DNA of 64,000 nt, taken from Halomonas sp. KG2. Lineage in GTDB: Bacteria > Pseudomonadota > Gammaproteobacteria > Pseudomonadales > Halomonadaceae. Under the pieces are notes generated by a model. That model ran no database searches, was not told the origin of the DNA, and saw nothing but the letters and a program-made list of their open reading frames with translations. The position numbers were made by a program, and so were the translations under genes. Positions 1 through 64,000 of the stretch are shown here, one piece after another (the stretch's first letter is position 1; every line of letters begins with the position of its first letter). The stretch is taken from the NCBI GenBank assembly GCA_030440445.1, contig CP098528.1, positions 1,426,001 to 1,490,000 on the forward strand, given 5' to 3'.

Positions 1-1231
1 TAAGCTGTTTGATGGGAACGGAGGCCCACTGCGTGATGGCGTGTCAATCAGGGTAGAAGATGGCCGTATCGGCGCTATTCTGGACGGTAGTGGAGAGGTG
101 GAAGGTATTGATGTCATTGATTGCGGCGGTCGTGTATTGATGCCCGGTTTGATTGATGCCCACTGGCACACCACCTTAGCGGCCATCTCCCAGATGGAAG
201 CCATGACTGCTGATATTGGCTATGTGCATTTGGTGGCAGCCAGAGAAGCAGAGCGAACCTTAATGCGTGGTGTGACTTCAGTTAGGGATGTGGGGGGGCC
301 ATCGTTTGCATTAAAGCGTGCTATTGATGAAGGTATTGTGAATGGTCCTAGGATATTTCCCGCAGGGGCGATGATTTCTCAAACATCGGGCCACGGTGAT
401 TTTAGAATGCGCCATGACATACCTCGTGGCAGCACAACACCGCTAAGTGAAGCAGAGCGTCAGGGCGTTGCAGTAATTGCGGATGGTGAGGCTGAAGTGC
501 TTCGACGCACGCGTGAGCAACTGATGCTAGGGGCTTCTCAGATCAAGTTGATGGCAGGCGGTGGAGTAGCCTCGCTTTATGACCCGTTAGATAGCACCCA
601 GTTTATGGAACGAGAGCTACGCGCAGCGGTTGAGGCTGCCGATGATTGGGGCACCTATGTGATGGTGCATGTCTATACGCCCCGCGGCATACAGCGCGCT
701 CTGCGGGCTGGTGTTAAGTCGATTGAGCATGGCCAATTAGCCGATGAAGAATCGGTAAGAATGATGGCTGGAGAGGGGGCGTGGTGGAGCCTTCAGCCTT
801 TCCTGCAAGATGAAGATGCCAACGTTTATCCTGATGCCGCGCGCCGAGAGTCTCAGCGCCAAGTGGCTGAAGGCACCGTTCGCGCTTATGAAATGGCACA
901 GCGGTTTAATGTGAAAACTGCCTGGGGGACAGACATTCTCTTTAGCCCTAAAAACACTCCGAATCAACTGCGGCATTTGGCAAAATTAACGCGCTTTTAT
1001 GATCCGCTAACAGTGTTGGCAATGGCAACGGGGCATAACGGTGATTTGTTGTCACTTTCAGGTCCTCGCAATCCCTATCCTGGTGTACTTGGGCGAATTG
1101 AGCCGGGTGCTCTAGCCGATCTATTAGTCGTAGATGGCGATCCAAGTCGCGATCTAGATTTTCTAAACGATCCAGAGAGCAATCTGCGAATGATTATGAA
1201 AGGTGGGCGAATTTATAAAGAGCAGCTATAA
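1..1231 (+). CDS. Amidohydrolase family protein, 5' end outside the window
   Basis: Metal-dependent hydrolase of the imidazolonepropionase/prolidase-like amidohydrolase superfamily. The reading frame is open from base 2 through the internal GTG at 41, so the true start lies upstream of the window. The visible part opens with KLFDGNGG, typical of the N-terminal beta-sandwich, followed by LMPGLIDAHWHT, the first metal-binding His-x-His of the TIM barrel. Later come KLMAGGG (likely the lysine region), MVHVYTP and SIEHGQ (further metal His), and WGTDILF with the catalytic Asp. The end, GALADLLVVDGDPSRDL, is the usual closing beta-sandwich segment. Substrate cannot be read from sequence. It converges on lnt, with 278 bp between the stop codons. 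Confidence 0.85.
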   Translation, partial: KLFDGNGGPLRDGVSIRVEDGRIGAILDGSGEVEGIDVIDCGGRVLMPGLIDAHWHTTLAAISQMEAMTADIGYVHLVAAREAERTLMRGVTSVRDVGGPSFALKRAIDEGIVNGPRIFPAGAMISQTSGHGDFRMRHDIPRGSTTPLSEAERQGVAVIADGEAEVLRRTREQLMLGASQIKLMAGGGVASLYDPLDSTQFMERELRAAVEAADDWGTYVMVHVYTPRGIQRALRAGVKSIEHGQLADEESVRMMAGEGAWWSLQPFLQDEDANVYPDAARRESQRQVAEGTVRAYEMAQRFNVKTAWGTDILFSPKNTPNQLRHLAKLTRFYDPLTVLAMATGHNGDLLSLSGPRNPYPGVLGRIEPGALADLLVVDGDPSRDLDFLNDPESNLRMIMKGGRIYKEQL

Positions 1232-1460
1232 AAAACGCTGAATATAATTTTAAAAGTTTTCTGTTAAAGCGATATTTTATTACTTGGTGATAAGTGCCTG
1301 AATAACATTAAGCGGGCACTGATCATAGGTAACCACGGGCTCGATAGTATCTACATTCTTGCAGCGTATGCATAAGCACTTGGCTACTCGGATGTTGTGG
1401 GAGGGAGCTTTAGCTCTGGTTCGACACTTCGACGATGATTCAACTGATTTGCATGGCTTA

Positions 1461-1485
1461 GCAAGGGCGGCTACACCGCCCTTGC
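1461..1485. terminator. Stem-loop between convergent genes
   Basis: A perfect 10-bp inverted repeat, GCAAGGGCGG and CCGCCCTTGC, with a 5-nt loop lies just past the stop of lnt (minus strand) and between two convergent genes. No long T tract follows, so it may be a weak terminator or a REP-like palindrome. The flanking text at 1398-1425 (GTGGGAGGGAGCTTTAGCTC) resembles the REP-type palindromes of pseudomonads. The rest of 1232-1509 shows no gene. Confidence 0.5.
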
Positions 1486-1509
1486 CCACTGGAAACGGCC
1501 TTCTTGGTT

Positions 1510-2967
1510 TTAACGCTTGCGCATCAAGCCAGGTAACAGTAGCAGGCCAGCGAATAGCCATGCAGGCCAACTACCTGTGCGGGTAAACGGAGTTGCCCCT
1601 TCCATGGCGTAAAATTCGCCAATAAGGTAGGTAGTTTCAAATTGCGCTGCGCTATCTACCAGCTCGCCACGGGGATTAATAATCGCGGTAATGCCGTTGC
1701 TAGTAGCGCGCACGACATAGCGACCATTCTCTAGCGCGCGCAGGCGGGCCATTTGTAAGTGTTGGTGTGGGCCAATGGAAGCGCCAAACCAAGTGTCATT
1801 AGATACCGTTACAATCACGTCGCTGTCTGCTGCACGGCGTGCCACCAATTGTGGGTAGATAATTTCATAGCAAATAGCGTTGCCAATGGTCACGCCGGCG
1901 GCCTGCATGGGTGTTTGTTCGGAGGCGCCTTTAGAAAAACTCGACATTGGTAGATCAAAGAAGTCGATAGCACCCCGTAACACACTTTCAAGCGGCAAGT
2001 ATTCGCCAAACGGCACGAGGTGCTCTTTTTGGTAATTGCCCTCTACGTTGCCAACACCAATCACGCTATTGAAATAACGGTTGTCCTCGTCGAGTTGGAC
2101 AATGCCGGTTAATAGCGCGGTGCTTGGCGGTAAGTTGGCTTGTACGCGCTCTAACACCGGGCGAGCTTGATTATCGATCATTGGCAGGGCGGTCTCGGGC
2201 CACAGGATGAGATCGGCATCATCCGCGACACGGCGGGTTAAATCGCTATAGGTATTTGCCGCTACGCGCTGGCCTTCGGGGGTCCACTTTAATAGCTGGG
2301 GCAGATTGCCCTGGAGTAGCGCAACGCGCGTGGGCTCGCTTGCTGGTGTCGTCCAGAGTGTGGGCAGTGCCAACGGAACGAGCCAAATAGCGGCTAATGG
2401 CAGCGCTGCCCACCATTGGCGTCGCAGCAGTTCAGCGCCTAAGGTGCCCGTGAGCACTACCAGTAAGGAAAGCAAATAAACGCCGCCTACGGGTGCCCAG
2501 TTGGCCAGCGGTGAATCTACATAGCTGGAGCCAACCAGTAGCCACGGAAAGCCGGTAAACAGATAAGTGCGCAGTACTTCCCCCAGTACCCATGCCCCTG
2601 CAAAGCTAGCCAATGCCCAGCGCGGGCTGCAAAAACGTCGATAAAGCCAAAACGTGCCTGCAAAAAAGAGTGCTAATACGGATACAAACAGAGCGGTCAG
2701 AAATACCGCCAGGGGAACGCCGGTATAGCCGTAGTCGTGAATGGATACATATACCCAAGAAGTGCCGCTGGCGAAGAGCGCTACGCCGTATAGCCAGCCT
2801 TTTAGTGCTGCTTGAGCAGGACTTAATGTATGCAGGCCAACATAAAGCAGGCCGATGGCGATGGGCCCTAGCCACCATAATTCAAACGGTGAAGCGGTAA
2901 GCGTCGTGAAACCACCGGCCACGAGGGCAGCCAGCAGTTGAAGTGCAAAGGTGGGCGTCAACCCCAT
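1510..2967 (-). CDS. lnt: Apolipoprotein N-acyltransferase
   Basis: Inner-membrane enzyme that transfers the third acyl chain to the N-terminal cysteine of lipoproteins. At 485 aa it is close to the family length. The N-terminal third has several hydrophobic segments. A periplasmic nitrilase-like domain follows, with the Glu-Lys-Cys triad visible as ILWPETALP (Glu), KEHLVPFGEYLP (Lys) and NAICYEIIYP (Cys). One last transmembrane segment lies at the C-terminus (WPAWLFAGLLLLPGL). It starts 37 nt after corC on the same strand, the conserved corC-lnt order of proteobacteria, so it is probably cotranscribed with it. Confidence 0.95.
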   Translation of the reverse strand: MGLTPTFALQLLAALVAGGFTTLTASPFELWWLGPIAIGLLYVGLHTLSPAQAALKGWLYGVALFASGTSWVYVSIHDYGYTGVPLAVFLTALFVSVLALFFAGTFWLYRRFCSPRWALASFAGAWVLGEVLRTYLFTGFPWLLVGSSYVDSPLANWAPVGGVYLLSLLVVLTGTLGAELLRRQWWAALPLAAIWLVPLALPTLWTTPASEPTRVALLQGNLPQLLKWTPEGQRVAANTYSDLTRRVADDADLILWPETALPMIDNQARPVLERVQANLPPSTALLTGIVQLDEDNRYFNSVIGVGNVEGNYQKEHLVPFGEYLPLESVLRGAIDFFDLPMSSFSKGASEQTPMQAAGVTIGNAICYEIIYPQLVARRAADSDVIVTVSNDTWFGASIGPHQHLQMARLRALENGRYVVRATSNGITAIINPRGELVDSAAQFETTYLIGEFYAMEGATPFTRTGSWPAWLFAGLLLLPGLMRKR

Positions 2968-3004
2968 GGTGATATCCTATCGGCAGGTTGAGGTGGGCGG
3001 TTGA

Positions 3005-3898
3005 CTAGCCGTCGCTGTCGTCGCCGTCGGTAGCATTTTCACCGGCGTCGTCGCGATAAGCTTCCAGCAACCGAATGCGTCGATTATCGGCATTAAGGAT
3101 GACGAACCGCCAGCCGCCCAGGCTAGTATGTTCGCCACGGCCTGGTAAGTGGCCAAATTGTTGCATCACAAGGCCGCCCACGGTATCGAATTCGTCATCA
3201 GAAAATTCGCTGCCAAAGCGTTCGTTGAAGTCTTCAATCGGTGTGAGAGCACGAATGGCGAAGTGGCCATTGTCCAGCGTGCGGATATCATCCTCTTCAT
3301 CGGTATCATGCTCATCTTCGATATCCCCAACGATCTGCTCCAGAATATCTTCGATAGTAATAATACCCGCCGTGCCGCCGTACTCATCCACCACAATGGC
3401 CATGTGATTGTGGGTATCACGGAATTCTTTCAGCAAACTGTTTAAGCGTTTGGACTCGGGAATAAACATTGCCGGGCGTAGCACGTCTTCCAGCTTGAAG
3501 GCATCACGGCTTTCTTGCGTTTGAGAGAGCAGGGGGAGCAAATCTTTAACTAGTAAGATGCCTTTTACATCGTCAAGATTCTCGCCAATGACCGGATAGC
3601 GGGAGTGCCCTGTTTCTTGAATTAATGGCAAATAGCCATCGCTGGTTTGATCAAGGGTAATGGCCGACACTTGAGAGCGTGGAATCAATATTTCACGCAC
3701 TTGCTGATCGCTGATTTCAAGAGCGCCTTCAATAATCATAATAGCGTCTTGATCTAGTTTCAGTTTCCCTGCGGTGTGGCGTAAAAACGTCATTAGCTCA
3801 TCGCGCGAGCTAGGTTCGTCATTGTCTCCGGAAAGGGCGCCAAAGAGTTTCTCGAGCCAGGATTTTTGATTTGAGTTGCTCGATCGGTCTTCGCTCAT
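3005..3898 (-). CDS. corC: CorC/HlyC family CBS-domain protein
   Basis: Cytosolic CBS-pair protein of the CorC (YbeX) family, linked in Enterobacteria to magnesium/cobalt efflux and ribosome metabolism. I take ATG at 3898 (MSEDRSSNSNQ, 297 aa). The longer frame would use TTG at 3925 and lacks the family N-terminus. Order: a conserved N-terminal region with IMIIEGALEISDQQVREILIPRSQV, two CBS motifs (around SRYPVIGENLDDVKGILLVKDLL and MAIVVDEYGGTAGIITIEDILEQIVGDIEDE), then a CorC_HlyC C-terminal domain (VGGLVMQQFGHLPGRGE). It lies upstream of lnt and downstream of ybeY, but a palindromic element separates it from ybeY. Confidence 0.93.
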   Translation of the reverse strand: MSEDRSSNSNQKSWLEKLFGALSGDNDEPSSRDELMTFLRHTAGKLKLDQDAIMIIEGALEISDQQVREILIPRSQVSAITLDQTSDGYLPLIQETGHSRYPVIGENLDDVKGILLVKDLLPLLSQTQESRDAFKLEDVLRPAMFIPESKRLNSLLKEFRDTHNHMAIVVDEYGGTAGIITIEDILEQIVGDIEDEHDTDEEDDIRTLDNGHFAIRALTPIEDFNERFGSEFSDDEFDTVGGLVMQQFGHLPGRGEHTSLGGWRFVILNADNRRIRLLEAYRDDAGENATDGDDSDG

Positions 3899-3991
3899 TG
3901 CGTCTAATCTCTCTATTACGTGCAAATAGTGACTTGCAAATAGTTGTGTGCAAACAGTACGTCAAAGCACTACTAAAAAACAGCTATGAAA

Positions 3992-4107
3992 CCTCTGATT
4001 AACTACGCTTGGCCATACTGCGTTAAAAATCGCCTCGAACGTGAGTCCGATTCTTTTTTCGTTAATTTTTGCCTTGTCTGGCCTGCGCTCATCACATTAA
4101 TCAGAGG
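3992..4107. repeat. MITE-like palindromic element
   Basis: The ends are perfect 11-bp inverted repeats, CCTCTGATTAA at 3992-4002 and TTAATCAGAGG at 4097-4107. The interior is imperfectly self-complementary: GGCCA at 4011 pairs with TGGCC near 4079, and GTTAAAAATCG matches CGTTAATTTTTG inverted. The element therefore folds into one long hairpin of about 116 bp. It fills most of the 308-bp gap between ybeY and corC, inside an otherwise compact operon. No protein is encoded. It resembles a miniature inverted-repeat transposable element or a long chromosomal palindromic repeat. Confidence 0.7.
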
Positions 4108-4206
4108 CTCCCTATGTGAAGATGGCTACAGGTAAACAGTCTGTCGTTTTATCACTGAGTCGGGGGATACACCACCCTAAAAGTAATTATCGATCAGGTT
4201 AACAGC

Positions 4207-4668
4207 TTACTCGTGATACGGGTCAGGAATATCGAGAGTGGCAAGCAGCTCGCGCTCTAACTGCTCCATCTCTTCCGCTTCCTGCTCTTCAATGTGGTCA
4301 TAGCCCATTAAGTGCAGCGTGCCGTGCACAACCATGTGCGCGTAATGATGCTCAAGAGGCTTCTGCTGTTCACGGGCCTCATGGGCAACGACGGCATGGC
4401 AAATAATCAGGTCGCCAAGTAATGGCAAACAGACGCCGGGAGGATTCTCAAAAGGAAACGAGAGCACGTTGGTTGATTTATCATTACCACGATAATCTCG
4501 ATTGAGTGCTTGGCTTTCTGCTTCATCCACAAAGCGAATCGTCAGCTCTAAGCGCTCATCATCGGGGTGGCGTGAGAAGACACAGCCCACCCAGTGGGTG
4601 AGCTGCTCAAGGGTGGGAAGCAACGGCTCATCGATGGCCGCCTGGCGGTCAATCACGATGTTACTCAT
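4207..4668 (-). CDS. ybeY: Endoribonuclease YbeY
   Basis: Single-strand-specific, metal-dependent endoribonuclease for 16S rRNA 3' maturation and late ribosome quality control. The signature zinc motif H-x3-H-x5-H is present as [11 protein letters not shown] near the C-terminus. [18 protein letters not shown] and [15 protein letters not shown] are the other conserved blocks. At 153 aa it is full length. Its ATG overlaps the stop of the ybeZ gene by 4 nt (ATGA), the usual translational coupling of this pair. Confidence 0.96.
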
Positions 4669-5759
4669 CGAGGTGCCTCTCCTGCGCGCTCAAGTGCTTG
4701 CATGCGGGCTTCACGCTCCTGTTGGCGAGCTTCACGACGAGCGCGTTCTTGCACTTCCTGCTGCGACTCAAACTCGTCATAGGCTTCGATGATTCGCTGA
4801 ACCAGCGGGTGACGCACAACGTCTTTCGCAGCAAAGTGGGTCACGCCGATACCGGGGGTTTCCTTCAGAACATCCAGCACCTGTGAAAGACCAGAGCGCT
4901 GTCCGCGAGGAAGGTCTACCTGGGTAATGTCGCCGGTAATCACTGCTGTTGAGCCAAAGCCAATCCGTGTCAGGAACATCTTCATCTGTTCCGGCGTGGT
5001 GTTCTGGCTTTCGTCCAGGATGATGTAGGAGTTATTCAGCGTACGCCCACGCATATAAGCCAGCGGGGCAATTTCGATCACTTGGCGCTCAATGAGCTTA
5101 GCGACCTGTTCAAAGCCGATCATCTCGTACAGTGCATCGTAGAGCGGGCGGAGATAAGGGTCGATTTTCTGGGCAAGGTCGCCAGGAAGAAAGCCAAGCT
5201 TTTCGCCTGCTTCTACCGCTGGACGAACTAACAGAATGCGTCGCACTTCCTGCTGATTTAGTGCTTCTACCGCCGCGGCAACCGCCAAGTACGTTTTTCC
5301 CGTACCGGCAGGCCCAATACCGAAATTGATATCGTGCTCGCGAATGCTTTGTACGTAGCGCTGCTGATTAAGGCCGCGGGGCTTAATCATGGTGCGCGGT
5401 GTACGCATAATCACGTCATCGCTGTTGATGTCGCTATCATCCTCTTCTTCTAGCGCTTCTAAGCCAGATTCCTGAAGGAAGAGGTGAACTGTGTCTGCTG
5501 CAAGTTCTTCTGCCGCAGTTTCACGGTAAAGGTGCTCAAGCACGTTAGCAGCGGCTTTTATCCGGTTAGCGGCGCCGGCCAGCTGAAACACGTTGCCACG
5601 GTTGCGCAACGTCACGTCCAGGCGGCTCTCAATCAGTTTTAGATGCTCGTCCTGTTGGCCGCAGAGGCTAGCGAGACGCTGCGGATCATTGGGTTCAAGG
5701 CTTAGGGTGATAATGCGATTGGCCTGAGGTGATGGCTGGCTCAAGAGTAAGAAACCCAT
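4665..5759 (-). CDS. ybeZ: PhoH-like ATPase YbeZ
   Basis: Cytosolic PhoH-family P-loop ATPase/putative RNA helicase that works with YbeY. There is an N-terminal RNA-binding-type region (residues 10-90), then Walker A GPAGTGKT, the segment [16 protein letters not shown], and Walker [10 protein letters not shown], followed by [14 protein letters not shown]. The C-terminal 40 residues are very rich in Arg, Glu and Gln. 364 aa is normal or slightly long. It lies 71 nt downstream of miaB and is coupled to ybeY. Confidence 0.95.
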
Positions 5760-5830
5760 TAGTTGATGTATGTGAGACTCAGCTTACTGCCCCGGCGATG
5801 CCGGGGCAATTACCTAGGATAAGTGAGCAG

Positions 5831-7174
5831 TTAATAACGCTCTGGAGAGGCGAGATCGCCGCGCAACGAGTTGGGCAGCGCTTCGGTAATCTCCACGTCT
5901 ACAAAGTAGCCGATCAGTTCTGTTGGGTTGGCTGCCCGGAAGTTAACCACGCGGTTATTTTCGGTTCGCCCAGAGAGTTGGCCCGGGTCTCGCGGTGAGA
6001 AACCGGATACCAGAACGCGCTGGGTAGTGCCTACCATGCGTCGGCTGATCTGCGCTGCCTGCTGCAGAATTCGCTCCTGCAAAATGGCGAGACGCTGTTT
6101 TTTGACACTTTCCGGCGTTTCGTCCGGCAGGCCGGAGGCGGGTGTGCCTGGGCGTGCCGAGTAAACAAAGCTGAACGAGTGATCAAAGCCGATGCGATGA
6201 ATCAGGTCCATCGTTGCTTCGAAATCCTCTTCGGTTTCGCCAGGGAAGCCGATGATAAAGTCAGAAGAGAAGCTAATATCCGGACGGTTGGCGCGGATCC
6301 GCTCCATCTTCTCGATGTACTCTTCAGCGGTGTGGCCGCGCTTCATCGCACTTAAAATACGGTCAGAACCTGACTGTACCGGTAAATGTAGGTGGCTCAC
6401 CAGTTCCGGGATGTCGGCAAACGCATCTACCAGGCTATCCGTAAATTCCACCGGGTGAGAGGTCGTAAAACGCACGCGATCAATGCCATCCACTGCAGCA
6501 ACGCAGGCGATTAGTTCGGCAAGGTCGATCTCATCGCCTTCGTCATTTTCACCGCGATAAGCGTTCACGTTCTGGCCAAGCAGGTTAATTTCTCGCACCC
6601 CTTGATCGGCTAAGTGAATAACTTCATCAATAACTGATTCAAAGGGGCGGGAGACTTCTTCACCGCGGGTATAAGGCACGACGCAGAATGTGCAGTATTT
6701 CGAGCAGCCTTCCATGACAGAAACAAACGCGGTTGCGCCATCAGATTTTGGCTGGGGCAGGTGATCGAACTTTTCGATTTCTGGAAAAGTGACATCGACC
6801 GCGGCAATCTGATTGTTATTACGCGCGTCCAGCATTTTTGGCACGCGGTGAAGCGTTTGTGGGCCAAAAATCATATCGACAAAAGGCGCGCGCTTACGCA
6901 GCGCTTCACCTTCTTGGCTTGCCACACAGCCACCAACACCAATCACGAGGTCTGGATTGGCGTCTTTTAGCTTTTTCCAGCGACCCAATTGATGAAACAC
7001 CTTGTCCTGCGCTTTTTCGCGAATAGAGCAGGTGTTCAACAAGATAACGTCAGCTTCTTTTTCGTTATCGGTCAATTCCAGCTGGTGAGATTCGCCGAGC
7101 AGATCTGCCATCCGCGAGGAGTCGTACTCGTTCATTTGGCAGCCGTGCGTTTTGATAAAGAGCTTCTTCGCCAT
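5831..7174 (-). CDS. miaB: tRNA-2-methylthio-N6-dimethylallyladenosine synthase
   Basis: Radical-SAM methylthiotransferase that adds the 2-methylthio group to i6A37 of tRNAs reading UNN codons. Three N-terminal cysteines bind one 4Fe-4S cluster ([25 protein letters not shown]). The SAM cluster motif is CSKYCTFC, followed by [14 protein letters not shown] domain closes the protein ([22 protein letters not shown]). 447 aa is the family size. First gene of the block that continues with ybeZ-ybeY-corC-lnt. Confidence 0.97.
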
Positions 7175-7324
7175 CGGTACCTGTCATCTATGAGTCGTCG
7201 GGGGACGAGGGATGAATGAAAACATGAATGCAATCGTAATGGGCAGTGTAACGTACAGCCATTGAATGGCGGCATTATACGGACACAAGAAACCCGGGGC
7301 TAGCCGTTAACCTATAATCGATAC

Positions 7325-7352
7325 TTGACCCGAGCGTTTCTATCAGTATACT
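7325..7352 (+). promoter_or_regulatory. Sigma-70-type promoter of the tRNA-Asn cluster
   Basis: TTGACC at 7325-7330 and TATACT at 7347-7352 are separated by 16 nt. A GC-rich discriminator (GCACCG) follows, and the first tRNA begins 20 nt after the -10 box. This is the expected design of a strong stringently controlled stable-RNA promoter. The stretch 7175-7324 upstream shows no gene. Confidence 0.6.
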
Positions 7353-7372
7353 ACGCACCGTGTTTGAGCAGT

Positions 7373-7448
7373 TCCTCGATAGCTCAGTTGGTAGAGCAAA
7401 TGACTGTTAATCATTGGGTCGCAGGTTCGAGTCCTGCTCGAGGAGCCA
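7373..7448 (+). tRNA. tRNA-Asn (GTT), copy 1
   Basis: A 76-nt cloverleaf with CCA encoded: acceptor TCCTCGA pairs with TCGAGGA, D arm GCTC/GAGC, anticodon loop CTGTTAA (anticodon GTT), T arm GCAGG TTCGAGT CCTGC. First of three tandem copies. Confidence 0.97.
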
Positions 7449-7526
7449 ACATACTGAAGCCTAAAGCAGGTTTTATAGCGCTTTCAGTGGTGGCTTCGCT
7501 CTAAACACAGCAGCAAAATGTAATGT

Positions 7527-7602
7527 TCCTCGATAGCTCAGTTGGTAGAGCAAATGACTGTTAATCATTGGGTCGCAGGTTCGAGTCCTGCTCGAGGAGC
7601 CA
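7527..7602 (+). tRNA. tRNA-Asn (GTT), copy 2
   Basis: Identical in sequence to copy 1, including the acceptor stem TCCTCGA/TCGAGGA and encoded CCA, after a 78-nt spacer. Probably cotranscribed with the other two copies. Confidence 0.97.
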
Positions 7603-7641
7603 AATTGCTGTTCTGCTTTAATTACCGCCTACGGTAAACGT

Positions 7642-7717
7642 TCCCCGATAGCTCAGTTGGTAGAGCAAATGACTGTTAATCATTGGGTCGCAGGTTCGAG
7701 TCCTGCTCGGGGAGCCA
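7642..7717 (+). tRNA. tRNA-Asn (GTT), copy 3, integration target
   Basis: Same body as copies 1 and 2, but the acceptor stem is TCCCCGA/TCGGGGA, a compensated T-to-C and A-to-G pair change. Its last 17 nt (7701-7717) are repeated at 20982-20998, so the element entered here and restored an intact tRNA gene. Confidence 0.97.
7701..7717 (+). repeat. attL core (tRNA-Asn 3' end)
   Basis: The 17 bases TCCTGCTCGGGGAGCCA form the T-arm/acceptor 3' end of the third tRNA-Asn and are repeated exactly at 20982-20998. With the integrase gene next to it, this marks the left border of a 13.3-kb integrative element. Confidence 0.9.
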
Positions 7718-7832
7718 ACGGCCATTCTTGAGACTTCCTGAGAAAGCCAAAAATCATGTGTAACACTCTGAATGACATGATTTTTCACTCCTAGTTGTTC
7801 CTTGTTATTCCTTCCAAAACCAGATGCTAAGT

Positions 7833-7850
7833 GGTATACAGAACGGTATA
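7833..7850 (+). repeat. Paired GGTATA sites, left end of the element
   Basis: Two direct GGTATA hexamers at 7833 and 7845 (12 bp start to start, GGTATACAGAACGGTATA) lie between attL and the integrase start. The same pair with the same spacing occurs at 20903-20920 near attR. These are candidate arm-type integrase or excisionase sites. They overlap the integrase promoter region, which would allow autoregulation. Confidence 0.55.
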
Positions 7851-7882
7851 TGCCTCTGTTCGAAGATGCTCAGTATACCATC

Positions 7883-9088
7883 ATGACGCTTACTATCCGG
7901 CAAATAAACGCAACTAAACCCAGTACGAAAATTGTCAGCCTTTCTGATGGCCAGGGACTAGAGCTTAGGATCTCGCCTAATGGAAGCCGTGGTTGGCGTT
8001 TGCGCTACACACGCCCCAACGGCAAACGCAACATGACCAGCCTTGGCAGTTATCCAGAAGTGAGCCTTGCAGAAGCGCGCGAGAAGCGAACGGAGATAAG
8101 GCGGCAGTTAGCTCAGGGTATTGACCCCGTTGAGCAAAAACAGAGTGATAAACGTCAGCAGAAGCGCGCCGCGCAGAACACCTTCAAAGCACTGGCGATA
8201 GAGTGGCACGCTTCTATGGTGCCGCGCTGGAAAGAGACTTCTAAGCGCGCCAAAGATAGTATGCGCGTGTTGGAGATCTACGTATTCCCCAAAGTGGGCA
8301 ATCGTGCCATTGAAAGTATTCTGCCTCTGGAGTGGCTGGAAATACTGCGTGGGCTAGAGGATGCAGAAAAGTTCGAACAGAGACGCCGCCTACATGCTTT
8401 TTGCCGTGACATTTACCGCTTCGCTATCATAACGGGAAGGGTTAGCTATAATCCCCTTGCCGACCTAAATACAGCGCTTAAGCCCTATAAGAAGGGCAGC
8501 TTTCATCACGTCTCTCAACAAGAGTTACCGGCGCTTGTGCGTGATATTGAAGCGTATGATAAAAGCCCCATGGTGCGCATTGGCTTAAAGCTGTTGTTAC
8601 TGACCGCTGTGCGCCCTGGTGAACTGCGCTTGGCTGAGTGGACAGAGTTCGACCTACAAGCAGCTATATGGAAGATTCCCGCCGAGCGCATGAAGATGGG
8701 CAGGGTGCACCAAGTACCTCTACCTACTCAGGCAGTTGAAGAGTTGCGTTACCTGCATAAGCTAACCGGCCCATTCAAACTACTGTTCCCTGGTCGTAAT
8801 AACCCCCGTAAGCCGCTATCCGATGCGGCCTTTAACATGGCCCTAAAACGTATGGGCTATGAGGGGCGGCACGTACCCCATGGCACCCGCCATGTAGTGG
8901 CCACTGACCTTAAAGAGATGGGCTACCCTAGAGAATGGATAGAGGCTCAGCTATCACACAAGCTGCCGGGGATCGAGGGCATTTATACTCGCGCTGAACA
9001 CATGGCACCGGATCAGCGGCCTGCCATGATGCAGTTTTGGGGGGATTATCTTTTTAGCAAGAGGCGGAGCGGTGGTTTAGCGTCATGA
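7883..9088 (+). CDS. P4-type tyrosine integrase
   Basis: Site-specific recombinase of the P4-integrase group (N-terminal DUF4102-like arm-binding domain, then a core-binding domain and C-terminal catalytic domain). I choose ATG at 7883 (MTLTIRQINATKPS, 401 aa). The longer frame would use a TTG at 7802 and lacks the family's start. N-terminal block: SLSDGQGLELRISPNGSRGWRLRYT. Catalytic residues visible: Arg in TAVRPGELRLAEW, His-x-x-Arg in HGTRHVVATDL, Tyr in GIEGIYTRAEH. It lies 165 nt from the tRNA-Asn attachment site and is the integrase of this element. Confidence 0.95.
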   Translation: MTLTIRQINATKPSTKIVSLSDGQGLELRISPNGSRGWRLRYTRPNGKRNMTSLGSYPEVSLAEAREKRTEIRRQLAQGIDPVEQKQSDKRQQKRAAQNTFKALAIEWHASMVPRWKETSKRAKDSMRVLEIYVFPKVGNRAIESILPLEWLEILRGLEDAEKFEQRRRLHAFCRDIYRFAIITGRVSYNPLADLNTALKPYKKGSFHHVSQQELPALVRDIEAYDKSPMVRIGLKLLLLTAVRPGELRLAEWTEFDLQAAIWKIPAERMKMGRVHQVPLPTQAVEELRYLHKLTGPFKLLFPGRNNPRKPLSDAAFNMALKRMGYEGRHVPHGTRHVVATDLKEMGYPREWIEAQLSHKLPGIEGIYTRAEHMAPDQRPAMMQFWGDYLFSKRRSGGLAS

Positions 9089-9260
9089 GAGAGGGCTACG
9101 GGGGAGTCCATCAATTTCACTAAGTGCCTCTGCATCACGATTATAGCTTGCTACGGCCTTTGCTACTTATTCGGTGCAGTCGCGGCCGTTACTGTCTGGG
9201 TGGTAATCAAATAAGCTGGCACAAGCGGTAGAGAACACGGCTCGTAGGTATAAGTCACTT

Positions 9261-9852
9261 ACGCTCTCATAAGATTCTAGAAGTGAGAGGCTAGGGGCGT
9301 AGGCTTGCACAAATGTACTTCAAAATAGCTACGCTCTCATAAGTTTCTAGAAGTGAGAAGCTAGGGGCGTAGGTTTGCACAAATGTACGTCAAAATAGCT
9401 ACACTCTCATAAGTTTCTAGAAGTGAGAAGCTAGAGGCGTAGGTTTGCACAAATGTACGTCAAAATAGCTACACTCTCATAAGTTTCTAGAAGTGAGAAG
9501 CTAGAGGCGTAGGTTTGCACAAATGCACGTCAAAATAGCTACGCTCTCATAAGTTTCTAGAAGTGAGAAGCTAGGGGTGTAGGTTTGCACAAATGCACGT
9601 CAAAATAGCTACGCTCTCATAAATTTCTAGAAGTGAGAAGCTAGGGGCGTAGGTTTGCACAAATGTACGTCAAAACAGCTACGCTCTCATAAGTTTCTAG
9701 AAGTGAGAAGCTAGGGGCGTAGGTTTGCACAAATGCACGTCAAAATAGCTACGCTCTCATAAGTTTCTAGAAGTGAGAAGCTAGAGGGTAGGTTTGCATA
9801 AAATGCACGCCAAGATAGAAACAGCCTCATAGGCTTATAGCAGTGAGAGCCT
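9261..9852. repeat. 70-bp tandem repeat array, eight units plus a degenerate ninth
   Basis: Exact 70-bp units begin at 9261, 9331, 9401, 9471, 9541, 9611, 9681 and 9751, each opening with ACGCTCTCAT or ACACTCTCAT. A decayed ninth starts at 9821. Units differ by only a few substitutions. Each contains a dyad, TCTCA...TTCTAGAA...TGAGA, and the direct pair TGCAC-AAA-TGCAC (or TGTAC). Because 70 is not a multiple of 3 and no ORF spans it, the array is noncoding. There are no unique spacers, so it is not a CRISPR. The rest of 9089-10060 is AT-rich and gene-free. The array sits between the integrase and the Fic gene. Confidence 0.93.
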
Positions 9853-9989
9853 ATCTTTTCCGCTTGTGAATAATGAATAGATCATTATTAGAATGTAAAG
9901 GGGGGGTGGTAGGTTTATGATTTTTATATAGAAATATCACAACGTATTTTTAGGCGCATTTGCCAGTTCTCTAGATTGCAATCAAGGAG

Positions 9990-10017
9990 TTGACTCTCAA
10001 AAAAATATAAATATGAT
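9990..10017 (+). promoter_or_regulatory. Promoter of the Fic gene
   Basis: TTGACT at 9990-9995 and TATGAT at 10012-10017 with a 16-nt spacer, in a very AT-rich stretch 44 nt before the ATG. Good match to a sigma-70 consensus. Confidence 0.55.
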
Positions 10018-10060
10018 ATACAAATAGTTGGTGTGAAAAAAATACAGAATTTGAGAGGCA

Positions 10061-11188
10061 ATGGGGATGGAGTTAAATTTAGATGAAGCTGTGAATTATC
10101 ACTACGATGAATTTCCACCTCAAAAAGTAGATTATGGCAAATTCGTAGACAAGCTTATAAAGGCTACAGATGCAATTGCACGCTATGATCAAATGCTAAA
10201 AAATATGCACAATAGCGAAATATTGCTTGCACCATTAAGGAATCAAGAAGCAGTTATTTCCTCTAGAATGGAGGGAACTGTTAGTACTATGGATGAAATA
10301 TTGCAATATGAAGCTGATCATGAAAATGAGACGGCTAGTACACTTAGTGTAAGGTCTGAAGTTATTGAAACAATACTTTATCAAAGGGCGTTGAAGGCCG
10401 CTCAAAAAGCTCTAAATGATGGGTATCCAATTTCTCAGTCGCTGCTTAAAGGGATACACCAACGTCTTTTATCATTTGGCAGAGGGGCATCAAAGTCACC
10501 AGGGGAGTTTAAGGTTGAGCAAAATTATTTAGCTGATAGAAATAAAAAGAAAATACTTTTCATTCCCGTTAGCCCGGAGCGGCTGCAGGATGGTTTAGAT
10601 GTATTGTTCAAGTATATCAATGAAGACCCTAGTCCCACCCTCGTTAAAGCAGCGTTGGCGCATATAGAGTTTGAGGCATTACATCCGTTTAAGGATGGTA
10701 ATGGAAGAATTGGGAGGATGTTGATAACTTTGATGTTATGGAAGTATGGAACTATTTCAGCACCTCATTTTTACATTAGTGGATACTTTGAGGAAAATAA
10801 GGATGAGTACATTGATACGATGAGGAGAGTATCAGAGACAGGGGATTGGGATGAATGGTGTTCTTTTTTTCTAGAGGCGGTAGAGCAACAGGCAATACGG
10901 AATTTAACTATTGCTGAAAATATAAGGTTGTTATATGAAGAAATGAAAATATTATTTGCTGAGTTATTGTCTTCAAAATGGAGTGTTACTGCATTAGATT
11001 TTGTTTTCACTAACCCTGTTTTTCGTAATAATAAATTTACTTCACAAAGTGGTATTCCTGCAGCTACTGCTGCAAGATTTACTAGAATTATGTTAGATAA
11101 TGACATAATACGTACAGTTGAGGAGGCATCAGGACGACGGCCAGCAATGTATTCCTTTGAACCTTTGATGAAACTAGTCCGTGTTTAA
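10061..11188 (+). CDS. Fic family protein (AMPylase-type) with N-terminal inhibitory motif
   Basis: Fic (filamentation induced by cAMP) domain enzyme, expected to transfer AMP from ATP to a target hydroxyl. The active-site loop HPFKDGNGRIGR is intact at residues 208-219. An N-terminal class II inhibitory motif, SSRMEG (Ser67-x3-Glu71-Gly72), should block ATP positioning until released. Residues 1-60 form the Fic-N region and the last 80 resemble a winged-helix domain (SGIPAATAARFTRIMLDNDIIRTVEEASGRRPAMYSF). The gene is clearly more AT-rich than its neighbours, a sign of separate acquisition. A strong terminator follows. No antitoxin gene is adjacent. Target unknown. Confidence 0.93.
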   Translation: MGMELNLDEAVNYHYDEFPPQKVDYGKFVDKLIKATDAIARYDQMLKNMHNSEILLAPLRNQEAVISSRMEGTVSTMDEILQYEADHENETASTLSVRSEVIETILYQRALKAAQKALNDGYPISQSLLKGIHQRLLSFGRGASKSPGEFKVEQNYLADRNKKKILFIPVSPERLQDGLDVLFKYINEDPSPTLVKAALAHIEFEALHPFKDGNGRIGRMLITLMLWKYGTISAPHFYISGYFEENKDEYIDTMRRVSETGDWDEWCSFFLEAVEQQAIRNLTIAENIRLLYEEMKILFAELLSSKWSVTALDFVFTNPVFRNNKFTSQSGIPAATAARFTRIMLDNDIIRTVEEASGRRPAMYSFEPLMKLVRV

Positions 11189-11246
11189 TAGACATGTGTT
11201 TTAGTAATAGATAATGATGATTTAGTCGTAGTTTATGTTTAGTTGA

Positions 11247-11275
11247 AAGCCGCTGCTCCCGCAGCGGCTTTTTGC
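11247..11275 (+). terminator. Rho-independent terminator after the Fic gene
   Basis: AAGCCGCTGC-TCCC-GCAGCGGCTT followed by TTT: a 10-bp stem with a 4-nt loop, 58 nt past the Fic stop codon. Confidence 0.85.
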
Positions 11276-11298
11276 GTTTGCAAGCCCTAATTTTTTGC

Positions 11299-11328
11299 CT
11301 CGGTGTAAATAGGGCTACTTACACCGAG
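11299..11328. promoter_or_regulatory. Perfect 10-bp dyad upstream of the AlpA-like gene
   Basis: CTCGGTGTAA at 11299-11308 and TTACACCGAG at 11319-11328, spaced by 10 bp. The centre-to-centre distance of two helical turns suits a dimeric regulator. There is no T tract, so an operator is more likely than a terminator. It lies about 90 bp before the AlpA-like start. Confidence 0.45.
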
Positions 11329-11415
11329 CGCTGATGGAAAGGTTTTGGCATGGGCGTCAAGCTTAGTCCGGCTATTGGAGCATTTGCTCGGACTGAAAAA
11401 CGAGGACATAAACCC

Positions 11416-11718
11416 ATGACTGACACCACACACCAACCCACCTTCAAAACGGTGACCAAGATCCCGCTAGGCAATCGCCTGTTGCGCCGTAAAGACGTGG
11501 AGCAGAAAACCGGAAAGAGCCGTTCAGCCATTTATGACGGTATTCGCCAGGGCACCTTTCCCGCCCCGGTGCCCATCGGCGGTAAGAGCGTGGCGTGGCT
11601 TGAAGAGGAGGTGGATAGCTGGATTGCCCACTGCCTGGAGGAGCGCAAGCGCCATCGCCTGGAAAACTGCCCTACACCGCTACGCATGACTACCCAACCG
11701 CAGGAGCAACGCGCATGA
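11416..11718 (+). CDS. AlpA-family transcriptional regulator
   Basis: Small (100 aa from ATG 11416) MerR/Xis-like winged-helix DNA-binding protein of the AlpA family. The conserved core is NRLLRRKDVEQKTGKSRSAIYDGIRQGTFPAPVPIGGKSVAWLEEEVDSWI. In P4-like satellites and CP4-57 such proteins activate late or excision genes. An upstream in-frame ATG at 11350 exists, but the extra residues look unrelated to the family. It overlaps the next small ORF by ATGA. Confidence 0.92.
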   Translation: MTDTTHQPTFKTVTKIPLGNRLLRRKDVEQKTGKSRSAIYDGIRQGTFPAPVPIGGKSVAWLEEEVDSWIAHCLEERKRHRLENCPTPLRMTTQPQEQRA

Positions 11719-11942
11719 ACCAGTTTGAAGTCACCATTAACGGCACCACGCTGAAACTGACTGCTGAGGATGTGGCGGCCATGTCTACCGCCATGATGGA
11801 CGCAATGCGTACCCCCAGCGAGAAAACCTTTCGTAGGGGCTCTACAGGAAACATATTCGCCAAGTTGGTGAATAACCAGAGTGGAAGTGCCCAACGTTTC
11901 AGCAAGCAATCCTCTATGGGCATCGTCGAAACCGACTGCTAA
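11715..11942 (+). CDS. Small protein, unknown function
   Basis: 75 aa, ATGA-coupled to the AlpA-like gene. N-terminal MNQFEVTINGTTLKLTAEDVAAMSTAMMDAM looks like a short beta-hairpin plus helix. The remainder is polar and ends ETDC. I do not recognise it. Overlap with the regulator and its place in the element's early block argue that it is translated. Confidence 0.6.
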   Translation: MNQFEVTINGTTLKLTAEDVAAMSTAMMDAMRTPSEKTFRRGSTGNIFAKLVNNQSGSAQRFSKQSSMGIVETDC

Positions 11943-12129
11943 CCCCCTAAACCCTTTCCGCAAGCGGTAACGCTGCTGGGCTAATGCTCAGCGGGTAGGG
12001 GGAAGTTTTGCCCAAAAAACGAAAAAGGCTCCAAAGCTGGGGGAGCGATGGAGCCAAAGCGAAGCAATATGAAAGGGATCACATGAAGCGTATCAAATTA
12101 AGCGTCATTTGCTGCCTCAAAAGCTTGCG

Positions 12130-12390
12130 AGGAACACTCGGGAATGCTTATCATGTCTGTGCCGTAGCAAAATCTACGGTCGGGCGTAGGAACCCGAGTT
12201 CAAATAGGCGCTACAGCGCCCCTACCATTGCAGGCGCTTTTTTTCCGCCTGTAGTGTGTCGTTATGGCGGCTGTACGTGGGCACGTTTCGGCGTGGCCGG
12301 TTTCCTATTTGACCGGTTTCCTACCCCGCGTACGGTCGCCACCCAATCCCGTAGGAAGGATCGTGGTGACTCCAAGGAACAAATAGGAGT
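12130..12390 (+). ncRNA. C4/CI-like antisense RNA region (Ash-type locus)
   Basis: This 455-bp gap (11943-12397) holds paired complementary segments. TCAAATAGG (12200-12208) and CAAATAGG (12380-12387) are complementary to CCTATTTGA (12304-12312). GTAGGAACCCG (12186-12196) matches the complement of CGGTTTCCTAC (12314-12324) with one mismatch. A perfect hairpin GGCGCT-AC-AGCGCC lies at 12207-12220. Read in frame from 12008 the region gives an Ash-family-like pattern (AVAKSTVGRRNP, AGAFFP, RFPTPRTVATQ), which in P4/P1-type elements overlaps the C4 or CI antisense immunity RNA. RNA ends are not determined. Confidence 0.5.
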
Positions 12391-12397
12391 CTTACCC

Positions 12398-12637
12398 ATG
12401 GCCAATCACAGCCAAGGTGCGTCTACGCACACCCAAATTTCCCCCTCGCATATTGCTACTGCGCTAATCGGTGCAAAACTGATTGCCTACCGTGTTAACC
12501 GTAAGCCTGAACAGCTTCACCAGTTGTTGGGCATGGCACGCATGGCCACCGCGCTAAAACTCCTCTCTTACCAAGAATATGACCAACTCCTGATCGAGCT
12601 AGAACGCCTATGCGTTGAGGGGGTGGGTAATGCTTAA
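12398..12637 (+). CDS. Small helical protein of the satellite early region
   Basis: 79 aa from ATG 12398, preceded by TAGGAG at 12385-12390. The frame is open further back to 12008, but that part overlaps the antisense-RNA-like region and is probably not translated as one protein. The sequence is helical (HIATALIGAKLIAYRVNRKPEQLHQLLGMARMATALKLLSYQEYDQLLIELERL). Function unknown. Its last codons overlap the start of the next ORF. Confidence 0.65.
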   Translation: MANHSQGASTHTQISPSHIATALIGAKLIAYRVNRKPEQLHQLLGMARMATALKLLSYQEYDQLLIELERLCVEGVGNA

Positions 12638-12947
12638 TTCATCCACCACCCCACGCCTTGAAGATGCGCTTTGCCTGACTGAGGCCGAATGCCTGCTGAT
12701 TGACCCTCGTGCCAAAGCAGAAGATCTATTCGACCAGTGCGAAACCCGCCTGGAAGCGGCCAGCAATCTGATGATGACGTTAAGCATGCTCGACGCGCCG
12801 GGCGCTTGCGCCGATGCACGTGATCTAGCTCACGTCGCGCTATCTTCCCGCTTGTTGTTAGCCGATTCACTCGATTTGCTCATGGCTGCCCGCCGAGTAG
12901 CCAAAGGCCAAGCAACGCCTGCCAGGAAAGGGGGCGCACATGGCTAA
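12630..12947 (+). CDS. Small protein upstream of the primase
   Basis: 105 aa from ATG 12630 (MLNSSTTPRLEDALCL), with GAGGGGGTGGG in front as ribosome-binding site. Helix-rich and acidic in the middle (KAEDLFDQCETRLEAASNLMMTLSML), basic at the end. It overlaps the previous ORF and the primase start (12940). Such small ORFs precede primases in P4-like elements. No known domain recognised. Confidence 0.65.
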   Translation: MLNSSTTPRLEDALCLTEAECLLIDPRAKAEDLFDQCETRLEAASNLMMTLSMLDAPGACADARDLAHVALSSRLLLADSLDLLMAARRVAKGQATPARKGGAHG

Positions 12948-13932
12948 GACGACCGTTCAAAAAATCCAGCAAGTGGCGGCAGTCGCGCTGAACAGCGCCG
13001 AAACTCTGCTGGCTGAGTGGCTGCCTGATGGGCAGCGCCAGGGCCGCGAGTGGGTCGCCCGCAATACAGCCCGCGCCGATGCCTGCCCTGGCTCGTTTGG
13101 CGTGTCGCTGGTGTCTGGCAAGTGGAACGACTTTGCTGACCAAGATGCCCACGGCGGGGATCTGGTTTCCTTGCTGAGCTACCTGCGTGGCTGCCGACAG
13201 CTTGAAGCCGCCATGTTGATTGATGAGCAGCTTGGGCTAGGCATCTTCCAACGTTCAGGCGCGTCTAACGCGCCGCTACCCAAACCCTGTGAGGTACCCA
13301 CCAAAAGCCAGCTTAGCCAGCAAGCAGAAGCCGAGCGCCTAGCGACTCAAGAGCGCACCGCCCAGGCCGCACAGCGGCTTTGGCACTCGGCAGGCCCCGC
13401 TAACCCAGCGCACCCTTATTTAGTGGAAAAGGGGATCAAGCCGTACCACCTTCGCCAATCTGCCCAGGGGCAACTGTTGGTACCGCTTTATGCAGAAGGG
13501 CAGCTGGTCAACCTGCAATGCATCGACCAACACGGCCACAAGCGCTTTTTGAAAGGTGGTCGGGTACGGGGCGCGTATGCGCCCCTTGGCAAGGTGCAGG
13601 CAGGCCGCCAGCTTTTTATCTGTGAGGGATGGGCCACTGGCGCAACCCTTCACGCCCACACCCGCGAACCCGTGGCCTGCGCCATGAACGCGGGCAACCT
13701 CGCCGCCGTGGCCGAAACCTTACGCGAACGATACGACGCCCTGGACCTAGTGATAGCCGGGGATGACGACCGCTTAACCCCCGGCAACCCAGGCCGCACC
13801 GCCGCCAATGCAGCAGCGCTGGCCGTGGGTGCCCTGGTGCTGTTTCCCGTATGGCCACAAGACGCCCCCACCACACTCAGCGACTTTAACGACTTAGCTC
13901 GCTGGTATCGCCAGCAAAGGAACGCCACATGA
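12940..13932 (+). CDS. Toprim-domain primase
   Basis: Replication primase of the element, 330 aa. The N-terminal part resembles phage/plasmid primase zinc-ribbon-like domains that have lost the ribbon cysteines (GSFGVSLVSGKWNDFADQDAHGGDLVSLLSYL). The central part has HPYLVEKGIKPYHLRQSAQGQLLVPLY. The C-terminal Toprim domain shows LFICEGWATGATLH (catalytic Glu) and VIAGDDDR (Asp cluster). It overlaps the downstream helicase-like gene by 4 nt. Together they stand in for the fused alpha primase-helicase of phage P4. Confidence 0.9.
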   Translation: MAKTTVQKIQQVAAVALNSAETLLAEWLPDGQRQGREWVARNTARADACPGSFGVSLVSGKWNDFADQDAHGGDLVSLLSYLRGCRQLEAAMLIDEQLGLGIFQRSGASNAPLPKPCEVPTKSQLSQQAEAERLATQERTAQAAQRLWHSAGPANPAHPYLVEKGIKPYHLRQSAQGQLLVPLYAEGQLVNLQCIDQHGHKRFLKGGRVRGAYAPLGKVQAGRQLFICEGWATGATLHAHTREPVACAMNAGNLAAVAETLRERYDALDLVIAGDDDRLTPGNPGRTAANAAALAVGALVLFPVWPQDAPTTLSDFNDLARWYRQQRNAT

Positions 13933-15722
13933 GCGAGCAAATCACACGCGAACAGCAAGCCCACCTCTCCCTGGTGGGCAAGCCCACGGCGCCCAAGATC
14001 GATACCTTAGAGCGCCCCAGCTATGCGGTGTACGAAGGCCCCACCATGGTGGAAGGCAAGCAGTACCGGGCGGGCACGTGGTACCACGGGATCAAGCACA
14101 CCAACAGCGACGAGGCAGGCCAGCCGTTCGACCTCTGGCTATGCGCGCCGCTGTACGTCAAAGCGGAAACGATCAACAGCGACGATGGCAGCGTTGGCCG
14201 CCTGCTGCGCTTCAAGCATCGCGGCCATGCCATTGAGTACGTCATGCCCATGGAAGCCTTGGCAGGCAAAGGGGAGGAGGTGCTGAAAGCCCTGCTACGC
14301 CAAGGGCTAGAGGTGGACTACCACCAGCGCCGCTATGTGCCTGCTTACATTGCTAGCCACCACGGCTTAACACGCATTTTGGCCACCACCACCAAGCCAG
14401 GGTGGCACGAGCGCAGCGGAGCTTTTGTGCTGCCTAGCCGGGTTTTAGGCGGTGAAGATGTGCGCTATCAGGACAGCGGCAAAGGCGCACTGCTGTTCTC
14501 AGAGCGGGGCACCTTGGAAGGCTGGAAAAGCGAGCTGGCTTACTACTGCCAGGGCAACCCGGTACTGATCCTATCCGTTTGCTGCGCACTTGCTGGCCCG
14601 TTGCTTTCAAAAGTAGGCGTCAATGGTGGCGGCGTGCATCTGGTGGGCGACTCCTCAAGTGGTAAATCACTCGCCCAGGCACTCGCCGCCACGGTATGGG
14701 GCGACCCCAGCCGCTTTGCCGCCTCTTGGGATATGTCGCGAGGCGGTATCGAGATTGAGGCATCGTCACGCAATGACACGGTGTTGATTCTGGACGAGAT
14801 CAAACGCGCCGACCCCAAGCGGGTACAAGAAATGGCCTACGCCATCGCTAACGGCACGGGTAAGGGCACCATGACCCGTGAGCGGGAAGGGCGGCCCAAA
14901 CTCTATTGGCGTGTTTTGGCGCTTTCCAGTGGTGAACGCTCGCTGTCTGAACATGCGGCCATTTCTGGCAATGCTGCCCATGCCGGGGCAGAACTACGCA
15001 TGGTGGACGTCAACGCGGGTACGCGTACCTACCGTGCCTTTGACGATGTACACGGCATGAGCGGAGCCACCTTCCACAGAAAGCTGACCACGGCCACAGC
15101 GCACCACTTTGGCATGATTGGCCCAACCTTTGTGGCGCATTTACTCAAAGAAACCGACCCCGATTACTTTTATCGGCGGTTCGCTGAGGTACGCGACGGA
15201 TTCAACTCTGATGGCCCCCAGGCGGGCAGGGTGGCGGATCGCTTCGCCATCATTGGACTAGCAGGAGAGCTGGCGACCACCTACGGGATTTTGCCGTGGG
15301 AAGAAGGGACCGCAGCTAATGCAAGCCGTCAGCTATTCCGCGAGTGGGTCGCCAGGGTAGGTGACGGGAACGCGGAAGATCGGCAAATACTTAGCGCGCT
15401 ATCGGACTTCATCGCTATGCACGGTGATAGCCGCTTTTCCAACATCGCAGCTGAGCTGCCTAATCCAGGCATCAAGCACCGTGCGGGTTACTACGAGATA
15501 GAGGACAGAAAACGCCTGTATCTGTTCAACCGTGCCTCGCTGACCGAGGCCGCGGCAGGTTATGGCCGTGACCGCGTGATACGCACCCTAGAAACCTACA
15601 ACGTGCTCGCTAAAACCGACAGTGGCCGCCGCCAGAAAAACTACCGCCTGCCAGGAGGAGGGAGCACGCGCTTTTTCGTCATTGATCCCGACAAGCTGGA
15701 CGGTGAGCGAGGGGGCGAATGA
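13929..15722 (+). CDS. DUF927 domain helicase-like ATPase
   Basis: 597-aa replication ATPase of the DUF927 family, often found next to primases on satellites and plasmids. Walker A is GDSSSGKS with Lys246, Walker B is VLILDEIKRA (Asp289-Glu290), followed by a sensor-like VLALSSGERSL. The N-terminal 200 residues carry the DUF927-specific part (LEVDYHQRRYVPAYIASH, TKPGWHERSGAFVLPSRVLGG). The C-terminus ends as a winged-helix-like segment (YETYNVLAKT-type context). It is ATGA-coupled to the primase and immediately precedes the iteron region, its probable binding target. Confidence 0.92.
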   Translation: MSEQITREQQAHLSLVGKPTAPKIDTLERPSYAVYEGPTMVEGKQYRAGTWYHGIKHTNSDEAGQPFDLWLCAPLYVKAETINSDDGSVGRLLRFKHRGHAIEYVMPMEALAGKGEEVLKALLRQGLEVDYHQRRYVPAYIASHHGLTRILATTTKPGWHERSGAFVLPSRVLGGEDVRYQDSGKGALLFSERGTLEGWKSELAYYCQGNPVLILSVCCALAGPLLSKVGVNGGGVHLVGDSSSGKSLAQALAATVWGDPSRFAASWDMSRGGIEIEASSRNDTVLILDEIKRADPKRVQEMAYAIANGTGKGTMTREREGRPKLYWRVLALSSGERSLSEHAAISGNAAHAGAELRMVDVNAGTRTYRAFDDVHGMSGATFHRKLTTATAHHFGMIGPTFVAHLLKETDPDYFYRRFAEVRDGFNSDGPQAGRVADRFAIIGLAGELATTYGILPWEEGTAANASRQLFREWVARVGDGNAEDRQILSALSDFIAMHGDSRFSNIAAELPNPGIKHRAGYYEIEDRKRLYLFNRASLTEAAAGYGRDRVIRTLETYNVLAKTDSGRRQKNYRLPGGGSTRFFVIDPDKLDGERGGE

Positions 15723-15757
15723 TGCAGGGGCTTTTTACGCGTGAACCTAGTTTCTGT

Positions 15758-15964
15758 GGCAACACTGGCTACAACGGCTACGCCCAGCAACCATGCGGGT
15801 TACAGGTGTTGCCTATTAATAAGAGAGGTGGCTACAAAGGCAACACATATCTTTATATCTATATAACCCCTGATTCTGTGCGTTGCCGTTTTAAAAAAGC
15901 GGCTACAGGTTTCCAAAAAAAATATCAACTAAATCAATGGTGTTACCGCTGTTGCCACGTTGCC
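15758..15964. other. Candidate replication origin with GGCWACA iterons
   Basis: Within a 436-bp noncoding stretch (15723-16158) the heptamer GGCAACA/GGCTACA occurs at 15758, 15767, 15776 (last base G), 15830, 15839 and 15901. Its inverse (TGTTGCC, CGTTGCC or TGTTACC) occurs at 15807, 15881, 15941, 15950 and 15958. Neighbouring copies are phased by 8-9 bp. AT-rich tracts lie between them (15847-15866 and 15914-15934), fit for melting. In phage P4 the alpha protein binds direct and inverted iterons at ori and crr. Position right after the primase and helicase genes supports the same role. An overlapping 147-aa frame (15719-16162) is judged spurious. Confidence 0.6.
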
Positions 15965-16158
15965 CGCTTTTTTGAAAACAGTCAGGGGAATTATAGGGGG
16001 GAGACTTTGTTCGTCATCCGAACATTGGTTGACCGTCTCAGCGCCGCGACCCTTCCCCCTTCCTGGCAGGCGCTTTTTTCCTTACTTCTGTTTTCCCACC
16101 AGTGGGGCCTTGGCTCCACGTCTTCACCCTGCACCCCTAACGCCCAATGGAGGGCTTT

Positions 16159-17136
16159 ATGAACCAGCCAGCAACTACATCTCAACAGTCCGACCGTGCC
16201 AGCAGCGAGGGCCAGACCATGGAAACAGCACAACCGGAAGCACAAGCACCCGCTAAAGGGGGAAAAGTCCCTGGACGCACATTTAACTATTTTTCGCCGC
16301 CTGACATTGTTGGAATAACCTCAGAAGAAGAGTTGAGTCTGAGCCTCGAAAAGCAACAAAAAAGCTACAATACGCGACGCCGAAAATTAACAGAAACATG
16401 CAGCGAGCTTGACCGACTCAAAAAAACGCTAAGTGCCTTGGAGCAGCAGGAAAAAGAGGCAGATGGGCAGTGGAAGCTTAGTTTTGTAAAAGGGTTCGGG
16501 AAGCAGAGCAAAACTGTACGTGACAAGATCAAACAGAAAGCTCAATCAAAGCTTGAGGCAGAGCAAATCCGAGAAATGATTGCACTGCTAGAGCCACAAG
16601 CGCAGTGGCTCAAAATGCATACTTATCTGGCTCGTAAATACCTGGTGGAGGTGCGAGGGCGCTTGCTAGAACTGACGGCACACAATCGACTCATCTCTGC
16701 CTTAGATGAACTATCTCAAAACACAGATTGTATGGCTCAGCTAGCGGAGGTAGTTCCTAACCTGCTAGATCGTATCGCCACAGATACCTGTAACGATCAT
16801 GGCCTGATGGCCACGTTAGGGATTGATGCCGGCATGCAGAAAGGGCAGGCATACTTTGCGGTACTGAGTAGAGACGACACGGTACAGTTGAGCCACGAAA
16901 TTACTAAGCGTCAAAAGGCAGCGCTTGGAGAGCTGTTCCTAAGCCGTATACCGATCAATAAGAAAAAAATGACCATCCCGGGTACGGAGGTGCCAGAGCG
17001 CCTAGCTTTTGAAGACTATGACGATGGTGGTTACTACTCACCTATCCGCTTCCCGCGAGAGTTGAAGGAACTGGAAGCCCAAATGGGCTACGTACCCACC
17101 ATGGAAGAACTGGATAGCGACGATACCGCCGCCTAG
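16159..17136 (+). CDS. Coiled-coil protein, possibly Psu-like
   Basis: 325 aa from ATG 16159, chosen because GGAGG at 16149-16153 is correctly spaced for it and not for the ATG at 16147. The first 35 residues are Gln/Ala/Ser-rich and disordered-looking. Residues about 55-140 form a long charged coiled coil (ELSLSLEKQQKSYNTRRRKLTETCSELDRLKKTLSALEQQEKE is the core region). The middle (ARKYLVEVRGRLLELTAHNRLISAL, then DHGLMATLGIDAGMQKGQ) recalls the pattern of the P4 polarity suppressor/capsid decoration protein Psu, but only weakly. The acidic C-terminus ends DSDDTAA. Last gene of the replication block; a terminator follows. Confidence 0.75.
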   Translation: MNQPATTSQQSDRASSEGQTMETAQPEAQAPAKGGKVPGRTFNYFSPPDIVGITSEEELSLSLEKQQKSYNTRRRKLTETCSELDRLKKTLSALEQQEKEADGQWKLSFVKGFGKQSKTVRDKIKQKAQSKLEAEQIREMIALLEPQAQWLKMHTYLARKYLVEVRGRLLELTAHNRLISALDELSQNTDCMAQLAEVVPNLLDRIATDTCNDHGLMATLGIDAGMQKGQAYFAVLSRDDTVQLSHEITKRQKAALGELFLSRIPINKKKMTIPGTEVPERLAFEDYDDGGYYSPIRFPRELKELEAQMGYVPTMEELDSDDTAA

Positions 17137-17159
17137 CGCTCGATCACGCCCCTTAAGCC

Positions 17160-17185
17160 AAAGCCCCGCCCTTGTGCGGGGCTTT
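17160..17185 (+). terminator. Rho-independent terminator after the coiled-coil gene
   Basis: AAAGCCCCGC and GCGGGGCTTT form a perfect 10-bp stem with a 6-nt loop, 24 nt after the stop codon, and the right arm ends in TTT. Confidence 0.85.
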
Positions 17186-17248
17186 CTCGTTTCAAGGCAC
17201 GAGCGAGGCTTACAGCGGCACACAGGGACTATATAGGCTGGTTGCCAA

Positions 17249-17393
17249 GGGGGAGGCCCCCCAGGCCGCCGCACCCTACGGCGCGTTGTCCCCCACCCGC
17301 CTGCGGTGTTCGCTTGTGGGCTAATTCTTCATGCACCCTCAAAATAAGCCAAAGCCCGCTGTTGCTGGGCTGTAGGCGGGATTTGGGTGCATG
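17249..17393. other. Cluster of strong palindromes, noncoding
   Basis: The 638-bp gap 17137-17774 has no convincing gene. Its first half contains GGGGG-AGGC-CCCCC... style hairpin at 17249-17262. It also holds a 9-bp inverted repeat CATGCACCC (17330-17338) and GGGTGCATG (17385-17393), enclosing an AGCCC/GGGCT hairpin around 17353-17371. A packaging (cos-like) or transfer signal is possible but not shown by similarity. The second half is AT-rich and leads into the next operon. Confidence 0.35.
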
Positions 17394-17675
17394 GAAGTCA
17401 TGCGAAATCTTGCGGAATTTTACAGCTATTGAAGAATTGCGCGGAGAAAGCTATGTCGTTAAGCACTTGTGTGGAAGATGAGTAAAATTTACATGCCGAG
17501 CAGTACCTCAGCATGACGAGTAGTTCTTAAAAAGACGGTATCGCATGGCCTAAAGTAGTAGGCAAAAAGATAGTCTTATCGTGGTGAGATAGGTGATGAT
17601 GTCTGAAGAATAATTACAATTTAGAATACTTTGATATATACCAATCTGCTTTTAAATACTTTTATTGCAAGCCAT

Positions 17676-17696
17676 CAGAAATTATAGAAATTTCTG
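17676..17696. promoter_or_regulatory. Operator-like dyad upstream of the four-gene operon
   Basis: CAGAAATT at 17676-17683 and AATTTCTG at 17689-17696 form a perfect 8-bp inverted repeat with a 5-bp centre, 79 bp before the first start codon in an AT-rich leader. Candidate repressor site. No regulator gene is adjacent. Confidence 0.4.
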
Positions 17697-17774
17697 TCCA
17701 GGGTGGGTAATCCGGCATCATCAAGCTTTTGGAACAGGCCTCAGTATCAAACTAACTGCGTAGGAGGGAATGCT

Positions 17775-18161
17775 ATGGGAAGCTCTGGTTCAGGTCGTTT
17801 TTCAGATTATCCTGGCACTAAAACCAGAGAAGTTGATGGAGATGGAACAGGTGTAGCTGGTGGCACTAGCGGCGTAGATAAATGCCAGCAAGCATTTCAG
17901 GTGCTGCTCGAAGATGTAGGCAATAGTGATTTTTATTCGAAATTCAGTAATGTTCCGGCTATTGGCGATCAGTTGGTAATTCGCTTTGATAAGAGCCGTG
18001 TTTTTGCACTTGATGTGAATGGTGTGAAAGTTGGCGCGCTCCCCACATCATTCAATTATCTAGTTGAGTGTATGGAAGATGGGGTGAGTTATGTCGGAGT
18101 AGTGAGCTCTTCCGCAGTATCACCCGTTCCAACTGTAGCTGCTGACTTTGTGGCGAAATGA
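17775..18161 (+). CDS. Small Gly/Ser N-terminus protein, first gene of the QueC-like operon
   Basis: 128 aa. ATG 17775 is chosen because AGGAGGG at 17762-17768 sits 6 nt before it; the frame is open back to a GTG at 17703. The protein begins MGSSGSGRFSDYPGTK, a flexible Gly/Ser tip, then VDGDGTGVAGGTSGVDKCQQAFQVLLEDV and a compact beta-rich domain (GDQLVIRFDKSRVFALDVNGVKVGALPTSFNYLVECM). After Met removal it would expose an N-terminal glycine. The N-terminal style recalls QatB-type partners of QueC homologues, but I see no clear domain match. It is ATGA-coupled to the next gene. Proposed role (inference): protein substrate or sensor of the system. Confidence 0.8.
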   Translation: MGSSGSGRFSDYPGTKTREVDGDGTGVAGGTSGVDKCQQAFQVLLEDVGNSDFYSKFSNVPAIGDQLVIRFDKSRVFALDVNGVKVGALPTSFNYLVECMEDGVSYVGVVSSSAVSPVPTVAADFVAK

Positions 18162-19498
18162 TTATGGCCAACAGTGACCAGGCCCTATTAGTCGTTGGTG
18201 AATTGGTAGTGGATTATACGCTCTCCCAGAATGGTGCGATGTGTAAGCTACGCTTAGGAGGCATCTGCCACGCTGCGAGGGGGCTATGGGCTTCAAAGAT
18301 TGAATACTCGGTGGCAGCTTTCTGTCCGCGATACCTGATTGATGAAGCAAAAAGCTATCTCTTTGAGTTCGGATGCAAAGAGTTCATCTGGCTTGGTGAT
18401 GTGGTTGGTGCCCCTAACGTAATCCTTATCGGTGATGTGGCAGAGGTTTCGCATCAAGGTTACGAAGATTTGATGCGTGATACCAAGGTAGTGAATTTTC
18501 ACAACACGCTACCGAAACTCGACACTTATCAGAAGGTCGTTGTTTTTCCTGGTAAGTTTGATATCAACACCCTAGCCAGCTTGTTTACTGAAAATACTCA
18601 GTTCTCTATTGACATTGCATACGATGTTGAGGATCTCTCATCACTCAAAGCGCTCAGAGGTCGCTTAGAAGCTATCATTATCTCAACGTCGTCTTCCCTT
18701 TTTATGAGGCTAGGGGCGGGAAATGTCGAAGAACTGTTAGATGAAGTAAACACGCTTTCGCCGAAAGTGTTTCTGCTCAAAGAAAATCGTGGCGGCAGCC
18801 GACTCTTTTATATGCGAGATGGTGGCTTCGAAGAAATACCGGCTAAGTTGAGTCAAACTGTCAATTCAGTCGGCGTTGGTGATGTCTATTCCAGTGTAAT
18901 GGTGGGGCTCTCTTACAAAGGCTGGTCCGAAGCAGCGTGGCGTGGAAGCCAAGCTGCCACTGTGTACTCCCAGACTACGTTTCCCGACGATATCAAGCGC
19001 GATATACAGCGGGGATTCCTACTGTCAGTGGAGATGCTGCAAGCACTTGGTGGGACGGTGCTCCCTTGGCATGACCGGCAAACATACTCAATCTATCTTG
19101 CCGGTCCTGATTTCTCGTATGTATCAAAGCCGGAGCTCGACCATGCTATAGACAGCCTCACATATCACAATTTCAAAGTGAGACGTCCCATTTTGGAAAA
19201 TGGAGAGTTAAAGCGACCTGCAAGTGAGGCTGATCTGCAGCGAACATATCAGCTGGACTACAAGCTATTGAAGGAATGCGATGCGGTCTTCTCGATTCCT
19301 CTAGACCGTGATCCTGGCACGCTTGTTGAGCTTGGGATGGCCATTGAGATGGGAAAACCGGTTATCACCTATGACCCTCGGCGCGAAAATGAAAACACTA
19401 TGGTGATCTCTGGAAGTTCAGTTTACTCCACGGATCTTGACGCGTGTCTCAACGGCACTTTCGAGGTTATTGCAGCACTTAGGGCTAAATCGCTATGA
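18158..19498 (+). CDS. PfkB-type kinase fused to nucleoside 2-deoxyribosyltransferase
   Basis: 446 aa, two domains. Residues 5-300: ribokinase/PfkB fold, with LLVVGELVVDYTL at the N-terminus, an LGG loop (KLRLGGICHAARGLW) and the signature NSVGVGDVYSSVMVGL, where Asp242 is the likely catalytic base (family consensus G-A-G-D). Residues 309-440: nucleoside 2-deoxyribosyltransferase-like, with YSIYLAGPDFS (Tyr313), the segment LLKECDAVFSIP, and DPGTLVELGMAIEMGKPVITYD with the likely nucleophile Glu391. Together they could phosphorylate a nucleoside and cut or swap an N-glycosidic bond. It overlaps both neighbours by ATGA. An alternative start at 18164 is two codons in. Confidence 0.88.
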   Translation: MIMANSDQALLVVGELVVDYTLSQNGAMCKLRLGGICHAARGLWASKIEYSVAAFCPRYLIDEAKSYLFEFGCKEFIWLGDVVGAPNVILIGDVAEVSHQGYEDLMRDTKVVNFHNTLPKLDTYQKVVVFPGKFDINTLASLFTENTQFSIDIAYDVEDLSSLKALRGRLEAIIISTSSSLFMRLGAGNVEELLDEVNTLSPKVFLLKENRGGSRLFYMRDGGFEEIPAKLSQTVNSVGVGDVYSSVMVGLSYKGWSEAAWRGSQAATVYSQTTFPDDIKRDIQRGFLLSVEMLQALGGTVLPWHDRQTYSIYLAGPDFSYVSKPELDHAIDSLTYHNFKVRRPILENGELKRPASEADLQRTYQLDYKLLKECDAVFSIPLDRDPGTLVELGMAIEMGKPVITYDPRRENENTMVISGSSVYSTDLDACLNGTFEVIAALRAKSL

Positions 19499-20115
19499 GA
19501 CAGGCACTTTTACTAGCCTCAGGTGGGTTGGATTCAACAACTGTTGCATACCAGCTTGTTTCTGCAGATGTAGATGTCACACCAATTTTTTTCGATTATG
19601 GACAGCATTGTGTAGACGTTGAATGGAGTCGGGTGAACGAAGTTCTGCCCTCTAGCATGCGGCCACCTGAGCGCTTTGACATATCGAGCATCTTCCGGGG
19701 GTCGTCGTCGCGACTGATTCGTGAAGCAGATCTTTGGACTGAAGAAGTCAAAGATGACGACTTGTACATTCCCTACAGAACAATGATATTCTTCGCCGCC
19801 GCCGCGGCTCGCGCGCAAACCGTTGGAATATTGGATGTTTATACAGGTTTTATAAATAGTAATCATGCTAAAGAAATTGACTGTACTGCTGAGTTTATGG
19901 ATAGCCTCGACGGACTTACTTCAAGCATCGGCCCCGTTCGTTTTCATTCACCGTTTCGGTATTGGTCAAAGGCTGAAGTAGCCAGTACTGCTGCTGAACT
20001 TGGTGTACCTATTGGACGCACATATTCATGCCAAGCAGCCGCAAATTTTCCTTGCGGTGCCTGTCCAAATTGTGTGGAGCGCCTGAACGCATTGAAAGAG
20101 GCAAAATTAGTATGA
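19495..20115 (+). CDS. QueC-like PP-loop ATPase
   Basis: 206 aa. QueC converts 7-carboxy-7-deazaguanine to preQ0 using ATP and ammonia. Homologues occur in defence systems (QatC, type IV CBASS Cap9). Visible: PP-loop SGGLDST at residues 9-15, FFDYGQHCVDVEW, PYRTMIFFAAAAARA, GFINSNHAKEIDCTAEFMDSL (counterpart of the QueC substrate segment, but diverged), and a complete zinc site Cys179-x7-Cys187-x2-Cys190-x2-Cys193. It is slightly short against housekeeping QueC (about 220-230 aa). No queD, queE or folE is nearby, so it is not part of a queuosine operon. ATGA overlaps on both sides. Confidence 0.93.
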   Translation: MRQALLLASGGLDSTTVAYQLVSADVDVTPIFFDYGQHCVDVEWSRVNEVLPSSMRPPERFDISSIFRGSSSRLIREADLWTEEVKDDDLYIPYRTMIFFAAAAARAQTVGILDVYTGFINSNHAKEIDCTAEFMDSLDGLTSSIGPVRFHSPFRYWSKAEVASTAAELGVPIGRTYSCQAAANFPCGACPNCVERLNALKEAKLV

Positions 20116-20768
20116 CCAGCCCCGCCATTGAGATGCTGCTCATAGCACGACGCATCGCAAATTATGCGAAAGATGAAGGCGTGCTCTTGGGTGAGAGAAA
20201 AGCGCGTCTTACCTGTGATCACCTTGGGGCCGTTCTGGCGGATTCAGTCCTTCAAGCTGGGCTCAATTACACGACAGTCGTGCGCCCGCGGGTCTTAGAC
20301 ATTCTGCGTACTCATCCAGAGTGCCTTACTATTTCCTCACTGATCTCAGTTATTCAGAATGGAGGTTCGGGAGCATTTTTGAATTGGCGCCATCATGAGA
20401 AAATAAGCCGTTTCGAGGCTTTGGTAATTTTCCTCCATGGCTGGGGTATTGAAAATGCAGAAGATTTGCGTGCAGAATTGGGGACAGATGAATTTTGTTG
20501 TGCAATTCAAACCGTAAACGGCATTGGACCTAAGACAGTAGATTACATGGCTTGTCTAGTTGGTCTCGACACTATCGCAGTTGATCGTCACGTTCGCGCA
20601 TTCGCGAAAGCGGTTAGTGTCGATAATGATGACTACCAATACCTTCGTGAGACCTTTTGCTACGCTGCTGACCTCCTCTCACTACCCCGTCGAGAGTTTG
20701 ACGCCTGGCTCTGGCGTCGAGCTGTAGCTCCAGCTCAAGATCAAGCGCAGTTGGCCCTCGCAGTATAA
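20112..20768 (+). CDS. HhH-GPD DNA glycosylase, OGG-like, without Fe-S cluster
   Basis: 218 aa from ATG 20112, which overlaps the QueC-like stop (ATGA). The longer frame from 20028 lies inside the previous gene. The helix-hairpin-helix is VNGIGPKTVDYMACLVGLDTIAVDRHV. Lys141 matches the Schiff-base lysine of bifunctional glycosylase/lyases and Asp158 the catalytic aspartate. The C-terminus has no cysteine cluster, unlike EndoIII or MutY. Expected activity: excise a modified or damaged base and nick the strand. OGG-like proteins accompany QueC-like Cap9 in type IV CBASS. Last gene of the operon; 214 bp follow before attR. Confidence 0.9.
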   Translation: MTSPAIEMLLIARRIANYAKDEGVLLGERKARLTCDHLGAVLADSVLQAGLNYTTVVRPRVLDILRTHPECLTISSLISVIQNGGSGAFLNWRHHEKISRFEALVIFLHGWGIENAEDLRAELGTDEFCCAIQTVNGIGPKTVDYMACLVGLDTIAVDRHVRAFAKAVSVDNDDYQYLRETFCYAADLLSLPRREFDAWLWRRAVAPAQDQAQLALAV

Positions 20769-20902
20769 GCAAATTTATTCACTGCTAGCTGTAGAAACTG
20801 ATGGAGATATATGTCTGCTCCTCTTGGCGTAACCATTCTTAGAAAAGAGATGCGTCAAATCCAGATATATGTCTAAGATTACGGCCTCTCCAAAACTGAA
20901 AT

Positions 20903-20920
20903 GGTATACAGGGAGGTATA
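20903..20920 (+). repeat. Paired GGTATA sites, right end of the element
   Basis: GGTATA at 20903 and 20915 (GGTATACAGGGAGGTATA), with the same 12-bp period as the left-end pair at 7833/7845. The preceding CCAAAAC is also shared. Candidate arm-type integrase or excisionase site 62 bp inside attR. The stretch 20769-20980 shows no gene. Confidence 0.55.
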
Positions 20921-20981
20921 TTCTATTTTTCAATGACTAAGTGTTTTCTTTTAAATTAATTGCTTGGGGCTTTTGTTAAGC

Positions 20982-20998
20982 TCCTGCTCGGGGAGCCA
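20982..20998 (+). repeat. attR, truncated tRNA-Asn 3' end
   Basis: An exact 17-bp copy of the tRNA-Asn 3' terminus including the encoded CCA, with no tRNA body upstream. It defines the right border of the element, which spans 7718-20998 (13.3 kb). From here to 21210 I see no gene. Confidence 0.9.
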
Positions 20999-21210
20999 TT
21001 CTGTTTTTTCTTGCCTTTCAGTCCCACCTTTCTAGTAAGCAATCTCTACGTAGTTGCTAGCCTAAAACGACCATTTCGCATCCCTACAACCTGTTTATAA
21101 TAACACTCAATGCCCTTGCTCAATGTTCTAAGGCATCCTGGGTGATTTTTTGTGCCTACCGGTTAGGGGGGTATAAACTGTTTTGGCTACTCATTTTTTG
21201 GAAGGTGTCC

Positions 21211-21573
21211 GTGGGAAAAGCTGCCAGCCTGAATGCATTGCAGGTGTTCAAGTGCCTAAGTGATGAGACGCGGTTAATGCTGGTGCTCTTGATCGCCCAA
21301 GAGCAATCGCTGTGCGTGTGTGAAATGACCTATGCGCTAGAGGAGTCGCAGCCTAAAGTGTCGCGTCATTTGGCCCAGTTGCGTCAGTGTGGCTTGCTAT
21401 TCGATCAGCGAGAGGGGCAGTGGGTTTATTATCGTTTGTCGCCTCAACTACCTGGATGGGCGCAAGATATTATTCATGCAGGCGCTGAAGGCAGTGCGGT
21501 GCGGTTGAATACGCTTATTCAGCGATTAGTTAAGATGGGTGATCGGCCGACGCGGCGGGCAGCGCTATGCTGA
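21211..21573 (+). CDS. ArsR/SmtB-family metalloregulator
   Basis: 120 aa from GTG 21211, with GGAAGG at 21200-21205 as ribosome-binding site; the frame extends to 21142 but without family sequence. Winged helix-turn-helix: LNALQVFKCLSDETRLMLVLLIAQEQ, then SLCVCEMTYALEESQPKVSRHLAQLRQCGLL and a wing REGQWVYYRLS. The Cys-x-Cys in helix 3 matches the arsenite/antimonite site of ArsR (ELCVCDL in E. coli). No arsB, arsC or acr3 gene follows, so it is an orphan here. Its stop overlaps by 9 nt the end of the convergent LysR gene. Confidence 0.9.
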   Translation: MGKAASLNALQVFKCLSDETRLMLVLLIAQEQSLCVCEMTYALEESQPKVSRHLAQLRQCGLLFDQREGQWVYYRLSPQLPGWAQDIIHAGAEGSAVRLNTLIQRLVKMGDRPTRRAALC

Positions 21574-22509
21574 CTTGTCAATGCTCTCTCTTTGTGTAGG
21601 GCTTTGCGAAATAACGCCGTGCCTCTCAAGTACGCTTTCCAGCCAGAGTAAAAAAACGCGCACTTTGGGGGATAAGTTGCGTCGTTTGGTGAATAGAAAG
21701 GAGAGTGGGATTGATGGTGGCGGTGTGTCAGGCAGTATCTCCTTGAGTTCACCTCTTTCAAGAAGATGACGTACATCATAGGCGGGCACCTGAATTAAGC
21801 CCAGCCCAGATAAAGCCGCCGCGACATAGGCTTCGGCTCCGTCGACGGTAATGGCGCTGCGCATTTTGATTTCTATCAAGTGCTCGCCCTGCTGGAATTC
21901 CAGCGTCGCGTTTGAGGCTGGAAGCTGGGGAGAGTAGTTGATCAGTAAATGAGAGCTCAGGTCATCAAGCTTCTTTGGTAGCCCGTGGCGAGCCAAATAA
22001 GCGGGGCTGGCACAGGTCACGAAATCCACTTCGCCAAGAGGGCGGCAAACAAGGTCTGAGTCCAGAAGTACCCCGAGCCGCAGCACGCAGTCGACGCCAT
22101 CAGCGACCAGGTCTACTTTCCTATCGCTTGCACTTATGTCAATCGTCAGGTGAGGGTGCTGGGCTATAAAGTCTGATAATGCAGGGAGGACGAGCCTGCG
22201 AGCGATGCGACTAGGAATGTCGACGCGAAGTCGACCGCTTAGACATAGATTGCCTGGCAGGAACATCTGCTCGGAGGTAGTTACTGCATCGACGATATTC
22301 TGTGCCGTTTCAAGAAACCGCCTACCATCCTGGGTTGGAACGACCTTACGAGTGCTGCGGAACAAAAGCTGCGTTTGCAGCCGGTCTTCCAATGCTTGGA
22401 TTTCCGTTGAGACAGTAGAGCGCGGTATAGCCAGTGTCTCAGCTGCCCGCGTGAAATTTCCACTCTCCATCACTTGGATGAAGATTTGCATTTGCCTGAT
22501 GCGATCCAT
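21565..22509 (-). CDS. LysR-family transcriptional regulator
   Basis: 314 aa from ATG 22509 (MDRIRQMQIFIQVME). N-terminal helix-turn-helix: GNFTRAAETLAIPRSTVSTEIQALEDRLQTQLLFRSTRKVVPTQDGRRFL is the span. The substrate-binding domain follows, with RLRVDIPSRIARRLVLPALSDF and VDCVLRLGVLLDSDLVCRPLGEVDFVTCASP. It belongs to the group that includes PecT and DsdC-like single regulators of SDR genes. It is divergent from the SDR gene across 127 bp, so probably its regulator. Confidence 0.92.
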   Translation of the reverse strand: MDRIRQMQIFIQVMESGNFTRAAETLAIPRSTVSTEIQALEDRLQTQLLFRSTRKVVPTQDGRRFLETAQNIVDAVTTSEQMFLPGNLCLSGRLRVDIPSRIARRLVLPALSDFIAQHPHLTIDISASDRKVDLVADGVDCVLRLGVLLDSDLVCRPLGEVDFVTCASPAYLARHGLPKKLDDLSSHLLINYSPQLPASNATLEFQQGEHLIEIKMRSAITVDGAEAYVAAALSGLGLIQVPAYDVRHLLERGELKEILPDTPPPSIPLSFLFTKRRNLSPKVRVFLLWLESVLERHGVISQSPTQRESIDKSA

Positions 22510-22592
22510 TGCTATTGTTCGTATATTCCGACAGGTCTTGTCGATATTCGCATGTTTATCATGATCACACAACGCGTCATCTTATCCGTAAG

Positions 22593-22608
22593 CCGTTCTG
22601 CTGAACGG
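22593..22608. promoter_or_regulatory. Inverted repeat in the LysR-SDR intergenic region
   Basis: CCGTTC-TGCT-GAACGG, perfect 6-bp arms, 28 bp before the SDR start. It could be part of the LysR-type operator, though the spacing is shorter than the typical T-N11-A box. Confidence 0.3.
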
Positions 22609-22636
22609 TGATGATACTTAACGTGAGGGATGAGCG

Positions 22637-23410
22637 ATGTCTAATAATAGTATTGAAGGTAAAGTAGTTCTGATCGCTGGTGGTGCGAAGAACTTAGGTG
22701 GCTTGCTCGCGCAAGAATTTGCAAAAGCGGGGGCCAAAGCTGTAGCGATTCACTACAACAGTGATTCTGCTAAGCAGGCTGCTGAGCAAACCCTGGCATC
22801 AATTCGGGCGGCAGGAGCCGAGGCGGTCGCATTCCAGGCTGATCTCACTAGTGCGGCAGCCATGGAAAAACTCTTTCAAGATACCGTTGCCGCAGTGGGT
22901 AGGCCCGATATTGCCATCAATACCGTTGGTATGGTGGTTAAGCGGCCAATGGCAGAAGTGACCGAAGAGGCTTTTGATCAGTCGTGCGCAGTCAATGTTA
23001 AGGCGGCGTTCTTTTTCCTGAAGGAGGCAGGTAACTACGTTAACGATCATGGTAAGATCTGTACCCTAGTGACATCGCTCCTAGGGGCTTACACGCCATT
23101 TTATGCGGCTTATGAAGGGTTAAAAGCGCCCGTCGAGCACTTTACTCGGGCGGCATCAAAAGAGCTTGGGGAGCGGGGTATTTCTGTTACTGCGATTGGG
23201 CCAGGGCCGATGGATACGCCTTTCTTTTACCCTGCTGAAGGAGAGGATGCGGTTGCCTACCATAAGACAGCTGCAGCACTTTCGCCTTTCTCAAAAACCG
23301 GTCTGACTGATATTGAAGACATCGCCCCTTGGATTCTCTTCATGGTATCTGATGGTTGGTGGATGACGGGTCAGACAATACTTGTCAATGGTGGCTATAC
23401 CACCAAATAA
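22637..23410 (+). CDS. Short-chain dehydrogenase/reductase
   Basis: 257-aa SDR oxidoreductase with Rossmann fold: cofactor loop GGAKNLGG (residues 15-22, a variant of T-G-x3-G-x-G), DLTS after the fourth strand, NTVGM (usual N-A-G), catalytic Ser in VTSLLGAY and Tyr-x3-Lys in AAYEGLKAP. The C-terminus has the typical WMTGQTILVNGGY. The His-Tyr-Asn after strand 2 suggests NADP preference. Substrate unknown. Divergent from the LysR regulator and followed by the small membrane protein. Confidence 0.9.
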   Translation: MSNNSIEGKVVLIAGGAKNLGGLLAQEFAKAGAKAVAIHYNSDSAKQAAEQTLASIRAAGAEAVAFQADLTSAAAMEKLFQDTVAAVGRPDIAINTVGMVVKRPMAEVTEEAFDQSCAVNVKAAFFFLKEAGNYVNDHGKICTLVTSLLGAYTPFYAAYEGLKAPVEHFTRAASKELGERGISVTAIGPGPMDTPFFYPAEGEDAVAYHKTAAALSPFSKTGLTDIEDIAPWILFMVSDGWWMTGQTILVNGGYTTK

Positions 23411-23473
23411 ATTTATTTGGGGGCTGACGAACATCGCCGCTGGCTACCTTTTTAGATTCAAAGGAGACGTTTC

Positions 23474-23725
23474 ATGCATACGGTTATGATCATCCTCGCT
23501 GGATTGGTATTGCTGGCGGTTTTTGTCGTCTTTGCTCGTATTGCTTCAATCCGATTCGCGCGGCTTCTGCCTGCTTATCTCGTAGTCTGGTTAATTTGTA
23601 CTGCTACCAATATGTGGATTGGTGTCAGTCAGGCGGGCTACAGCGTAATGCAGGAGCTGCCGTTCTTGTTGATCGTTTTTACTGTACCTGCGCTGGTTGC
23701 TATTTTGTGGTCGCGGAGAAACTGA
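23474..23725 (+). CDS. Small three-helix membrane protein
   Basis: 83 aa with an AGGAG site at 23461. Three hydrophobic segments are visible (MIILAGLVLLAVFVVFA, LLPAYLVVWLICTATNMWIGV, LPFLLIVFTVPALVAILW), ending in a short basic tail RRN. No family recognised. It lies 48 nt before ltrA and probably shares its transcript. Confidence 0.75.
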   Translation: MHTVMIILAGLVLLAVFVVFARIASIRFARLLPAYLVVWLICTATNMWIGVSQAGYSVMQELPFLLIVFTVPALVAILWSRRN

Positions 23726-23773
23726 GGGAGGAGCGCCGCGAATTGCTGCTATTGAATATAGAGGGAATGTTTC

Positions 23774-24955
23774 ATGAAAGCAACAATTTTTCACAATCTC
23801 GCGCCAAAGGCTGCGTTGCGCAATATTGGTCCGGGCGAAACTCCGCGTGTGACCAATGTTGAGCTGTTCTTCGACCTGGTCTATGTATTTGCAATTATTC
23901 AGCTTTCGCATTTCCTATTAGCCCACGACAATTGGGTAGGCGCGCTTGAGGCCGTTACGCTTTTTGCGGCGGCGTGGTGGGCGTGGAATTACACGTCATG
24001 GGCGACCAACTGGCTTGACCCGGATCATGCCAGTGGGCGCGTTCTGATGATTGTGCTCATGGCTTGCGCACTGCTAATGGCGATTGCGATCCCGCATGCT
24101 TTCTCCTCTCGTGCAGGCCTTTTCGTGGGTGCTTATGTTGCCATGGCGCTGATACGCGCGGGCTATATGTCCATCGTTTTTCGTGGCGAACAGATGGGGC
24201 GAAACTATGCACAGCTTTGCGCATGGAGTGCGATCTCGGGCGTGTTCTGGATTGCTGGCGTTGTGTTTCCAAGCGCTAGATTAGAGTTGTGGATCATCGC
24301 TGTAGTCATCGACTATTCCGCGCCCTATGCTGGTTTTTGGTTACCTGGTAAAGGAGCCACGCCAATGGATAGCTGGCCTTTGCGCGGCCTGCATCTTTTG
24401 GAGCGTAACCAGCAAGTCTTCATTATTGCGCTTGGTGAATCCATCCTGCTTTTGGGAGGCTTGCTCGTTAGTCAATCTTTGGGGGCGGGTGTCATCGCTG
24501 CTGCGGCTATCGGCTTTTTATTGATTATTACACTATGGTGGATCTATTTCGTGCATCTTGCTGAAGCAGGCGAGCACAGCTTTGAACATGCGGCTGATCA
24601 TACGCGGCTGGCTCGGGCGGGCCTGGCCTATGCCCATGGAGTGATGGTCTGCGGTGCTATTGTGGTGGCTGTCGCTATCGAGCTGATTGTTGCCCATCCG
24701 CATGATGCCATTCATGCCCCAACGGCGTTGTTCGCTTTCGCTGGTCCAACGATCTTTTTGGTGGGATCGGCAATGTTTCATCGCACCATGGCCTCGAAAC
24801 TGCCCGTCTGCTATCTGCTTGCCGGGGTAGCTCTTGCGGCTTGGGCCTGGCTGGTATTAACAATGCATCTTAATGGCCTGTGGTTAGGAGGCGGGGTGTT
24901 GGTCGTGATGATCACCCTGGCAGCAACCGCTCATCGCGAAGGGGCGGCAGTATGA
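23774..24955 (+). CDS. ltrA: Low temperature requirement protein A (LtrA) family membrane protein
   Basis: 393-aa polytopic inner-membrane protein. The LtrA hallmark near the N-terminus is VELFFDLVYVFAIIQLSHFL, followed by WAWNYTSWATNWLDPDH and, later, RNQQVFIIALGESILLLGG. About ten to twelve hydrophobic helices. In Listeria LtrA is needed for growth at low temperature; the biochemical role is not known. Its stop overlaps the start of the next gene, a K+ channel-like protein (ATGA). Confidence 0.9.
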   Translation: MKATIFHNLAPKAALRNIGPGETPRVTNVELFFDLVYVFAIIQLSHFLLAHDNWVGALEAVTLFAAAWWAWNYTSWATNWLDPDHASGRVLMIVLMACALLMAIAIPHAFSSRAGLFVGAYVAMALIRAGYMSIVFRGEQMGRNYAQLCAWSAISGVFWIAGVVFPSARLELWIIAVVIDYSAPYAGFWLPGKGATPMDSWPLRGLHLLERNQQVFIIALGESILLLGGLLVSQSLGAGVIAAAAIGFLLIITLWWIYFVHLAEAGEHSFEHAADHTRLARAGLAYAHGVMVCGAIVVAVAIELIVAHPHDAIHAPTALFAFAGPTIFLVGSAMFHRTMASKLPVCYLLAGVALAAWAWLVLTMHLNGLWLGGGVLVVMITLAATAHREGAAV

Positions 24956-25611
24956 CTAGTGCTCCCTCTCGGCTTGGCGGTTTGCGGGTAACAATTGGCC
25001 TTTTAGTGGCAATTTTGTTGCACAATTTGACCTATCCATTATCGGGTGCGGAGGGTGTTTGGCCTGCGCTGTTTTATCTTTTTTATGGCTCTATCTTCGT
25101 CGTAGCGACCTTCTTGCTGTTGGCTGACCGCCGCTTGCGCGCGCTGGCGGTTGTCAGTGGAGCGGCTGTGATCGTGGCTGGACTGGCGAACTCCTATACT
25201 CCCGGTGCTTATACCACTCTGGCGGTTTATCTCACCTCCATCGCCTACCATCTTGTCATCGGCGTAGTGCTGGCACTTTATATCTTCCGCGCGACAGAGA
25301 TGATGTCCGATGTGCTAGTGGCTGCCGCTTCGATATATCTGGTGATTGGATCAGGCTTTACTGCAATTTTTTCGCTAATTGAGTGGATCGCGCCAGGCTC
25401 TTTTGTAGTGTCGTCAGGGGTACCGATCAGCTGGCAGCAACTGTTTTATTATAGTTATGTCACGCTAACAACAGTGGGCTACGGTGATATTACCCCGCAA
25501 GGGTTCTACGCCCAGTCGTTTGCGATCTTCGAGGCAATGATTGGCGTGCTATATACGGTGATCCTGCTGTCGCGCCTGGTGGGCCTTCAGACGAGCACAC
25601 AGCCAAAATAG
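24952..25611 (+). CDS. Two-pore-domain-type potassium channel protein
   Basis: 219 aa from ATG 24952, coupled to ltrA. Several N-terminal hydrophobic helices are followed by a pore module: ISWQQLFYYSYVTLTTVGYGDITP with the K+ selectivity filter TVGYGD (near residues 176-181), then a last helix FAIFEAMIGVLYTVILLSRLVG. No cytoplasmic RCK/TrkA domain, so regulation is not evident. The longer frame from 24880 lies within ltrA. Confidence 0.88.
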   Translation: MTSAPSRLGGLRVTIGLLVAILLHNLTYPLSGAEGVWPALFYLFYGSIFVVATFLLLADRRLRALAVVSGAAVIVAGLANSYTPGAYTTLAVYLTSIAYHLVIGVVLALYIFRATEMMSDVLVAAASIYLVIGSGFTAIFSLIEWIAPGSFVVSSGVPISWQQLFYYSYVTLTTVGYGDITPQGFYAQSFAIFEAMIGVLYTVILLSRLVGLQTSTQPK

Positions 25612-25721
25612 CTGACAGTCAGTGCTTCGGCAAAGAGGGTTTTAAAGAGAGTTTTGGCGCAACAAGGGTAGCGTAATATCTACTCAGAAGCCGTCTCAAG
25701 AAGCTTTTTGAAGAGTATGTG

Positions 25722-25758
25722 TGAATGTACCAGTCCAGAAAATGGACTGGTACATTCA
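25722..25758. terminator. Perfect 16-bp inverted repeat between convergent genes
   Basis: TGAATGTACCAGTCCA (25722-25737) and TGGACTGGTACATTCA (25743-25758) with a 5-nt loop. It lies between the stops of the channel gene (plus) and prc (minus). No T tract, so a bidirectional terminator is likely but not certain. Confidence 0.5.
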
Positions 25759-25769
25759 TTGGTGGGGTC

Positions 25770-27869
25770 TCAGTATTTCGCCATGCGCTGTGCGCCCTGG
25801 AGGTGGGCGTAGTCGAGTAAGATTTCGGCGGCTTCTAGTACATGGGCGCGATCAACCGGCATGTCTTCATCCTTATCCTCCTCGTTGGCAGCGTCTGCAT
25901 CACTACCTTCGGACTGCGAGTTATCACTGCGCGCATCCATCCACTCATCCAGCTCTGGCAGGTTTAAGGCGCGACGGCGTTGGTTTTCAAGCGAAAGCTG
26001 TTCAGCTTCTTGAGCTTCTAGCTCTCGTTGACGCTGTTCGCGGTTCAGGCTAACGCTGGTGTGCTGTTCGCGTAGCTGGCGAGCCAGAGTGGACTGGCGC
26101 TCTAGATAGCGGAAGTTAGGATTCTCATTGGCACGTTCTTGGTGTTGAGAGGTCAGGGCAGCGAGGCTGTTCTCCGGAGCGCCGTAGCGGCGGTACTGAA
26201 CGTTCTGCACGGTATCCCAAGCAAGAGCATTATCTAGACTGCTTTCACCAATGCGTTCAGGGTCAATCAGGCTGGGGAATATAATGTCGGGCTCAACACC
26301 GCGGTTTTGGGTGCTATCACCTGAAATGCGGTAAAACTTGGCACGGGTAAGCTTGATTTGACCATGACTAAGATCATTGAGCGTTTGCACAGTGCCTTTG
26401 CCAAAGGTGGGGGCGCCTACCACTATGCCACGGCCATAATCTTGAATAGCGCCAGCAAAAATCTCCGATGCTGAAGCGGAAAGACGGTTAACCAGTACGG
26501 TGAGTGGCCCGTCGTAAGTCGTGCCTGCGTCGGTGTCGCCGTAGAGCTGAATGCGGCCTTGAGCATCGCGAACCTGTACGGTGGGGCCTCGGTCAATAAA
26601 CAGGCCTATCAAGGAGTTGGCTTCTTGAAGTGCGCCACCGCCATTGTTACGAAGATCTAGGACAATACCTTCAATGCCTTCTTTCTTGAGACTTTCAATT
26701 TCTCGAGCGACGTCGCGGGTGGTGCTGCGATACTCATCTTCACCGGCTTGCCAGGCATCGAAGTCGACGTAGAACGTCGGAACGTCAATTACGCCAATGC
26801 GATGAGGTTGGCCGTCTCGCTCAATGTTTATCACTTCGCTATGCGCTGCCTGATCTTCCAGGCTGACGGTATCGCGAGTAATTTCAACAATTTGAGAGCG
26901 GGTCATGTCCACTGCTTGGGCAGGCACCACGTCCAGACGTACAACGGAGCCTTTAGGGCCGCGAATCAGGTCGACGACGTTGTCCAGGCGCATGCCTACC
27001 ACATTGACCATGCCGCCTTCTTCTTGGCCCACGGCGATAATGCGGTCGGCGGGCTCAAGTACGCCCGCTCGATCGGCAGGGCCACCGGGAACCAGGCTGG
27101 CGACCTTGACGTATTCGCCATCGGCTTGAAGTAGTGCGCCGATACCTTCAAGTGAAAGGCTCATTTGAATATCAAACGATTCGCTTTGGCGAGGGGAGAG
27201 GTAGCTGGTGTGAGGGTCGATAGTGCCGGAGGCTGCCGCCATGATTAACCCAAAGACGTCCTCAGACTCTGACTGACGTAAGCGGGATAGTTGCCCTTCA
27301 TAGCGCTGGCGTAGATTGCTTTCTATCTGCTCGTTATTTTGGTCGGTTAGAGCAAGCGTCAGTGCATCGTTTTTGAGTCGTTTACGCCATAGTTCGTCTA
27401 ATTCACTTTCGCGGGTTGCCCATGGTGCATCTTCGCGATCGACTTCTAAGCGCTCGTCGCTATCGAATTCGAATGAAAGGCCTTCATCAAGGCGTTCTAG
27501 CAACCACTCTAGGCGGGCAGTGTGGCGTTCGCTGAGACGATTATAAAGTGCAAATGCATCGTCAAGATCACCATCGAAAAGTGCTTCAGCCATGTCGCGC
27601 TCTAAATGGCGGTAAGGCTCTATATCGCGGTTCAATAGGTAGGAGCGTTGGCCGTCCAGAATGTCTAGATAGCGTTGGAAAGCTTCCGCTGACCACTGCT
27701 CGTCGAAGTTAATATCGGCATAATGCCCATAGCGGAGTGAGTCCGCTATTTCCTCTGCCGCTTGGCGTTGTTCGTCGGTCGGCTCAAGTTGCGCCAGCGC
27801 TGCTGGGCTGGCAATGACCAGCATCACAGCAAGGGCGACCGAGCGCGAAAACGTTGCAAACAAGCTCAT
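25770..27869 (-). CDS. prc: Carboxy-terminal processing protease Prc (Tsp)
   Basis: 699-aa periplasmic protease that cuts proteins with nonpolar C-termini and processes cell-wall enzymes. Signal peptide MSLFATFSRSVALAVMLVIA ending ALA. PDZ domain around EGIGALLQADGEYVKVASLVPGGPADRAG. The S41 catalytic Ser-Lys dyad is visible in SASASEIFAGAIQDYG (Ser) and PTFGKGTVQ (Lys). The C-terminal Prc-specific domain includes an acidic tail (SDADAANEEDKDEDM). Length matches E. coli Prc (682 aa). Divergent from the M18 aminopeptidase gene. Confidence 0.96.
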   Translation of the reverse strand: MSLFATFSRSVALAVMLVIASPAALAQLEPTDEQRQAAEEIADSLRYGHYADINFDEQWSAEAFQRYLDILDGQRSYLLNRDIEPYRHLERDMAEALFDGDLDDAFALYNRLSERHTARLEWLLERLDEGLSFEFDSDERLEVDREDAPWATRESELDELWRKRLKNDALTLALTDQNNEQIESNLRQRYEGQLSRLRQSESEDVFGLIMAAASGTIDPHTSYLSPRQSESFDIQMSLSLEGIGALLQADGEYVKVASLVPGGPADRAGVLEPADRIIAVGQEEGGMVNVVGMRLDNVVDLIRGPKGSVVRLDVVPAQAVDMTRSQIVEITRDTVSLEDQAAHSEVINIERDGQPHRIGVIDVPTFYVDFDAWQAGEDEYRSTTRDVAREIESLKKEGIEGIVLDLRNNGGGALQEANSLIGLFIDRGPTVQVRDAQGRIQLYGDTDAGTTYDGPLTVLVNRLSASASEIFAGAIQDYGRGIVVGAPTFGKGTVQTLNDLSHGQIKLTRAKFYRISGDSTQNRGVEPDIIFPSLIDPERIGESSLDNALAWDTVQNVQYRRYGAPENSLAALTSQHQERANENPNFRYLERQSTLARQLREQHTSVSLNREQRQRELEAQEAEQLSLENQRRRALNLPELDEWMDARSDNSQSEGSDADAANEEDKDEDMPVDRAHVLEAAEILLDYAHLQGAQRMAKY

Positions 27870-28007
27870 CAGTCAAGCTCTCCCGGATTTGTGTACACTT
27901 ATTCTTCCCTAGACCCGCAGATAGCCTATGAGTTGCGTAGGCCGAGGGAGCATTGTAGCAGGTCATTTACCCTGTGATACTCAATCATTACTGTTATGAG
28001 GATTTCT

Positions 28008-29312
28008 ATGTCCGAAGCTTTCAACGCGGACCGTGTAACGCGGCTATGTGATTTTCTGCACCAATCGCCTACGCCCTGGCATGCGACTCGCTGTATGGCG
28101 GAGCGTTTGGAGCAGGCGGGCTTTGTGCGTCTTGAAGAGACGGCTAACTGGCAGCTTGAGCCGGGCAAGCGTTATTACGTGACGCGCAATGATTCGTCAG
28201 TGATTGCATTTCAACTGCCTGCTGATAAGTTAACCAGCCTGCGCATGTTAGGTGCGCACACGGACAGCCCAGGGCTGCGTTTAAAGCCCAACGCCACCCA
28301 GTATGCCGCGGGATGGATGCAGTTGGGGGTGCAAGTATATGGTGGTGTGTTGTTAGCCCCGTGGTTTGATCGCGACTTGGGGTTGGCAGGGCGTGTGCAT
28401 GTACGTCACGCCGATGGTCATTTAGAAAGTGTGCTACTAAATGTGGACCGGCCGATTGCCATGGTGCCTAGTTTGGCGATTCATTTAGACCGCGATGTTA
28501 ATGCTGGACGTGTTATTAACCCGCAAACGCAAATGTCGCCTGTTGTGATGCAGAGTGATAGCGCGCAGCTTAGCGACTTATTGGCTGATTGGTTGGAAGA
28601 GCAGCATGGCTTACGTGCTGTGGAAGTTGTTGACTTTGAGTTGGGGTTTTATGACGTACAGCCGCCATCGTTGGTAGGGTTGCGTCAGGAGTTGGTCGCC
28701 AGTGCGCGGCTAGACAACTTGTTGTCGTGTTTTGTGGGACTCGAGGCGATGCTAGCGTGTGATGCTAGTCAGGGAGCCTTGCTGGTGGCCAACGACCATG
28801 AAGAGGTGGGTAGTGCCAGCGCCTGCGGTGCTCAGGGACCTTTCTTGGGTGATGTACTGAAGCGTTTAAATGCCCAAGTAGGTGGTGCGACTGAAGAATC
28901 GCTGATCCAGTTGATTCAGTCATCGCTTATGATTTCATGCGATAACGCTCACGCTTTACACCCTAATTTCCAAGATAAACACGATGAACGTCATGGCCCT
29001 GCTATCAATGGTGGTCCAGTTATTAAGGTAAATGCTAATCAGCGTTATGCCACTAACAGTGTAACGGGGGCGCTGTTTCGGGATGTGTGTCGTGAGGCCG
29101 ATGTGCCCGTGCAGTCGTTTGTTACTCGTTCAGATATGGGGTGTGGTAGCACTATTGGACCGATTACGGCGACTGAGGTGGGGGTGCCGACGATTGATGT
29201 AGGGCTTCCCCAGTGGGCAATGCATTCTGTACGTGAAACAGCAGGAACACGCGATGTTGATTATTTGACCCGAGCGTTGACGGTGTTTTTGAATCGTTCT
29301 GAGTTGTGCTGA
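28008..29312 (+). CDS. apeB: M18 family aminopeptidase
   Basis: 434-aa dinuclear zinc aminopeptidase (aspartyl-aminopeptidase family). ATG 28008 is chosen with GAGGA at 27998-28002. Metal-binding and catalytic segments: GAHTDSPGLRLKPN (His, Asp), APWFDRDLGLAGRV, ANDHEEVGSAS (Glu-Glu), SFVTRSDMGCGSTIGP (Asp) and WAMHSVRETAG (His). Cytosolic, no signal peptide. Likely single-gene transcript closed by the terminator at 29335. Confidence 0.94.
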   Translation: MSEAFNADRVTRLCDFLHQSPTPWHATRCMAERLEQAGFVRLEETANWQLEPGKRYYVTRNDSSVIAFQLPADKLTSLRMLGAHTDSPGLRLKPNATQYAAGWMQLGVQVYGGVLLAPWFDRDLGLAGRVHVRHADGHLESVLLNVDRPIAMVPSLAIHLDRDVNAGRVINPQTQMSPVVMQSDSAQLSDLLADWLEEQHGLRAVEVVDFELGFYDVQPPSLVGLRQELVASARLDNLLSCFVGLEAMLACDASQGALLVANDHEEVGSASACGAQGPFLGDVLKRLNAQVGGATEESLIQLIQSSLMISCDNAHALHPNFQDKHDERHGPAINGGPVIKVNANQRYATNSVTGALFRDVCREADVPVQSFVTRSDMGCGSTIGPITATEVGVPTIDVGLPQWAMHSVRETAGTRDVDYLTRALTVFLNRSELC

Positions 29313-29334
29313 GTACATTGCTGGTCAATAACGA

Positions 29335-29366
29335 AAAAAGCCCGCTAACTGAGTCAGCGGGCTTTT
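29335..29366. terminator. Rho-independent terminator after the aminopeptidase
   Basis: AAAAAGCCCGCT and AGCGGGCTTTT form the stem with a 9-nt loop. A and T flanks on both sides would let it act in both directions, also ending the tRNA-Met transcript. Confidence 0.85.
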
Positions 29367-29376
29367 AATATTCGTG

Positions 29377-29453
29377 TGGTGGCTACGCCCTGATTTGAAC
29401 AGGGGACCCCATCATTATGAGTGATGTGCTCTAACCAGCTGAGCTACGTAGCC
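29377..29453 (-). tRNA. tRNA-Met (CAT), elongator
   Basis: 77 nt on the minus strand: acceptor GGCTACG/CGTAGCC, D arm GCTC/GAGC, anticodon arm CATCA-CTCATAA-TGATG (anticodon CAT), T arm CCCTG TTCAAAT CAGGG, encoded CCA. The paired first base of the acceptor indicates elongator rather than initiator tRNA. Confidence 0.95.
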
Positions 29454-29530
29454 ATTCAACGGGGGCGAATATTACTCAGTAGCCCGCCGTTCGTCAAGTG
29501 TTTCTTTTTTGTTTATCAAGCGGCAGCTGG

Positions 29531-30622
29531 TCAGACGTTAAAACGGAAATGAATAACATCGCCATCTTTAACGATGTAATCCTTACCTTCTAAGCGCCAT
29601 TTGCCAGCATCTTTAGCCCCTTGCTCGCCATTGAGTGCGACAAAGTCTTCGTAAGCAACCACTTCCGCGCGGATAAAACCTTTCTGGAAATCGGTGTGAA
29701 TCACGCCAGCGGCTTCAGGGGCGCTGGCGCCTTCTTTTACTGTCCAGGCGCGGACTTCTTTAACGCCAGCGGTGAAATATGTTTGTAGGCCAAGCAGGGC
29801 ATAGCCTGCACGAATGACGCGATCAAGCCCTGGTTCTTCCATGCCCATTTCTGATAGGAACATGCTGCGCTCTTCGTCATCCAGCTCGGCAATCTCAGCT
29901 TCTAGCTGGTTGCATACCGGCACCACTGCGGCGCCTTCTTCTGCCGCAATCTCATTAACGATGTCTAGGTAGGGATTGTTCTCGAAGCCATCTTCGTTAA
30001 CGTTGGCAATGTACATGGTGGGCTTGAGCGTTAAGAAGCCAAAGCTCTTAATCTGGCGCTTCTCATCGTCATCAAGACCAAAACTGCGCAGCGGCATACC
30101 TTCAGCGAGGTGTGGCTGAATGCGGTCAAGAATGGCCTTGGTGGCGGTGGCATCTTTGTCGCCGCCTTTCACTGCACGAACGAGGCGTTGGCTGGCTTTT
30201 TCAACGGTATCCAGGTCGGCAAGTGCCAGTTCCAGGTTGATGGTTTCAATATCTGCCCGTGGGTCCACTTGGTTGGCAACGTGGATTACGTTGTCGTTAT
30301 CAAAGCAGCGTACGACATGGGCGATCGCCTGGGTTTCGCGAATATTGGCCAAGAACTTGTTGCCCAAGCCTTCGCCTTTGGATGCTCCGGCGACTAAGCC
30401 TGCGATATCGACAAATTCCATTGTTGTCGGCAGCACTTTTTGTGGCTTGACGATCTCCGCAAGCTTATCAAGTCGCGGGTCTGGCATTGGTACGATGCCT
30501 ACGTTCGGCTCAATGGTGCAGAATGGGAAGTTTTCTGCATCAATACCTGATTTGGTCAGCGCATTAAAAAGCGTGGATTTGCCTACATTAGGTAGGCCGA
30601 CGATACCGCAGTTAAAGCCCAT
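29531..30622 (-). CDS. ychF: Ribosome-binding ATPase YchF (OLA1 family)
   Basis: 363 aa. P-loop [14 protein letters not shown] at residues 8-21, switch region [19 protein letters not shown]3 FVDIAGLV, and a C-terminal TGS domain ([18 protein letters not shown], ending [12 protein letters not shown]). YchF hydrolyses ATP rather than GTP; the non-canonical NVNE in place of NKxD agrees. Follows pth on the minus strand, the conserved pth-ychF order. Confidence 0.97.
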
Positions 30623-30730
30623 AAATTACTTCCTGGCCGCTAGGGCAGCGCAACAAGGGAAGCGTCTGCCAATATTGAAAAAAAGGCGTGCTGGAACGCC
30701 TGATTCTAAGGGTGTTTATAAAGTGTGCTG

Positions 30731-31312
30731 CTATTTTACGCTATGAAGGCGGTTCATGGCTTTAGCCCAGTCGCCAGAGAGTGCAAGTGGTAGTGTAGCC
30801 AGACACTCATCCAAAGCGCTTTCAATGGCTTCCCGTTCGGCTTTGCCGGGTCGGCCTAGCACATAGTTAACGACCTGACGTGCTTCTCCTGGGTGGCCAA
30901 TGCCAATTCTTACCCGATGAAACTGCTTCTGGTTGCCTAAGGCGCTAATGATGTCTCGCAGGCCGTTATGACCGCCATGGCCACCGCCGGTCTTGTAGCG
31001 TGCCTGTCCTGGGGGAAGGTCTAGCTCATCATGAGCAACCAGTAAATTGTCAGGCGTTAGTTTGAAAAACTGTGCAAGTGCTGCAACGGCAGCACCGCTA
31101 CGATTCATAAAAGTAGTGGGATTGAGAAGGTGCAGTTCATGGTCGCCAACACGTGCTTTGGCGTACAGGCCCAAAAATTTCTTTTCCGAGCGAAGCTCTG
31201 TGTGCGCACTGCGAGCAATGGCGTCTACCAGCCAAAAGCCCGCATTATGGCGAGTTGCATCGTATTCTGCACCGGGGTTTCCCAGGCCAATAATGGCCGT
31301 TACCTGGCTCAT
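30731..31312 (-). CDS. pth: Peptidyl-tRNA hydrolase
   Basis: 193 aa. Frees tRNA from peptidyl-tRNA that drops off ribosomes. Motifs: IGLGNPGAEYDATRHNAGFW with the catalytic His, LLNPTTFMNRSG (Asn), LVAHDELDLPPG (Asp) and GGGHGGHNGLRDI. Full length. Between rplY and ychF on the same strand. Confidence 0.97.
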   Translation of the reverse strand: MSQVTAIIGLGNPGAEYDATRHNAGFWLVDAIARSAHTELRSEKKFLGLYAKARVGDHELHLLNPTTFMNRSGAAVAALAQFFKLTPDNLLVAHDELDLPPGQARYKTGGGHGGHNGLRDIISALGNQKQFHRVRIGIGHPGEARQVVNYVLGRPGKAEREAIESALDECLATLPLALSGDWAKAMNRLHSVK

Positions 31313-31371
31313 TGTCCCACCTCATAAAAATTTCTAGACGAAATTTTCGACGTCATGTCAGGCCGCAAAAA

Positions 31372-31399
31372 AAAATCAAGCGCCGAAGCGCTTGATTTT
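31372..31399 (-). terminator. Rho-independent terminator after rplY
   Basis: AAAATCAAGCGC and GCGCTTGATTTT, a perfect 12-bp stem with loop CGAA. On the minus strand it is followed by a run of T (plus-strand A9 at 31367-31375). It separates prs-rplY from pth-ychF. Confidence 0.85.
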
Positions 31400-31474
31400 A
31401 TCATTCCTAGGCCATGCAGGCATGACCCAGGTGGCACTGAAAAGCATCAGCTGGCAGCGCCGAGAGCTAGCGCT

Positions 31475-32116
31475 TTACTCAGCGCTGGACTCTTCTTCGC
31501 CTTCACCTTCGCTCTCTTCGTCATCACCGCCGCGTACTTTTACTTTGGTAATGCTTAGAACCGCGTTGTCGTGATCTTCGCCATGGGCCAGATCAACCGA
31601 CGTGACGCCAGCAGGTAGGTTCAGGTCAGACAAGTGAAGCGTAGTGCCTAGCTCAATGGCGCTGATGTCCACTTCCAAGAAGTCCGGAAGATCTTTCGGC
31701 AAGCAGCTAATGGCTACTTCATTGGCCAGGACGTGCAGTTCGCCGCCTTGGTCTTTGATGCCGACACACGTCTCTTCGCCAACGACGTGCAGCGGCACGT
31801 TCATGGTGATTTCGTGAGTGGCATCAACACGCAGGAAGTCGGCGTGGGTGAGCAGTGGCTTGAACGGGTGACGCTGTAGGTCACGAACAACCACTTGCTC
31901 TTCAGCGCCGTCGATGACCAGCTTGATCACTGAGGAGAAGAAGGACTCGTCTTCAATCGCTTTGTAGAAAGCAGTTTTTTCTACAGAGATAGACTGAGCG
32001 CCTTTCTCACCGCCGTAAATAACGGCCGGAACTTGTTGGTTCGCACGACGCAGGCGGCGGCTCGCACCTTTCCCCAGGTCGTTACGAACGCTGGCTTTCA
32101 GGATAAAATCAGACAT
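31475..32116 (-). CDS. rplY: Ribosomal protein bL25 (Ctc/TL5 form)
   Basis: 213 aa, the long form: an N-terminal 5S rRNA-binding L25 domain ([23 protein letters not shown]) plus the C-terminal TL5/Ctc beta domain ([45 protein letters not shown] is the region). The C-terminal tail is very acidic (about 20 Glu/Asp/Ser residues), as often seen in halophilic bacteria. Downstream of prs by 96 bp. Confidence 0.96.
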
Positions 32117-32212
32117 GGAATTTGCCTCTTAGTTTAAGTAAGGAAACGCCGCCGACCGCGACCAGACGACGACGCTTCCAGGGCCCCAGTAGGGGGCTAC
32201 TACGTCAGGCGA

Positions 32213-33154
32213 TTAATGGAACATCGCGCTAACGGATTCTTCGTTGCTGACTCGACGGATGGCTTCCGCGATGAGTCCGGCAACGCTCAGCTGGCGAATT
32301 TTTCCGCTGCGACGGGCAGTGTCGGAAAGCGGAATGGTGTCGGTCACGACAACCTCGTCCAGCACCGAGTTGGTGATGTTGTCGACCGCAGGGCCGGACA
32401 AAATCGGGTGTGTTGCATAAGCGACAACGCGTGCTGCGCCGTGATCTTTTAACGCTTCGCCGGCTTTGCAGAGCGTGCCAGCGGTATCGATCATGTCATC
32501 GACAACCACACAGGTGCGGCCTTCGATTTCACCGATGATGTGCATCACTTGAGCCTGATTGGCCTGGGGGCGACGCTTATCAATAATGGCAAGATCAGCG
32601 TTAAGCTGTTTGGCGATAGCGCGAGCGCGCACAACGCCGCCGACATCGGGAGAAACCACTACGAGGTCGTCGTAGTTCTGGCGCTCGATGTCGTCCAGCA
32701 AAATGGGTGAGCCGTAAACGTTGTCAACCGGTACGTCGAAGAAACCTTGAATTTGGTCAGCGTGCAGATCCATCGTCATGACGCGATCAACGCCAGCTTT
32801 CACCATCATATCAGCCACAACTTTTGCTGAGATGGGAACGCGGGCTGAGCGGACGCGACGATCCTGGCGTGCATAGCCAAAATAGGGAACGACTGCCGTA
32901 ATACGGGCAGCTGAGGCGCGACGCAGGGCGTCCACCATCAGAATCAGTTCCATCAGGTTATCGTTCGTGGGGGCACAGGTGGATTGCAGGATGAACACAT
33001 CCTTACCACGCACGTTCTCATTGATCTCGACCGCGATTTCGCCGTCGCTAAATTGACCGACCGTAGCATTACCCATACGGCTGTCTAAGCTCTCGGCAAT
33101 CTTTTGAGCGAGTTCGGGATTGGCATTCCCGGTGAAAACCATCAATTTTGACAC
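32213..33154 (-). CDS. prs: Ribose-phosphate pyrophosphokinase
   Basis: 313-aa PRPP synthase: ribose-5-phosphate plus ATP to PRPP for purine, pyrimidine, His, Trp and NAD synthesis. Visible: [18 protein letters not shown], the flexible loop [19 protein letters not shown], metal-binding [12 protein letters not shown] and the PRPP-binding loop [13 protein letters not shown]. Full length. The tRNA-Gln gene and ispE lie just upstream, as in many gammaproteobacteria. Confidence 0.97.
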
Positions 33155-33212
33155 GCGCAGCCACCTTTGCAGTGTTGGGGATCAGGGGAGAAAACGCAGA
33201 TCATAATTAGGT

Positions 33213-33287
33213 TGGCTGGGGTACCAGGATTCGAACCTGGGAATGCCGATACCAAAAACCGGTGCCTTACCACTTGGCGATACCCCA
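33213..33287 (-). tRNA. tRNA-Gln (TTG)
   Basis: 75 nt on the minus strand: acceptor TGGGGTA/TACCCCA, D arm, anticodon arm CCGGT-TTTTGGT-ATCGG with anticodon TTG, T arm CCAGG TTCGAAT CCTGG, encoded CCA. It sits between ispE and prs. Confidence 0.95.
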
Positions 33288-33318
33288 GCAATAAACCTAA
33301 TGCGATGACCGGGCGCTT

Positions 33319-34179
33319 TCAGCGGCCCAGAGCATCTTGTAGGGGAGAGGTGTTGAGTCCGCGCGCTACCCATGAATGCCAATGTTGACCTGCCATATGT
33401 GCGACGGCTTGCGCGGCTTGCTGTGAATCGAAAGCCGCAAACAAGCAGGCGCCGGTACCGGTCAACCGACTAGGTGCATGCTGCGTGAGCCAGTCCAATG
33501 CTTCCGCAATTGGCGGATAGCGTTTTTTGACGATAGCTTCGCAGTCGTTACGCCACTCCGGCGCTCCCCCCTGCAGTGCGCGCGCCATAGTAATGGGGAG
33601 GCTGTCGCGTGTCAATTCCGGGTCTTGGAAGATTGCTGGTGTTGAGACGCTAACGCCTGGATGGATGACCACGAACCAGGGCGTATCTAGCGTGACTGAA
33701 GTCAGCTTTTCGCCAACGCCTTCCGCCCAAGCGCTGTGACCGTGAACGAATACTGGGACATCGGCACCTAGCGTCAGCCCTAGTTTTGCAAGCGCTTCGC
33801 TACTTAGTCCCAGTTGCCACAGGTGATTCAACCCGACCAGGGTGGTCGCTGCATTAGAGCTGCCACCGCCAAGACCGCCTCCCATCGGCAGATTCTTTTC
33901 GATGGCGACTGAGACGCCTTGCTGAATGCCGCTTGCCTGTTGCAATAGGTGTGCTGCGCGGACAATTAAATTGTCGTTATGGGCAACGCCACTAAGCGTG
34001 TTGGAAAGTGTAATGGTGCTGTCAGTGCGTGGCGTGAAGGTAAGGTAATCACACAAATCGATAAACTGAAAAAGCGTTTGCAGCTCGTGATAGCCGTCTT
34101 GACGACGGCCTACGATATGCAACATGCGGTTTAGCTTAGCGGGAGCAGGTAGTGTCAACGCCGAGGGTGTTGCAGGCAT
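33319..34179 (-). CDS. ispE: 4-diphosphocytidyl-2-C-methyl-D-erythritol kinase
   Basis: 286-aa GHMP kinase of the non-mevalonate isoprenoid pathway. N-terminal LPAPAKLNRMLHIVGRRQDGYHELQTLFQ is diagnostic. The ATP loop is PMGGGLGGGSSNAAT, and LGADVPVFVHG carries the catalytic Asp. The C-terminal GHMP motif is LTGTGACLFAAFD. Follows lolB by 17 nt on the same strand. Confidence 0.97.
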   Translation of the reverse strand: MPATPSALTLPAPAKLNRMLHIVGRRQDGYHELQTLFQFIDLCDYLTFTPRTDSTITLSNTLSGVAHNDNLIVRAAHLLQQASGIQQGVSVAIEKNLPMGGGLGGGSSNAATTLVGLNHLWQLGLSSEALAKLGLTLGADVPVFVHGHSAWAEGVGEKLTSVTLDTPWFVVIHPGVSVSTPAIFQDPELTRDSLPITMARALQGGAPEWRNDCEAIVKKRYPPIAEALDWLTQHAPSRLTGTGACLFAAFDSQQAAQAVAHMAGQHWHSWVARGLNTSPLQDALGR

Positions 34180-34196
34180 GTGATCTCTCTACTGAT

Positions 34197-34850
34197 CTAG
34201 GAGTCCGAGTTAGTGGATTGCCACTGATTGACCACCAGGGTGATGCGCAGGTCACCATAGTTCATCACTAGTCGACGCGGTAGCCACATGCCCTCTACTT
34301 GCTCCCAATCACGGTAGTCGATCTCCCAGCCATCTTGCTGTAAGTGGTTAGGGAAGCCGAGTTCGTCTGATTCCAACTGGTAGCTGGCGTGCTCGCCCGG
34401 CAGGCCTCGCACCCAGTCAGGCATGGCGCGAACCGGCAATGACCAACCAAGTTGCTCTTCCATTAATGCTTCCGGCGTCTCGGCTTCAAAGCGACCATCG
34501 CTAGTGGTTAGCGAAAAGCGCCCTTCACGACCTTCTAGCACACTGCGCCCGCCGCCAAAGGGGCCACTGATCAGCATGCGGAAATAGTGGGGATGTTGAT
34601 TCCAGTCTAGATTGGCGCTGGTATTTTCCTGGGGAGTGCGAAGTCCTGCTTTGCCCACGAGAGTCCAGGTATCGAAGGCTTCAACGTTGGCTTGCTGGCG
34701 TTCCCATTGCCCAGCCTGGCGTCCGCCATCGTCTACAGGCGCTTGGGTGGCGCACCCCGCCAACGTTAACAGGGCAATGCCGGCCAGTAACAAGCGAGTT
34801 GAGCGACTGCAGATTGATAAACGGCTCGCGGGCAGGGAATTGGTCAACAT
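34197..34850 (-). CDS. lolB: Outer-membrane lipoprotein LolB
   Basis: 217 aa. Receives lipoproteins from LolA and inserts them into the outer membrane. Signal peptide with lipobox LTLAGC near residue 33. The mature part has WTLVGKAGLRTPQENTSANLDW and ends in DLRITLVVNQW, the LolB fold. Slightly long N-terminal segment. Conserved lolB-ispE-prs order. Confidence 0.92.
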   Translation of the reverse strand: MLTNSLPASRLSICSRSTRLLLAGIALLTLAGCATQAPVDDGGRQAGQWERQQANVEAFDTWTLVGKAGLRTPQENTSANLDWNQHPHYFRMLISGPFGGGRSVLEGREGRFSLTTSDGRFEAETPEALMEEQLGWSLPVRAMPDWVRGLPGEHASYQLESDELGFPNHLQQDGWEIDYRDWEQVEGMWLPRRLVMNYGDLRITLVVNQWQSTNSDS

Positions 34851-34920
34851 AAACTGGCTCCATGTCAGTACTGCGTAAACTGTCTTTTATAAGGGCATGC
34901 TTTTATAAGGGCATGCCATG

Positions 34921-36714
34921 TTAGGGCGCGCTTAACGGTGTTAGTTCAGGGTGGCGCTCAAGTAAGTCATCAATTTGCGGGTGATAGCTTGCCCGCTGAA
35001 GAATGCGCTCAATAAGCTGGCGTGCTTCTTCGCTGCGCCCTAGGGCATGAAGAACCTCGGCTAAATGAGCGGCAATTTCTTGATCAGGTACTTGTGCGTA
35101 GGCGCTCTCTAACCACGCAAGTGCATTGTCAGGCTGGCCGAGCCGAAAATAGACCCAGCCCATGCTGTCGAGTATGGCAGGGTTGCTGGGATCTGCTTCA
35201 TAGGCACGCTCAATCAAATCGCGTGCTTCTTCAAGGCGCCCCTGGAGGTTCAAGTCGGCAAGCGTGTAGCCTAATGCGTTTAATGCATCTGCATTATCAG
35301 GTTCGGTATGTAGTATTTGGCGCAGGTCGCGCTCCATCGCTTCAACATCGCCCATTTCCCATGCGCGCATTGCCCTTAAATAAAGCAGGCTGGTGTCATC
35401 TGGCGTACGAGCCAGCTCTCTATCGAGTAGCGCCATGGCATCTTCTTGCAGATTAAATTCATCCAGTAGCTGTATTTCTAGCATTACCAGCTCACCGAAG
35501 TAGTCGTCATGGCGCATTCGCTCAACACGCAGCATAGCGCGAGCATCTAGCAGGCGATCATTTTCAATCAGCATACGTGCCGCGGCGGCTCGGGCCGGAA
35601 GGAATTCGTTGCCGTCTTGTACTTGCCGATAATAAAGCAGCGCGTTATCGACTTCTCCTTGAGACTGGGCAATGGCTCCCAATAAGAAGTAGGCAGTGTT
35701 AGGTACGCGGTCCTGACCAATCAGAGGTTGCAGTAATCGATATGCTGGCTCGCTATGGCCTTCTTCCAAATAGAGTTGGGCGAGAGCAATGCGTAATTCT
35801 TCGTTACCACCATGGGTTTCTAGCAACGTATTGGTGTGTGCTTCCGCAGCGGTAATATTATTCAGGCGAATTTCAGCTTGGGCTAACATTAATATGAAAC
35901 GGACATCGTCGGGTGCTAAATCCAGCCCCCTTTGCGCAGCGCGCTGAGCACCACGATGATCTCCCGTCTCTAATGCTAGGCGCGCCTTAGCAAGCCACAA
36001 AGCGGCAGATTCAGGCGATAGCTGCGTTACTTGATCCAGATACTGTTGCGCTTGACGCGTTTGCCCCAGTGCGGACTCAATCAGTGCGGCGCCAAGTAAA
36101 ACATCGCTGTGGAATTCATTTTGCTGGGCGCCAGGCTGGGCAAGATAATCGCGCAATGGCTGGATTAATAGGTTCAGTGGCGCTTCTTCGGCCACCGCCG
36201 CCTCTGAAAAAGCCGCTATTTCGCCATTGCCTCCTGCTTCAGCGATCGCCAGACGCTGCTCTAAGCTGTCCAGCCAGTCTCCGCGCTGTAATGAAAGTGT
36301 TGCCAGCAACCTATTCGGCATTTCTGCTTGAGGTGCTAATTCACGCCAGCGTATCGCGGAGGCTTCCATTAAAGCGACATCATTGCCAAAGCGTGCTGCA
36401 AAGGTAGCGCGCTCGGCTAACGCGGGGTTGCGATAGCGCCGTGACGCTTCCAGATAGCCTTGGCTGGCGTAGCGATAATCGCCCCGTTGGCCAGCAAGTT
36501 CTGCTGCCAGCAACGAGCGAAGACCCTCAGCATCCAGCCCGCGAGTAATCGGCGGCGCTGATTGCATGGGATCATAAGCATCATTTTGAACCCCGGTCTC
36601 AAATGAAGACGGGGAAAGCTGGCAGCCGCCCAGTAGTAGCGTTGTGGCCAAGGGCAGTAAGGGTAAACCCGGTAACGATAGGGGGTGACCCAGTAGTGTC
36701 GCTCGAAGGGGCAT
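34921..36714 (-). CDS. TPR-repeat lipoprotein
   Basis: 597-aa tetratricopeptide-repeat protein. The start has a signal peptide and lipobox (ATTLLLGGCQ), so it is probably a lipoprotein. Many TPR units follow, for example EADPSNPAILDSMGWVYFRLGQPDNALAWLE near the C-terminus and EPDNADALNALGYTLADL before it. Such proteins sit upstream of lolB in pseudomonads and relatives, with a role in envelope assembly suspected. Divergent from hemA across 264 bp that hold both promoters. Confidence 0.85.
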   Translation of the reverse strand: MPLRATLLGHPLSLPGLPLLPLATTLLLGGCQLSPSSFETGVQNDAYDPMQSAPPITRGLDAEGLRSLLAAELAGQRGDYRYASQGYLEASRRYRNPALAERATFAARFGNDVALMEASAIRWRELAPQAEMPNRLLATLSLQRGDWLDSLEQRLAIAEAGGNGEIAAFSEAAVAEEAPLNLLIQPLRDYLAQPGAQQNEFHSDVLLGAALIESALGQTRQAQQYLDQVTQLSPESAALWLAKARLALETGDHRGAQRAAQRGLDLAPDDVRFILMLAQAEIRLNNITAAEAHTNTLLETHGGNEELRIALAQLYLEEGHSEPAYRLLQPLIGQDRVPNTAYFLLGAIAQSQGEVDNALLYYRQVQDGNEFLPARAAAARMLIENDRLLDARAMLRVERMRHDDYFGELVMLEIQLLDEFNLQEDAMALLDRELARTPDDTSLLYLRAMRAWEMGDVEAMERDLRQILHTEPDNADALNALGYTLADLNLQGRLEEARDLIERAYEADPSNPAILDSMGWVYFRLGQPDNALAWLESAYAQVPDQEIAAHLAEVLHALGRSEEARQLIERILQRASYHPQIDDLLERHPELTPLSAP

Positions 36715-36978
36715 GCGTCTCTCGATCAGGTGGCCGAGTGCTCAGCATAGCGGCTTGGTTGCCTGCGGCAAAGTGGTGTGCGCCAGAACATGCTGTGCTG
36801 TGATAGAATATTACACCTTGAAAACGGGGTGGGGTGGTGCAATCCATGGTATCTACTCATAGTATTTACTAATAGTTCATCGTATCTACCCACCCTTATA
36901 GACTTGCTATAGCAAGCTCCAGACATTCAGATCGACAAGTGACGTGACGACCGATCCACTAGCGAAGACGCATAACGC

Positions 36979-38289
36979 ATGACGCTTCTTGCCCTGGGAA
37001 TAAATCATCGTACCGCCAGCGTGGCCGTACGTGAGCAGGTTGCATTTACGCCAACGCAGCTGGAAAGCGCGTTGACGGAACTGCGTAACCTGCCACAAAT
37101 CAGCGAAGCGGCTGTGCTTTCGACGTGTAACCGTACCGAGCTTTATTGCGTGACGGATGCCGCCGGTGAGCATGCCGTGCTGGATTGGCTTGGGCGCTTT
37201 CATAATTTGCGCATCGAAGACCTTTCCCGCTGTGCCTATCATTATCTTGACAACGATGCTGCGCGTCATCTGATGCGTGTCGCCGTTGGCCTGGACTCTA
37301 TGGTGCTGGGCGAACCACAAATACTCGGTCAGTTAAAAGATGCTTATCAGCAGGCCCGCCAAGCCAATGGGTTGGGTGGTGAATTGGAGCGGTTATTCCA
37401 ACACACCTTCGCGGTAGCCAAACAGGTGCGCACGGAAACGGGCATTGGCAAAAATCCAGTGTCGGTGGCGTATGCTGCTGTCAGTATGGCTAGCCGTATT
37501 TTTGATGACTTTAGTCGTGCCAGAGCGCTTTTAATCGGGGCGGGAGAAACCATTGAACTGGTAGCGCGTCATCTTCATGAAGCCGGCGTGCGGCATCTAA
37601 CGGTAGCCAATCGTACCCGGGAACGCGCTGAGCTAGTGTCTGCCCCTCTGGGTGGTTCTGCTATTACCCTGCCAGAAATACCGGAGGCGTTAGAGCAGGC
37701 CGATATTGTCATCTCCTCCACGGCTTCTCCGCTGCCGATTCTAGGGAAGGGGATGGTAGAGCGTGCGCTGAAAAAGCGCCGCCACCGACCAGTGTTTATG
37801 GTGGATATCGCGGTGCCCCGTGATATCGAGCCAGAGGTGGGTGAGCTTGCCGATGTCTTCCTTTATACCGTTGATGATTTGCAAGAGGTCATTGAAGAGA
37901 ATCGTCGTCACCGTCAAGTTGCCGCTGATCAGGCTGAATCTCTCATCGAGCACGGGGTGGGTAGTTGGCAGCATGAGCGTCGAATCCGCAATGGCGGCGA
38001 AATTATTCGCGACTATCGACGTCACGGAGAGGCCATTCGAGACCATTCGCGTGAGCAAGCGCTTGAGCGATTAGCCAAGGGTGAAGATCCTGCCAAGGTG
38101 ATTGAACGTCTAGCTCACCAATTGGCGAATCGGTTAATGCATCAGCCCACGCTTGCCTTGCGCGACGCTGCATCCCAAGAAAATAACGAGTTGCTGAATG
38201 CCGCGCCCAATATACTACTGCCTGCTAAGCCTGCCTTTGAGCAACCAGTGGCCGCGGTAAAATGCCAGAAGGATGATACACCCGCATGA
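36979..38289 (+). CDS. hemA: Glutamyl-tRNA reductase
   Basis: 436 aa. First step of C5 tetrapyrrole synthesis, glutamyl-tRNA to glutamate-1-semialdehyde. N-terminal [17 protein letters not shown]; nucleophilic Cys in [37 protein letters not shown]-binding [16 protein letters not shown] (GxGxxx variant). C-terminal dimerisation helices follow. Overlaps prfA by ATGA, the standard hemA-prfA-prmC operon. Confidence 0.97.
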
Positions 38290-39374
38290 AAGAGACTTTG
38301 CGCCAACGTCTAGATAGCTTTTCCGACCGTTTTGAAGAGCTGGCAATGCTGCTGTCTGACCCTGAAGTGATTAATAATCAGCAGCGTTTTCGTGACTACT
38401 CCCGTGAGTACGCGGAATTAGAAGAGCTGGTCGCCGCTTGGCAGCGCTACGGCGAGGTAGAAAAAAGCATCGAAGAAGCCGTGCAGTTAAGTCGCGACAG
38501 CGACCCCGATATGCGCGAGCTGGCGGAAATGGAAATCAGTGAGGGGCGTGAGAAACTCGAAGCCCTGGATAGTGAGCTGAAACGCCTGCTGGTGCCTAAA
38601 GACCCCGATGATGGCCGCGGCGTGTTCTTGGAAGTGCGTGCTGGTACGGGCGGGGATGAAGCTGCGATCTTTGCTGGTGATCTGTTTCGCATGTACTCAC
38701 GTTATGCGGAAAAACGTGGCTGGCGCGTTGAAGTTGTCAGCGCAAGTCACGGTGAGCAGGGCGGTTACAAAGAAGTTATTTCTCGTGTGAAAGGCGACGG
38801 CGTCTATGCACGCTTGAAATTTGAGTCTGGTGCGCACCGCGTACAGCGCGTGCCCGCGACGGAATCGCAAGGCCGGATACACACGTCCGCCTGCACGGTG
38901 GCAGTCATGCCAGAGGTAGACGACGTGGGCGATATCGATATTAACCCCGCGGATTTGCGCGTTGACACCTATCGTTCCAGTGGCGCGGGCGGCCAGCACG
39001 TAAACACCACAGATTCCGCTATTCGTATTACTCACCTGCCTACAGGCGTGGTGGTGGAGTGCCAGGAAGAGCGTAGTCAGCATAAAAACCGTGCAAAGGC
39101 GATGTCGTTGCTGGCAGCCAAACTCAAACGCAATGCGGTTGACTCGCAGCGCCAAGAGCAAGCAGACGCTCGCCGCTCATTGGTAGGCTCAGGGGACCGC
39201 AGTGAACGAATCCGTACTTACAATTTTCCTCAGGGCCGGATTACCGACCACCGTATTAACCTGACACTCTACAAACTAACGGAAGTCATTACAGGTGAGC
39301 AGCTTGATGATGTCATTGAACCGCTCATTCACGAATATCAAGCAGAGCAGCTTTCGGCCCTTCAGGACGCCTAA
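38286..39374 (+). CDS. prfA: Peptide chain release factor 1
   Basis: 362 aa. Recognises UAA and UAG stop codons. The peptide-release loop is [15 protein letters not shown] (Gly-Gly-Gln) and the stop-codon tripeptide Pro-x-Thr is in [15 protein letters not shown]. Full length; its TAA stop shares one base with the prmC start. Confidence 0.97.
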
Positions 39375-40234
39375 TGAGTTTTGATGTTGTGACGTTCGAT
39401 GCGCTTTTGCGACGAGCGGCGACTCGGCTGCAAGCGCTAGGTTCGCCTTCCCCTAGAATTGATGCCGAGGTGCTGCTCAGTCACGCAACAGGGCATGACC
39501 GTACTTGGCTGTATACCTGGGGAGATCGTCAGTGCCCCCTCTGGGAGCAAGCACGATTTGATGCGTTGGTGGCTGCGCGTGCCCAGGGGGCGCCAATTGC
39601 CTATCTGACCGGTGAACGAGAATTTTGGGGACTGCGGCTGGCGACATCGCCAGAAACGCTGATTCCACGTCCTGATACCGAAACCCTGGTTGAGGCTGTC
39701 CTGATGCGTGCCAAGGCGAGGGTAGGAAGATTGCTGGATCTTGGCACCGGCACTGGCGCTATTGCACTTGCGTTTGCCAGCGAGAAGCCTAACTGGCAAG
39801 TAATCGGGGCGGATATTCGCCCAGAAGCAGTGGCGCTCGCAACGCGCAATGCACAAGCGCTGAAGATCGACAATGCTCAGTTCGTAATTAGCGATTGGTT
39901 TAGCGCGTTTGTTCAGCCCCCACAAGCGGTTGCATTCGATATTATTGTTAGTAACCCGCCCTATATCGCTGCCGACGACCCACATTTGCGCCTGGGTGAT
40001 GTGCGCTTTGAGCCATTATCGGCACTAGTAGCTGATGCTGACGGAATGGCGGATTTGCTGCATTTGATTTGTACCGCTCGTGGCTATCTTTCCGATGGTG
40101 GCTGGCTTGCCTTAGAGCATGGTTATACGCAAGCGGCCAACGTACGCACTGCGCTAGTGCGTGCTGGCTTCCAAAACGTTGAAAGTGTACTAGACGTTGG
40201 AGGTCATGAACGGGTTACCCTGGGTCACCTTTAA
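39374..40234 (+). CDS. prmC: Release factor glutamine methyltransferase
   Basis: 286 aa. Methylates the Gln of the GGQ motif of RF1 and RF2. N-terminal helical RF-binding domain, then YLTGEREFWGLRL, the SAM loop LLDLGTGTGAIALAFA and the catalytic NPPY in IIVSNPPYIA. Third gene of the hemA-prfA-prmC operon. Confidence 0.97.
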   Translation: MSFDVVTFDALLRRAATRLQALGSPSPRIDAEVLLSHATGHDRTWLYTWGDRQCPLWEQARFDALVAARAQGAPIAYLTGEREFWGLRLATSPETLIPRPDTETLVEAVLMRAKARVGRLLDLGTGTGAIALAFASEKPNWQVIGADIRPEAVALATRNAQALKIDNAQFVISDWFSAFVQPPQAVAFDIIVSNPPYIAADDPHLRLGDVRFEPLSALVADADGMADLLHLICTARGYLSDGGWLALEHGYTQAANVRTALVRAGFQNVESVLDVGGHERVTLGHL

Positions 40235-40267
40235 TAACTGCCTGATTCATCAGTATTGGATCCTGCC

Positions 40268-40768
40268 ATGAAACCAAAAAATAGAACGCTGGACCGGATC
40301 GATCTTAAAATTTTGCGCTGTCTGCAGGAAAATGCGCGAATTTCCTATGTTGACCTTGCCGCTGAAGTCGGCTTATCCACAACCCCTTGTTTAGAGCGTG
40401 TTAAGCGCCTTGAGCGTGCGGGTATCATTCGCGGTTATCAAGCCATTCTTGATCCGCAGGCACTGAAAGCTAACTTGTTAGTCTTTGTGGAGATTAGCCT
40501 GGAAACTCAATCCCCTGCTGTGTTTGATGAGTTTCGTCGGGCGGTCGAGAAGCTGCCGCAAATCCAAGAGTGTCACTTGGTGTCTGGTCAGTTTGATTAT
40601 ATTTTAAAATGCCGCATTCCTGAGATGTCCGCCTATCGGCAGCTACTAGGCGATGTCGTACTGACGCTGCCTGGGGTAAAAGAGTCCAAAAGCTATGTGG
40701 TAATGGAAGAAGTGAAAGAGAGCTTCAACTTACACATACCCGATTTCGAGGAATTTGAGGATAAGTAA
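40268..40768 (+). CDS. Lrp/AsnC family transcriptional regulator
   Basis: 166 aa from ATG 40268 (MKPKNRTLDRIDLKIL). The frame starts at TTG 40256, four codons earlier. Helix-turn-helix ENARISYVDLAAEVGLSTTPCLERVKRLERAGII, then RAM domain with ECHLVSGQFDYILKCRIPEM. Very close in pattern to the leucine-responsive regulator Lrp. Effector not predictable. It stands alone, 33 nt after prmC. Confidence 0.93.
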   Translation: MKPKNRTLDRIDLKILRCLQENARISYVDLAAEVGLSTTPCLERVKRLERAGIIRGYQAILDPQALKANLLVFVEISLETQSPAVFDEFRRAVEKLPQIQECHLVSGQFDYILKCRIPEMSAYRQLLGDVVLTLPGVKESKSYVVMEEVKESFNLHIPDFEEFEDK

Positions 40769-40772
40769 TCCC

Positions 40773-41528
40773 ATGATGGATGATCAGGCGCTGCTGCGCT
40801 ATAGCCGCCAAATTATGCTACCCGAGGTTGATATTGAGGGGCAGGAGCATCTGAGAAATGCTCATGCTCTGATTGTCGGTGCAGGTGGGCTTGGGTCTCC
40901 CGTGGCGCTTTACTTAGCGGCCGCTGGCGTGGGCAAAATCACGATTGCCGATGCTGACACGGTAGAGTTGTCAAACCTGCAGCGCCAGATTGCTCACCAG
41001 CAGGCGAGTATCGGCACCAATAAGGCACGTTCAGCAAAAGCGAGCATGCAGGCACTTAACCCTGAGTGCCATGTGATCGCCTTGGAGCAACATGCGGATG
41101 GTCAGGCGCTCGAGGTGCTGGTAGCGTCGGCAGATGTGGTGCTGGATTGCACCGATCGTTTTTCAAGCCGTTATGCGATTAACGCGGCTGCTCAGCAAGC
41201 CGGTGTGCCTCTGGTCTCTGGAGCGGCAATTCGTTTTTCTGGACAGTTAGCCGTCTTTGATCCTCGTGATTCGGCATGCCCCTGTTATGCGTGCCTTTAT
41301 CCTCCTGGCGATAGCGAAGATGAAGCCTTGAGCTGTGCCGAAAGTGGTGTCATGGCGCCACTGGTGGGGTTGATTGGCTGTTTTCAAGCGATAGAAGCTT
41401 TTAAGCTGTTGAGCGGCGCAGGAAAACCGCATCAAGGGCTCGCCACTTTTGAAGGCTTAAGTGGGCAGTGGCGTCATTTCCAGGTGCCGCGTGATCCTGC
41501 TTGCTCAGTGTGTGGGCACACTGATTAA
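40773..41528 (+). CDS. moeB: ThiF/MoeB family sulfur-carrier adenylyltransferase
   Basis: 251 aa from ATG 40773. E1-like enzyme that adenylates the C-terminal glycine of MoaD or ThiS. RYSRQIMLPEVDIEGQEHL at the start, nucleotide loop GAGGLGSPVALYLAAAGVG, DADTVELSNLQRQ, CTDRFSSRYAIN, and zinc cysteines in CPCYACLYP and CSVCGHTD. No rhodanese extension. The gene context does not separate MoeB from ThiF or HesA; MoeB is the best guess. Confidence 0.88.
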   Translation: MMDDQALLRYSRQIMLPEVDIEGQEHLRNAHALIVGAGGLGSPVALYLAAAGVGKITIADADTVELSNLQRQIAHQQASIGTNKARSAKASMQALNPECHVIALEQHADGQALEVLVASADVVLDCTDRFSSRYAINAAAQQAGVPLVSGAAIRFSGQLAVFDPRDSACPCYACLYPPGDSEDEALSCAESGVMAPLVGLIGCFQAIEAFKLLSGAGKPHQGLATFEGLSGQWRHFQVPRDPACSVCGHTD

Positions 41529-41544
41529 CCCTACGAACAAAAAA

Positions 41545-41566
41545 ACGCCCGCAGGGCAGCGGGCGT
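41545..41566 (-). terminator. Rho-independent terminator after ahpF
   Basis: ACGCCCGC and GCGGGCGT stem with a 6-nt loop, with plus-strand A run at 41538-41545, i.e. a T run on the minus strand, 85 nt past the ahpF stop. May also serve the convergent moeB gene. Confidence 0.8.
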
Positions 41567-41650
41567 GACGTCACGGTCTTTTACGTCAAAGGAAACAGCC
41601 TAAAGGGCGGCAGGGGATCCGCCCAGCAGGCTAGCTAATGTCGAATCAGA

Positions 41651-43207
41651 TTAGTGGCGAATCAAATAGTCAAATGCACCCAGTGATGCTTTTGCACCCT
41701 CGCCCATGGCGATAATAATTTGCTTGTATGGCACGGTAGTCACGTCGCCTGCGGCAAATACGCCTGGAACCGACGTCATGCCATGGGCATCGACAATGAT
41801 TTCGCCGCGTGGCGTCATTTCAATTGGTGAGCCTTTCAGCCACTCGGTATTAGGCACTAAGCCAATTTGAACAAAGATACCTTCTAATGCGATGGTTTTA
41901 AGCTCATCGGTATTGCGGTCTTTGTAGGCTAAGCCGTTAACTCGGCTTCCGTCGCCAGTCACTTCTGTGGTTTCAGCGTTTAAGATAATGTCGACGTTAG
42001 GCAAGCTCTTAAGCTTTTTCTGTAGCACGGCGTCTGCACGCATCTCACCCATAAACTCGACTAGGGTGACGTGGCCCACAATACCGGCCAGATCGATAGC
42101 GGCTTCAACGCCAGAGTTACCTCCGCCAATCACTGCTACGCGCTTGCCTTTAAATAGCGGGCCATCGCAGTGGGGGCAGTAAGCAACACCTTTGTTGCGG
42201 TACTGTTGTTCGCCAGGCACATTCATCTCGCGCCACCGCGCACCGGTTGCCAGGACGAGCGTTTTACTCTTCAGCTTGGCGCCCGACTCGAAGGTTATTT
42301 CATGTAAATCACCTTCGTTTTCAGCGGCTTTAAACGACGTGGCGCGCTGAAGGTTCATAACGTCAACATCATACTCTTTAACATGCTCTTCCAGAGCGCT
42401 CACCAGTTTAGGGCCTTCGGTATGGCTGACGGAGATGAAGTTTTCAATGCCCATGGTGTCTGCCACCTGTCCACCGAAACGCTCAGCAGCAACGCCTGTG
42501 TTGATCCCTTTACGGGCAGAGTAGATTGCTGCTGAGGCACCTGCAGGGCCACCGCCAATTACCAGCGTGTCAAAGGCGGCTTTTTCGCCAAGTTTTTGCG
42601 CTTCTCGTTCAGCTGCCCCCGTATCAACCTTGGCTAGAATCTGCTCTAAGGTCATACGTCCCTGGTCAAACGGCTTACCGTTTAAATAGATGCTGGGAAC
42701 CGACATAACTTCCCGCGCTTCGACTTCATCCTGGAACAGGGCACCATCAATGGCCACGTGGCGAATATTGGGGTTGAAAATTGCCATCAAGTTGAGCGCT
42801 TGAACAACATCTGGGCAGTTCTGGCAGGAGAGCGAGTAATACGTCTCGAACAGCATTTCGCCGTCGAGCGCTTTGATTTGATTTAGTAGTTCTTCGGACG
42901 TTTTTGGGGGATGCCCACCCACTTGTAGCAGTGCCAGCACTAGCGAGGTGAACTCGTGCCCCATCGGGATGCCCGCAAACACCACACCGGTTTCTTCGCC
43001 GGGGCGGTTAATGGCAAATGACGGCGTGCGATTATCTTGGCCGTCAGTTTGCAGTGTAATCTTGTCGCTTAGGCCGCTGATGTCTTCGAGCAAACCAAGC
43101 AATTCACGTGACTTGGCACCGTCATCGAGGGACGCAACGATCTCGAACGGTTGAGTCACTTTTTCTAAATAAGCTTTCAACTGATTTTTTAAATTGGCGT
43201 CCAGCAT
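41651..43207 (-). CDS. ahpF: Alkyl hydroperoxide reductase subunit F
   Basis: 518-aa flavoprotein that passes electrons from NADH to AhpC. The N-terminal double thioredoxin-like domain has the redox pair in [12 protein letters not shown] loop [18 protein letters not shown], thioredoxin-reductase-like redox motif CPHCDGP, NADH loop [18 protein letters not shown], and the closing FAD segment [15 protein letters not shown]. Follows ahpC by 207 bp with the ahpC terminator between, so expression may be uncoupled. Confidence 0.96.
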
Positions 43208-43346
43208 GACAGTGGCTTCCTCGCAGTCAGCAGTAATGAGTTCTCAACCTAACACGCTTGCTGCTGTTGAAAGACCGCAGCATCAGCGATAGGGAGAACG
43301 ATGGTTGCGTTAACACGGGTACTCAAAAACGGGTACTCAAAAAAAG

Positions 43347-43371
43347 GACACCCGGGGTATGCCCGGGTGTC
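43347..43371 (-). terminator. Rho-independent terminator after ahpC
   Basis: GACACCCGGG and CCCGGGTGTC stem with a 5-nt loop; seven A on the plus strand at 43339-43345 give a T tract for the minus-strand transcript, 44 nt after the ahpC stop. Confidence 0.85.
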
Positions 43372-43414
43372 GTGCTGCCTTAAGGGGCAACCCTGAACGG
43401 CAGCGGTAGGCCGT

Positions 43415-43978
43415 TTAGATTTTGCCTACGAGGTCCAGAGACGGAGCAAGAGTCTCTTCGCCTTCTTTCCATTTAGCCGGGCATACTTCGTTTGGGTTCG
43501 CGCGAACGTACTGGGCAGCTTTCACTTTGCGCAGTAGCTCTTCAGCGTTACGGCCGATGTTGCCAGCGTTGATTTCGACGATCTGAATTTTGCCGTCGGG
43601 ATCAACAACGAAGGTACCGCGCTCTGCAAGACCTGCTTCTTCAATCAATACCTCGAAGTTGCGAGAGATCTGTAAGGTCGGGTCAGCAATCATCGGGTAC
43701 TGCAGCTTGCCGATGGTTTCAGAGCTGTCGTGCCAAGCTTTGTGAGTAAAGTGGGTATCAGTAGACACGCTGTAGATTTCAACACCTAGCTTTTTAAATT
43801 CAGCGTAGTTGTCAGCCAAGTCGCCAAGCTCTGTCGGGCAGACAAAGGTGAAATCAGCAGGATAAAAGAAGAAAATAGACCATTTACCTTGCAAGTCTGC
43901 TTCAGTGACGTCGATAAATTCGCCGTTCAGGTAGGCAGTCGCTTTAAACGGTTTTACTTCAGTATTGATCAAGGACAT
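43415..43978 (-). CDS. ahpC: Alkyl hydroperoxide reductase subunit C (peroxiredoxin)
   Basis: 187-aa typical 2-Cys peroxiredoxin that reduces H2O2, organic peroxides and peroxynitrite. Peroxidatic Cys in [11 protein letters not shown] (about residue 47), resolving Cys in [11 protein letters not shown] (about residue 166), Arg in [12 protein letters not shown]. Full length. An ATAG-N7-CTAT motif about 100 bp upstream suggests OxyR control. Confidence 0.97.
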
Positions 43979-44078
43979 TCAGAACGTCTCCAAAATAAGT
44001 GAGTGGTGGTGGAAAAAGTTATTGCTCATGGTAACCAACTACGACCAATAGCTAAAATTGTAAAAATGCATCTAAGCA

Positions 44079-44093
44079 ATAGTATTGGGCTAT
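44079..44093. promoter_or_regulatory. Possible OxyR-binding half site upstream of ahpC
   Basis: ATAG-TATTGGG-CTAT matches half of the OxyR motif ATAG-N7-CTAT-N7-ATAG-N7-CTAT. It lies 101 bp before the ahpC start in the 332-bp divergent region with potF (43979-44310), which otherwise shows no gene. The second half is degenerate (GCAT at 44068-44071). Confidence 0.4.
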
Positions 44094-44310
44094 CAATGTG
44101 TGTTTTTCAGAGTTGGCTACCCTACAAGTGGGGTCGCATTAAGCAGAATACAAGAATTTTCCCCATGGGCTTGCGATAGATGTCGCTGCACCGCAAAATT
44201 CGCTTATCTGGCATAGTAGCCACAGCTGTTTTCAATGTTTTAGCGTAAGCTTGACGTTTGAGTGACTTGGCAGTTAACGAAATATTCTTAGCGATATAAG
44301 GAGTAGTGAG

Positions 44311-45414
44311 ATGGGCAATATTCACAAACTTTCAGTGGCCGTTACGGCCCTATCTTTTGCCGTAGCGGCTGCTAATGCACAAGCGAATGAAGTGCGAGTT
44401 TACAACTGGTCCGACTATATCGCCCCTGAAACGCTAGAAAAGTTTACTGAGCGCACCGGTATTGAAGTGACCTATGATGTTTATGACAGCAATGAAATAT
44501 TAGACGCTGCGCTTTTGTCTGGCCGTTCTGGCTACGATGTTGTGGTTCCTTCTACTTATTATTTTACCCGCCAGGTGAAGGCCGGTGTTTTCCAGCCCCT
44601 CAATCATGAGCTATTGCCTAATTTAGATAACCTTAATCCTGAATTGATGGCCAGCCTGGAAGAGATCGATTCGGGTAGTGAATACTCGGTGCCCTATATG
44701 TGGGGTACCAACGGCATTGGTTATAATGTTGATCGTGTGACAGACATTTTAGGCGATGACGCGCCACTGAATAGCTGGGCGCTGCTCTTTGATCCTGAAA
44801 TTACCGCCGCGTTGAGCGAGGCCGGCTGTGGGCTGTCTATGTTGGATTCTGCTGATGAAATGCTATCTCCCGCCATGGCCTATCTAGGGTTTGATCCGCG
44901 CAGTGAAAATATCGAAGACCTGGAAGCTGCTGGTGAACTTATTGCCAGTGTTCGTGATGACATAACCTATTTCCACTCTTCTCGTTACGTTTCCGACTTA
45001 GCGAACGGTGACATTTGTGTGGCCGCAGGCTATTCCGGCGATGTTTTTCAGGCGGCTGATCGTGCCGAAGAAGCTGGCCGTGACTTCAAAATTGGCTACA
45101 GCATTCCCAAAGAGGGGGCTGCGCTGTGGTTTGATATGATGGCAGTGCCCGCGGATGCGCCGAATTCTGAAAATGCCCACGCCTTCATTAATTTTATTCT
45201 TGATCCGGAAATCGCCGCTGAAATTACCGAGTACGTGCGTTATGCCAACCCTAATGCGGCGGCTAATGAATATCTCTCGGATGAAATTATCAATGACCCG
45301 GCTATTTACCCTGAAGCCGAGGTGATGGAAAACCTCTATTTGCAGGCTGAAAAACCTCAAGACGTTCTGCGCGCACGTACGCGTATCTGGAATCGCGTCA
45401 AATCAGGTCGTTAA
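44311..45414 (+). CDS. potF: Polyamine ABC transporter substrate-binding protein
   Basis: 367-aa periplasmic binding protein. Signal peptide LSVAVTALSFAVAAANAQA. Mature start NEVRVYNWSDYIAPETLEKF is typical of PotD/PotF. Other family blocks: YDVVVPSTYYFTRQVKAGVFQPL, PYMWGTNGIGYN, SPAMAYLGFDPRSEN and GAALWFDMMAVPADAPN. Best fits putrescine-type PotF, but spermidine cannot be ruled out. Good AGGAG before ATG 44311. A terminator separates it from the ATPase gene, allowing excess binding protein. Confidence 0.93.
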   Translation: MGNIHKLSVAVTALSFAVAAANAQANEVRVYNWSDYIAPETLEKFTERTGIEVTYDVYDSNEILDAALLSGRSGYDVVVPSTYYFTRQVKAGVFQPLNHELLPNLDNLNPELMASLEEIDSGSEYSVPYMWGTNGIGYNVDRVTDILGDDAPLNSWALLFDPEITAALSEAGCGLSMLDSADEMLSPAMAYLGFDPRSENIEDLEAAGELIASVRDDITYFHSSRYVSDLANGDICVAAGYSGDVFQAADRAEEAGRDFKIGYSIPKEGAALWFDMMAVPADAPNSENAHAFINFILDPEIAAEITEYVRYANPNAAANEYLSDEIINDPAIYPEAEVMENLYLQAEKPQDVLRARTRIWNRVKSGR

Positions 45415-45427
45415 TTTAGTCATCGCC

Positions 45428-45488
45428 TAACAGCGAGCCAAGCGAATGCTGGGCTCGCTGTTACTTTTTTAACGCCCGGTTTCCGGGC
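45428..45488 (+). terminator. Two stem-loops between potF and potG
   Basis: First: TAACAGCGAGCC (45428-45439) with GGCTCGCTGTTA (45452-45463) and a T6 tract to 45470, a canonical terminator. Second: GCCCGG-TTT-CCGGGC at 45474-45488 followed by CTTTT. They probably reduce transcription of the membrane genes relative to the binding protein. Confidence 0.75.
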
Positions 45489-45507
45489 CTTTTGATGGGA
45501 GTGGCGA

Positions 45508-46692
45508 ATGGTCACTACGCCCCTGTCGAACGAGCCGTCATCCTCTCCTGCGGTAACTCCTCTCGCCGCTCAGCGCGCTCAGGGAAAAACGCCAAGGTTT
45601 GCAGAAGATAGTGTGCTTGAGGTAAAGCGCTTAAGTAAGCGCTTCGACGATGCGCTTGCGGTCGATGATGTTAATTTACAGGTAAAGCGCGGCGAAATTT
45701 TCGCCTTGCTAGGTGGGTCAGGATCAGGCAAGTCGACGTTGTTGCGTATGTTGGCGGGGTTTGAAACGCCCAGCGAAGGGCGGATTCTGCTAGGCGACGA
45801 AGATATCACCTCTATGCCGCCACATAAGCGTCAAATCAATATGATGTTTCAATCCTACGCGTTATTTCCCCACATGACGGTAGCGCAAAACATCGCTTTT
45901 GGGCTCAAGCAGGACAAGCTAGCTAAGGCCGATGTCGATGCCCGTGTCGCGCAAATGCTCAAACTAGTGCATATGGAACGTTTTGCTAAGCGTAAACCGC
46001 ATCAGCTTTCCGGCGGACAGCGCCAGCGGGTAGCGCTTGCCCGTTCACTGGCCAAACGTCCCAAGCTGCTGTTGCTGGATGAGCCGATGGGGGCGTTGGA
46101 TAAAAAACTGCGCACTGAAATGCAGCTTGAGGTTGTCGAGATCATTGAGCAGGTAGGAGTGACCTGCATCATGGTTACCCACGACCAAGAAGAAGCCATG
46201 ACCATGGCGGACCGCGTGGCGATTATGGCCGACGGCTGGATAGAGCAGGTGGGTTCGCCGGTCGATATTTATGAAAGCCCGGCCAGCCGAATGGTGGCGG
46301 AATTTGTCGGTACGGTGAATCTGTTCGAAGGCGAAATCATCGAAGACGCTGCGGACCACTGTCGCATTGCATCACCCGCCCTATCTCGACCGATCTATAT
46401 TGATCATGGCATTACGACCCAGGCGGTAGATCGCCGCGTGTGGGCTGCGCTGCGCCCGGAGAAAATTTGGCTAACCCGTGAGCAGCCATCCGCAGAGTAT
46501 AACTGGGAAGCAGGCAAGGTTGATGATATTGCTTACTTGGGCGGCTACTCGCTTTACTACGTGCGTACTGCTTCTGGGCAAATGATTAAAGTGAGTATGG
46601 CCAATACTGAGCGGCGTGGTGATCGTCCAACCTGGGAGGATAGTGTTTATGTCTATTGGGAAGACCATAGCGCTATCGTGCTGAACCGCTAA
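45508..46692 (+). CDS. potG: Polyamine ABC transporter ATP-binding protein
   Basis: 394 aa. Walker A GGSGSGKST, Q-loop FQSYALFPHMTVAQN, signature LSGGQRQRVALARSL, Walker B LLLLDEPMGALD, H-loop VTHDQEEAMTMADR. The C-terminal 120 residues form the TOBE regulatory domain (WAALRPEKIWLTREQPS). Powers the potHI permease pair just downstream. Confidence 0.95.
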   Translation: MVTTPLSNEPSSSPAVTPLAAQRAQGKTPRFAEDSVLEVKRLSKRFDDALAVDDVNLQVKRGEIFALLGGSGSGKSTLLRMLAGFETPSEGRILLGDEDITSMPPHKRQINMMFQSYALFPHMTVAQNIAFGLKQDKLAKADVDARVAQMLKLVHMERFAKRKPHQLSGGQRQRVALARSLAKRPKLLLLDEPMGALDKKLRTEMQLEVVEIIEQVGVTCIMVTHDQEEAMTMADRVAIMADGWIEQVGSPVDIYESPASRMVAEFVGTVNLFEGEIIEDAADHCRIASPALSRPIYIDHGITTQAVDRRVWAALRPEKIWLTREQPSAEYNWEAGKVDDIAYLGGYSLYYVRTASGQMIKVSMANTERRGDRPTWEDSVYVYWEDHSAIVLNR

Positions 46693-46723
46693 TGCCTCAG
46701 TGGCTGACAGGAGATCGTCTATC

Positions 46724-47632
46724 GTGATGCCATCTCGCATTGCAGGCTTCGTAAAGCGGTTGCAATTAGGTCGTCGCGCAGTTATCGCGCTTCCGCTTTT
46801 GTGGCTTACGCTGTTCTTTTTGTTGCCGTTTGCGCTGGTCCTAAAGATTAGTCTTTCGCAAGCAGCAATTGCTATTCCACCCTATGGGCCGCTGGTGGAG
46901 TATGCTGATCAAACACTCAATATCTTTTTGAATCTGGGCAACTATTTGTTTTTGTTGTCAGATTCTCTCTATGTGGCGGCCTACTGGGGCTCGATAAAAA
47001 CCGCATTTGTAGCGACAGCGATATGCCTGTTGATTGGCTATCCGATGGCGTATGCGATGGCGCGTGCTCCGGGGCGCTGGCAACTTATTTTGCTGCTGTT
47101 GGTGATGCTGCCGTCGTGGACGTCGTTTTTGATTCGCGTCTATGCATGGATGGGTATTTTAAGTAATAGCGGGTTAATCAATAACGTATTGCTGGGAATG
47201 GGGCTGATCGACTCACCGCTACGCATGATGAACACCCAGTTTGCTGTCATTATCGGCATTGTTTATGCCTATCTGCCGTTTATGGTGCTACCGCTTTATG
47301 CCCATCTAACGCGGTTGGATAACTCGCTGCTAGAAGCGGCGTCTGATCTAGGTTCACGCAAGCTTAATACCTTTATCAAAGTCACGCTGCCGCTCTCTAT
47401 GGGTGGAATCATCGCGGGCTCTATGCTGGTATTTATTCCCGCCGTCGGTGAGTTTGTGATCCCTGAACTGCTCGGGGGACCGGATACGCTGATGATTGGC
47501 AAAGTGTTGTGGGAAGAGTTCTTCTTAAACCGCGACTGGCCGGTGGCTTCGGCGTTAGCCATGGTAATGCTATTGCTGCTGTTAATTCCCATTGTGCTGT
47601 TCCATCGCTACCAGTCACGGGAGCTTGAATAA
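46724..47632 (+). CDS. potH: Polyamine ABC transporter permease 1
   Basis: 302 aa from GTG 46724, ten bases past AGGAG (ATG 46727 is the alternative). About six membrane helices. The cytoplasmic EAA loop is seen as LLEAASDLGSRKLNTFIKVTLPLSMGGI. PotB/PotH family blocks: LIGYPMAYAMARAP and LLVMLPSWTSFLIRVYAWMGIL. It overlaps potI by one base. Confidence 0.94.
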   Translation: MMPSRIAGFVKRLQLGRRAVIALPLLWLTLFFLLPFALVLKISLSQAAIAIPPYGPLVEYADQTLNIFLNLGNYLFLLSDSLYVAAYWGSIKTAFVATAICLLIGYPMAYAMARAPGRWQLILLLLVMLPSWTSFLIRVYAWMGILSNSGLINNVLLGMGLIDSPLRMMNTQFAVIIGIVYAYLPFMVLPLYAHLTRLDNSLLEAASDLGSRKLNTFIKVTLPLSMGGIIAGSMLVFIPAVGEFVIPELLGGPDTLMIGKVLWEEFFLNRDWPVASALAMVMLLLLLIPIVLFHRYQSRELE

Positions 47633-48474
47633 TGATGAGACTGCGTAGACGTCCACGCTTTACCTCCGTGATGTTGGTGTTGGGTCTGTTGTTTCTTTAT
47701 TTGCCGATGGCGGTATTGGTGGTCTACTCCTTCAATGCCTCACGACTGGTGACCGTGTGGGCAGGCTTCTCTACACAATGGTATGGCGAACTATTTCGTG
47801 ATCAACAGATCCTGTCGGCGGTGTGGACCAGTCTGAAAATTGCCTTTTTTGCCGCCAGCATGGCGGTATGCTTGGGTACAGTGGCCGCTTTTGTAATGAC
47901 GCGTTATGGCCATTTTCGCGGCAAGACGGCACTGTCGAGTATGGTTACCGCGCCGCTGGTAATGCCGGAAGTTATTACGGGACTGTCGCTACTATTACTA
48001 TTCGTGCAGATGGCTCAACTGATTGGCTGGCCGGCTGATCGTGGCATGGCGACTATTTGGATTGCTCACACAACGTTTTGCAGTGCGTATGTTGCGGTGG
48101 TTGTGGCAGCCCGCTTGCGTGAAATTGATCGCTCTATTGAAGAAGCTGCCATGGATTTAGGCTCGCCACCGGTGAAGACCTTCTTCTTTATTACGCTGCC
48201 GGTTATTTCGCCTGCATTAGCAGCGGGGTGGTTGCTGGCATTCACGCTGTCACTAGATGACTTGGTTATTGCCAGCTTCGTCTCTGGCCCTGGTGCCAAC
48301 ACGTTGCCAATGGTGGTGTTTTCGTCGGTGCGGATGGGGGTGTCGCCTAAGATCAATGCGCTGGCTACGCTGATTATTCTGGCGGTATCGCTGACGACGC
48401 TATTGGCGTGGTTCTTTATGCGTCGGGGTGAAGCAAAACGAAAAGCACTGCTGCGACAAGCCGAGAGTGCTTAG
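47632..48474 (+). CDS. potI: Polyamine ABC transporter permease 2
   Basis: 280 aa. About six membrane helices. EAA loop IEEAAMDLGSPPVKTFFFITLPVISPALAAG; FLYLPMAVLVVYSFNASRLVTVWAGFSTQWY near the start is typical of PotC/PotI. SLDDLVIASFVSGPG is another family block. Last gene of the transporter; it converges on the small Cys-rich gene 10 bp later. Confidence 0.94.
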   Translation: MMRLRRRPRFTSVMLVLGLLFLYLPMAVLVVYSFNASRLVTVWAGFSTQWYGELFRDQQILSAVWTSLKIAFFAASMAVCLGTVAAFVMTRYGHFRGKTALSSMVTAPLVMPEVITGLSLLLLFVQMAQLIGWPADRGMATIWIAHTTFCSAYVAVVVAARLREIDRSIEEAAMDLGSPPVKTFFFITLPVISPALAAGWLLAFTLSLDDLVIASFVSGPGANTLPMVVFSSVRMGVSPKINALATLIILAVSLTTLLAWFFMRRGEAKRKALLRQAESA

Positions 48475-48483
48475 CGACGGGCG

Positions 48484-48693
48484 CTAAAGCACATCGTCGT
48501 CTCGCCCGGTGAGCACGGCTTCTAGCTCACCGGTTATTAGCGAGACAATGATGTGTAATTGAATCGGTGCACAGCACTGGTGGCAATCCTCCCAGGTATC
48601 GTGGCTACCTTGAGAGGTGTCGATAAGAAACGTGAGTGGTGTATCGCAGTAGGGGCAGTAAAAGTCATAATTGACTAGTGCGTCATCCTGCAT
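48484..48693 (-). CDS. CPXCG-motif cysteine-rich protein
   Basis: 69 aa. Two zinc-ribbon-type knuckles: FYCPYCDTPLTFLID and CHQCCAPIQLHI, the pattern of the CPXCG family of small proteins found across gammaproteobacteria. Function unknown; zinc binding is likely. Confidence 0.85.
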   Translation of the reverse strand: MQDDALVNYDFYCPYCDTPLTFLIDTSQGSHDTWEDCHQCCAPIQLHIIVSLITGELEAVLTGRDDDVL

Positions 48694-48851
48694 GGCTATT
48701 TCCCCTTAATGTGATCGCTAGCGCCCTTTTATCGAAAAGCCCTGAAAATGAGCAACTCTGAAGATAATAGTGTAGCAGTGAGCCTGTCCGGTAGGACATG
48801 TAAGTAATGAATCAGGTAGGATAATAACGTATTCCTTAAAGCCACCTAGAG

Positions 48852-49289
48852 ATGAGTGCGATGATGATACGACACATGGCAGTAGCGGCCTTTTTGGCCT
48901 TCCCGATGGTCGCCCAGGCAGAAACCCCGAACGTCACGCCTGGCGAGTGGGAGTTTGTCAGCGTGACCAGCATGAGTGGTGACATGCAAATTCCCGATCA
49001 AACGGAAACCGAACGTCAGTGCATCACTCAAGAAGAGCTGGATAGCGCTGAGTTTGGCTTCATTGAAGAGGAAGAGGGCTGCGAGTTGCTCAGCCAGGAT
49101 ATGAATGCCGATGGCCTTTCCTACAGCATGATTTGCCGTGCCGATGGCGGTGAAGCGACTATTGATGGCGAAATGCGTTTTATGGGTGAGAAGATCGAAG
49201 GCAACGTGGATATATTCACCCAATCGCCGATGGGCGAGCTGACCATGAATACAGTGATTGAAGGCGAGCGTATTGGTAACTGCGAATAA
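48852..49289 (+). CDS. DUF3617 family periplasmic protein
   Basis: 145 aa with a cleavable signal peptide (MIRHMAVAAFLAFPMVAQAE). Mature part NVTPGEWEFVSVTSMSGDMQIPDQTETERQCIT is the DUF3617 opening; three cysteines follow in the pattern CIT...GCEL...MICRADGGEA. Very acidic. Function not known. Start at 48852 is provisional: ATG 48861 or 48864 would fit the signal peptide as well. Confidence 0.82.
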   Translation: MSAMMIRHMAVAAFLAFPMVAQAETPNVTPGEWEFVSVTSMSGDMQIPDQTETERQCITQEELDSAEFGFIEEEEGCELLSQDMNADGLSYSMICRADGGEATIDGEMRFMGEKIEGNVDIFTQSPMGELTMNTVIEGERIGNCE

Positions 49290-49322
49290 GACGGCAGTTA
49301 GCGTATCTTCATGACCTAAAAC

Positions 49323-49347
49323 AAAAGGCGCCTGTGTGGCGCCTTTT
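49323..49347. terminator. Bidirectional terminator between convergent genes
   Basis: AAAAGGCGCC-TGTGT-GGCGCCTTTT, a perfect 10-bp stem with A and T flanks, placed between the DUF3617 gene and the RND gene. Confidence 0.88.
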
Positions 49348-49391
49348 GCTTAGTGCCAAGGCCGCTATATGACCTTTCTCAATGGTTCATG

Positions 49392-52300
49392 TTAGCGCTC
49401 GGGGGTATTAAGCGGCGTATGATGAGCGATAGGAGCGCTGGCTATCTCTTCTTCTAATTGGCGTTTAACGGCCCCAGGCGAGCCTGAGTAACGCGCAAGC
49501 AGGTCGTAGGCTACTGGGACGACAAACAGCGTAAACACGGTCGCGGAGCCAACACCCGCCATAATGACAGTGCCAATAACGAGTCGTGATTCCGCACCTG
49601 GACCGCTTGATAGTATCAGCGGTATTGCACCCGCCATTGTAGTGACCGCAGTCATTAGAATCGGTCGCAGGCGTGTTACCGACGCTTCAATCAAGGCAGA
49701 GCGAAACGCTTGGCCCTCATCGCGAAGCTGGTTGGCAAACTCAACAATCAGAATGCCATTTTTAGCGGCAAGGCCAATCAGTAGTACTAAGCCTACTTGG
49801 CTATAGATATTGAGTGATTGTCCGCTAAGCAGCAGAGCAAGCAGGGCGCCGATCATGGCTAGCGGGACGGTCAGCATGATAACAAACGGGTGAATTAAGC
49901 TTTCAAACTGGGCCGCAAGTACTAAGTAAACCACTACGGCACCGAGCACTAATAAGAACATGGTAGCGCCACTGGCCTGTTGAAAATCGCGAGAAGGCCC
50001 GGCAAGGTTTGTTTGTACCTCTTCAGGCAATACTTTGTCGGCGGCTTGTTGTAAGTATTCCAATGCTTCACCAAGGGGATAACCATCGGCTAGATTGGCT
50101 TCAATCGTAATGGCGCGAACGCGATCAAAGCGGTTCAATGTGCTAGCACCCGCGAAGTCAGAGAGCGTTACCAGGCTGGCTAGCGGAATCAGCTCTCCTG
50201 AACGTGCTGAGCGCACTTGAATATTGTTTAGCGCAGCAGGACTGTTTTGACCGCTGCGGTCACCTTCAAGGATGACATCGTACTCTTCCCCGTCATCTAC
50301 ATAGCGCGTGACGTTACGCCCACCGAGTAGCACTTCCAGCGTTCGACCTATCTCTGTCACCGTGACGCCCAACGCTGCCGCGCGCTCATAATTGATATCC
50401 ACGCGTAACTGGGGCTGGGTCTCATCATAATTACTTTCGATAGCGGTAATACGTGGATTGTTTTCACGTACATGAGTAACCAACCTATCCCGCCAACGCG
50501 CTAAATCCTCGTAAGTACCGCCTCCGAGCACGAATTGCACAGGTTTTTGAGTGCGCTGTCCAAAACCTTGTCTCATCACTGGAAAGGCCTGAACACCCGG
50601 CAGTGTTCGTAGCTGCTGACGAATCTCGGCCATGATTTCCCAAGCGCTACGACGGCTTCCCCAGTCAGCCATGTTGACGATAATAAAACCGCTGTTGAAA
50701 TTTTCGATATTACCAAAGCCACGTGGTGCACGAACCACAATGCGTTCAAGCTCACCATTGTCCACAAAAGGCGTCAATCTGGCCTCTATCTCATCCATAT
50801 AGTCCATCATATAGTCAAACGTTGCGCCTTCTGGGCCGTTGACAAGGATAATGAAATTGCCTCGATCTTCTTGCGGGGTGTATTCATTGGGCAGCTCGGT
50901 TGCCAGCCAGGCGGTAGCGGCTATCAACAAGAAAAACAGGGCAACGATCAGCCACTTTAATGTGAGTACGATTTCTAATGCGCGCTGGTAACGACGTTGG
51001 GTGCCCGTTAGCAGCCACTGAACGGCTTGGCTAAGCCGGCTATCATGCATGCCCGGCTTGAGAATTTTAGAAGCCATCATCGGGGTGAGGGTAAGGGCTA
51101 GTAGGGTTGAGACAACAACCGCTGCCGCCATGGTAAGTGCGAACTCTGAAAATAGCCGACCAATATCCCCCTGCAGCATGCTGAGGGGAACGAAGACTGC
51201 CACTAGCACCAGCGTGGTAGCAATCACCGCAAAAGCGATTTGCCGTGTGCCTCGAAATGCTGCGACCAGAGGTGTTTCTCCGTAGTCGTGCATACGCCGA
51301 TTGATATTTTCAAGCACTACAATCGCGTCATCAACAATCAACCCAATCGCCAGCACCAGCGCCAATAGCGTGAGTAGATTAATCGAAAAGTTCATAGCGG
51401 CTAGGGCGGTAAATGCCCCAATGACGGCAATCGGCACCGTCACTGCAGGCACTAATGTGGTGCGCAGATTACCTAAGAACATAAACATCACCACGACGAC
51501 TAGCCCCATGGCGATAAACAGCGTCATCACGACTTGTTCGATAGCGCCTGAAACGAATACTGACGCATCATAGTTAAGGCTGAGTGACATCCCCTCCGGC
51601 AAGGTGCCTTGAAGCCGATCAAGTTCTTGTCGAACGGCTTCCGATAGCTCTACTACGTTAGCCGTTGATTGCATGATCATGCCCAGCCCCACCATCGGGA
51701 TGCCATTGGCACGAAACACAGATCGGTCCTCTACCGAGCCTATCTCGACACGCGCTACATCGCCCAGGCGTACTAGATACCCGTTACTGCCTTCAATTAA
51801 AGCAATCTGCTTAAAATCATCCGCGGTCGCGAAGCTGCGCGGCAAACGGACAATAAATTGGCGATCTTCGGATTCAATTGAGCCCGCTGGCAACTCAACG
51901 TTCTCAGCACGTAGAGCATCCTCAATATCACCGACGGTTAGCCCCCGTGCGGCGATTGCATTGCGGTCTAGCCAAACTCGCATCGCGTAGTCACGTCCAC
52001 CACCCACGCGCACCCTTGCAACGCCGGGTTGTACCGAAAGGCTGTCCACCAGAAAGCGATTGGCATAATCGGTCAGTTCGGTAATGGAGTAATCCGCACC
52101 AGAGAGGCTTAGCCACACGACAATCGTCTCACTACTGTCGGCTTTAGTGACCTCAGGATTATCGGCATCATCTGGAAGGTTGCGCAGTGCTCCTGAAATA
52201 CGATCGCGGATATCGTTGGCGGCAGCATTGATATCCATGGTGATGGCGAACTCGATTTCCACTCGCGAACGACCATCCTCGCTTTGCGAGGTAATTAACT

Positions 52301-52532
52301 CAATGCCTTCCACGCCGGCGATACGGTCTTCGAGCACTTGGGTAATGCGTGTCTCTACAACGCTTGCTGATGCGCCAGGATAGCGGGTATCAATACTAAC
52401 GATAGGCGGATCAACCGTTGGGTATTCTTGTAGGGGCAGCCGGTTGAGTGCCAGTAAACCAAACGCGATAATCAGCGTAGCAATCACCATCGCCAGCACG
52501 GGCCGCTGAACTGAGATGTCGGATAAACGCAT
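49392..52532 (-). CDS. RND efflux transporter, inner-membrane pump
   Basis: 1046-aa HAE1-type resistance-nodulation-division permease (AcrB/MexB size). Twelve membrane helices expected with two large periplasmic loops. The proton-relay Asp pair is in TM4, LVLAIGLIVDDAIVVLENI; TM1 region is RPVLAMVIATLIIAFGLLALNRLPLQEYP. VVLLIGLAAKNGILIVEFANQLRDEG is the TM10 counterpart with the Lys. Substrates are probably hydrophobic drugs or other amphiphiles, not predictable here. Overlaps by one base the adaptor gene upstream. Confidence 0.95.
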   Translation of the reverse strand: MRLSDISVQRPVLAMVIATLIIAFGLLALNRLPLQEYPTVDPPIVSIDTRYPGASASVVETRITQVLEDRIAGVEGIELITSQSEDGRSRVEIEFAITMDINAAANDIRDRISGALRNLPDDADNPEVTKADSSETIVVWLSLSGADYSITELTDYANRFLVDSLSVQPGVARVRVGGGRDYAMRVWLDRNAIAARGLTVGDIEDALRAENVELPAGSIESEDRQFIVRLPRSFATADDFKQIALIEGSNGYLVRLGDVARVEIGSVEDRSVFRANGIPMVGLGMIMQSTANVVELSEAVRQELDRLQGTLPEGMSLSLNYDASVFVSGAIEQVVMTLFIAMGLVVVVMFMFLGNLRTTLVPAVTVPIAVIGAFTALAAMNFSINLLTLLALVLAIGLIVDDAIVVLENINRRMHDYGETPLVAAFRGTRQIAFAVIATTLVLVAVFVPLSMLQGDIGRLFSEFALTMAAAVVVSTLLALTLTPMMASKILKPGMHDSRLSQAVQWLLTGTQRRYQRALEIVLTLKWLIVALFFLLIAATAWLATELPNEYTPQEDRGNFIILVNGPEGATFDYMMDYMDEIEARLTPFVDNGELERIVVRAPRGFGNIENFNSGFIIVNMADWGSRRSAWEIMAEIRQQLRTLPGVQAFPVMRQGFGQRTQKPVQFVLGGGTYEDLARWRDRLVTHVRENNPRITAIESNYDETQPQLRVDINYERAAALGVTVTEIGRTLEVLLGGRNVTRYVDDGEEYDVILEGDRSGQNSPAALNNIQVRSARSGELIPLASLVTLSDFAGASTLNRFDRVRAITIEANLADGYPLGEALEYLQQAADKVLPEEVQTNLAGPSRDFQQASGATMFLLVLGAVVVYLVLAAQFESLIHPFVIMLTVPLAMIGALLALLLSGQSLNIYSQVGLVLLIGLAAKNGILIVEFANQLRDEGQAFRSALIEASVTRLRPILMTAVTTMAGAIPLILSSGPGAESRLVIGTVIMAGVGSATVFTLFVVPVAYDLLARYSGSPGAVKRQLEEEIASAPIAHHTPLNTPER

Positions 52533-53599
52533 TAGCGATCAGCCTCCAGTAGCGTGCGAATATCCGTTTCTTCATCAGCGATACCTAGCAGCCTGACTTG
52601 CTGGCCATCTCGTGCGAGTTGTAATCCGTGAATCACGATTAGGTCGCCTGCATTGATACCCTCCAGCACCTCTACTTCACCACTTCGTCGTTCGCCAATG
52701 ATGACTTCTCGCCGCTCTAATCGAGAGGTGTCGTCCTGTTGGTTGATCAGCATCGCAAAGTGGCGGTTGCCACTGGGTTCGATCGCTGCTTCAGGAAGTA
52801 CCAGGGTGTTGCGAACTCGCTGTTGAACCACGACCTCCATTAACATCCCAGGCCGTAGACGAAGCCCAGGGTTTACCATTTCAGCGCGAACGTTAACACT
52901 GCGGGTGATGGGGTCAATGCGGGTGCCAATGCTAGAGATCTCACCGCTGAAGACCTCGTCTGGGAATGCCGCTGTAGTAGCACTAAGCTTTAGGCCGTTG
53001 GATAAACGCCCTAAAAATACTTCAGGTACGGTAAAGTCGAGCTTCATGACATCTAGCTTATCAAGCGTAACAAGCTCCATGCCGGGTGTTACTAATGCAC
53101 CGATACTGACGTTACGAAAGCCAACCCGCCCGCTAAAAGGGGCATGTAAGCGATAATTTGACAACCTGGCCTCTAACGCTTGTGCGTCGGCTTGTGATTG
53201 GCGTAAACGAGCCTGGGTGTCTTCTACGTCTGCACGCGGAGCGAGGTTGCGTTGTTGCAACTGGGTGGCTCGGCCTAGCGCATTGCGACGTTCATCATTG
53301 AGGGCTTGCGCAGCCCTTAGCTGAGCCTGTTCTTCAGCATCTTCTAAACGAATTAATAGCCTTCCGCGCTCTACTTGTTCGCCATCTTCAAAATTGATCT
53401 CGGCAATCGTATCGGTCACCGTGGCAGAAAGTGTCACGCTTTCATCTGCACTCAGTGTCCCTAATGCTTCAAGCGGATCAGACCAAGTCGTTATGGCGGC
53501 GTAGTGCCCAATAACTGGAGGGGGCGACTGTGCCAACAGCGGACTAGCCCATATCAGGGTAAACAACCAGAAGAGAAAGATACGTTTACAAACAAGCAT
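52532..53599 (-). CDS. RND efflux periplasmic adaptor protein
   Basis: 355-aa membrane-fusion protein. Signal sequence FLFWLFTLIWASPLLAQ. Order: barrel-sandwich half (TDTIAEINFEDGEQVERGRLLIRLEDAEEQAQL), short alpha-hairpin (RRNALGRATQLQQRNLAPRADVEDTQARL), second lipoyl half (LHAPFSGRVGFRNVSIGALV), beta-barrel and membrane-proximal domain. No lipobox. Works with the pump encoded downstream; no outer-membrane TolC-type gene is adjacent. Confidence 0.94.
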   Translation of the reverse strand: MLVCKRIFLFWLFTLIWASPLLAQSPPPVIGHYAAITTWSDPLEALGTLSADESVTLSATVTDTIAEINFEDGEQVERGRLLIRLEDAEEQAQLRAAQALNDERRNALGRATQLQQRNLAPRADVEDTQARLRQSQADAQALEARLSNYRLHAPFSGRVGFRNVSIGALVTPGMELVTLDKLDVMKLDFTVPEVFLGRLSNGLKLSATTAAFPDEVFSGEISSIGTRIDPITRSVNVRAEMVNPGLRLRPGMLMEVVVQQRVRNTLVLPEAAIEPSGNRHFAMLINQQDDTSRLERREVIIGERRSGEVEVLEGINAGDLIVIHGLQLARDGQQVRLLGIADEETDIRTLLEADR

Positions 53600-53792
53600 G
53601 AGCGTCTCAGTGTTATCAAAATGCCTAGTAATACCACTTAGGGGATCACCGTGTTAGAGGGTGAAGTGTCTACAGTGATATTTTGTTAAAAAGATATACG
53701 TTATTTGTACGTTATATTTTTAATGTACAGTAATTTTGAGCTATTTACCTGTTAAAATGCCTCTCATTTTTTCATCCTGGGAGCCTAATTTT

Positions 53793-54977
53793 ATGGTCTA
53801 CGACGTCGTCGTCATTGGTGCAGGAGCCGCTGGTTTAATGTGTGCGGCTCAAGCGGGTTACGCGGGGCGTCGTGTACTGTTAGTGGACCATGCCAACAAG
53901 GCGGGCAAGAAAATATTGATGTCGGGAGGAGGACGCTGCAATTTTACCAATCTTGCGACTACGCCTCAGAATTTTTACTCGGAAAATCCGTATTTTTGCA
54001 TTTCTGCGTTAAAGCGTTACCGTCCTGAGCATTTTGTGTCGTTGATAGAACGGCATGGTGTTGAGTATGTGGAAAAAGCCCCAGGCCAGCTCTTTTGTGC
54101 GAGCTCCGCTAAAGATATTGTTAGCGTCTTACTCACCGAGTGTGAATGGGCCGGCGTCGAGGTGTCGCTCAGCACGTCAATTTCTAGGCTGGAGCGAATG
54201 GGGGATAGCATGCGCTTAGCCACGTCGTTGGGAAGCATAGACGCAGGTACGGTAGTGATTGCGACGGGAGGACTTTCGATACCCACGATGGGAGCGACAG
54301 GGTTTGGTTATGATATTGCCCGTCAGTTTGGCTTAGATGTTCTGCCTACCCGCCCAGGCTTGGTGCCGTTTACCTTGAGCGATAGTTGGAAAGAGCGCGC
54401 AGCAGCACTTTCTGGGGTCAGTGTGCCATGCGAGGTTGGCTGCAATGGGAGGCGTTTTAAAGAGCCAATGCTATTTACTCATCGTGGCCTGTCAGGCCCA
54501 TCGATGCTGCAAATTTCCAGCGTTTGGCAACCTGGCGACACGATCACTATTAATTTACTACCAAGTGAACAGGCTGCTGACGTGTTACGTCATGCACGTC
54601 ATGCGACCCCTAAGCGTCAGCTGTCCACTTGGCTGGGAGAGCGTTTTCCAAAGCGCTTTGCCCAAGCGTTGCTAGAGTGGTACCCAGACGTCAATCTTAC
54701 CAGCCCTCTGGCTGAGTACAGTAATGATGCGCTTGATCACTGGGCTCAGCGGCTAAACCAGTGGCAGTTAAAACCGTCAGGTACAGAAGGGTGGCGAACA
54801 GCTGAGGTAACGATGGGCGGGGTAAGTACGGAAGCGATTTCATCAAAAACATTTGCAGTGAAAGACCTACCGCAGCTTAGGCTTATCGGTGAAGTGCTAG
54901 ATGTGACGGGGGAATTGGGGGGGTACAACTTTCAGTGGGCTTGGGCAAGTGGTGTTGCTTGCGGGCAGGCATGCTGA
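53793..54977 (+). CDS. BaiN/YhiN (HI0933) family FAD-dependent oxidoreductase
   Basis: 394 aa from ATG 53793, with GGGAG at 53779-53783; an upstream frame to 53736 is not family sequence. Dinucleotide-binding loop VVIGAGAAGLMCAAQAG, DHANKAGKKILMSGGGRCNFTN (family signature), VIATGGLSIPTMGATGFGYDIA, and the closing GEVLDVTGELGGYNFQWAWASG. Flavoprotein of uncertain physiological role (homologues reduce bile acids or quinone-like compounds). Confidence 0.92.
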   Translation: MVYDVVVIGAGAAGLMCAAQAGYAGRRVLLVDHANKAGKKILMSGGGRCNFTNLATTPQNFYSENPYFCISALKRYRPEHFVSLIERHGVEYVEKAPGQLFCASSAKDIVSVLLTECEWAGVEVSLSTSISRLERMGDSMRLATSLGSIDAGTVVIATGGLSIPTMGATGFGYDIARQFGLDVLPTRPGLVPFTLSDSWKERAAALSGVSVPCEVGCNGRRFKEPMLFTHRGLSGPSMLQISSVWQPGDTITINLLPSEQAADVLRHARHATPKRQLSTWLGERFPKRFAQALLEWYPDVNLTSPLAEYSNDALDHWAQRLNQWQLKPSGTEGWRTAEVTMGGVSTEAISSKTFAVKDLPQLRLIGEVLDVTGELGGYNFQWAWASGVACGQAC

Positions 54978-55078
54978 TGAGTGTAAAGAACTGGGCCGTA
55001 AACACGTAGAGCATTCAAAATTAGCGTTTATAAAAAAATGGCCCAGTGTCGTTCTCAGAAAATATCGCTAGTAACTTG

Positions 55079-55384
55079 CTAACTAGCCACTTTTGCTAGC
55101 AGCTTCAGCTTTCGTATCAACATGTAGCTAGCCAGTGCTTTTCTGCCAACCGCCATTGCGCCACCTGGATGGCGCAAAATACGCAAAGCAGCGACGCCAC
55201 CAATTACATACAAAGGTATTTTAAGGCTGCGCCAATTCTTGTCTAGCGGTGAGGCTGCCTTAGTAAGCGTATCGCTATCAACCAATATATCGATACGCTG
55301 TTGCTCTAGCTCCGCTAACAAGGCGGCTTTGCGTTCGGCTCGACTGGGAGGCTTATTGACGGTGTTGGGTTGAGTCATCCTCAT
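55079..55384 (-). CDS. YqjK-like small membrane-associated protein
   Basis: 101 aa. Polar N-terminus (KPPSRAERKAALLAELEQQRIDIL), then a hydrophobic middle (IPLYVIGGVAALRIL) and GAMAVGRKALASYMLIRKLK. Third gene of a yqjD-yqjE-yqjK-like trio. It overlaps the preceding gene's end by 32 bp. Function unknown; family linked to stationary-phase ribosome anchoring through YqjD. Confidence 0.8.
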   Translation of the reverse strand: MRMTQPNTVNKPPSRAERKAALLAELEQQRIDILVDSDTLTKAASPLDKNWRSLKIPLYVIGGVAALRILRHPGGAMAVGRKALASYMLIRKLKLLAKVAS

Positions 55385-55757
55385 TCACCTCCAACAAGGC
55401 TCGGTCAGCGGAGAGTTGTTTAAGCGTTTCTTTTAACAGCGTATGTTGCTTGGCTTGCCGAATAGCAATAACCGCTAGTAAAAAACTTAAGGCAATAAGA
55501 ACGCCTGCACTCACGCCAATCGCAGTAAGCCGATAAGTGTCCCAAAACAGTACTACTATCAATGCGGTAAGTGTCGCGACGCCTAACAACAGCAACAAAA
55601 GGCTAGCCCCTGCTAACAAAAGCAGGGTCAATAAACGAGCGCGCTCCTCTTCTAATTCTAAAACCGCCAAACGAAGTCGAGTCTCACCATTAGCGATTAA
55701 TGATTTCAGCAGACGTTTGGCGGCAGAGAAGACGCGTTGTGTTGGCCCTAAAGCCAT
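55353..55757 (-). CDS. YqjE-like phage-holin-family membrane protein
   Basis: 134 aa with two hydrophobic helices (LLTLLLLAGASLLLLLLGVATLTALIVVLFW and LTAIGVSAGVLIALSFLLAVIAI) flanked by a charged N-terminus and a Gln/Asp-rich tail. Matches the YqjE (holin superfamily III) pattern. Its ATG touches the stop codon of the DUF883 gene. Confidence 0.85.
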   Translation of the reverse strand: MALGPTQRVFSAAKRLLKSLIANGETRLRLAVLELEEERARLLTLLLLAGASLLLLLLGVATLTALIVVLFWDTYRLTAIGVSAGVLIALSFLLAVIAIRQAKQHTLLKETLKQLSADRALLEVNEDDSTQHRQ

Positions 55758-56137
55758 TAGCGACGACCGAGAAGCATACCCACCACTAGACCAGCAGCGG
55801 CACCAATACCAATACTAGCCCAGGGGTTTTCGTGCACGTAACGATCGCAGCAATCAACTTGCTGAGACAGCGTTTCACGCGTGTCTTCGTAAAGTCGTTC
55901 GCCGCGAGCTTCTAAGCGCGCTCGGGTGTCTTTCAGTCGTTTTTCTGCGCGTTCACGAAGGTCGCGCATCTCGCCACTTGCATCTTTTGACGTGGCATTC
56001 ATTAACTCTTCGACGGTTTCACTCAGGTGGCGGAGATCTTCCTTCAACTGGTCAGCACGAGCAGAGGTATCAGTATTACGTTTAGCCATGATGTCATCCT
56101 TTGACGAGTGAATATGAATAAGTGTCAACTCCAGCAT
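55757..56137 (-). CDS. DUF883 family protein (YqjD/ElaB-like)
   Basis: 126-aa tail-anchored protein. A long charged helix (DQLKEDLRHLSETVEELMNATSKDASGEMRDLRERAEKRLKD) is followed by YVHENPWASIGIGAAAGLVVGMLLGRR, the Gly-rich transmembrane anchor of the YqjD/ElaB/YgaM family. In E. coli YqjD tethers stationary-phase ribosomes to the inner membrane. Two Cys (VDCCDRY) before the anchor are unusual. An alternative start (MAKRNTDTSARAD) lies 16 codons in, at 56089, and may be the true one. Confidence 0.88.
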   Translation of the reverse strand: MLELTLIHIHSSKDDIMAKRNTDTSARADQLKEDLRHLSETVEELMNATSKDASGEMRDLRERAEKRLKDTRARLEARGERLYEDTRETLSQQVDCCDRYVHENPWASIGIGAAAGLVVGMLLGRR

Positions 56138-56169
56138 AGCAGCCGTTAATCATAAGACAACCTTAGGCG

Positions 56170-57189
56170 CTATCGGTTCAGCCCTGACGTACTGAACAGA
56201 GGGTTTAAGCTAAAGCCGATGCTGAGACGATGCACGCGATTGTTGTAGTCAATCATGCTCTCTCCGTAGCCGTAGTAGTACTGAAGATGGGCACGCACAT
56301 TGTTAAATGCAGGCCAGCTGTAGTCTATTTGAGTGCCATAGTTACCCGCGCTTGGGTTGCCACGCAGCTGCCCCGCGACCTCGTGGTTGCCATTGAGTCG
56401 TTTTGCCAGGCGGATATCGCCATAACCGACAAAGCGTTCTATGTCTGGGTTGTCATCGTCGCCGCTGGACTCAGGTACGCGCCAATGAGGAGCGAGTGAC
56501 AGTGCCCAGTCACCGCGTTGGAACGTGCTTTCCAGATAAACTCTGTTCCAACTGCGTGAAAGCGGGTCTGAACGGCCGTTAGACTGATGAATGAAGGAGA
56601 GGCGATTGCGCGTATTTACCCAGCCTAATGCGCTCCAGGCGTTATCAAAATCAATAAAAATTTCAGGTTCATAGTTAGTTTCCCGGAAGGGGGAAGAAGC
56701 ATCGGTATTATAGGCCTGCCACCAGCTGCGCTGGGTGTAGGCAAAATAGACATCGCCAATGTCGCCAAACACATCCTCTGCGAGGTTGAATTTAGCGCTA
56801 AACTGAAATTTCACTTCGACGTCGTTAGGTGGAGAGTCTGCGGAAATGCTACGAAAGTTTTCGCTGTTCTGGTTGGTGCTATAGCTAATTGGGAAAAGAT
56901 AATTAGTTCGGTGAGTCGTAATCGCAAACGGATTGCGTGACGACTCGTGCTCGAATTGGCGGCGTTCACTGAGATCCTCAAGCGCCATCTCTTCTGGGAG
57001 CAGTTTTGAGGGGGGCGTTGACTCACTTTCTGTAGGATCTTCAACCTGTTGCAGCTGTTGACGCAACTGATAAAGTTCAGTGCTGAGTGCGCGTATACGA
57101 GCCTCAATTTCCTCACGTGTCTCTGCAAAGGCGCTTTCAGTGCCTAACAAGACAATTAAACTAGCTAGCAACAGTTTTCGAATGACCAT
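56170..57189 (-). CDS. pldA: Outer-membrane phospholipase A
   Basis: 339 aa from ATG 57189 (the longer frame uses TTG). Signal peptide VIRKLLLASLIVLLGTESAFA, then a short heptad segment (EEIEARIRALSTELYQLRQQLQQ) absent in E. coli OMPLA. The OMPLA beta-barrel follows, with the catalytic His, Ser and Asn in FIHQSNGRSDPLSRSWNRVYLE. Hydrolyses misplaced outer-leaflet phospholipids; calcium-dependent dimer. The barrel ends HRLSIGFSLNPLF and then a short tail past the usual terminal aromatic. Confidence 0.92.
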   Translation of the reverse strand: MVIRKLLLASLIVLLGTESAFAETREEIEARIRALSTELYQLRQQLQQVEDPTESESTPPSKLLPEEMALEDLSERRQFEHESSRNPFAITTHRTNYLFPISYSTNQNSENFRSISADSPPNDVEVKFQFSAKFNLAEDVFGDIGDVYFAYTQRSWWQAYNTDASSPFRETNYEPEIFIDFDNAWSALGWVNTRNRLSFIHQSNGRSDPLSRSWNRVYLESTFQRGDWALSLAPHWRVPESSGDDDNPDIERFVGYGDIRLAKRLNGNHEVAGQLRGNPSAGNYGTQIDYSWPAFNNVRAHLQYYYGYGESMIDYNNRVHRLSIGFSLNPLFSTSGLNR

Positions 57190-57366
57190 CAAAATGGCTC
57201 GCAAATAAATAAAAGGCAGTTATCAGAGTCTCTTCTATACACGCTCATCGCGTAAGTCAACTCCTCCCGTTCGTCAAACGCGCTAGATTGCGTAAGAAGC
57301 CAGAACGGCTGACAATAGCAGTCTTCCTGATTGGAGTAGTATCCATGTCGATGAGGCATATCTAAC

Positions 57367-60300
57367 GTGGTCAAAAATGCACTGAAGGCACTCCTCAAGC
57401 TCTGCTTTATTTATCTATTGTTTACGACTGCTGGTGCCGTATACGCGCAGGCTGCGTTGCTTGATCAGGTCCCTTCTGAGGAGCAGCTATCTGAGCGATT
57501 AGCCGAGCTTGAGTCGCAAGAAAGCGAGCTAACCACCGAGCAAACTCAGGTCAAAGAAGCGTTGACGGCTGCGCTACAAGGCTATGAGCGCCTGCACGCG
57601 GTTGAAGAGCGCATTGAGGCATTAGAGCAACGGGTTGTCCAAGCGCCCGAAATATTGCTTCGTCTAGAGCGTGAGCTGAACGAAGCGGAGGAACAAAGCC
57701 GACAGTTGTCGGTGGATAACCTTAGTGATATGCCACTGAATCAGCTGGAAGCGCAGCAAGCAGAGGCTGTCGTGGAGCTTCAGCGGCTTCAAAGCCAATT
57801 AGCCGAAGTTAACTCCCAGCTGTTGGCCGCGCAAACACTGCCTGAGCGCGCTCAGCAAGCAATTTCAGATGCGTTACAGCGCACTGAAAGTTTACGCCGT
57901 CAGTCTGATGAGCGAGAAGCCTTGCTGGGTGATCGGCAACTATCGGCACGCCACGATGCACAGTTAATTCAGTGGCGCATTGAGCGAGCCCTTGCAGAGC
58001 AGGAAGTAAACCTTAACCAGCGTGAACTAAGTGCCAACAGTCGGCTGCGAGAGTTGGCCCAGGAGCGCCGGGAACTCATTGAGCTGCAAATAGACCAGCA
58101 GGAGCAGCAGCTTAATTTATTGCAAGGCGTCATTGATCGTCAGCGGCGGCTACAATCTGAGCAGGCAATTGCTGACGCCGCAAAGAATGATCCACTGATC
58201 GCTGAAGGGCACCCTGTGGTGCTCAATGCTCAGCAAGCGAACCAAGCACTGAGCCTTGAACTGTTGCGAACAACGGATAGAGCGAATGGCATTATACGTG
58301 AGAATATTGAAGCCCAGCGTCAGTTAGATCATGTACGGCAACTTCAGCGTAGCCTGAACGAACAAATTGATGCTATTCGTGGTAGCCAATTGTTGTCGCG
58401 TATTCTTCGAGAGCAGCGCCAGTCGTTACCGTTAGTCGCGCCAAGGCGTGATTTACAAGATGAAATTGCTGATTTGCGTCTCAAACAGTTTGATTTGATT
58501 CGGCAGCGTGATCAGTTGCGCCAAAGCGATCGCTTAGCGACCCAGCGCTTGCAGGAAGCAGGGGTTGACGTCACGCCTGGATTGGTGGACTCCCTAACAC
58601 GCCTTTATCAGTCGCGTCGTGAATTGGTAGAGCAGCTTGAGCAATCTTACGGAAGCCTGCTGAGTGCCGCTATTGAACTTCAACTTAATCAACAACAGCT
58701 ATTAGAGACGACGCGCGATTTACGGGCGACCATTGATGAACAGCTATTCTGGGTAGCTAATAGCCGTCCTCTAGATTTCAATTGGTTACGACAAATTCCC
58801 CACAACCTTCAACTGGAGTGGCGAGAAGGTGAGTGGCGGGCGGTTTTGCCCTCCCAGTGGGAAGGTTTTTCTTGGAAAATGCTGATTGGCACGCCGTTTA
58901 TTTTGCTTGGCGTGGTTCTGGTTGGGCTGCGTCGGCGAATTAAAGCACGGCTTGCGCTCATTCACTCACAAATTGGTCGACTGAAAAGTGATACTCAGCT
59001 GCATACCACCAAGGCGGTGTTGCTAAACGCTCTTCTTGCGTTGCCAGGGCCGTTGGGGTTGGCAGGTATTGGCATAGGCCTAAGTGAGGCTGAAGGCGCA
59101 CTGGCAAGTAGTGTTTCGCCAGCGCTGCTGCAACTGGCGCTTAGCTGGGCTGTCGTGGCTTGGGGCCGTCGGCTCCTCGTTCATGATGGGGTTGCTGAGC
59201 GCCATTTCACCTGGGCACCTGCTTATACAGCGCGGTTGCGTAAGCTGCTGGGTGGTTTCGGACTGGCGTTAGCGCCCGTGGTTGTTATTGCCGCGCTCTC
59301 TGGGCAAATGGAAACACCGCTGGCGTTGCGCCCAGTGGCGATAGGGCTGTTTGCCGCGGGCCTGGTGGCAATGAGCTGGTGGTTGGCACTATTAATCCTG
59401 GCCCATGTGCCATTTTTCGGAGTGCGACTCTTCCGGTTGGTGTTAGGTCTAGCGATGGCTTCAGTACCGCTAGTACTCCTTGGACTTGTGGTGTGGGGAT
59501 ATGAGTATACGGCGTTGCAGCTGGTTGCTCGCTTTGCAATCACCCTTTACCTGTTGGGCTTGTGGGTCGTCGTTGAGGCTACTGTCGTACGTAGTTTAGC
59601 CGTTGCAGCACGGCGGCTAGCTTACCGGCGTGCGCTCGCCAGGCGTCGTGCTCAAGTACAAGAGGGCGCAGAAGGTGGGCTGGAGGTCGTTGAAGAGCCA
59701 CCTTTGGATATGGAGAAAATTAACTCTCAGTCGTTACGCCTATCAAAGTTGATTTTGTTGATTGGCTTCAGTGCCCTGTTGTATCTGGTGTGGTCAGACC
59801 TGCTGGCGGTGCTGAGTTATTTAGACCAAGTGTCAATATGGGATGCACAAGAGGGGGACTTGGTCGGAGACGCACTATCGATTTCCGATGTGTTTACCTC
59901 GCTACTTGTGATTGCCATCACGTTTATTATGGCGCGTAACTTGCCTGGCTTGTTGGAAGTAATGGTGCTTTCACGCTTGTCCTTAAAGCAGGGTAGTGCT
60001 TATGCCATTAGCTCGCTGCTTTCTTATACCATTGTTGGTACTGGCGTAGTGATGGCATTGGCCACGCTGGGCGTTTCTTGGAATAAATTGCAGTGGCTGG
60101 TGGCGGCGCTGAGCGTGGGCTTAGGCTTTGGTCTTCAGGAAATATTTGCCAACTTTATTTCTGGTTTGATCATTCTGTTTGAGCGCCCAATTCGCATTGG
60201 TGACACCATCACGCTGGGTAATCTTCATGGCACGGTCAGTCGGATTCGCATCCGAGCGACTACCGTGACCGACTTTGACCGAAAAGAAATTATCATTCCG

Positions 60301-60708
60301 AACAAAACGTTTGTGACGGATCAGCTCATCAATTGGTCACTTTCGGATAACGTGACCCGCGTGGTGCTGACTTACGGTGTTGCTCATGGGTCTGATCTGC
60401 CTTTAGTGCATACATTGCTGCGCCAGGCTGCCGACGAAAATGAACGAGTGTTAGAAGACCCAGAACCTCAGGTTTTCTGCCTGAACTACGGGCCGCACAG
60501 CCTAAATTTTGAGCTGCGCATTTTCGTTAACGATTTGCTTGACCGCTTGTTTGCTGCTGACGAAGTTAACTGCCGGATCGACGAGCTGTTCCGTGAAGCG
60601 GGCGTTAGGGTGGCCTTCGAGCAGATGGACGTGTGGCTGCACCGCGACCGAGGCGAGTCAGTTAAAGTGCAGTCAGCTAACCGGCTGCCTCCTGATAACC
60701 TAAGCTAA
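57367..60708 (+). CDS. mscK: Mechanosensitive channel MscK (KefA)
   Basis: 1113 aa, same size as E. coli MscK. GTG start with signal peptide LCFIYLLFTTAGAVYAQA. A periplasmic coiled-coil region of about 450 residues comes next, then eleven or so membrane helices. The MscS core near the C-terminus includes LVAALSVGLGFGLQEIFANFISGLIILFERPIRIGDTITLGNLHGTVSRIRIRATTV and the IIPNKTFVTDQLINWS segment. Opens upon membrane tension; E. coli MscK also needs external K+. Useful for a halophile meeting osmotic downshift. Divergent from pldA. Confidence 0.94.
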   Translation: MVKNALKALLKLCFIYLLFTTAGAVYAQAALLDQVPSEEQLSERLAELESQESELTTEQTQVKEALTAALQGYERLHAVEERIEALEQRVVQAPEILLRLERELNEAEEQSRQLSVDNLSDMPLNQLEAQQAEAVVELQRLQSQLAEVNSQLLAAQTLPERAQQAISDALQRTESLRRQSDEREALLGDRQLSARHDAQLIQWRIERALAEQEVNLNQRELSANSRLRELAQERRELIELQIDQQEQQLNLLQGVIDRQRRLQSEQAIADAAKNDPLIAEGHPVVLNAQQANQALSLELLRTTDRANGIIRENIEAQRQLDHVRQLQRSLNEQIDAIRGSQLLSRILREQRQSLPLVAPRRDLQDEIADLRLKQFDLIRQRDQLRQSDRLATQRLQEAGVDVTPGLVDSLTRLYQSRRELVEQLEQSYGSLLSAAIELQLNQQQLLETTRDLRATIDEQLFWVANSRPLDFNWLRQIPHNLQLEWREGEWRAVLPSQWEGFSWKMLIGTPFILLGVVLVGLRRRIKARLALIHSQIGRLKSDTQLHTTKAVLLNALLALPGPLGLAGIGIGLSEAEGALASSVSPALLQLALSWAVVAWGRRLLVHDGVAERHFTWAPAYTARLRKLLGGFGLALAPVVVIAALSGQMETPLALRPVAIGLFAAGLVAMSWWLALLILAHVPFFGVRLFRLVLGLAMASVPLVLLGLVVWGYEYTALQLVARFAITLYLLGLWVVVEATVVRSLAVAARRLAYRRALARRRAQVQEGAEGGLEVVEEPPLDMEKINSQSLRLSKLILLIGFSALLYLVWSDLLAVLSYLDQVSIWDAQEGDLVGDALSISDVFTSLLVIAITFIMARNLPGLLEVMVLSRLSLKQGSAYAISSLLSYTIVGTGVVMALATLGVSWNKLQWLVAALSVGLGFGLQEIFANFISGLIILFERPIRIGDTITLGNLHGTVSRIRIRATTVTDFDRKEIIIPNKTFVTDQLINWSLSDNVTRVVLTYGVAHGSDLPLVHTLLRQAADENERVLEDPEPQVFCLNYGPHSLNFELRIFVNDLLDRLFAADEVNCRIDELFREAGVRVAFEQMDVWLHRDRGESVKVQSANRLPPDNLS

Positions 60709-60751
60709 TGACTAGGTTAGCATCGAGGGGCTTGTGTTTAAGTACTGGTTT

Positions 60752-61528
60752 TTAAACGCTTGGTTCTTCATGTTTGGTGGCGAACAGTAAAAACTCCCGA
60801 TTACCGTCACCACCGGTAATCGGACTTTCCTGCCAGTGGCTAATGACTAGGCCACACTCTGTGCAAGCATCGCGTATCTTTTGTTCTACCTCTGTATAGC
60901 GGCTAGCGTTACGCACAATGCCACGCTTATCCAGTGCGCCTGGTGCTAACTCAAACTGTGGCTTTACTAATGAGAGTAGTTGCCCCCCAATGGGAAGAAG
61001 GGCGGCGATCTCAGGCAAAATCAGGGTTTGCGAGATGAACGAAACGTCCATCACGGCTATATCGATAGGGTGTTTAGCCACGGCGTGTTGAAGGGCTGTC
61101 GATGATGCCATGTGACGAGCATTTAAGCCTTCAAGACACGTGACTCTCGGGTCATCACGTAAGCACTCGGCTAACTGGGTATGCCCGACTTCAACACCGA
61201 TAACATGTCGGGCGCCAAATTGAAGTGAGCAATCGGTAAAACCTCCCGTTGATTGGCCAACGTCTAACACGATGCACCCTTCCAGGCGCATGTTTAGAGC
61301 GTTAAGAACGCCCTCTAATTTTAATCCTGCACGGGAAACGTAACGTTCCTCAGGGTCTTCATCAATATGAAGTGGAGTATCCAGCGGCCATTTTTCGGAT
61401 GGTTTTACGAGTGGCGTGCCATCTTGAAGAAACACGCGACCGTTGCGAATTAATCGCTGCGCGCGTGTACGTGAACTGGCCAGCCCTTGGCTGACCAATA
61501 ATTGGTCTAATCGTGTTAGTTGAGTCAT
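60752..61528 (-). CDS. tlyA: TlyA family rRNA 2'-O-methyltransferase/hemolysin-like protein
   Basis: 258 aa from ATG 61528. N-terminal S4 RNA-binding domain (RLDQLLVSQGLASSRTRAQRLIRNGRVFL), YVSRAGLKLEGVL, then an FtsJ-like methyltransferase domain with SAM loop VLDVGQSTGGFTDCSLQFGA and VAVMDVSFISQTL-type segment. In mycobacteria TlyA methylates rRNA and determines capreomycin sensitivity. Downstream of a large unknown gene by 44 bp. Confidence 0.92.
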   Translation of the reverse strand: MTQLTRLDQLLVSQGLASSRTRAQRLIRNGRVFLQDGTPLVKPSEKWPLDTPLHIDEDPEERYVSRAGLKLEGVLNALNMRLEGCIVLDVGQSTGGFTDCSLQFGARHVIGVEVGHTQLAECLRDDPRVTCLEGLNARHMASSTALQHAVAKHPIDIAVMDVSFISQTLILPEIAALLPIGGQLLSLVKPQFELAPGALDKRGIVRNASRYTEVEQKIRDACTECGLVISHWQESPITGGDGNREFLLFATKHEEPSV

Positions 61529-61571
61529 TGTCGTCAATATGGCGGTTATTAAACGCTACTAGCGAGTCTCG

Positions 61572-63602
61572 CTACGGAGTATGTGGCCCTTTGTCTGCCT
61601 GCAGTTCGGTGGGGGATAAGCGGCTAGCTCCCCAGCTGCGATGCAGATAGCCTTTTACAGATTCAAGTTCTTCTTCCGTTACTGTGGCTAACTCGCCACG
61701 CTCCAACGGATCAAAGTGGTAAATATATAATCGAGACGTGAACTGTGCGAAGGGGAGCGAGGCTTCGCCAAAGCGTTCTCCGTTACCTGAGGTGCTAACT
61801 TTAACGCCGTCTCCCCAATCTTGGCCGCTGTCGTTATTGGGGTTGTAAAAATAGATCCTCATCACATCGTTGGGATCTAACGAAGCGCGCAAAATGGTAA
61901 TTGCATGCCAACCAATAAACCGGGCAGCACTGTCAGTGACGGCAATGCCAGCAGGCTGAGGATGAATTAGCGGTTGGTTGCCATTGTAGTAAGGGTGATA
62001 GCTGGCGTAGAAGTGACGAATAAAACTATCTACGCCGCTAAGTTGGCCGGAGGCAACATCAACGTTGATGCTAAAGCCCCGACCTGACCACCATCCGTGA
62101 AATTCTGGGTTAACCCAGCGGTGGGGATCGCCTTCGCGGCCAATGCAGCGCCTGCCCATCTCAGCGTAAATACGGTCAAGATGGGGGACAACGATCAACG
62201 AGGCTGGGTCGAGGTCCATCGGAAGCTCGGAGGCAACGCCTGAGGCGCTCTCCATTGAAGAGATTGGCTGACCCTCGAAATGCATAATGATTTCATCATC
62301 ACGCGCAGCCCAAGCCACCATTTGCAGTAGATAGTCAGGGTCGTTATAAGCCCACATAGAAAGCGCTCTCGCTGACTGGCAGGTAGGGTTGTTGCCCTGT
62401 CCTACACCCAGCGGCAGTCCTAACATGCAAAGCACACCTTCAATTAAACGTGCGCGGGGTGATGCATCTTCACCATAAGCAAGGTTCAAGCGTGCTTCTG
62501 ACCACTCTGAAAGCTTTAGATTTAGCTGCCGCCACATCGCTGGGGCAACCGGGGGTTGATAGAGAATGCCCCGCTCCAGTAGCAGTGCCAAGCCATACAC
62601 CGCTTGGGCTGTGGCGGGATAAACACCACCGCGAATCAGTGCATGCACTAGCTCGCGATAGCAGAGTAGGCAGTCGCGCCCCGTCGACGAGAGACCCAGT
62701 GCCTCTGATAGAAGGTGGTCGCCCTCTTCGAGTAAATAGCGCATCAGTATCGTGTGATAGGGCGACACCAGCCCTGTGTCATGCATTGCACGGGCGAAGC
62801 CTGTGGATTCCGCTTGCAAAGCCGCGTTATCCATACGCTCCAGTCGTTCACGGTATAGCTCAACGCCGGGGTCTTCTCGACAAGCTTGGGTCGGTCCGAA
62901 AAGTGAACTAACCAGCCTGTCTGCCCCTTGACCACTTGCTCCCAAATCAATTGCTGGATTAACTTGGCACAGCGCAATTTGGGTGATCATCTGTTTTATG
63001 GCATCAACTTGAATAGGGCGCTGTTTTAAAATGCGCCATATTTCATCAATTAGCTGATCAATAACGTGTTCGTAGCCAATTCGGTCGGCTAGGTGTTGAA
63101 ACAGTTGCCGGGGAATAGTTGCTAATCGACCCTGGGTTTCCCGCTCGGCTTCGCTAGGTGCGTTAAATAACAGCCACAGATTGATGGCCATTACTTGGGT
63201 TAAATAGTGGTGTGCATGCTCTTGGGATACCAGAGCATGTAAGTAATCACCTTTGGCGACTGCTAAAAGTCGCAGTTCACTCAGTGCCTCAATAACGACC
63301 ACATTGGCGTCAGGGCTTTTCAGAGAGAACGTAGTGAGAGTAGGTACTAGGAACTGTGGGGTTTCCCAGTCTGAACCTGCAAACACACCGGCGGATTCAA
63401 AATCCGCCGCGCGTGCTTCGAGGGCAGCGCAGCCACCCTCCTGCATCAAGATTCGGCGCGCAGTATCCATTACGCGGGGCAGTTTCGCCGGTTTAGAAAA
63501 AGCAGGCGCCTGCGAAAGCAGGCGCACCGCATCATCAAATTTGCTCAGCAATCCATTGAGCTTGCCATCTTCAGTTGAAGATGCCTCTTGATTGATCGTC
63601 AC
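61572..63602 (-). CDS. Large cytosolic protein of unknown function
   Basis: 676 aa from GTG 63602, with AGGAG five bases before it. I do not recognise a domain. Residues 1-300 look all-helical. A central part has QPPVAPAMWRQLNLKLSEWSEARLNLAYGEDASPRARLIEGVLCMLGLPLG and QGNNPTCQSARALSMWAYNDP. That GNNPTCQSARALSMW segment looks like an active-site region (a Cys after Asn-Pro-Thr, as in transglutaminase-like folds). The C-terminal third is beta-rich and aromatic (RFIGWHAITILRASLDPNDVMRIYFYNPNNDSGQDWGDGV). No signal peptide or membrane segment. Lies between tlyA and the partial gene at the window end. Confidence 0.85.
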   Translation of the reverse strand: MTINQEASSTEDGKLNGLLSKFDDAVRLLSQAPAFSKPAKLPRVMDTARRILMQEGGCAALEARAADFESAGVFAGSDWETPQFLVPTLTTFSLKSPDANVVVIEALSELRLLAVAKGDYLHALVSQEHAHHYLTQVMAINLWLLFNAPSEAERETQGRLATIPRQLFQHLADRIGYEHVIDQLIDEIWRILKQRPIQVDAIKQMITQIALCQVNPAIDLGASGQGADRLVSSLFGPTQACREDPGVELYRERLERMDNAALQAESTGFARAMHDTGLVSPYHTILMRYLLEEGDHLLSEALGLSSTGRDCLLCYRELVHALIRGGVYPATAQAVYGLALLLERGILYQPPVAPAMWRQLNLKLSEWSEARLNLAYGEDASPRARLIEGVLCMLGLPLGVGQGNNPTCQSARALSMWAYNDPDYLLQMVAWAARDDEIIMHFEGQPISSMESASGVASELPMDLDPASLIVVPHLDRIYAEMGRRCIGREGDPHRWVNPEFHGWWSGRGFSINVDVASGQLSGVDSFIRHFYASYHPYYNGNQPLIHPQPAGIAVTDSAARFIGWHAITILRASLDPNDVMRIYFYNPNNDSGQDWGDGVKVSTSGNGERFGEASLPFAQFTSRLYIYHFDPLERGELATVTEEELESVKGYLHRSWGASRLSPTELQADKGPHTP

Positions 63603-63632
63603 ATTGACTCCTTATCCCAGCCGAGGCAGGGA

Positions 63633-64000
63633 TTATACATAGAAGTCGAGGTCTTCTTGGCGTTTAAGCAGATCACGCAGTGTATGTGCGTCTTCGCCTT
63701 TAAAGTAGACCAAGCCCCAGTGGGTACCAAACGCCGTACGTTTAGTGACGGTTTCTTCAACCGGTGATGTCAGCTCGTGGGATTCAAAATAGGGGTGATC
63801 CTCTGTTTCTTCAGGAATCTCCAGGCGGCTAACAACCCGGCGGCGGGGATAAACGCCAAAGCAGCCCGCGAACCCATCTGCGTCCACTACTTCTTTGGGA
63901 AAGAAAGCAGCGACTTCTTCTTTTGTGCTTTTAGGATCGAATACCAGCATTGATGCCTGATAGGCGTTAAATCCATAAACCCGCTCAAGAAGTTCGAAGA
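63633..64000 (-). CDS. Conserved hypothetical protein, 5' end outside the window
   Basis: The frame is open from 63633 through the internal ATG at 63950 up to the window edge (upstream codons read FELLERVYGFNAYQAS), so the gene begins beyond 64000. The visible 122 residues are acidic, with EVVDADGFAGCFGVYPRRRVVSRLE, HPYFESHELTSP and the end LKRQEDLDFYV. No domain recognised. 30 nt upstream of the 676-aa gene, likely same transcript. Confidence 0.7.
   Translation of the reverse strand, partial: FELLERVYGFNAYQASMLVFDPKSTKEEVAAFFPKEVVDADGFAGCFGVYPRRRVVSRLEIPEETEDHPYFESHELTSPVEETVTKRTAFGTHWGLVYFKGEDAHTLRDLLKRQEDLDFYV

Follow-up and report, generated by a model that had tools for sequence, protein, structure and literature searches.

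Analysis of a 64,000-nucleotide stretch of the Halomonas sp. KG2 genome (the window) points to a mobile anti-phage operon built on QueC-family tagging of a protein tip, a reading to which we give a probability of roughly 0.6. The operon comprises four genes, whose presence in the preliminary description of this DNA is confirmed and which prove to be a conserved system. Their features in the window were as follows:

17775..18161, + strand: small protein P0001, 128 aa, proposed nucleobase-tag acceptor
17775..17810, + strand: conserved tip of P0001, MGSSGSGRFSDY, by residue conservation in 34 sequences
18158..19498, + strand: P0002, 446 aa, PfkB-like kinase with a nucleoside 2-deoxyribosyltransferase-type (NDT) domain (PF05014, 3.5e-14)
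18881-18883, + strand: Asp242 of GVGD in the kinase part of P0002, intact
19328-19330, + strand: Glu391 of DPGTLVELG in the NDT part of P0002, intact
19495..20115, + strand: QueC-like PP-loop enzyme P0003, 206 aa, proposed tail-modifying ligase (PF06508, 3.3e-32)
20112..20768, + strand: OGG/HhH-GPD glycosylase P0004, 218 aa, proposed DNA effector
20532-20534, + strand: catalytic Lys141 of P0004, intact
20583-20585, + strand: catalytic Asp158 of P0004, intact

A genome scan with the PfkB-NDT gene as sole query returned 74 loci from several phyla (taxon groups taken from record titles). All four genes were present, in the same order, at 67 of the 74, showing that the set recurs elsewhere and is co-inherited as one unit. 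Five of the seven loci lacking the full set were cut or broken. The glycosylase was divided between two overlapping ORFs at locus L020, and a dGTPase occupied its place at L087 and L012. The operon is phylogenetically broad though rare. Within the genus it was patchy, being carried by 1 of 82 genomes, the window's own, and profile A1 matched 3 of 398 genomes in a phylum sample: the own genome and two partial matches, spanning model positions 238-424 and 309-423. Relatives were also found on plasmid contigs and virus-labelled contigs, while phage records gave a single weak match, to the NDT part only. Among the papers listed by searches of openly licensed PMC literature, none was on the four-gene operon.

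The operon is housed in a mobile element with the following features:

7701..7717, + strand: attL, the 3′ end of the third tRNA-Asn (7642-7717), a 17-bp direct repeat with 20982-20998
7802..9088, + strand: tyrosine integrase (Pfam Arm-DNA-bind_3 3.9e-27, Phage_integrase 8.4e-20), which from its arm domain we take to be P4-type
11350..11718, + strand: AlpA-family regulator (Pfam Phage_AlpA 1.2e-18)
12940..13932, + strand: Toprim primase-like gene (Pfam Toprim_3 2e-11)
13929..15722, + strand: DUF927 helicase-like gene (Pfam DUF927 4.1e-69)
20982..20998, + strand: attR, the partner of the 17-bp direct repeat at 7701..7717

Residues 1-34 of P0001 form a Gly/Ser-tipped tail with low model confidence, and residues 38-127 a predicted HIRAN-fold domain. 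The family shares a conserved MGS[ST]GSG..[FL][ST]DY tip, followed by a variable linker and then the predicted fold. The mean majority fraction over 34 small proteins was 0.82 for residues 1-12, 0.39 for 13-34 and 0.52 for 35-128; these proteins had been cut to start with MG[ST], which conditions residues 1-3 but not positions 4 onward. The tip is thus the best-conserved part of the protein, although it lies inside a disordered region. An MG[ST] start was present in the small-protein frame at 74 of 75 loci (the exception was L022), and the tip resembles MGGSGGGFFS, the tip of the single CD-NTase from type IV CBASS that was read. We propose Gly2, once Met is removed, as the acceptor. HIRAN is a DNA-end-binding fold. 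Its assignment here came from the predicted model and a structure search, the Pfam HIRAN scores of single small-protein sequences being sub-threshold (best 0.14, in 1 of 34 members). A small Gly/Ser-tipped protein had been noted in the preliminary description, and the tip stands; the predicted HIRAN fold and the acceptor-like character of the tip had been missed. That description had also favoured the making or sensing of a base in DNA. As the Gly tip of this predicted HIRAN protein looks like an acceptor for a QueC-like ligase, tagging of the protein is the likelier activity.

P0003 matched QueC models (PADLOC QueC, 2.8e-25), and its family profile matched QueC at 5e-22 and Cap9 at 7e-21. A role as canonical queuosine QueC was ruled out by score, motif and tree. 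The TIGR00364 score was 99.9 bits, below the equivalog cut-off of 150.3; the canonical YPDC motif reads EIDC; and the QueC-like clade (n = 27) was separate from 14 canonical QueC sequences. One Cap9 row was placed differently beside this clade in two trees, with long branches. The family spacing, YGQ(x)5E, PF(x)4K and CQ(x)6CxxCxxC, is of the Cap9 type. Asp129, the Watson-Crick reader, was invariant in 29 aligned QueC-like sequences, and the base-stacking Tyr of QueC and Cap9 is replaced by Glu127 in P0003. A match of profile A2 to an S-layer protein in the PDB, with no stretch passing alone, was dismissed.

The identity of the base is the least certain point of the tagging model. The tag might be CDG, as in type IV CBASS, with P0003 the equivalent of Cap9 and fed by host QueD and QueE. 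The PfkB-NDT enzyme would then have another task, such as recycling the tagged protein or nucleotides. The invariant Asp129 fits such a scheme, as does the Cap9 precedent in PMC13329287, PMC13279940 and PMC11996544. QueD, a QueE match and a separate canonical QueC over the TIGR00364 cut-off (C1:2009188) all occur in the genome from which the window comes. Across the carriers, canonical QueC was over cut-off in 29 of 51 genomes and QueD was found in 39 of 50 (G019 counted); three Bacteroidota carriers without canonical QueC (G050-G052) still had QueE. Against CDG stand the loss of the stacking Tyr to Glu127 and the 22 of 51 carriers without QueC. Of the 16 of these 22 that were checked for QueE, 13 had no clear QueE (G030 and G040 were borderline) and 11 of the 13 also had no QueD, these absences being read in assemblies of unstated completeness. 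From these gene contents, CDG, the Cap9 substrate, may be unavailable in part of the QueC-less carriers. Together with the Tyr-to-Glu change, this suggests that the base may not be CDG; we regard a CDG tag as unlikely, and the 'deazaguanine-like' base of the preliminary description as doubtful.

The PfkB part of P0002 was recognised through profile similarity, as opposed to a Pfam match of the window protein, and Asp242 and Glu391 were invariant in 11 aligned sequences, including that of the window. Its family profile aligned with the PfkB-NDT profile of PF06508 cluster 4 at an hhalign E of 1e-18. For this cluster, with its PfkB-PF05014 neighbours, purine salvage is proposed by Libby et al. 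2026 (PMC13329287). The intact kinase and NDT active sites would suit a similar nucleobase or purine salvage module here, in which the PfkB, NDT and QueC-like enzymes recycle nucleosides and the glycosylase performs ordinary repair. Such a module is very improbable, given the single carrier among 82 genomes of the genus, the presence on plasmid and virus-labelled contigs, and a recurrent first gene encoding a Gly-tipped HIRAN-like protein for which no metabolic role is evident. The neighbourhoods also argue against it. Neighbours of 20 of the 74 loci matched 217 PADLOC models (2023 library), against 4 at control positions; these counts are of models and not of proteins, since one protein can match many. 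At the loci sampled, the set lies close to virus-defence genes, which supports the defence-type context suggested in the preliminary description.

The glycosylase is a likely DNA effector, as had been supposed. P0004 has a predicted HhH-GPD fold and matched PADLOC OGG at 5.8e-6; Lys141 and Asp158, following the HhH, were invariant in 24 of 24 aligned glycosylases. Designed TIM barrels returned by phmmer of P0004 against the PDB were dismissed as repeat artefacts. In phages and in Dpd islands, 7-deazaguanine modification of DNA draws on QueC chemistry. A restriction-like system might accordingly be imagined, in which host DNA is marked, the glycosylase (its Lys and Asp intact) removes unmarked or differently marked phage bases, and the HIRAN protein serves as a DNA clamp. 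We consider this quite improbable: a scan of 13 element proteins gave no TGT/DpdA-like enzyme, QueD or QueE, and the conserved glycine tip would be left unexplained.

In the tagging mechanism that we favour, the QueC-like ligase would activate a carboxylated nucleobase, or an acid resembling a base, at the expense of ATP and couple it to the small protein's N-terminal glycine. The long flexible tail would bring this protein to the ligase, and its HIRAN domain would hold DNA or DNA ends. The PfkB-NDT enzyme would supply or license the base: it would phosphorylate a nucleoside and cleave its N-glycosidic bond. As the effector, the OGG-type glycosylase/lyase would read the base-tagged tail in its base pocket; this would target or release the enzyme, with bases then excised from invading DNA. 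The reader role is suggested purely by analogy with Cap10, which in type IV CBASS engages the CD-NTase tail once tagged. Sequence and computation show the co-inheritance, the intact catalytic residues, the predicted folds, the conserved tip and the defence-type context, from which we infer the conjugation, the reader role, the trigger and the anti-phage outcome.

The combination of PfkB-family protein, QueC-like enzyme and Gly/Ser-tipped partner is retained in two other lineages. Plasmid records with a PfkB gene of these kinds numbered 38, of which 18 were read: 15 cluster 4 and 3 TIR type. The Gly/Ser-tipped genes of 10 cluster 4 loci aligned to the window small-protein family at an hhalign E of 3e-9; at cluster 4 loci L015, L131 and L132 (no gene annotated) and L016 (no gene table) the tip start was chosen within the open frame. 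In the TIR type, a Gly-tipped ThsB-type TIR was present in 4 of 4 loci, and in the one locus searched the second TIR protein carried a Cap10-like domain. Tentatively, glycine tips tagged with a base could be an immune code of general use, extending past CBASS and Qat. A single family of QueC-type ligases would mark the tips of interchangeable partners (HIRAN proteins, ThsB-type TIRs, CD-NTases, QatB). The readers would be base-binding enzymes (TGT-like ones and, in this operon, the OGG glycosylase), and the effectors would be directed at guanine or NAD (OGG, dGTPase, TIR). In the PfkB-associated branches the PfkB-NDT enzyme would make a non-CDG base from a universal nucleotide; as a guess, carboxyaminoimidazole nucleotide of purine synthesis would fit. 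Such a base would make the system independent of the queuosine pathway. If the tagging reading holds, the operon would be a third nucleobase-to-protein conjugation set, compact, equipped with a base-handling enzyme of its own and offering a small, clean acceptor. Its four genes would make base identity, reader and switched-on outcome testable, and a QueC cluster currently read as purine salvage would be recast as defence.

Comparison with known systems supports the relation to type IV CBASS and Qat that had been put forward. Type IV CBASS carries OGG as a further gene. The operon shares with it an OGG-type glycosylase, a QueC-like enzyme with Cap9 motif spacing and a Gly-tipped flexible N-terminus on a partner protein. 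Its tip, however, sits on a predicted HIRAN-fold protein, it adds a PfkB-NDT enzyme, and the base-stacking Tyr is lost. In agreement with the preliminary description, a Pfam scan of 13 element proteins, with PADLOC applied to 10 of them as well, revealed no CD-NTase, no TGT/Cap10, and neither the QatA KAP ATPase nor the QatD TatD nuclease of qatABCD. The CD-NTase of L151 had no match in the 398 phylum genomes, in a search run without positive control. In PMC13279940 and PMC11996544, nucleobase-to-protein conjugation is shown for type IV CBASS, where the QueC-family ligase Cap9 acts on the MGGS tip of the CD-NTase. It is proposed for Qat, where MGTS tips are the presumed target of QatC and the reaction could not be reconstituted (same sources). 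As in qatABCD, a QueC-family enzyme adjoins a small protein whose long flexible tail bears an MG(T)S-like tip. QatB, however, is all-helical, and QatC is about 400 aa with required N- and C-terminal extensions, whereas P0003 is 206 aa and scored 12.6 bits against QatC model NF041925 (cut-off 280). The HIRAN domain of HLTF/Rad5 and the C-terminal region of HamB (Hachiman) differ from P0001, which is free-standing, with a Gly tail and no helicase or nuclease attached. Cluster 4 likewise has a PfkB-PF05014 fusion adjoining the QueC-like gene and, in 15 of 15 loci read, a Gly/Ser-tipped gene directly upstream. Its zinc motif, given as CH(x)5CxxCxGCxK in PMC13329287, contrasts with the CQ(x)6CxxCxxC of the window, its QueC-like enzymes fall in a separate clade in two trees, and in the loci read its QueC gene is often followed by nitroreductase-like, dGTPase or restriction genes.

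The operon is real and phylogenetically broad yet rare. Its four genes were confirmed in the window at the positions first given, and ATGA overlaps join them at 18158, 19495 and 20112. As the preliminary description held, they lie at the cargo end of a tRNA-inserted element. They form the last cargo of this element, which measures 13.3 kb and has a 17-bp copy of the tRNA-Asn end on either side:

7701-7717, direct repeat, one element end
20982-20998, direct repeat, other element end

The element also encodes an integrase, an AlpA regulator, and Toprim primase-like and DUF927 helicase-like genes. Of three tandem tRNA-Asn genes (7373-7717), the element occupies the third, a copy with ends slightly unlike those of the other two. 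A Fic-family gene in the element (10061-11188; PADLOC SoFic, 3.1e-107) is possibly a second defence gene. Within the operon, gene 3 encodes a PF06508 protein and gene 4 an OGG/HhH-GPD glycosylase. Gene 2 had been read as a PfkB kinase fused to a nucleoside deoxyribosyltransferase (NDT); the NDT domain was found by its own match, and the PfkB label comes via relatives (P0249 matches PF00294, and profiles of the two families match each other). Kinase Asp242 and NDT Glu391 were invariant among 11 aligned sequences.

A scan of genome contigs with the alignment of gene 2 alone identified 74 loci, in Pseudomonadota, Bacteroidota, Planctomycetota, Acidobacteria, Firmicutes, Cloacimonadota and a Peloplasma, as judged by record titles. 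All four relatives occurred in unchanged order in 67 of these, which answers the check for co-occurrence of the families elsewhere proposed in the preliminary description, with median gene spacings of -1, -4 and -4 bases when leftmost starts were used. Two loci (L063, L091) lie at a contig start and miss the small gene, L030 runs to a contig edge, L070 is disrupted, and the QueC-like frame of L074 ends early, followed by transposase frames. No glycosylase match was found in L087, where an HD dGTPase-like gene comes next, or in L090, with transposase-like frames downstream. Virus-labelled contigs carried all four genes at 9 of 12 loci. The window's own genome was the only one with the operon among 82 of the host genus, and the only full match in a phylum sample of 398.

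Proximity to known defence genes, also proposed there as a check, was examined in up to seven adjoining ORFs at each of 20 loci (139 proteins), against 137 control proteins from distant, hand-chosen positions on the same contigs. Neighbours matched 217 PADLOC models vs 4 for controls (E 1e-10), both figures counting models rather than proteins. AriA, PtuA, KwaB, type I restriction, AbiLi and dGTPase were among the 25 matches listed, and Pfam also identified integrases and phage capsid genes among the neighbours. Judged from sequence, the operon is a defence-type system of the QueC-tagging kind, with candidate anti-phage activity and putative conjugation of a base. It appears new, no earlier description having been found in the literature searched.

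Two related lineages were compared. Cluster 4, a PF06508 cluster with PfkB-PF05014 neighbours, is proposed as purine salvage by Libby et al. (PMC13329287). In all 15 cluster-4 plasmid loci read, a Gly/Ser-tipped protein frame lies directly upstream of PfkB-NDT, beginning MSGSG, MSGGG, MGGGG or similar (loosest MSSGD, L128, and MCGGG, L133). Ten of these proteins, aligned, matched the small-protein family of the window (hhalign E 3e-9). The TIR type comprises four loci, on three rhizobial plasmids and in one genome of the window's genus (L156):

L014:1685-6047, TIR-type operon
L017, TIR-type operon
L134, TIR-type operon
L156:2903-7260, TIR-type operon

These operons encode PfkB-like, TIR, OGG and QueC-like proteins plus a second, short TIR protein, Gly-tipped in 4/4 loci (MGGGSSG twice, MGGGGGG, MGGSSIG) and of the Pfam ThsB_TIR type in both scanned. 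The other TIR protein has a Cap10/TGT-like domain in L014, the one locus searched (Cap10 match 6e-8). Across the loci read, a glycine-tipped partner thus always accompanies a PfkB-family protein and a QueC-like enzyme, while other parts vary.

Several further genes were observed at these loci. An HD dGTPase takes the glycosylase position after the QueC-like gene in the window family (L087:3560-4978, Paenibacillus) and also in cluster 4 (L012:7177-8667, Moraxella plasmid). Multiubiquitin-domain, ThiF-family and DUF6527 genes, another protein-conjugation set, adjoin two cluster-4 QueC operons (L126:977-3785, L135:7187-9484). On two roseobacter plasmids (L131:7001-7540, L015:6269-6844), the region downstream of the cluster-4 operon contains a VUT-family gene with a queuosine-salvage annotation.

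The QueC-like family profile, which included two cluster-4 rows, matched both E. coli QueC (5e-22) and Cap9 (7e-21), and the window protein fell below the canonical QueC cut-off (99.9 vs 150.3 bits). In two tree builds, 27 family members (support 94/98 and 100/99) separated from 14 canonical QueC (96/95 and 89/94). The single Cap9 row, different in each build, had a long branch and fell beside the window family with weak support in one and beside the TIR type in the other.

Canonical QueC exceeded its cut-off in 29/51 carrier genomes, and QueD (PF01242) was found in 38/50, one of the 12 misses (G019) being matched in a wider search. QueE was sought in 16 of the 22 carriers without canonical QueC. 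It was present in three Bacteroidota (G050-G052); in the other 13, none of three QueE models gave a QueE-like match beginning at the start of the model, though borderline radical-SAM matches occurred in G030 and G040, and QueD was also not found in 11 of the 13. QueC-bearing carriers such as G036 and G049 show QueE alongside QueC. Nine Bacteroidota carriers (G050-G056, G063, G067) had no QueC over the canonical cut-off and QueD in 9/9, with QueE-like matches in all three checked. This distribution suggests that host-made CDG, the Cap9 substrate, is not available in every carrier, though most could make it. The PfkB-NDT enzyme would be a natural source of a base other than CDG.

The operon belongs neither to type IV CBASS nor to Qat, since defining genes were tested for and not found among the 13 element proteins scanned. 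In type IV CBASS the CD-NTase receives CDG from Cap9 on its N-terminal glycine, and its tagged tail is bound by the TGT-like Cap10 (PMC11996544, PMC13279940). In Qat both QatC and the QatB tip, MGTS, are essential. The QueC-like enzyme of the window retains the base-edge-reading Asp but has Glu127 in place of the stacking Tyr of the canonical QueC YPDC motif. The published Cap9 signature spacing fits it at three motifs, YGQ(x)5E, PF(x)4K and CQ(x)6CxxCxxC. The CD-NTase of one type IV CBASS operon (L151) begins MGGSGGGFFSNSD, and the small protein of the window begins MGSSGSGRFSDY.
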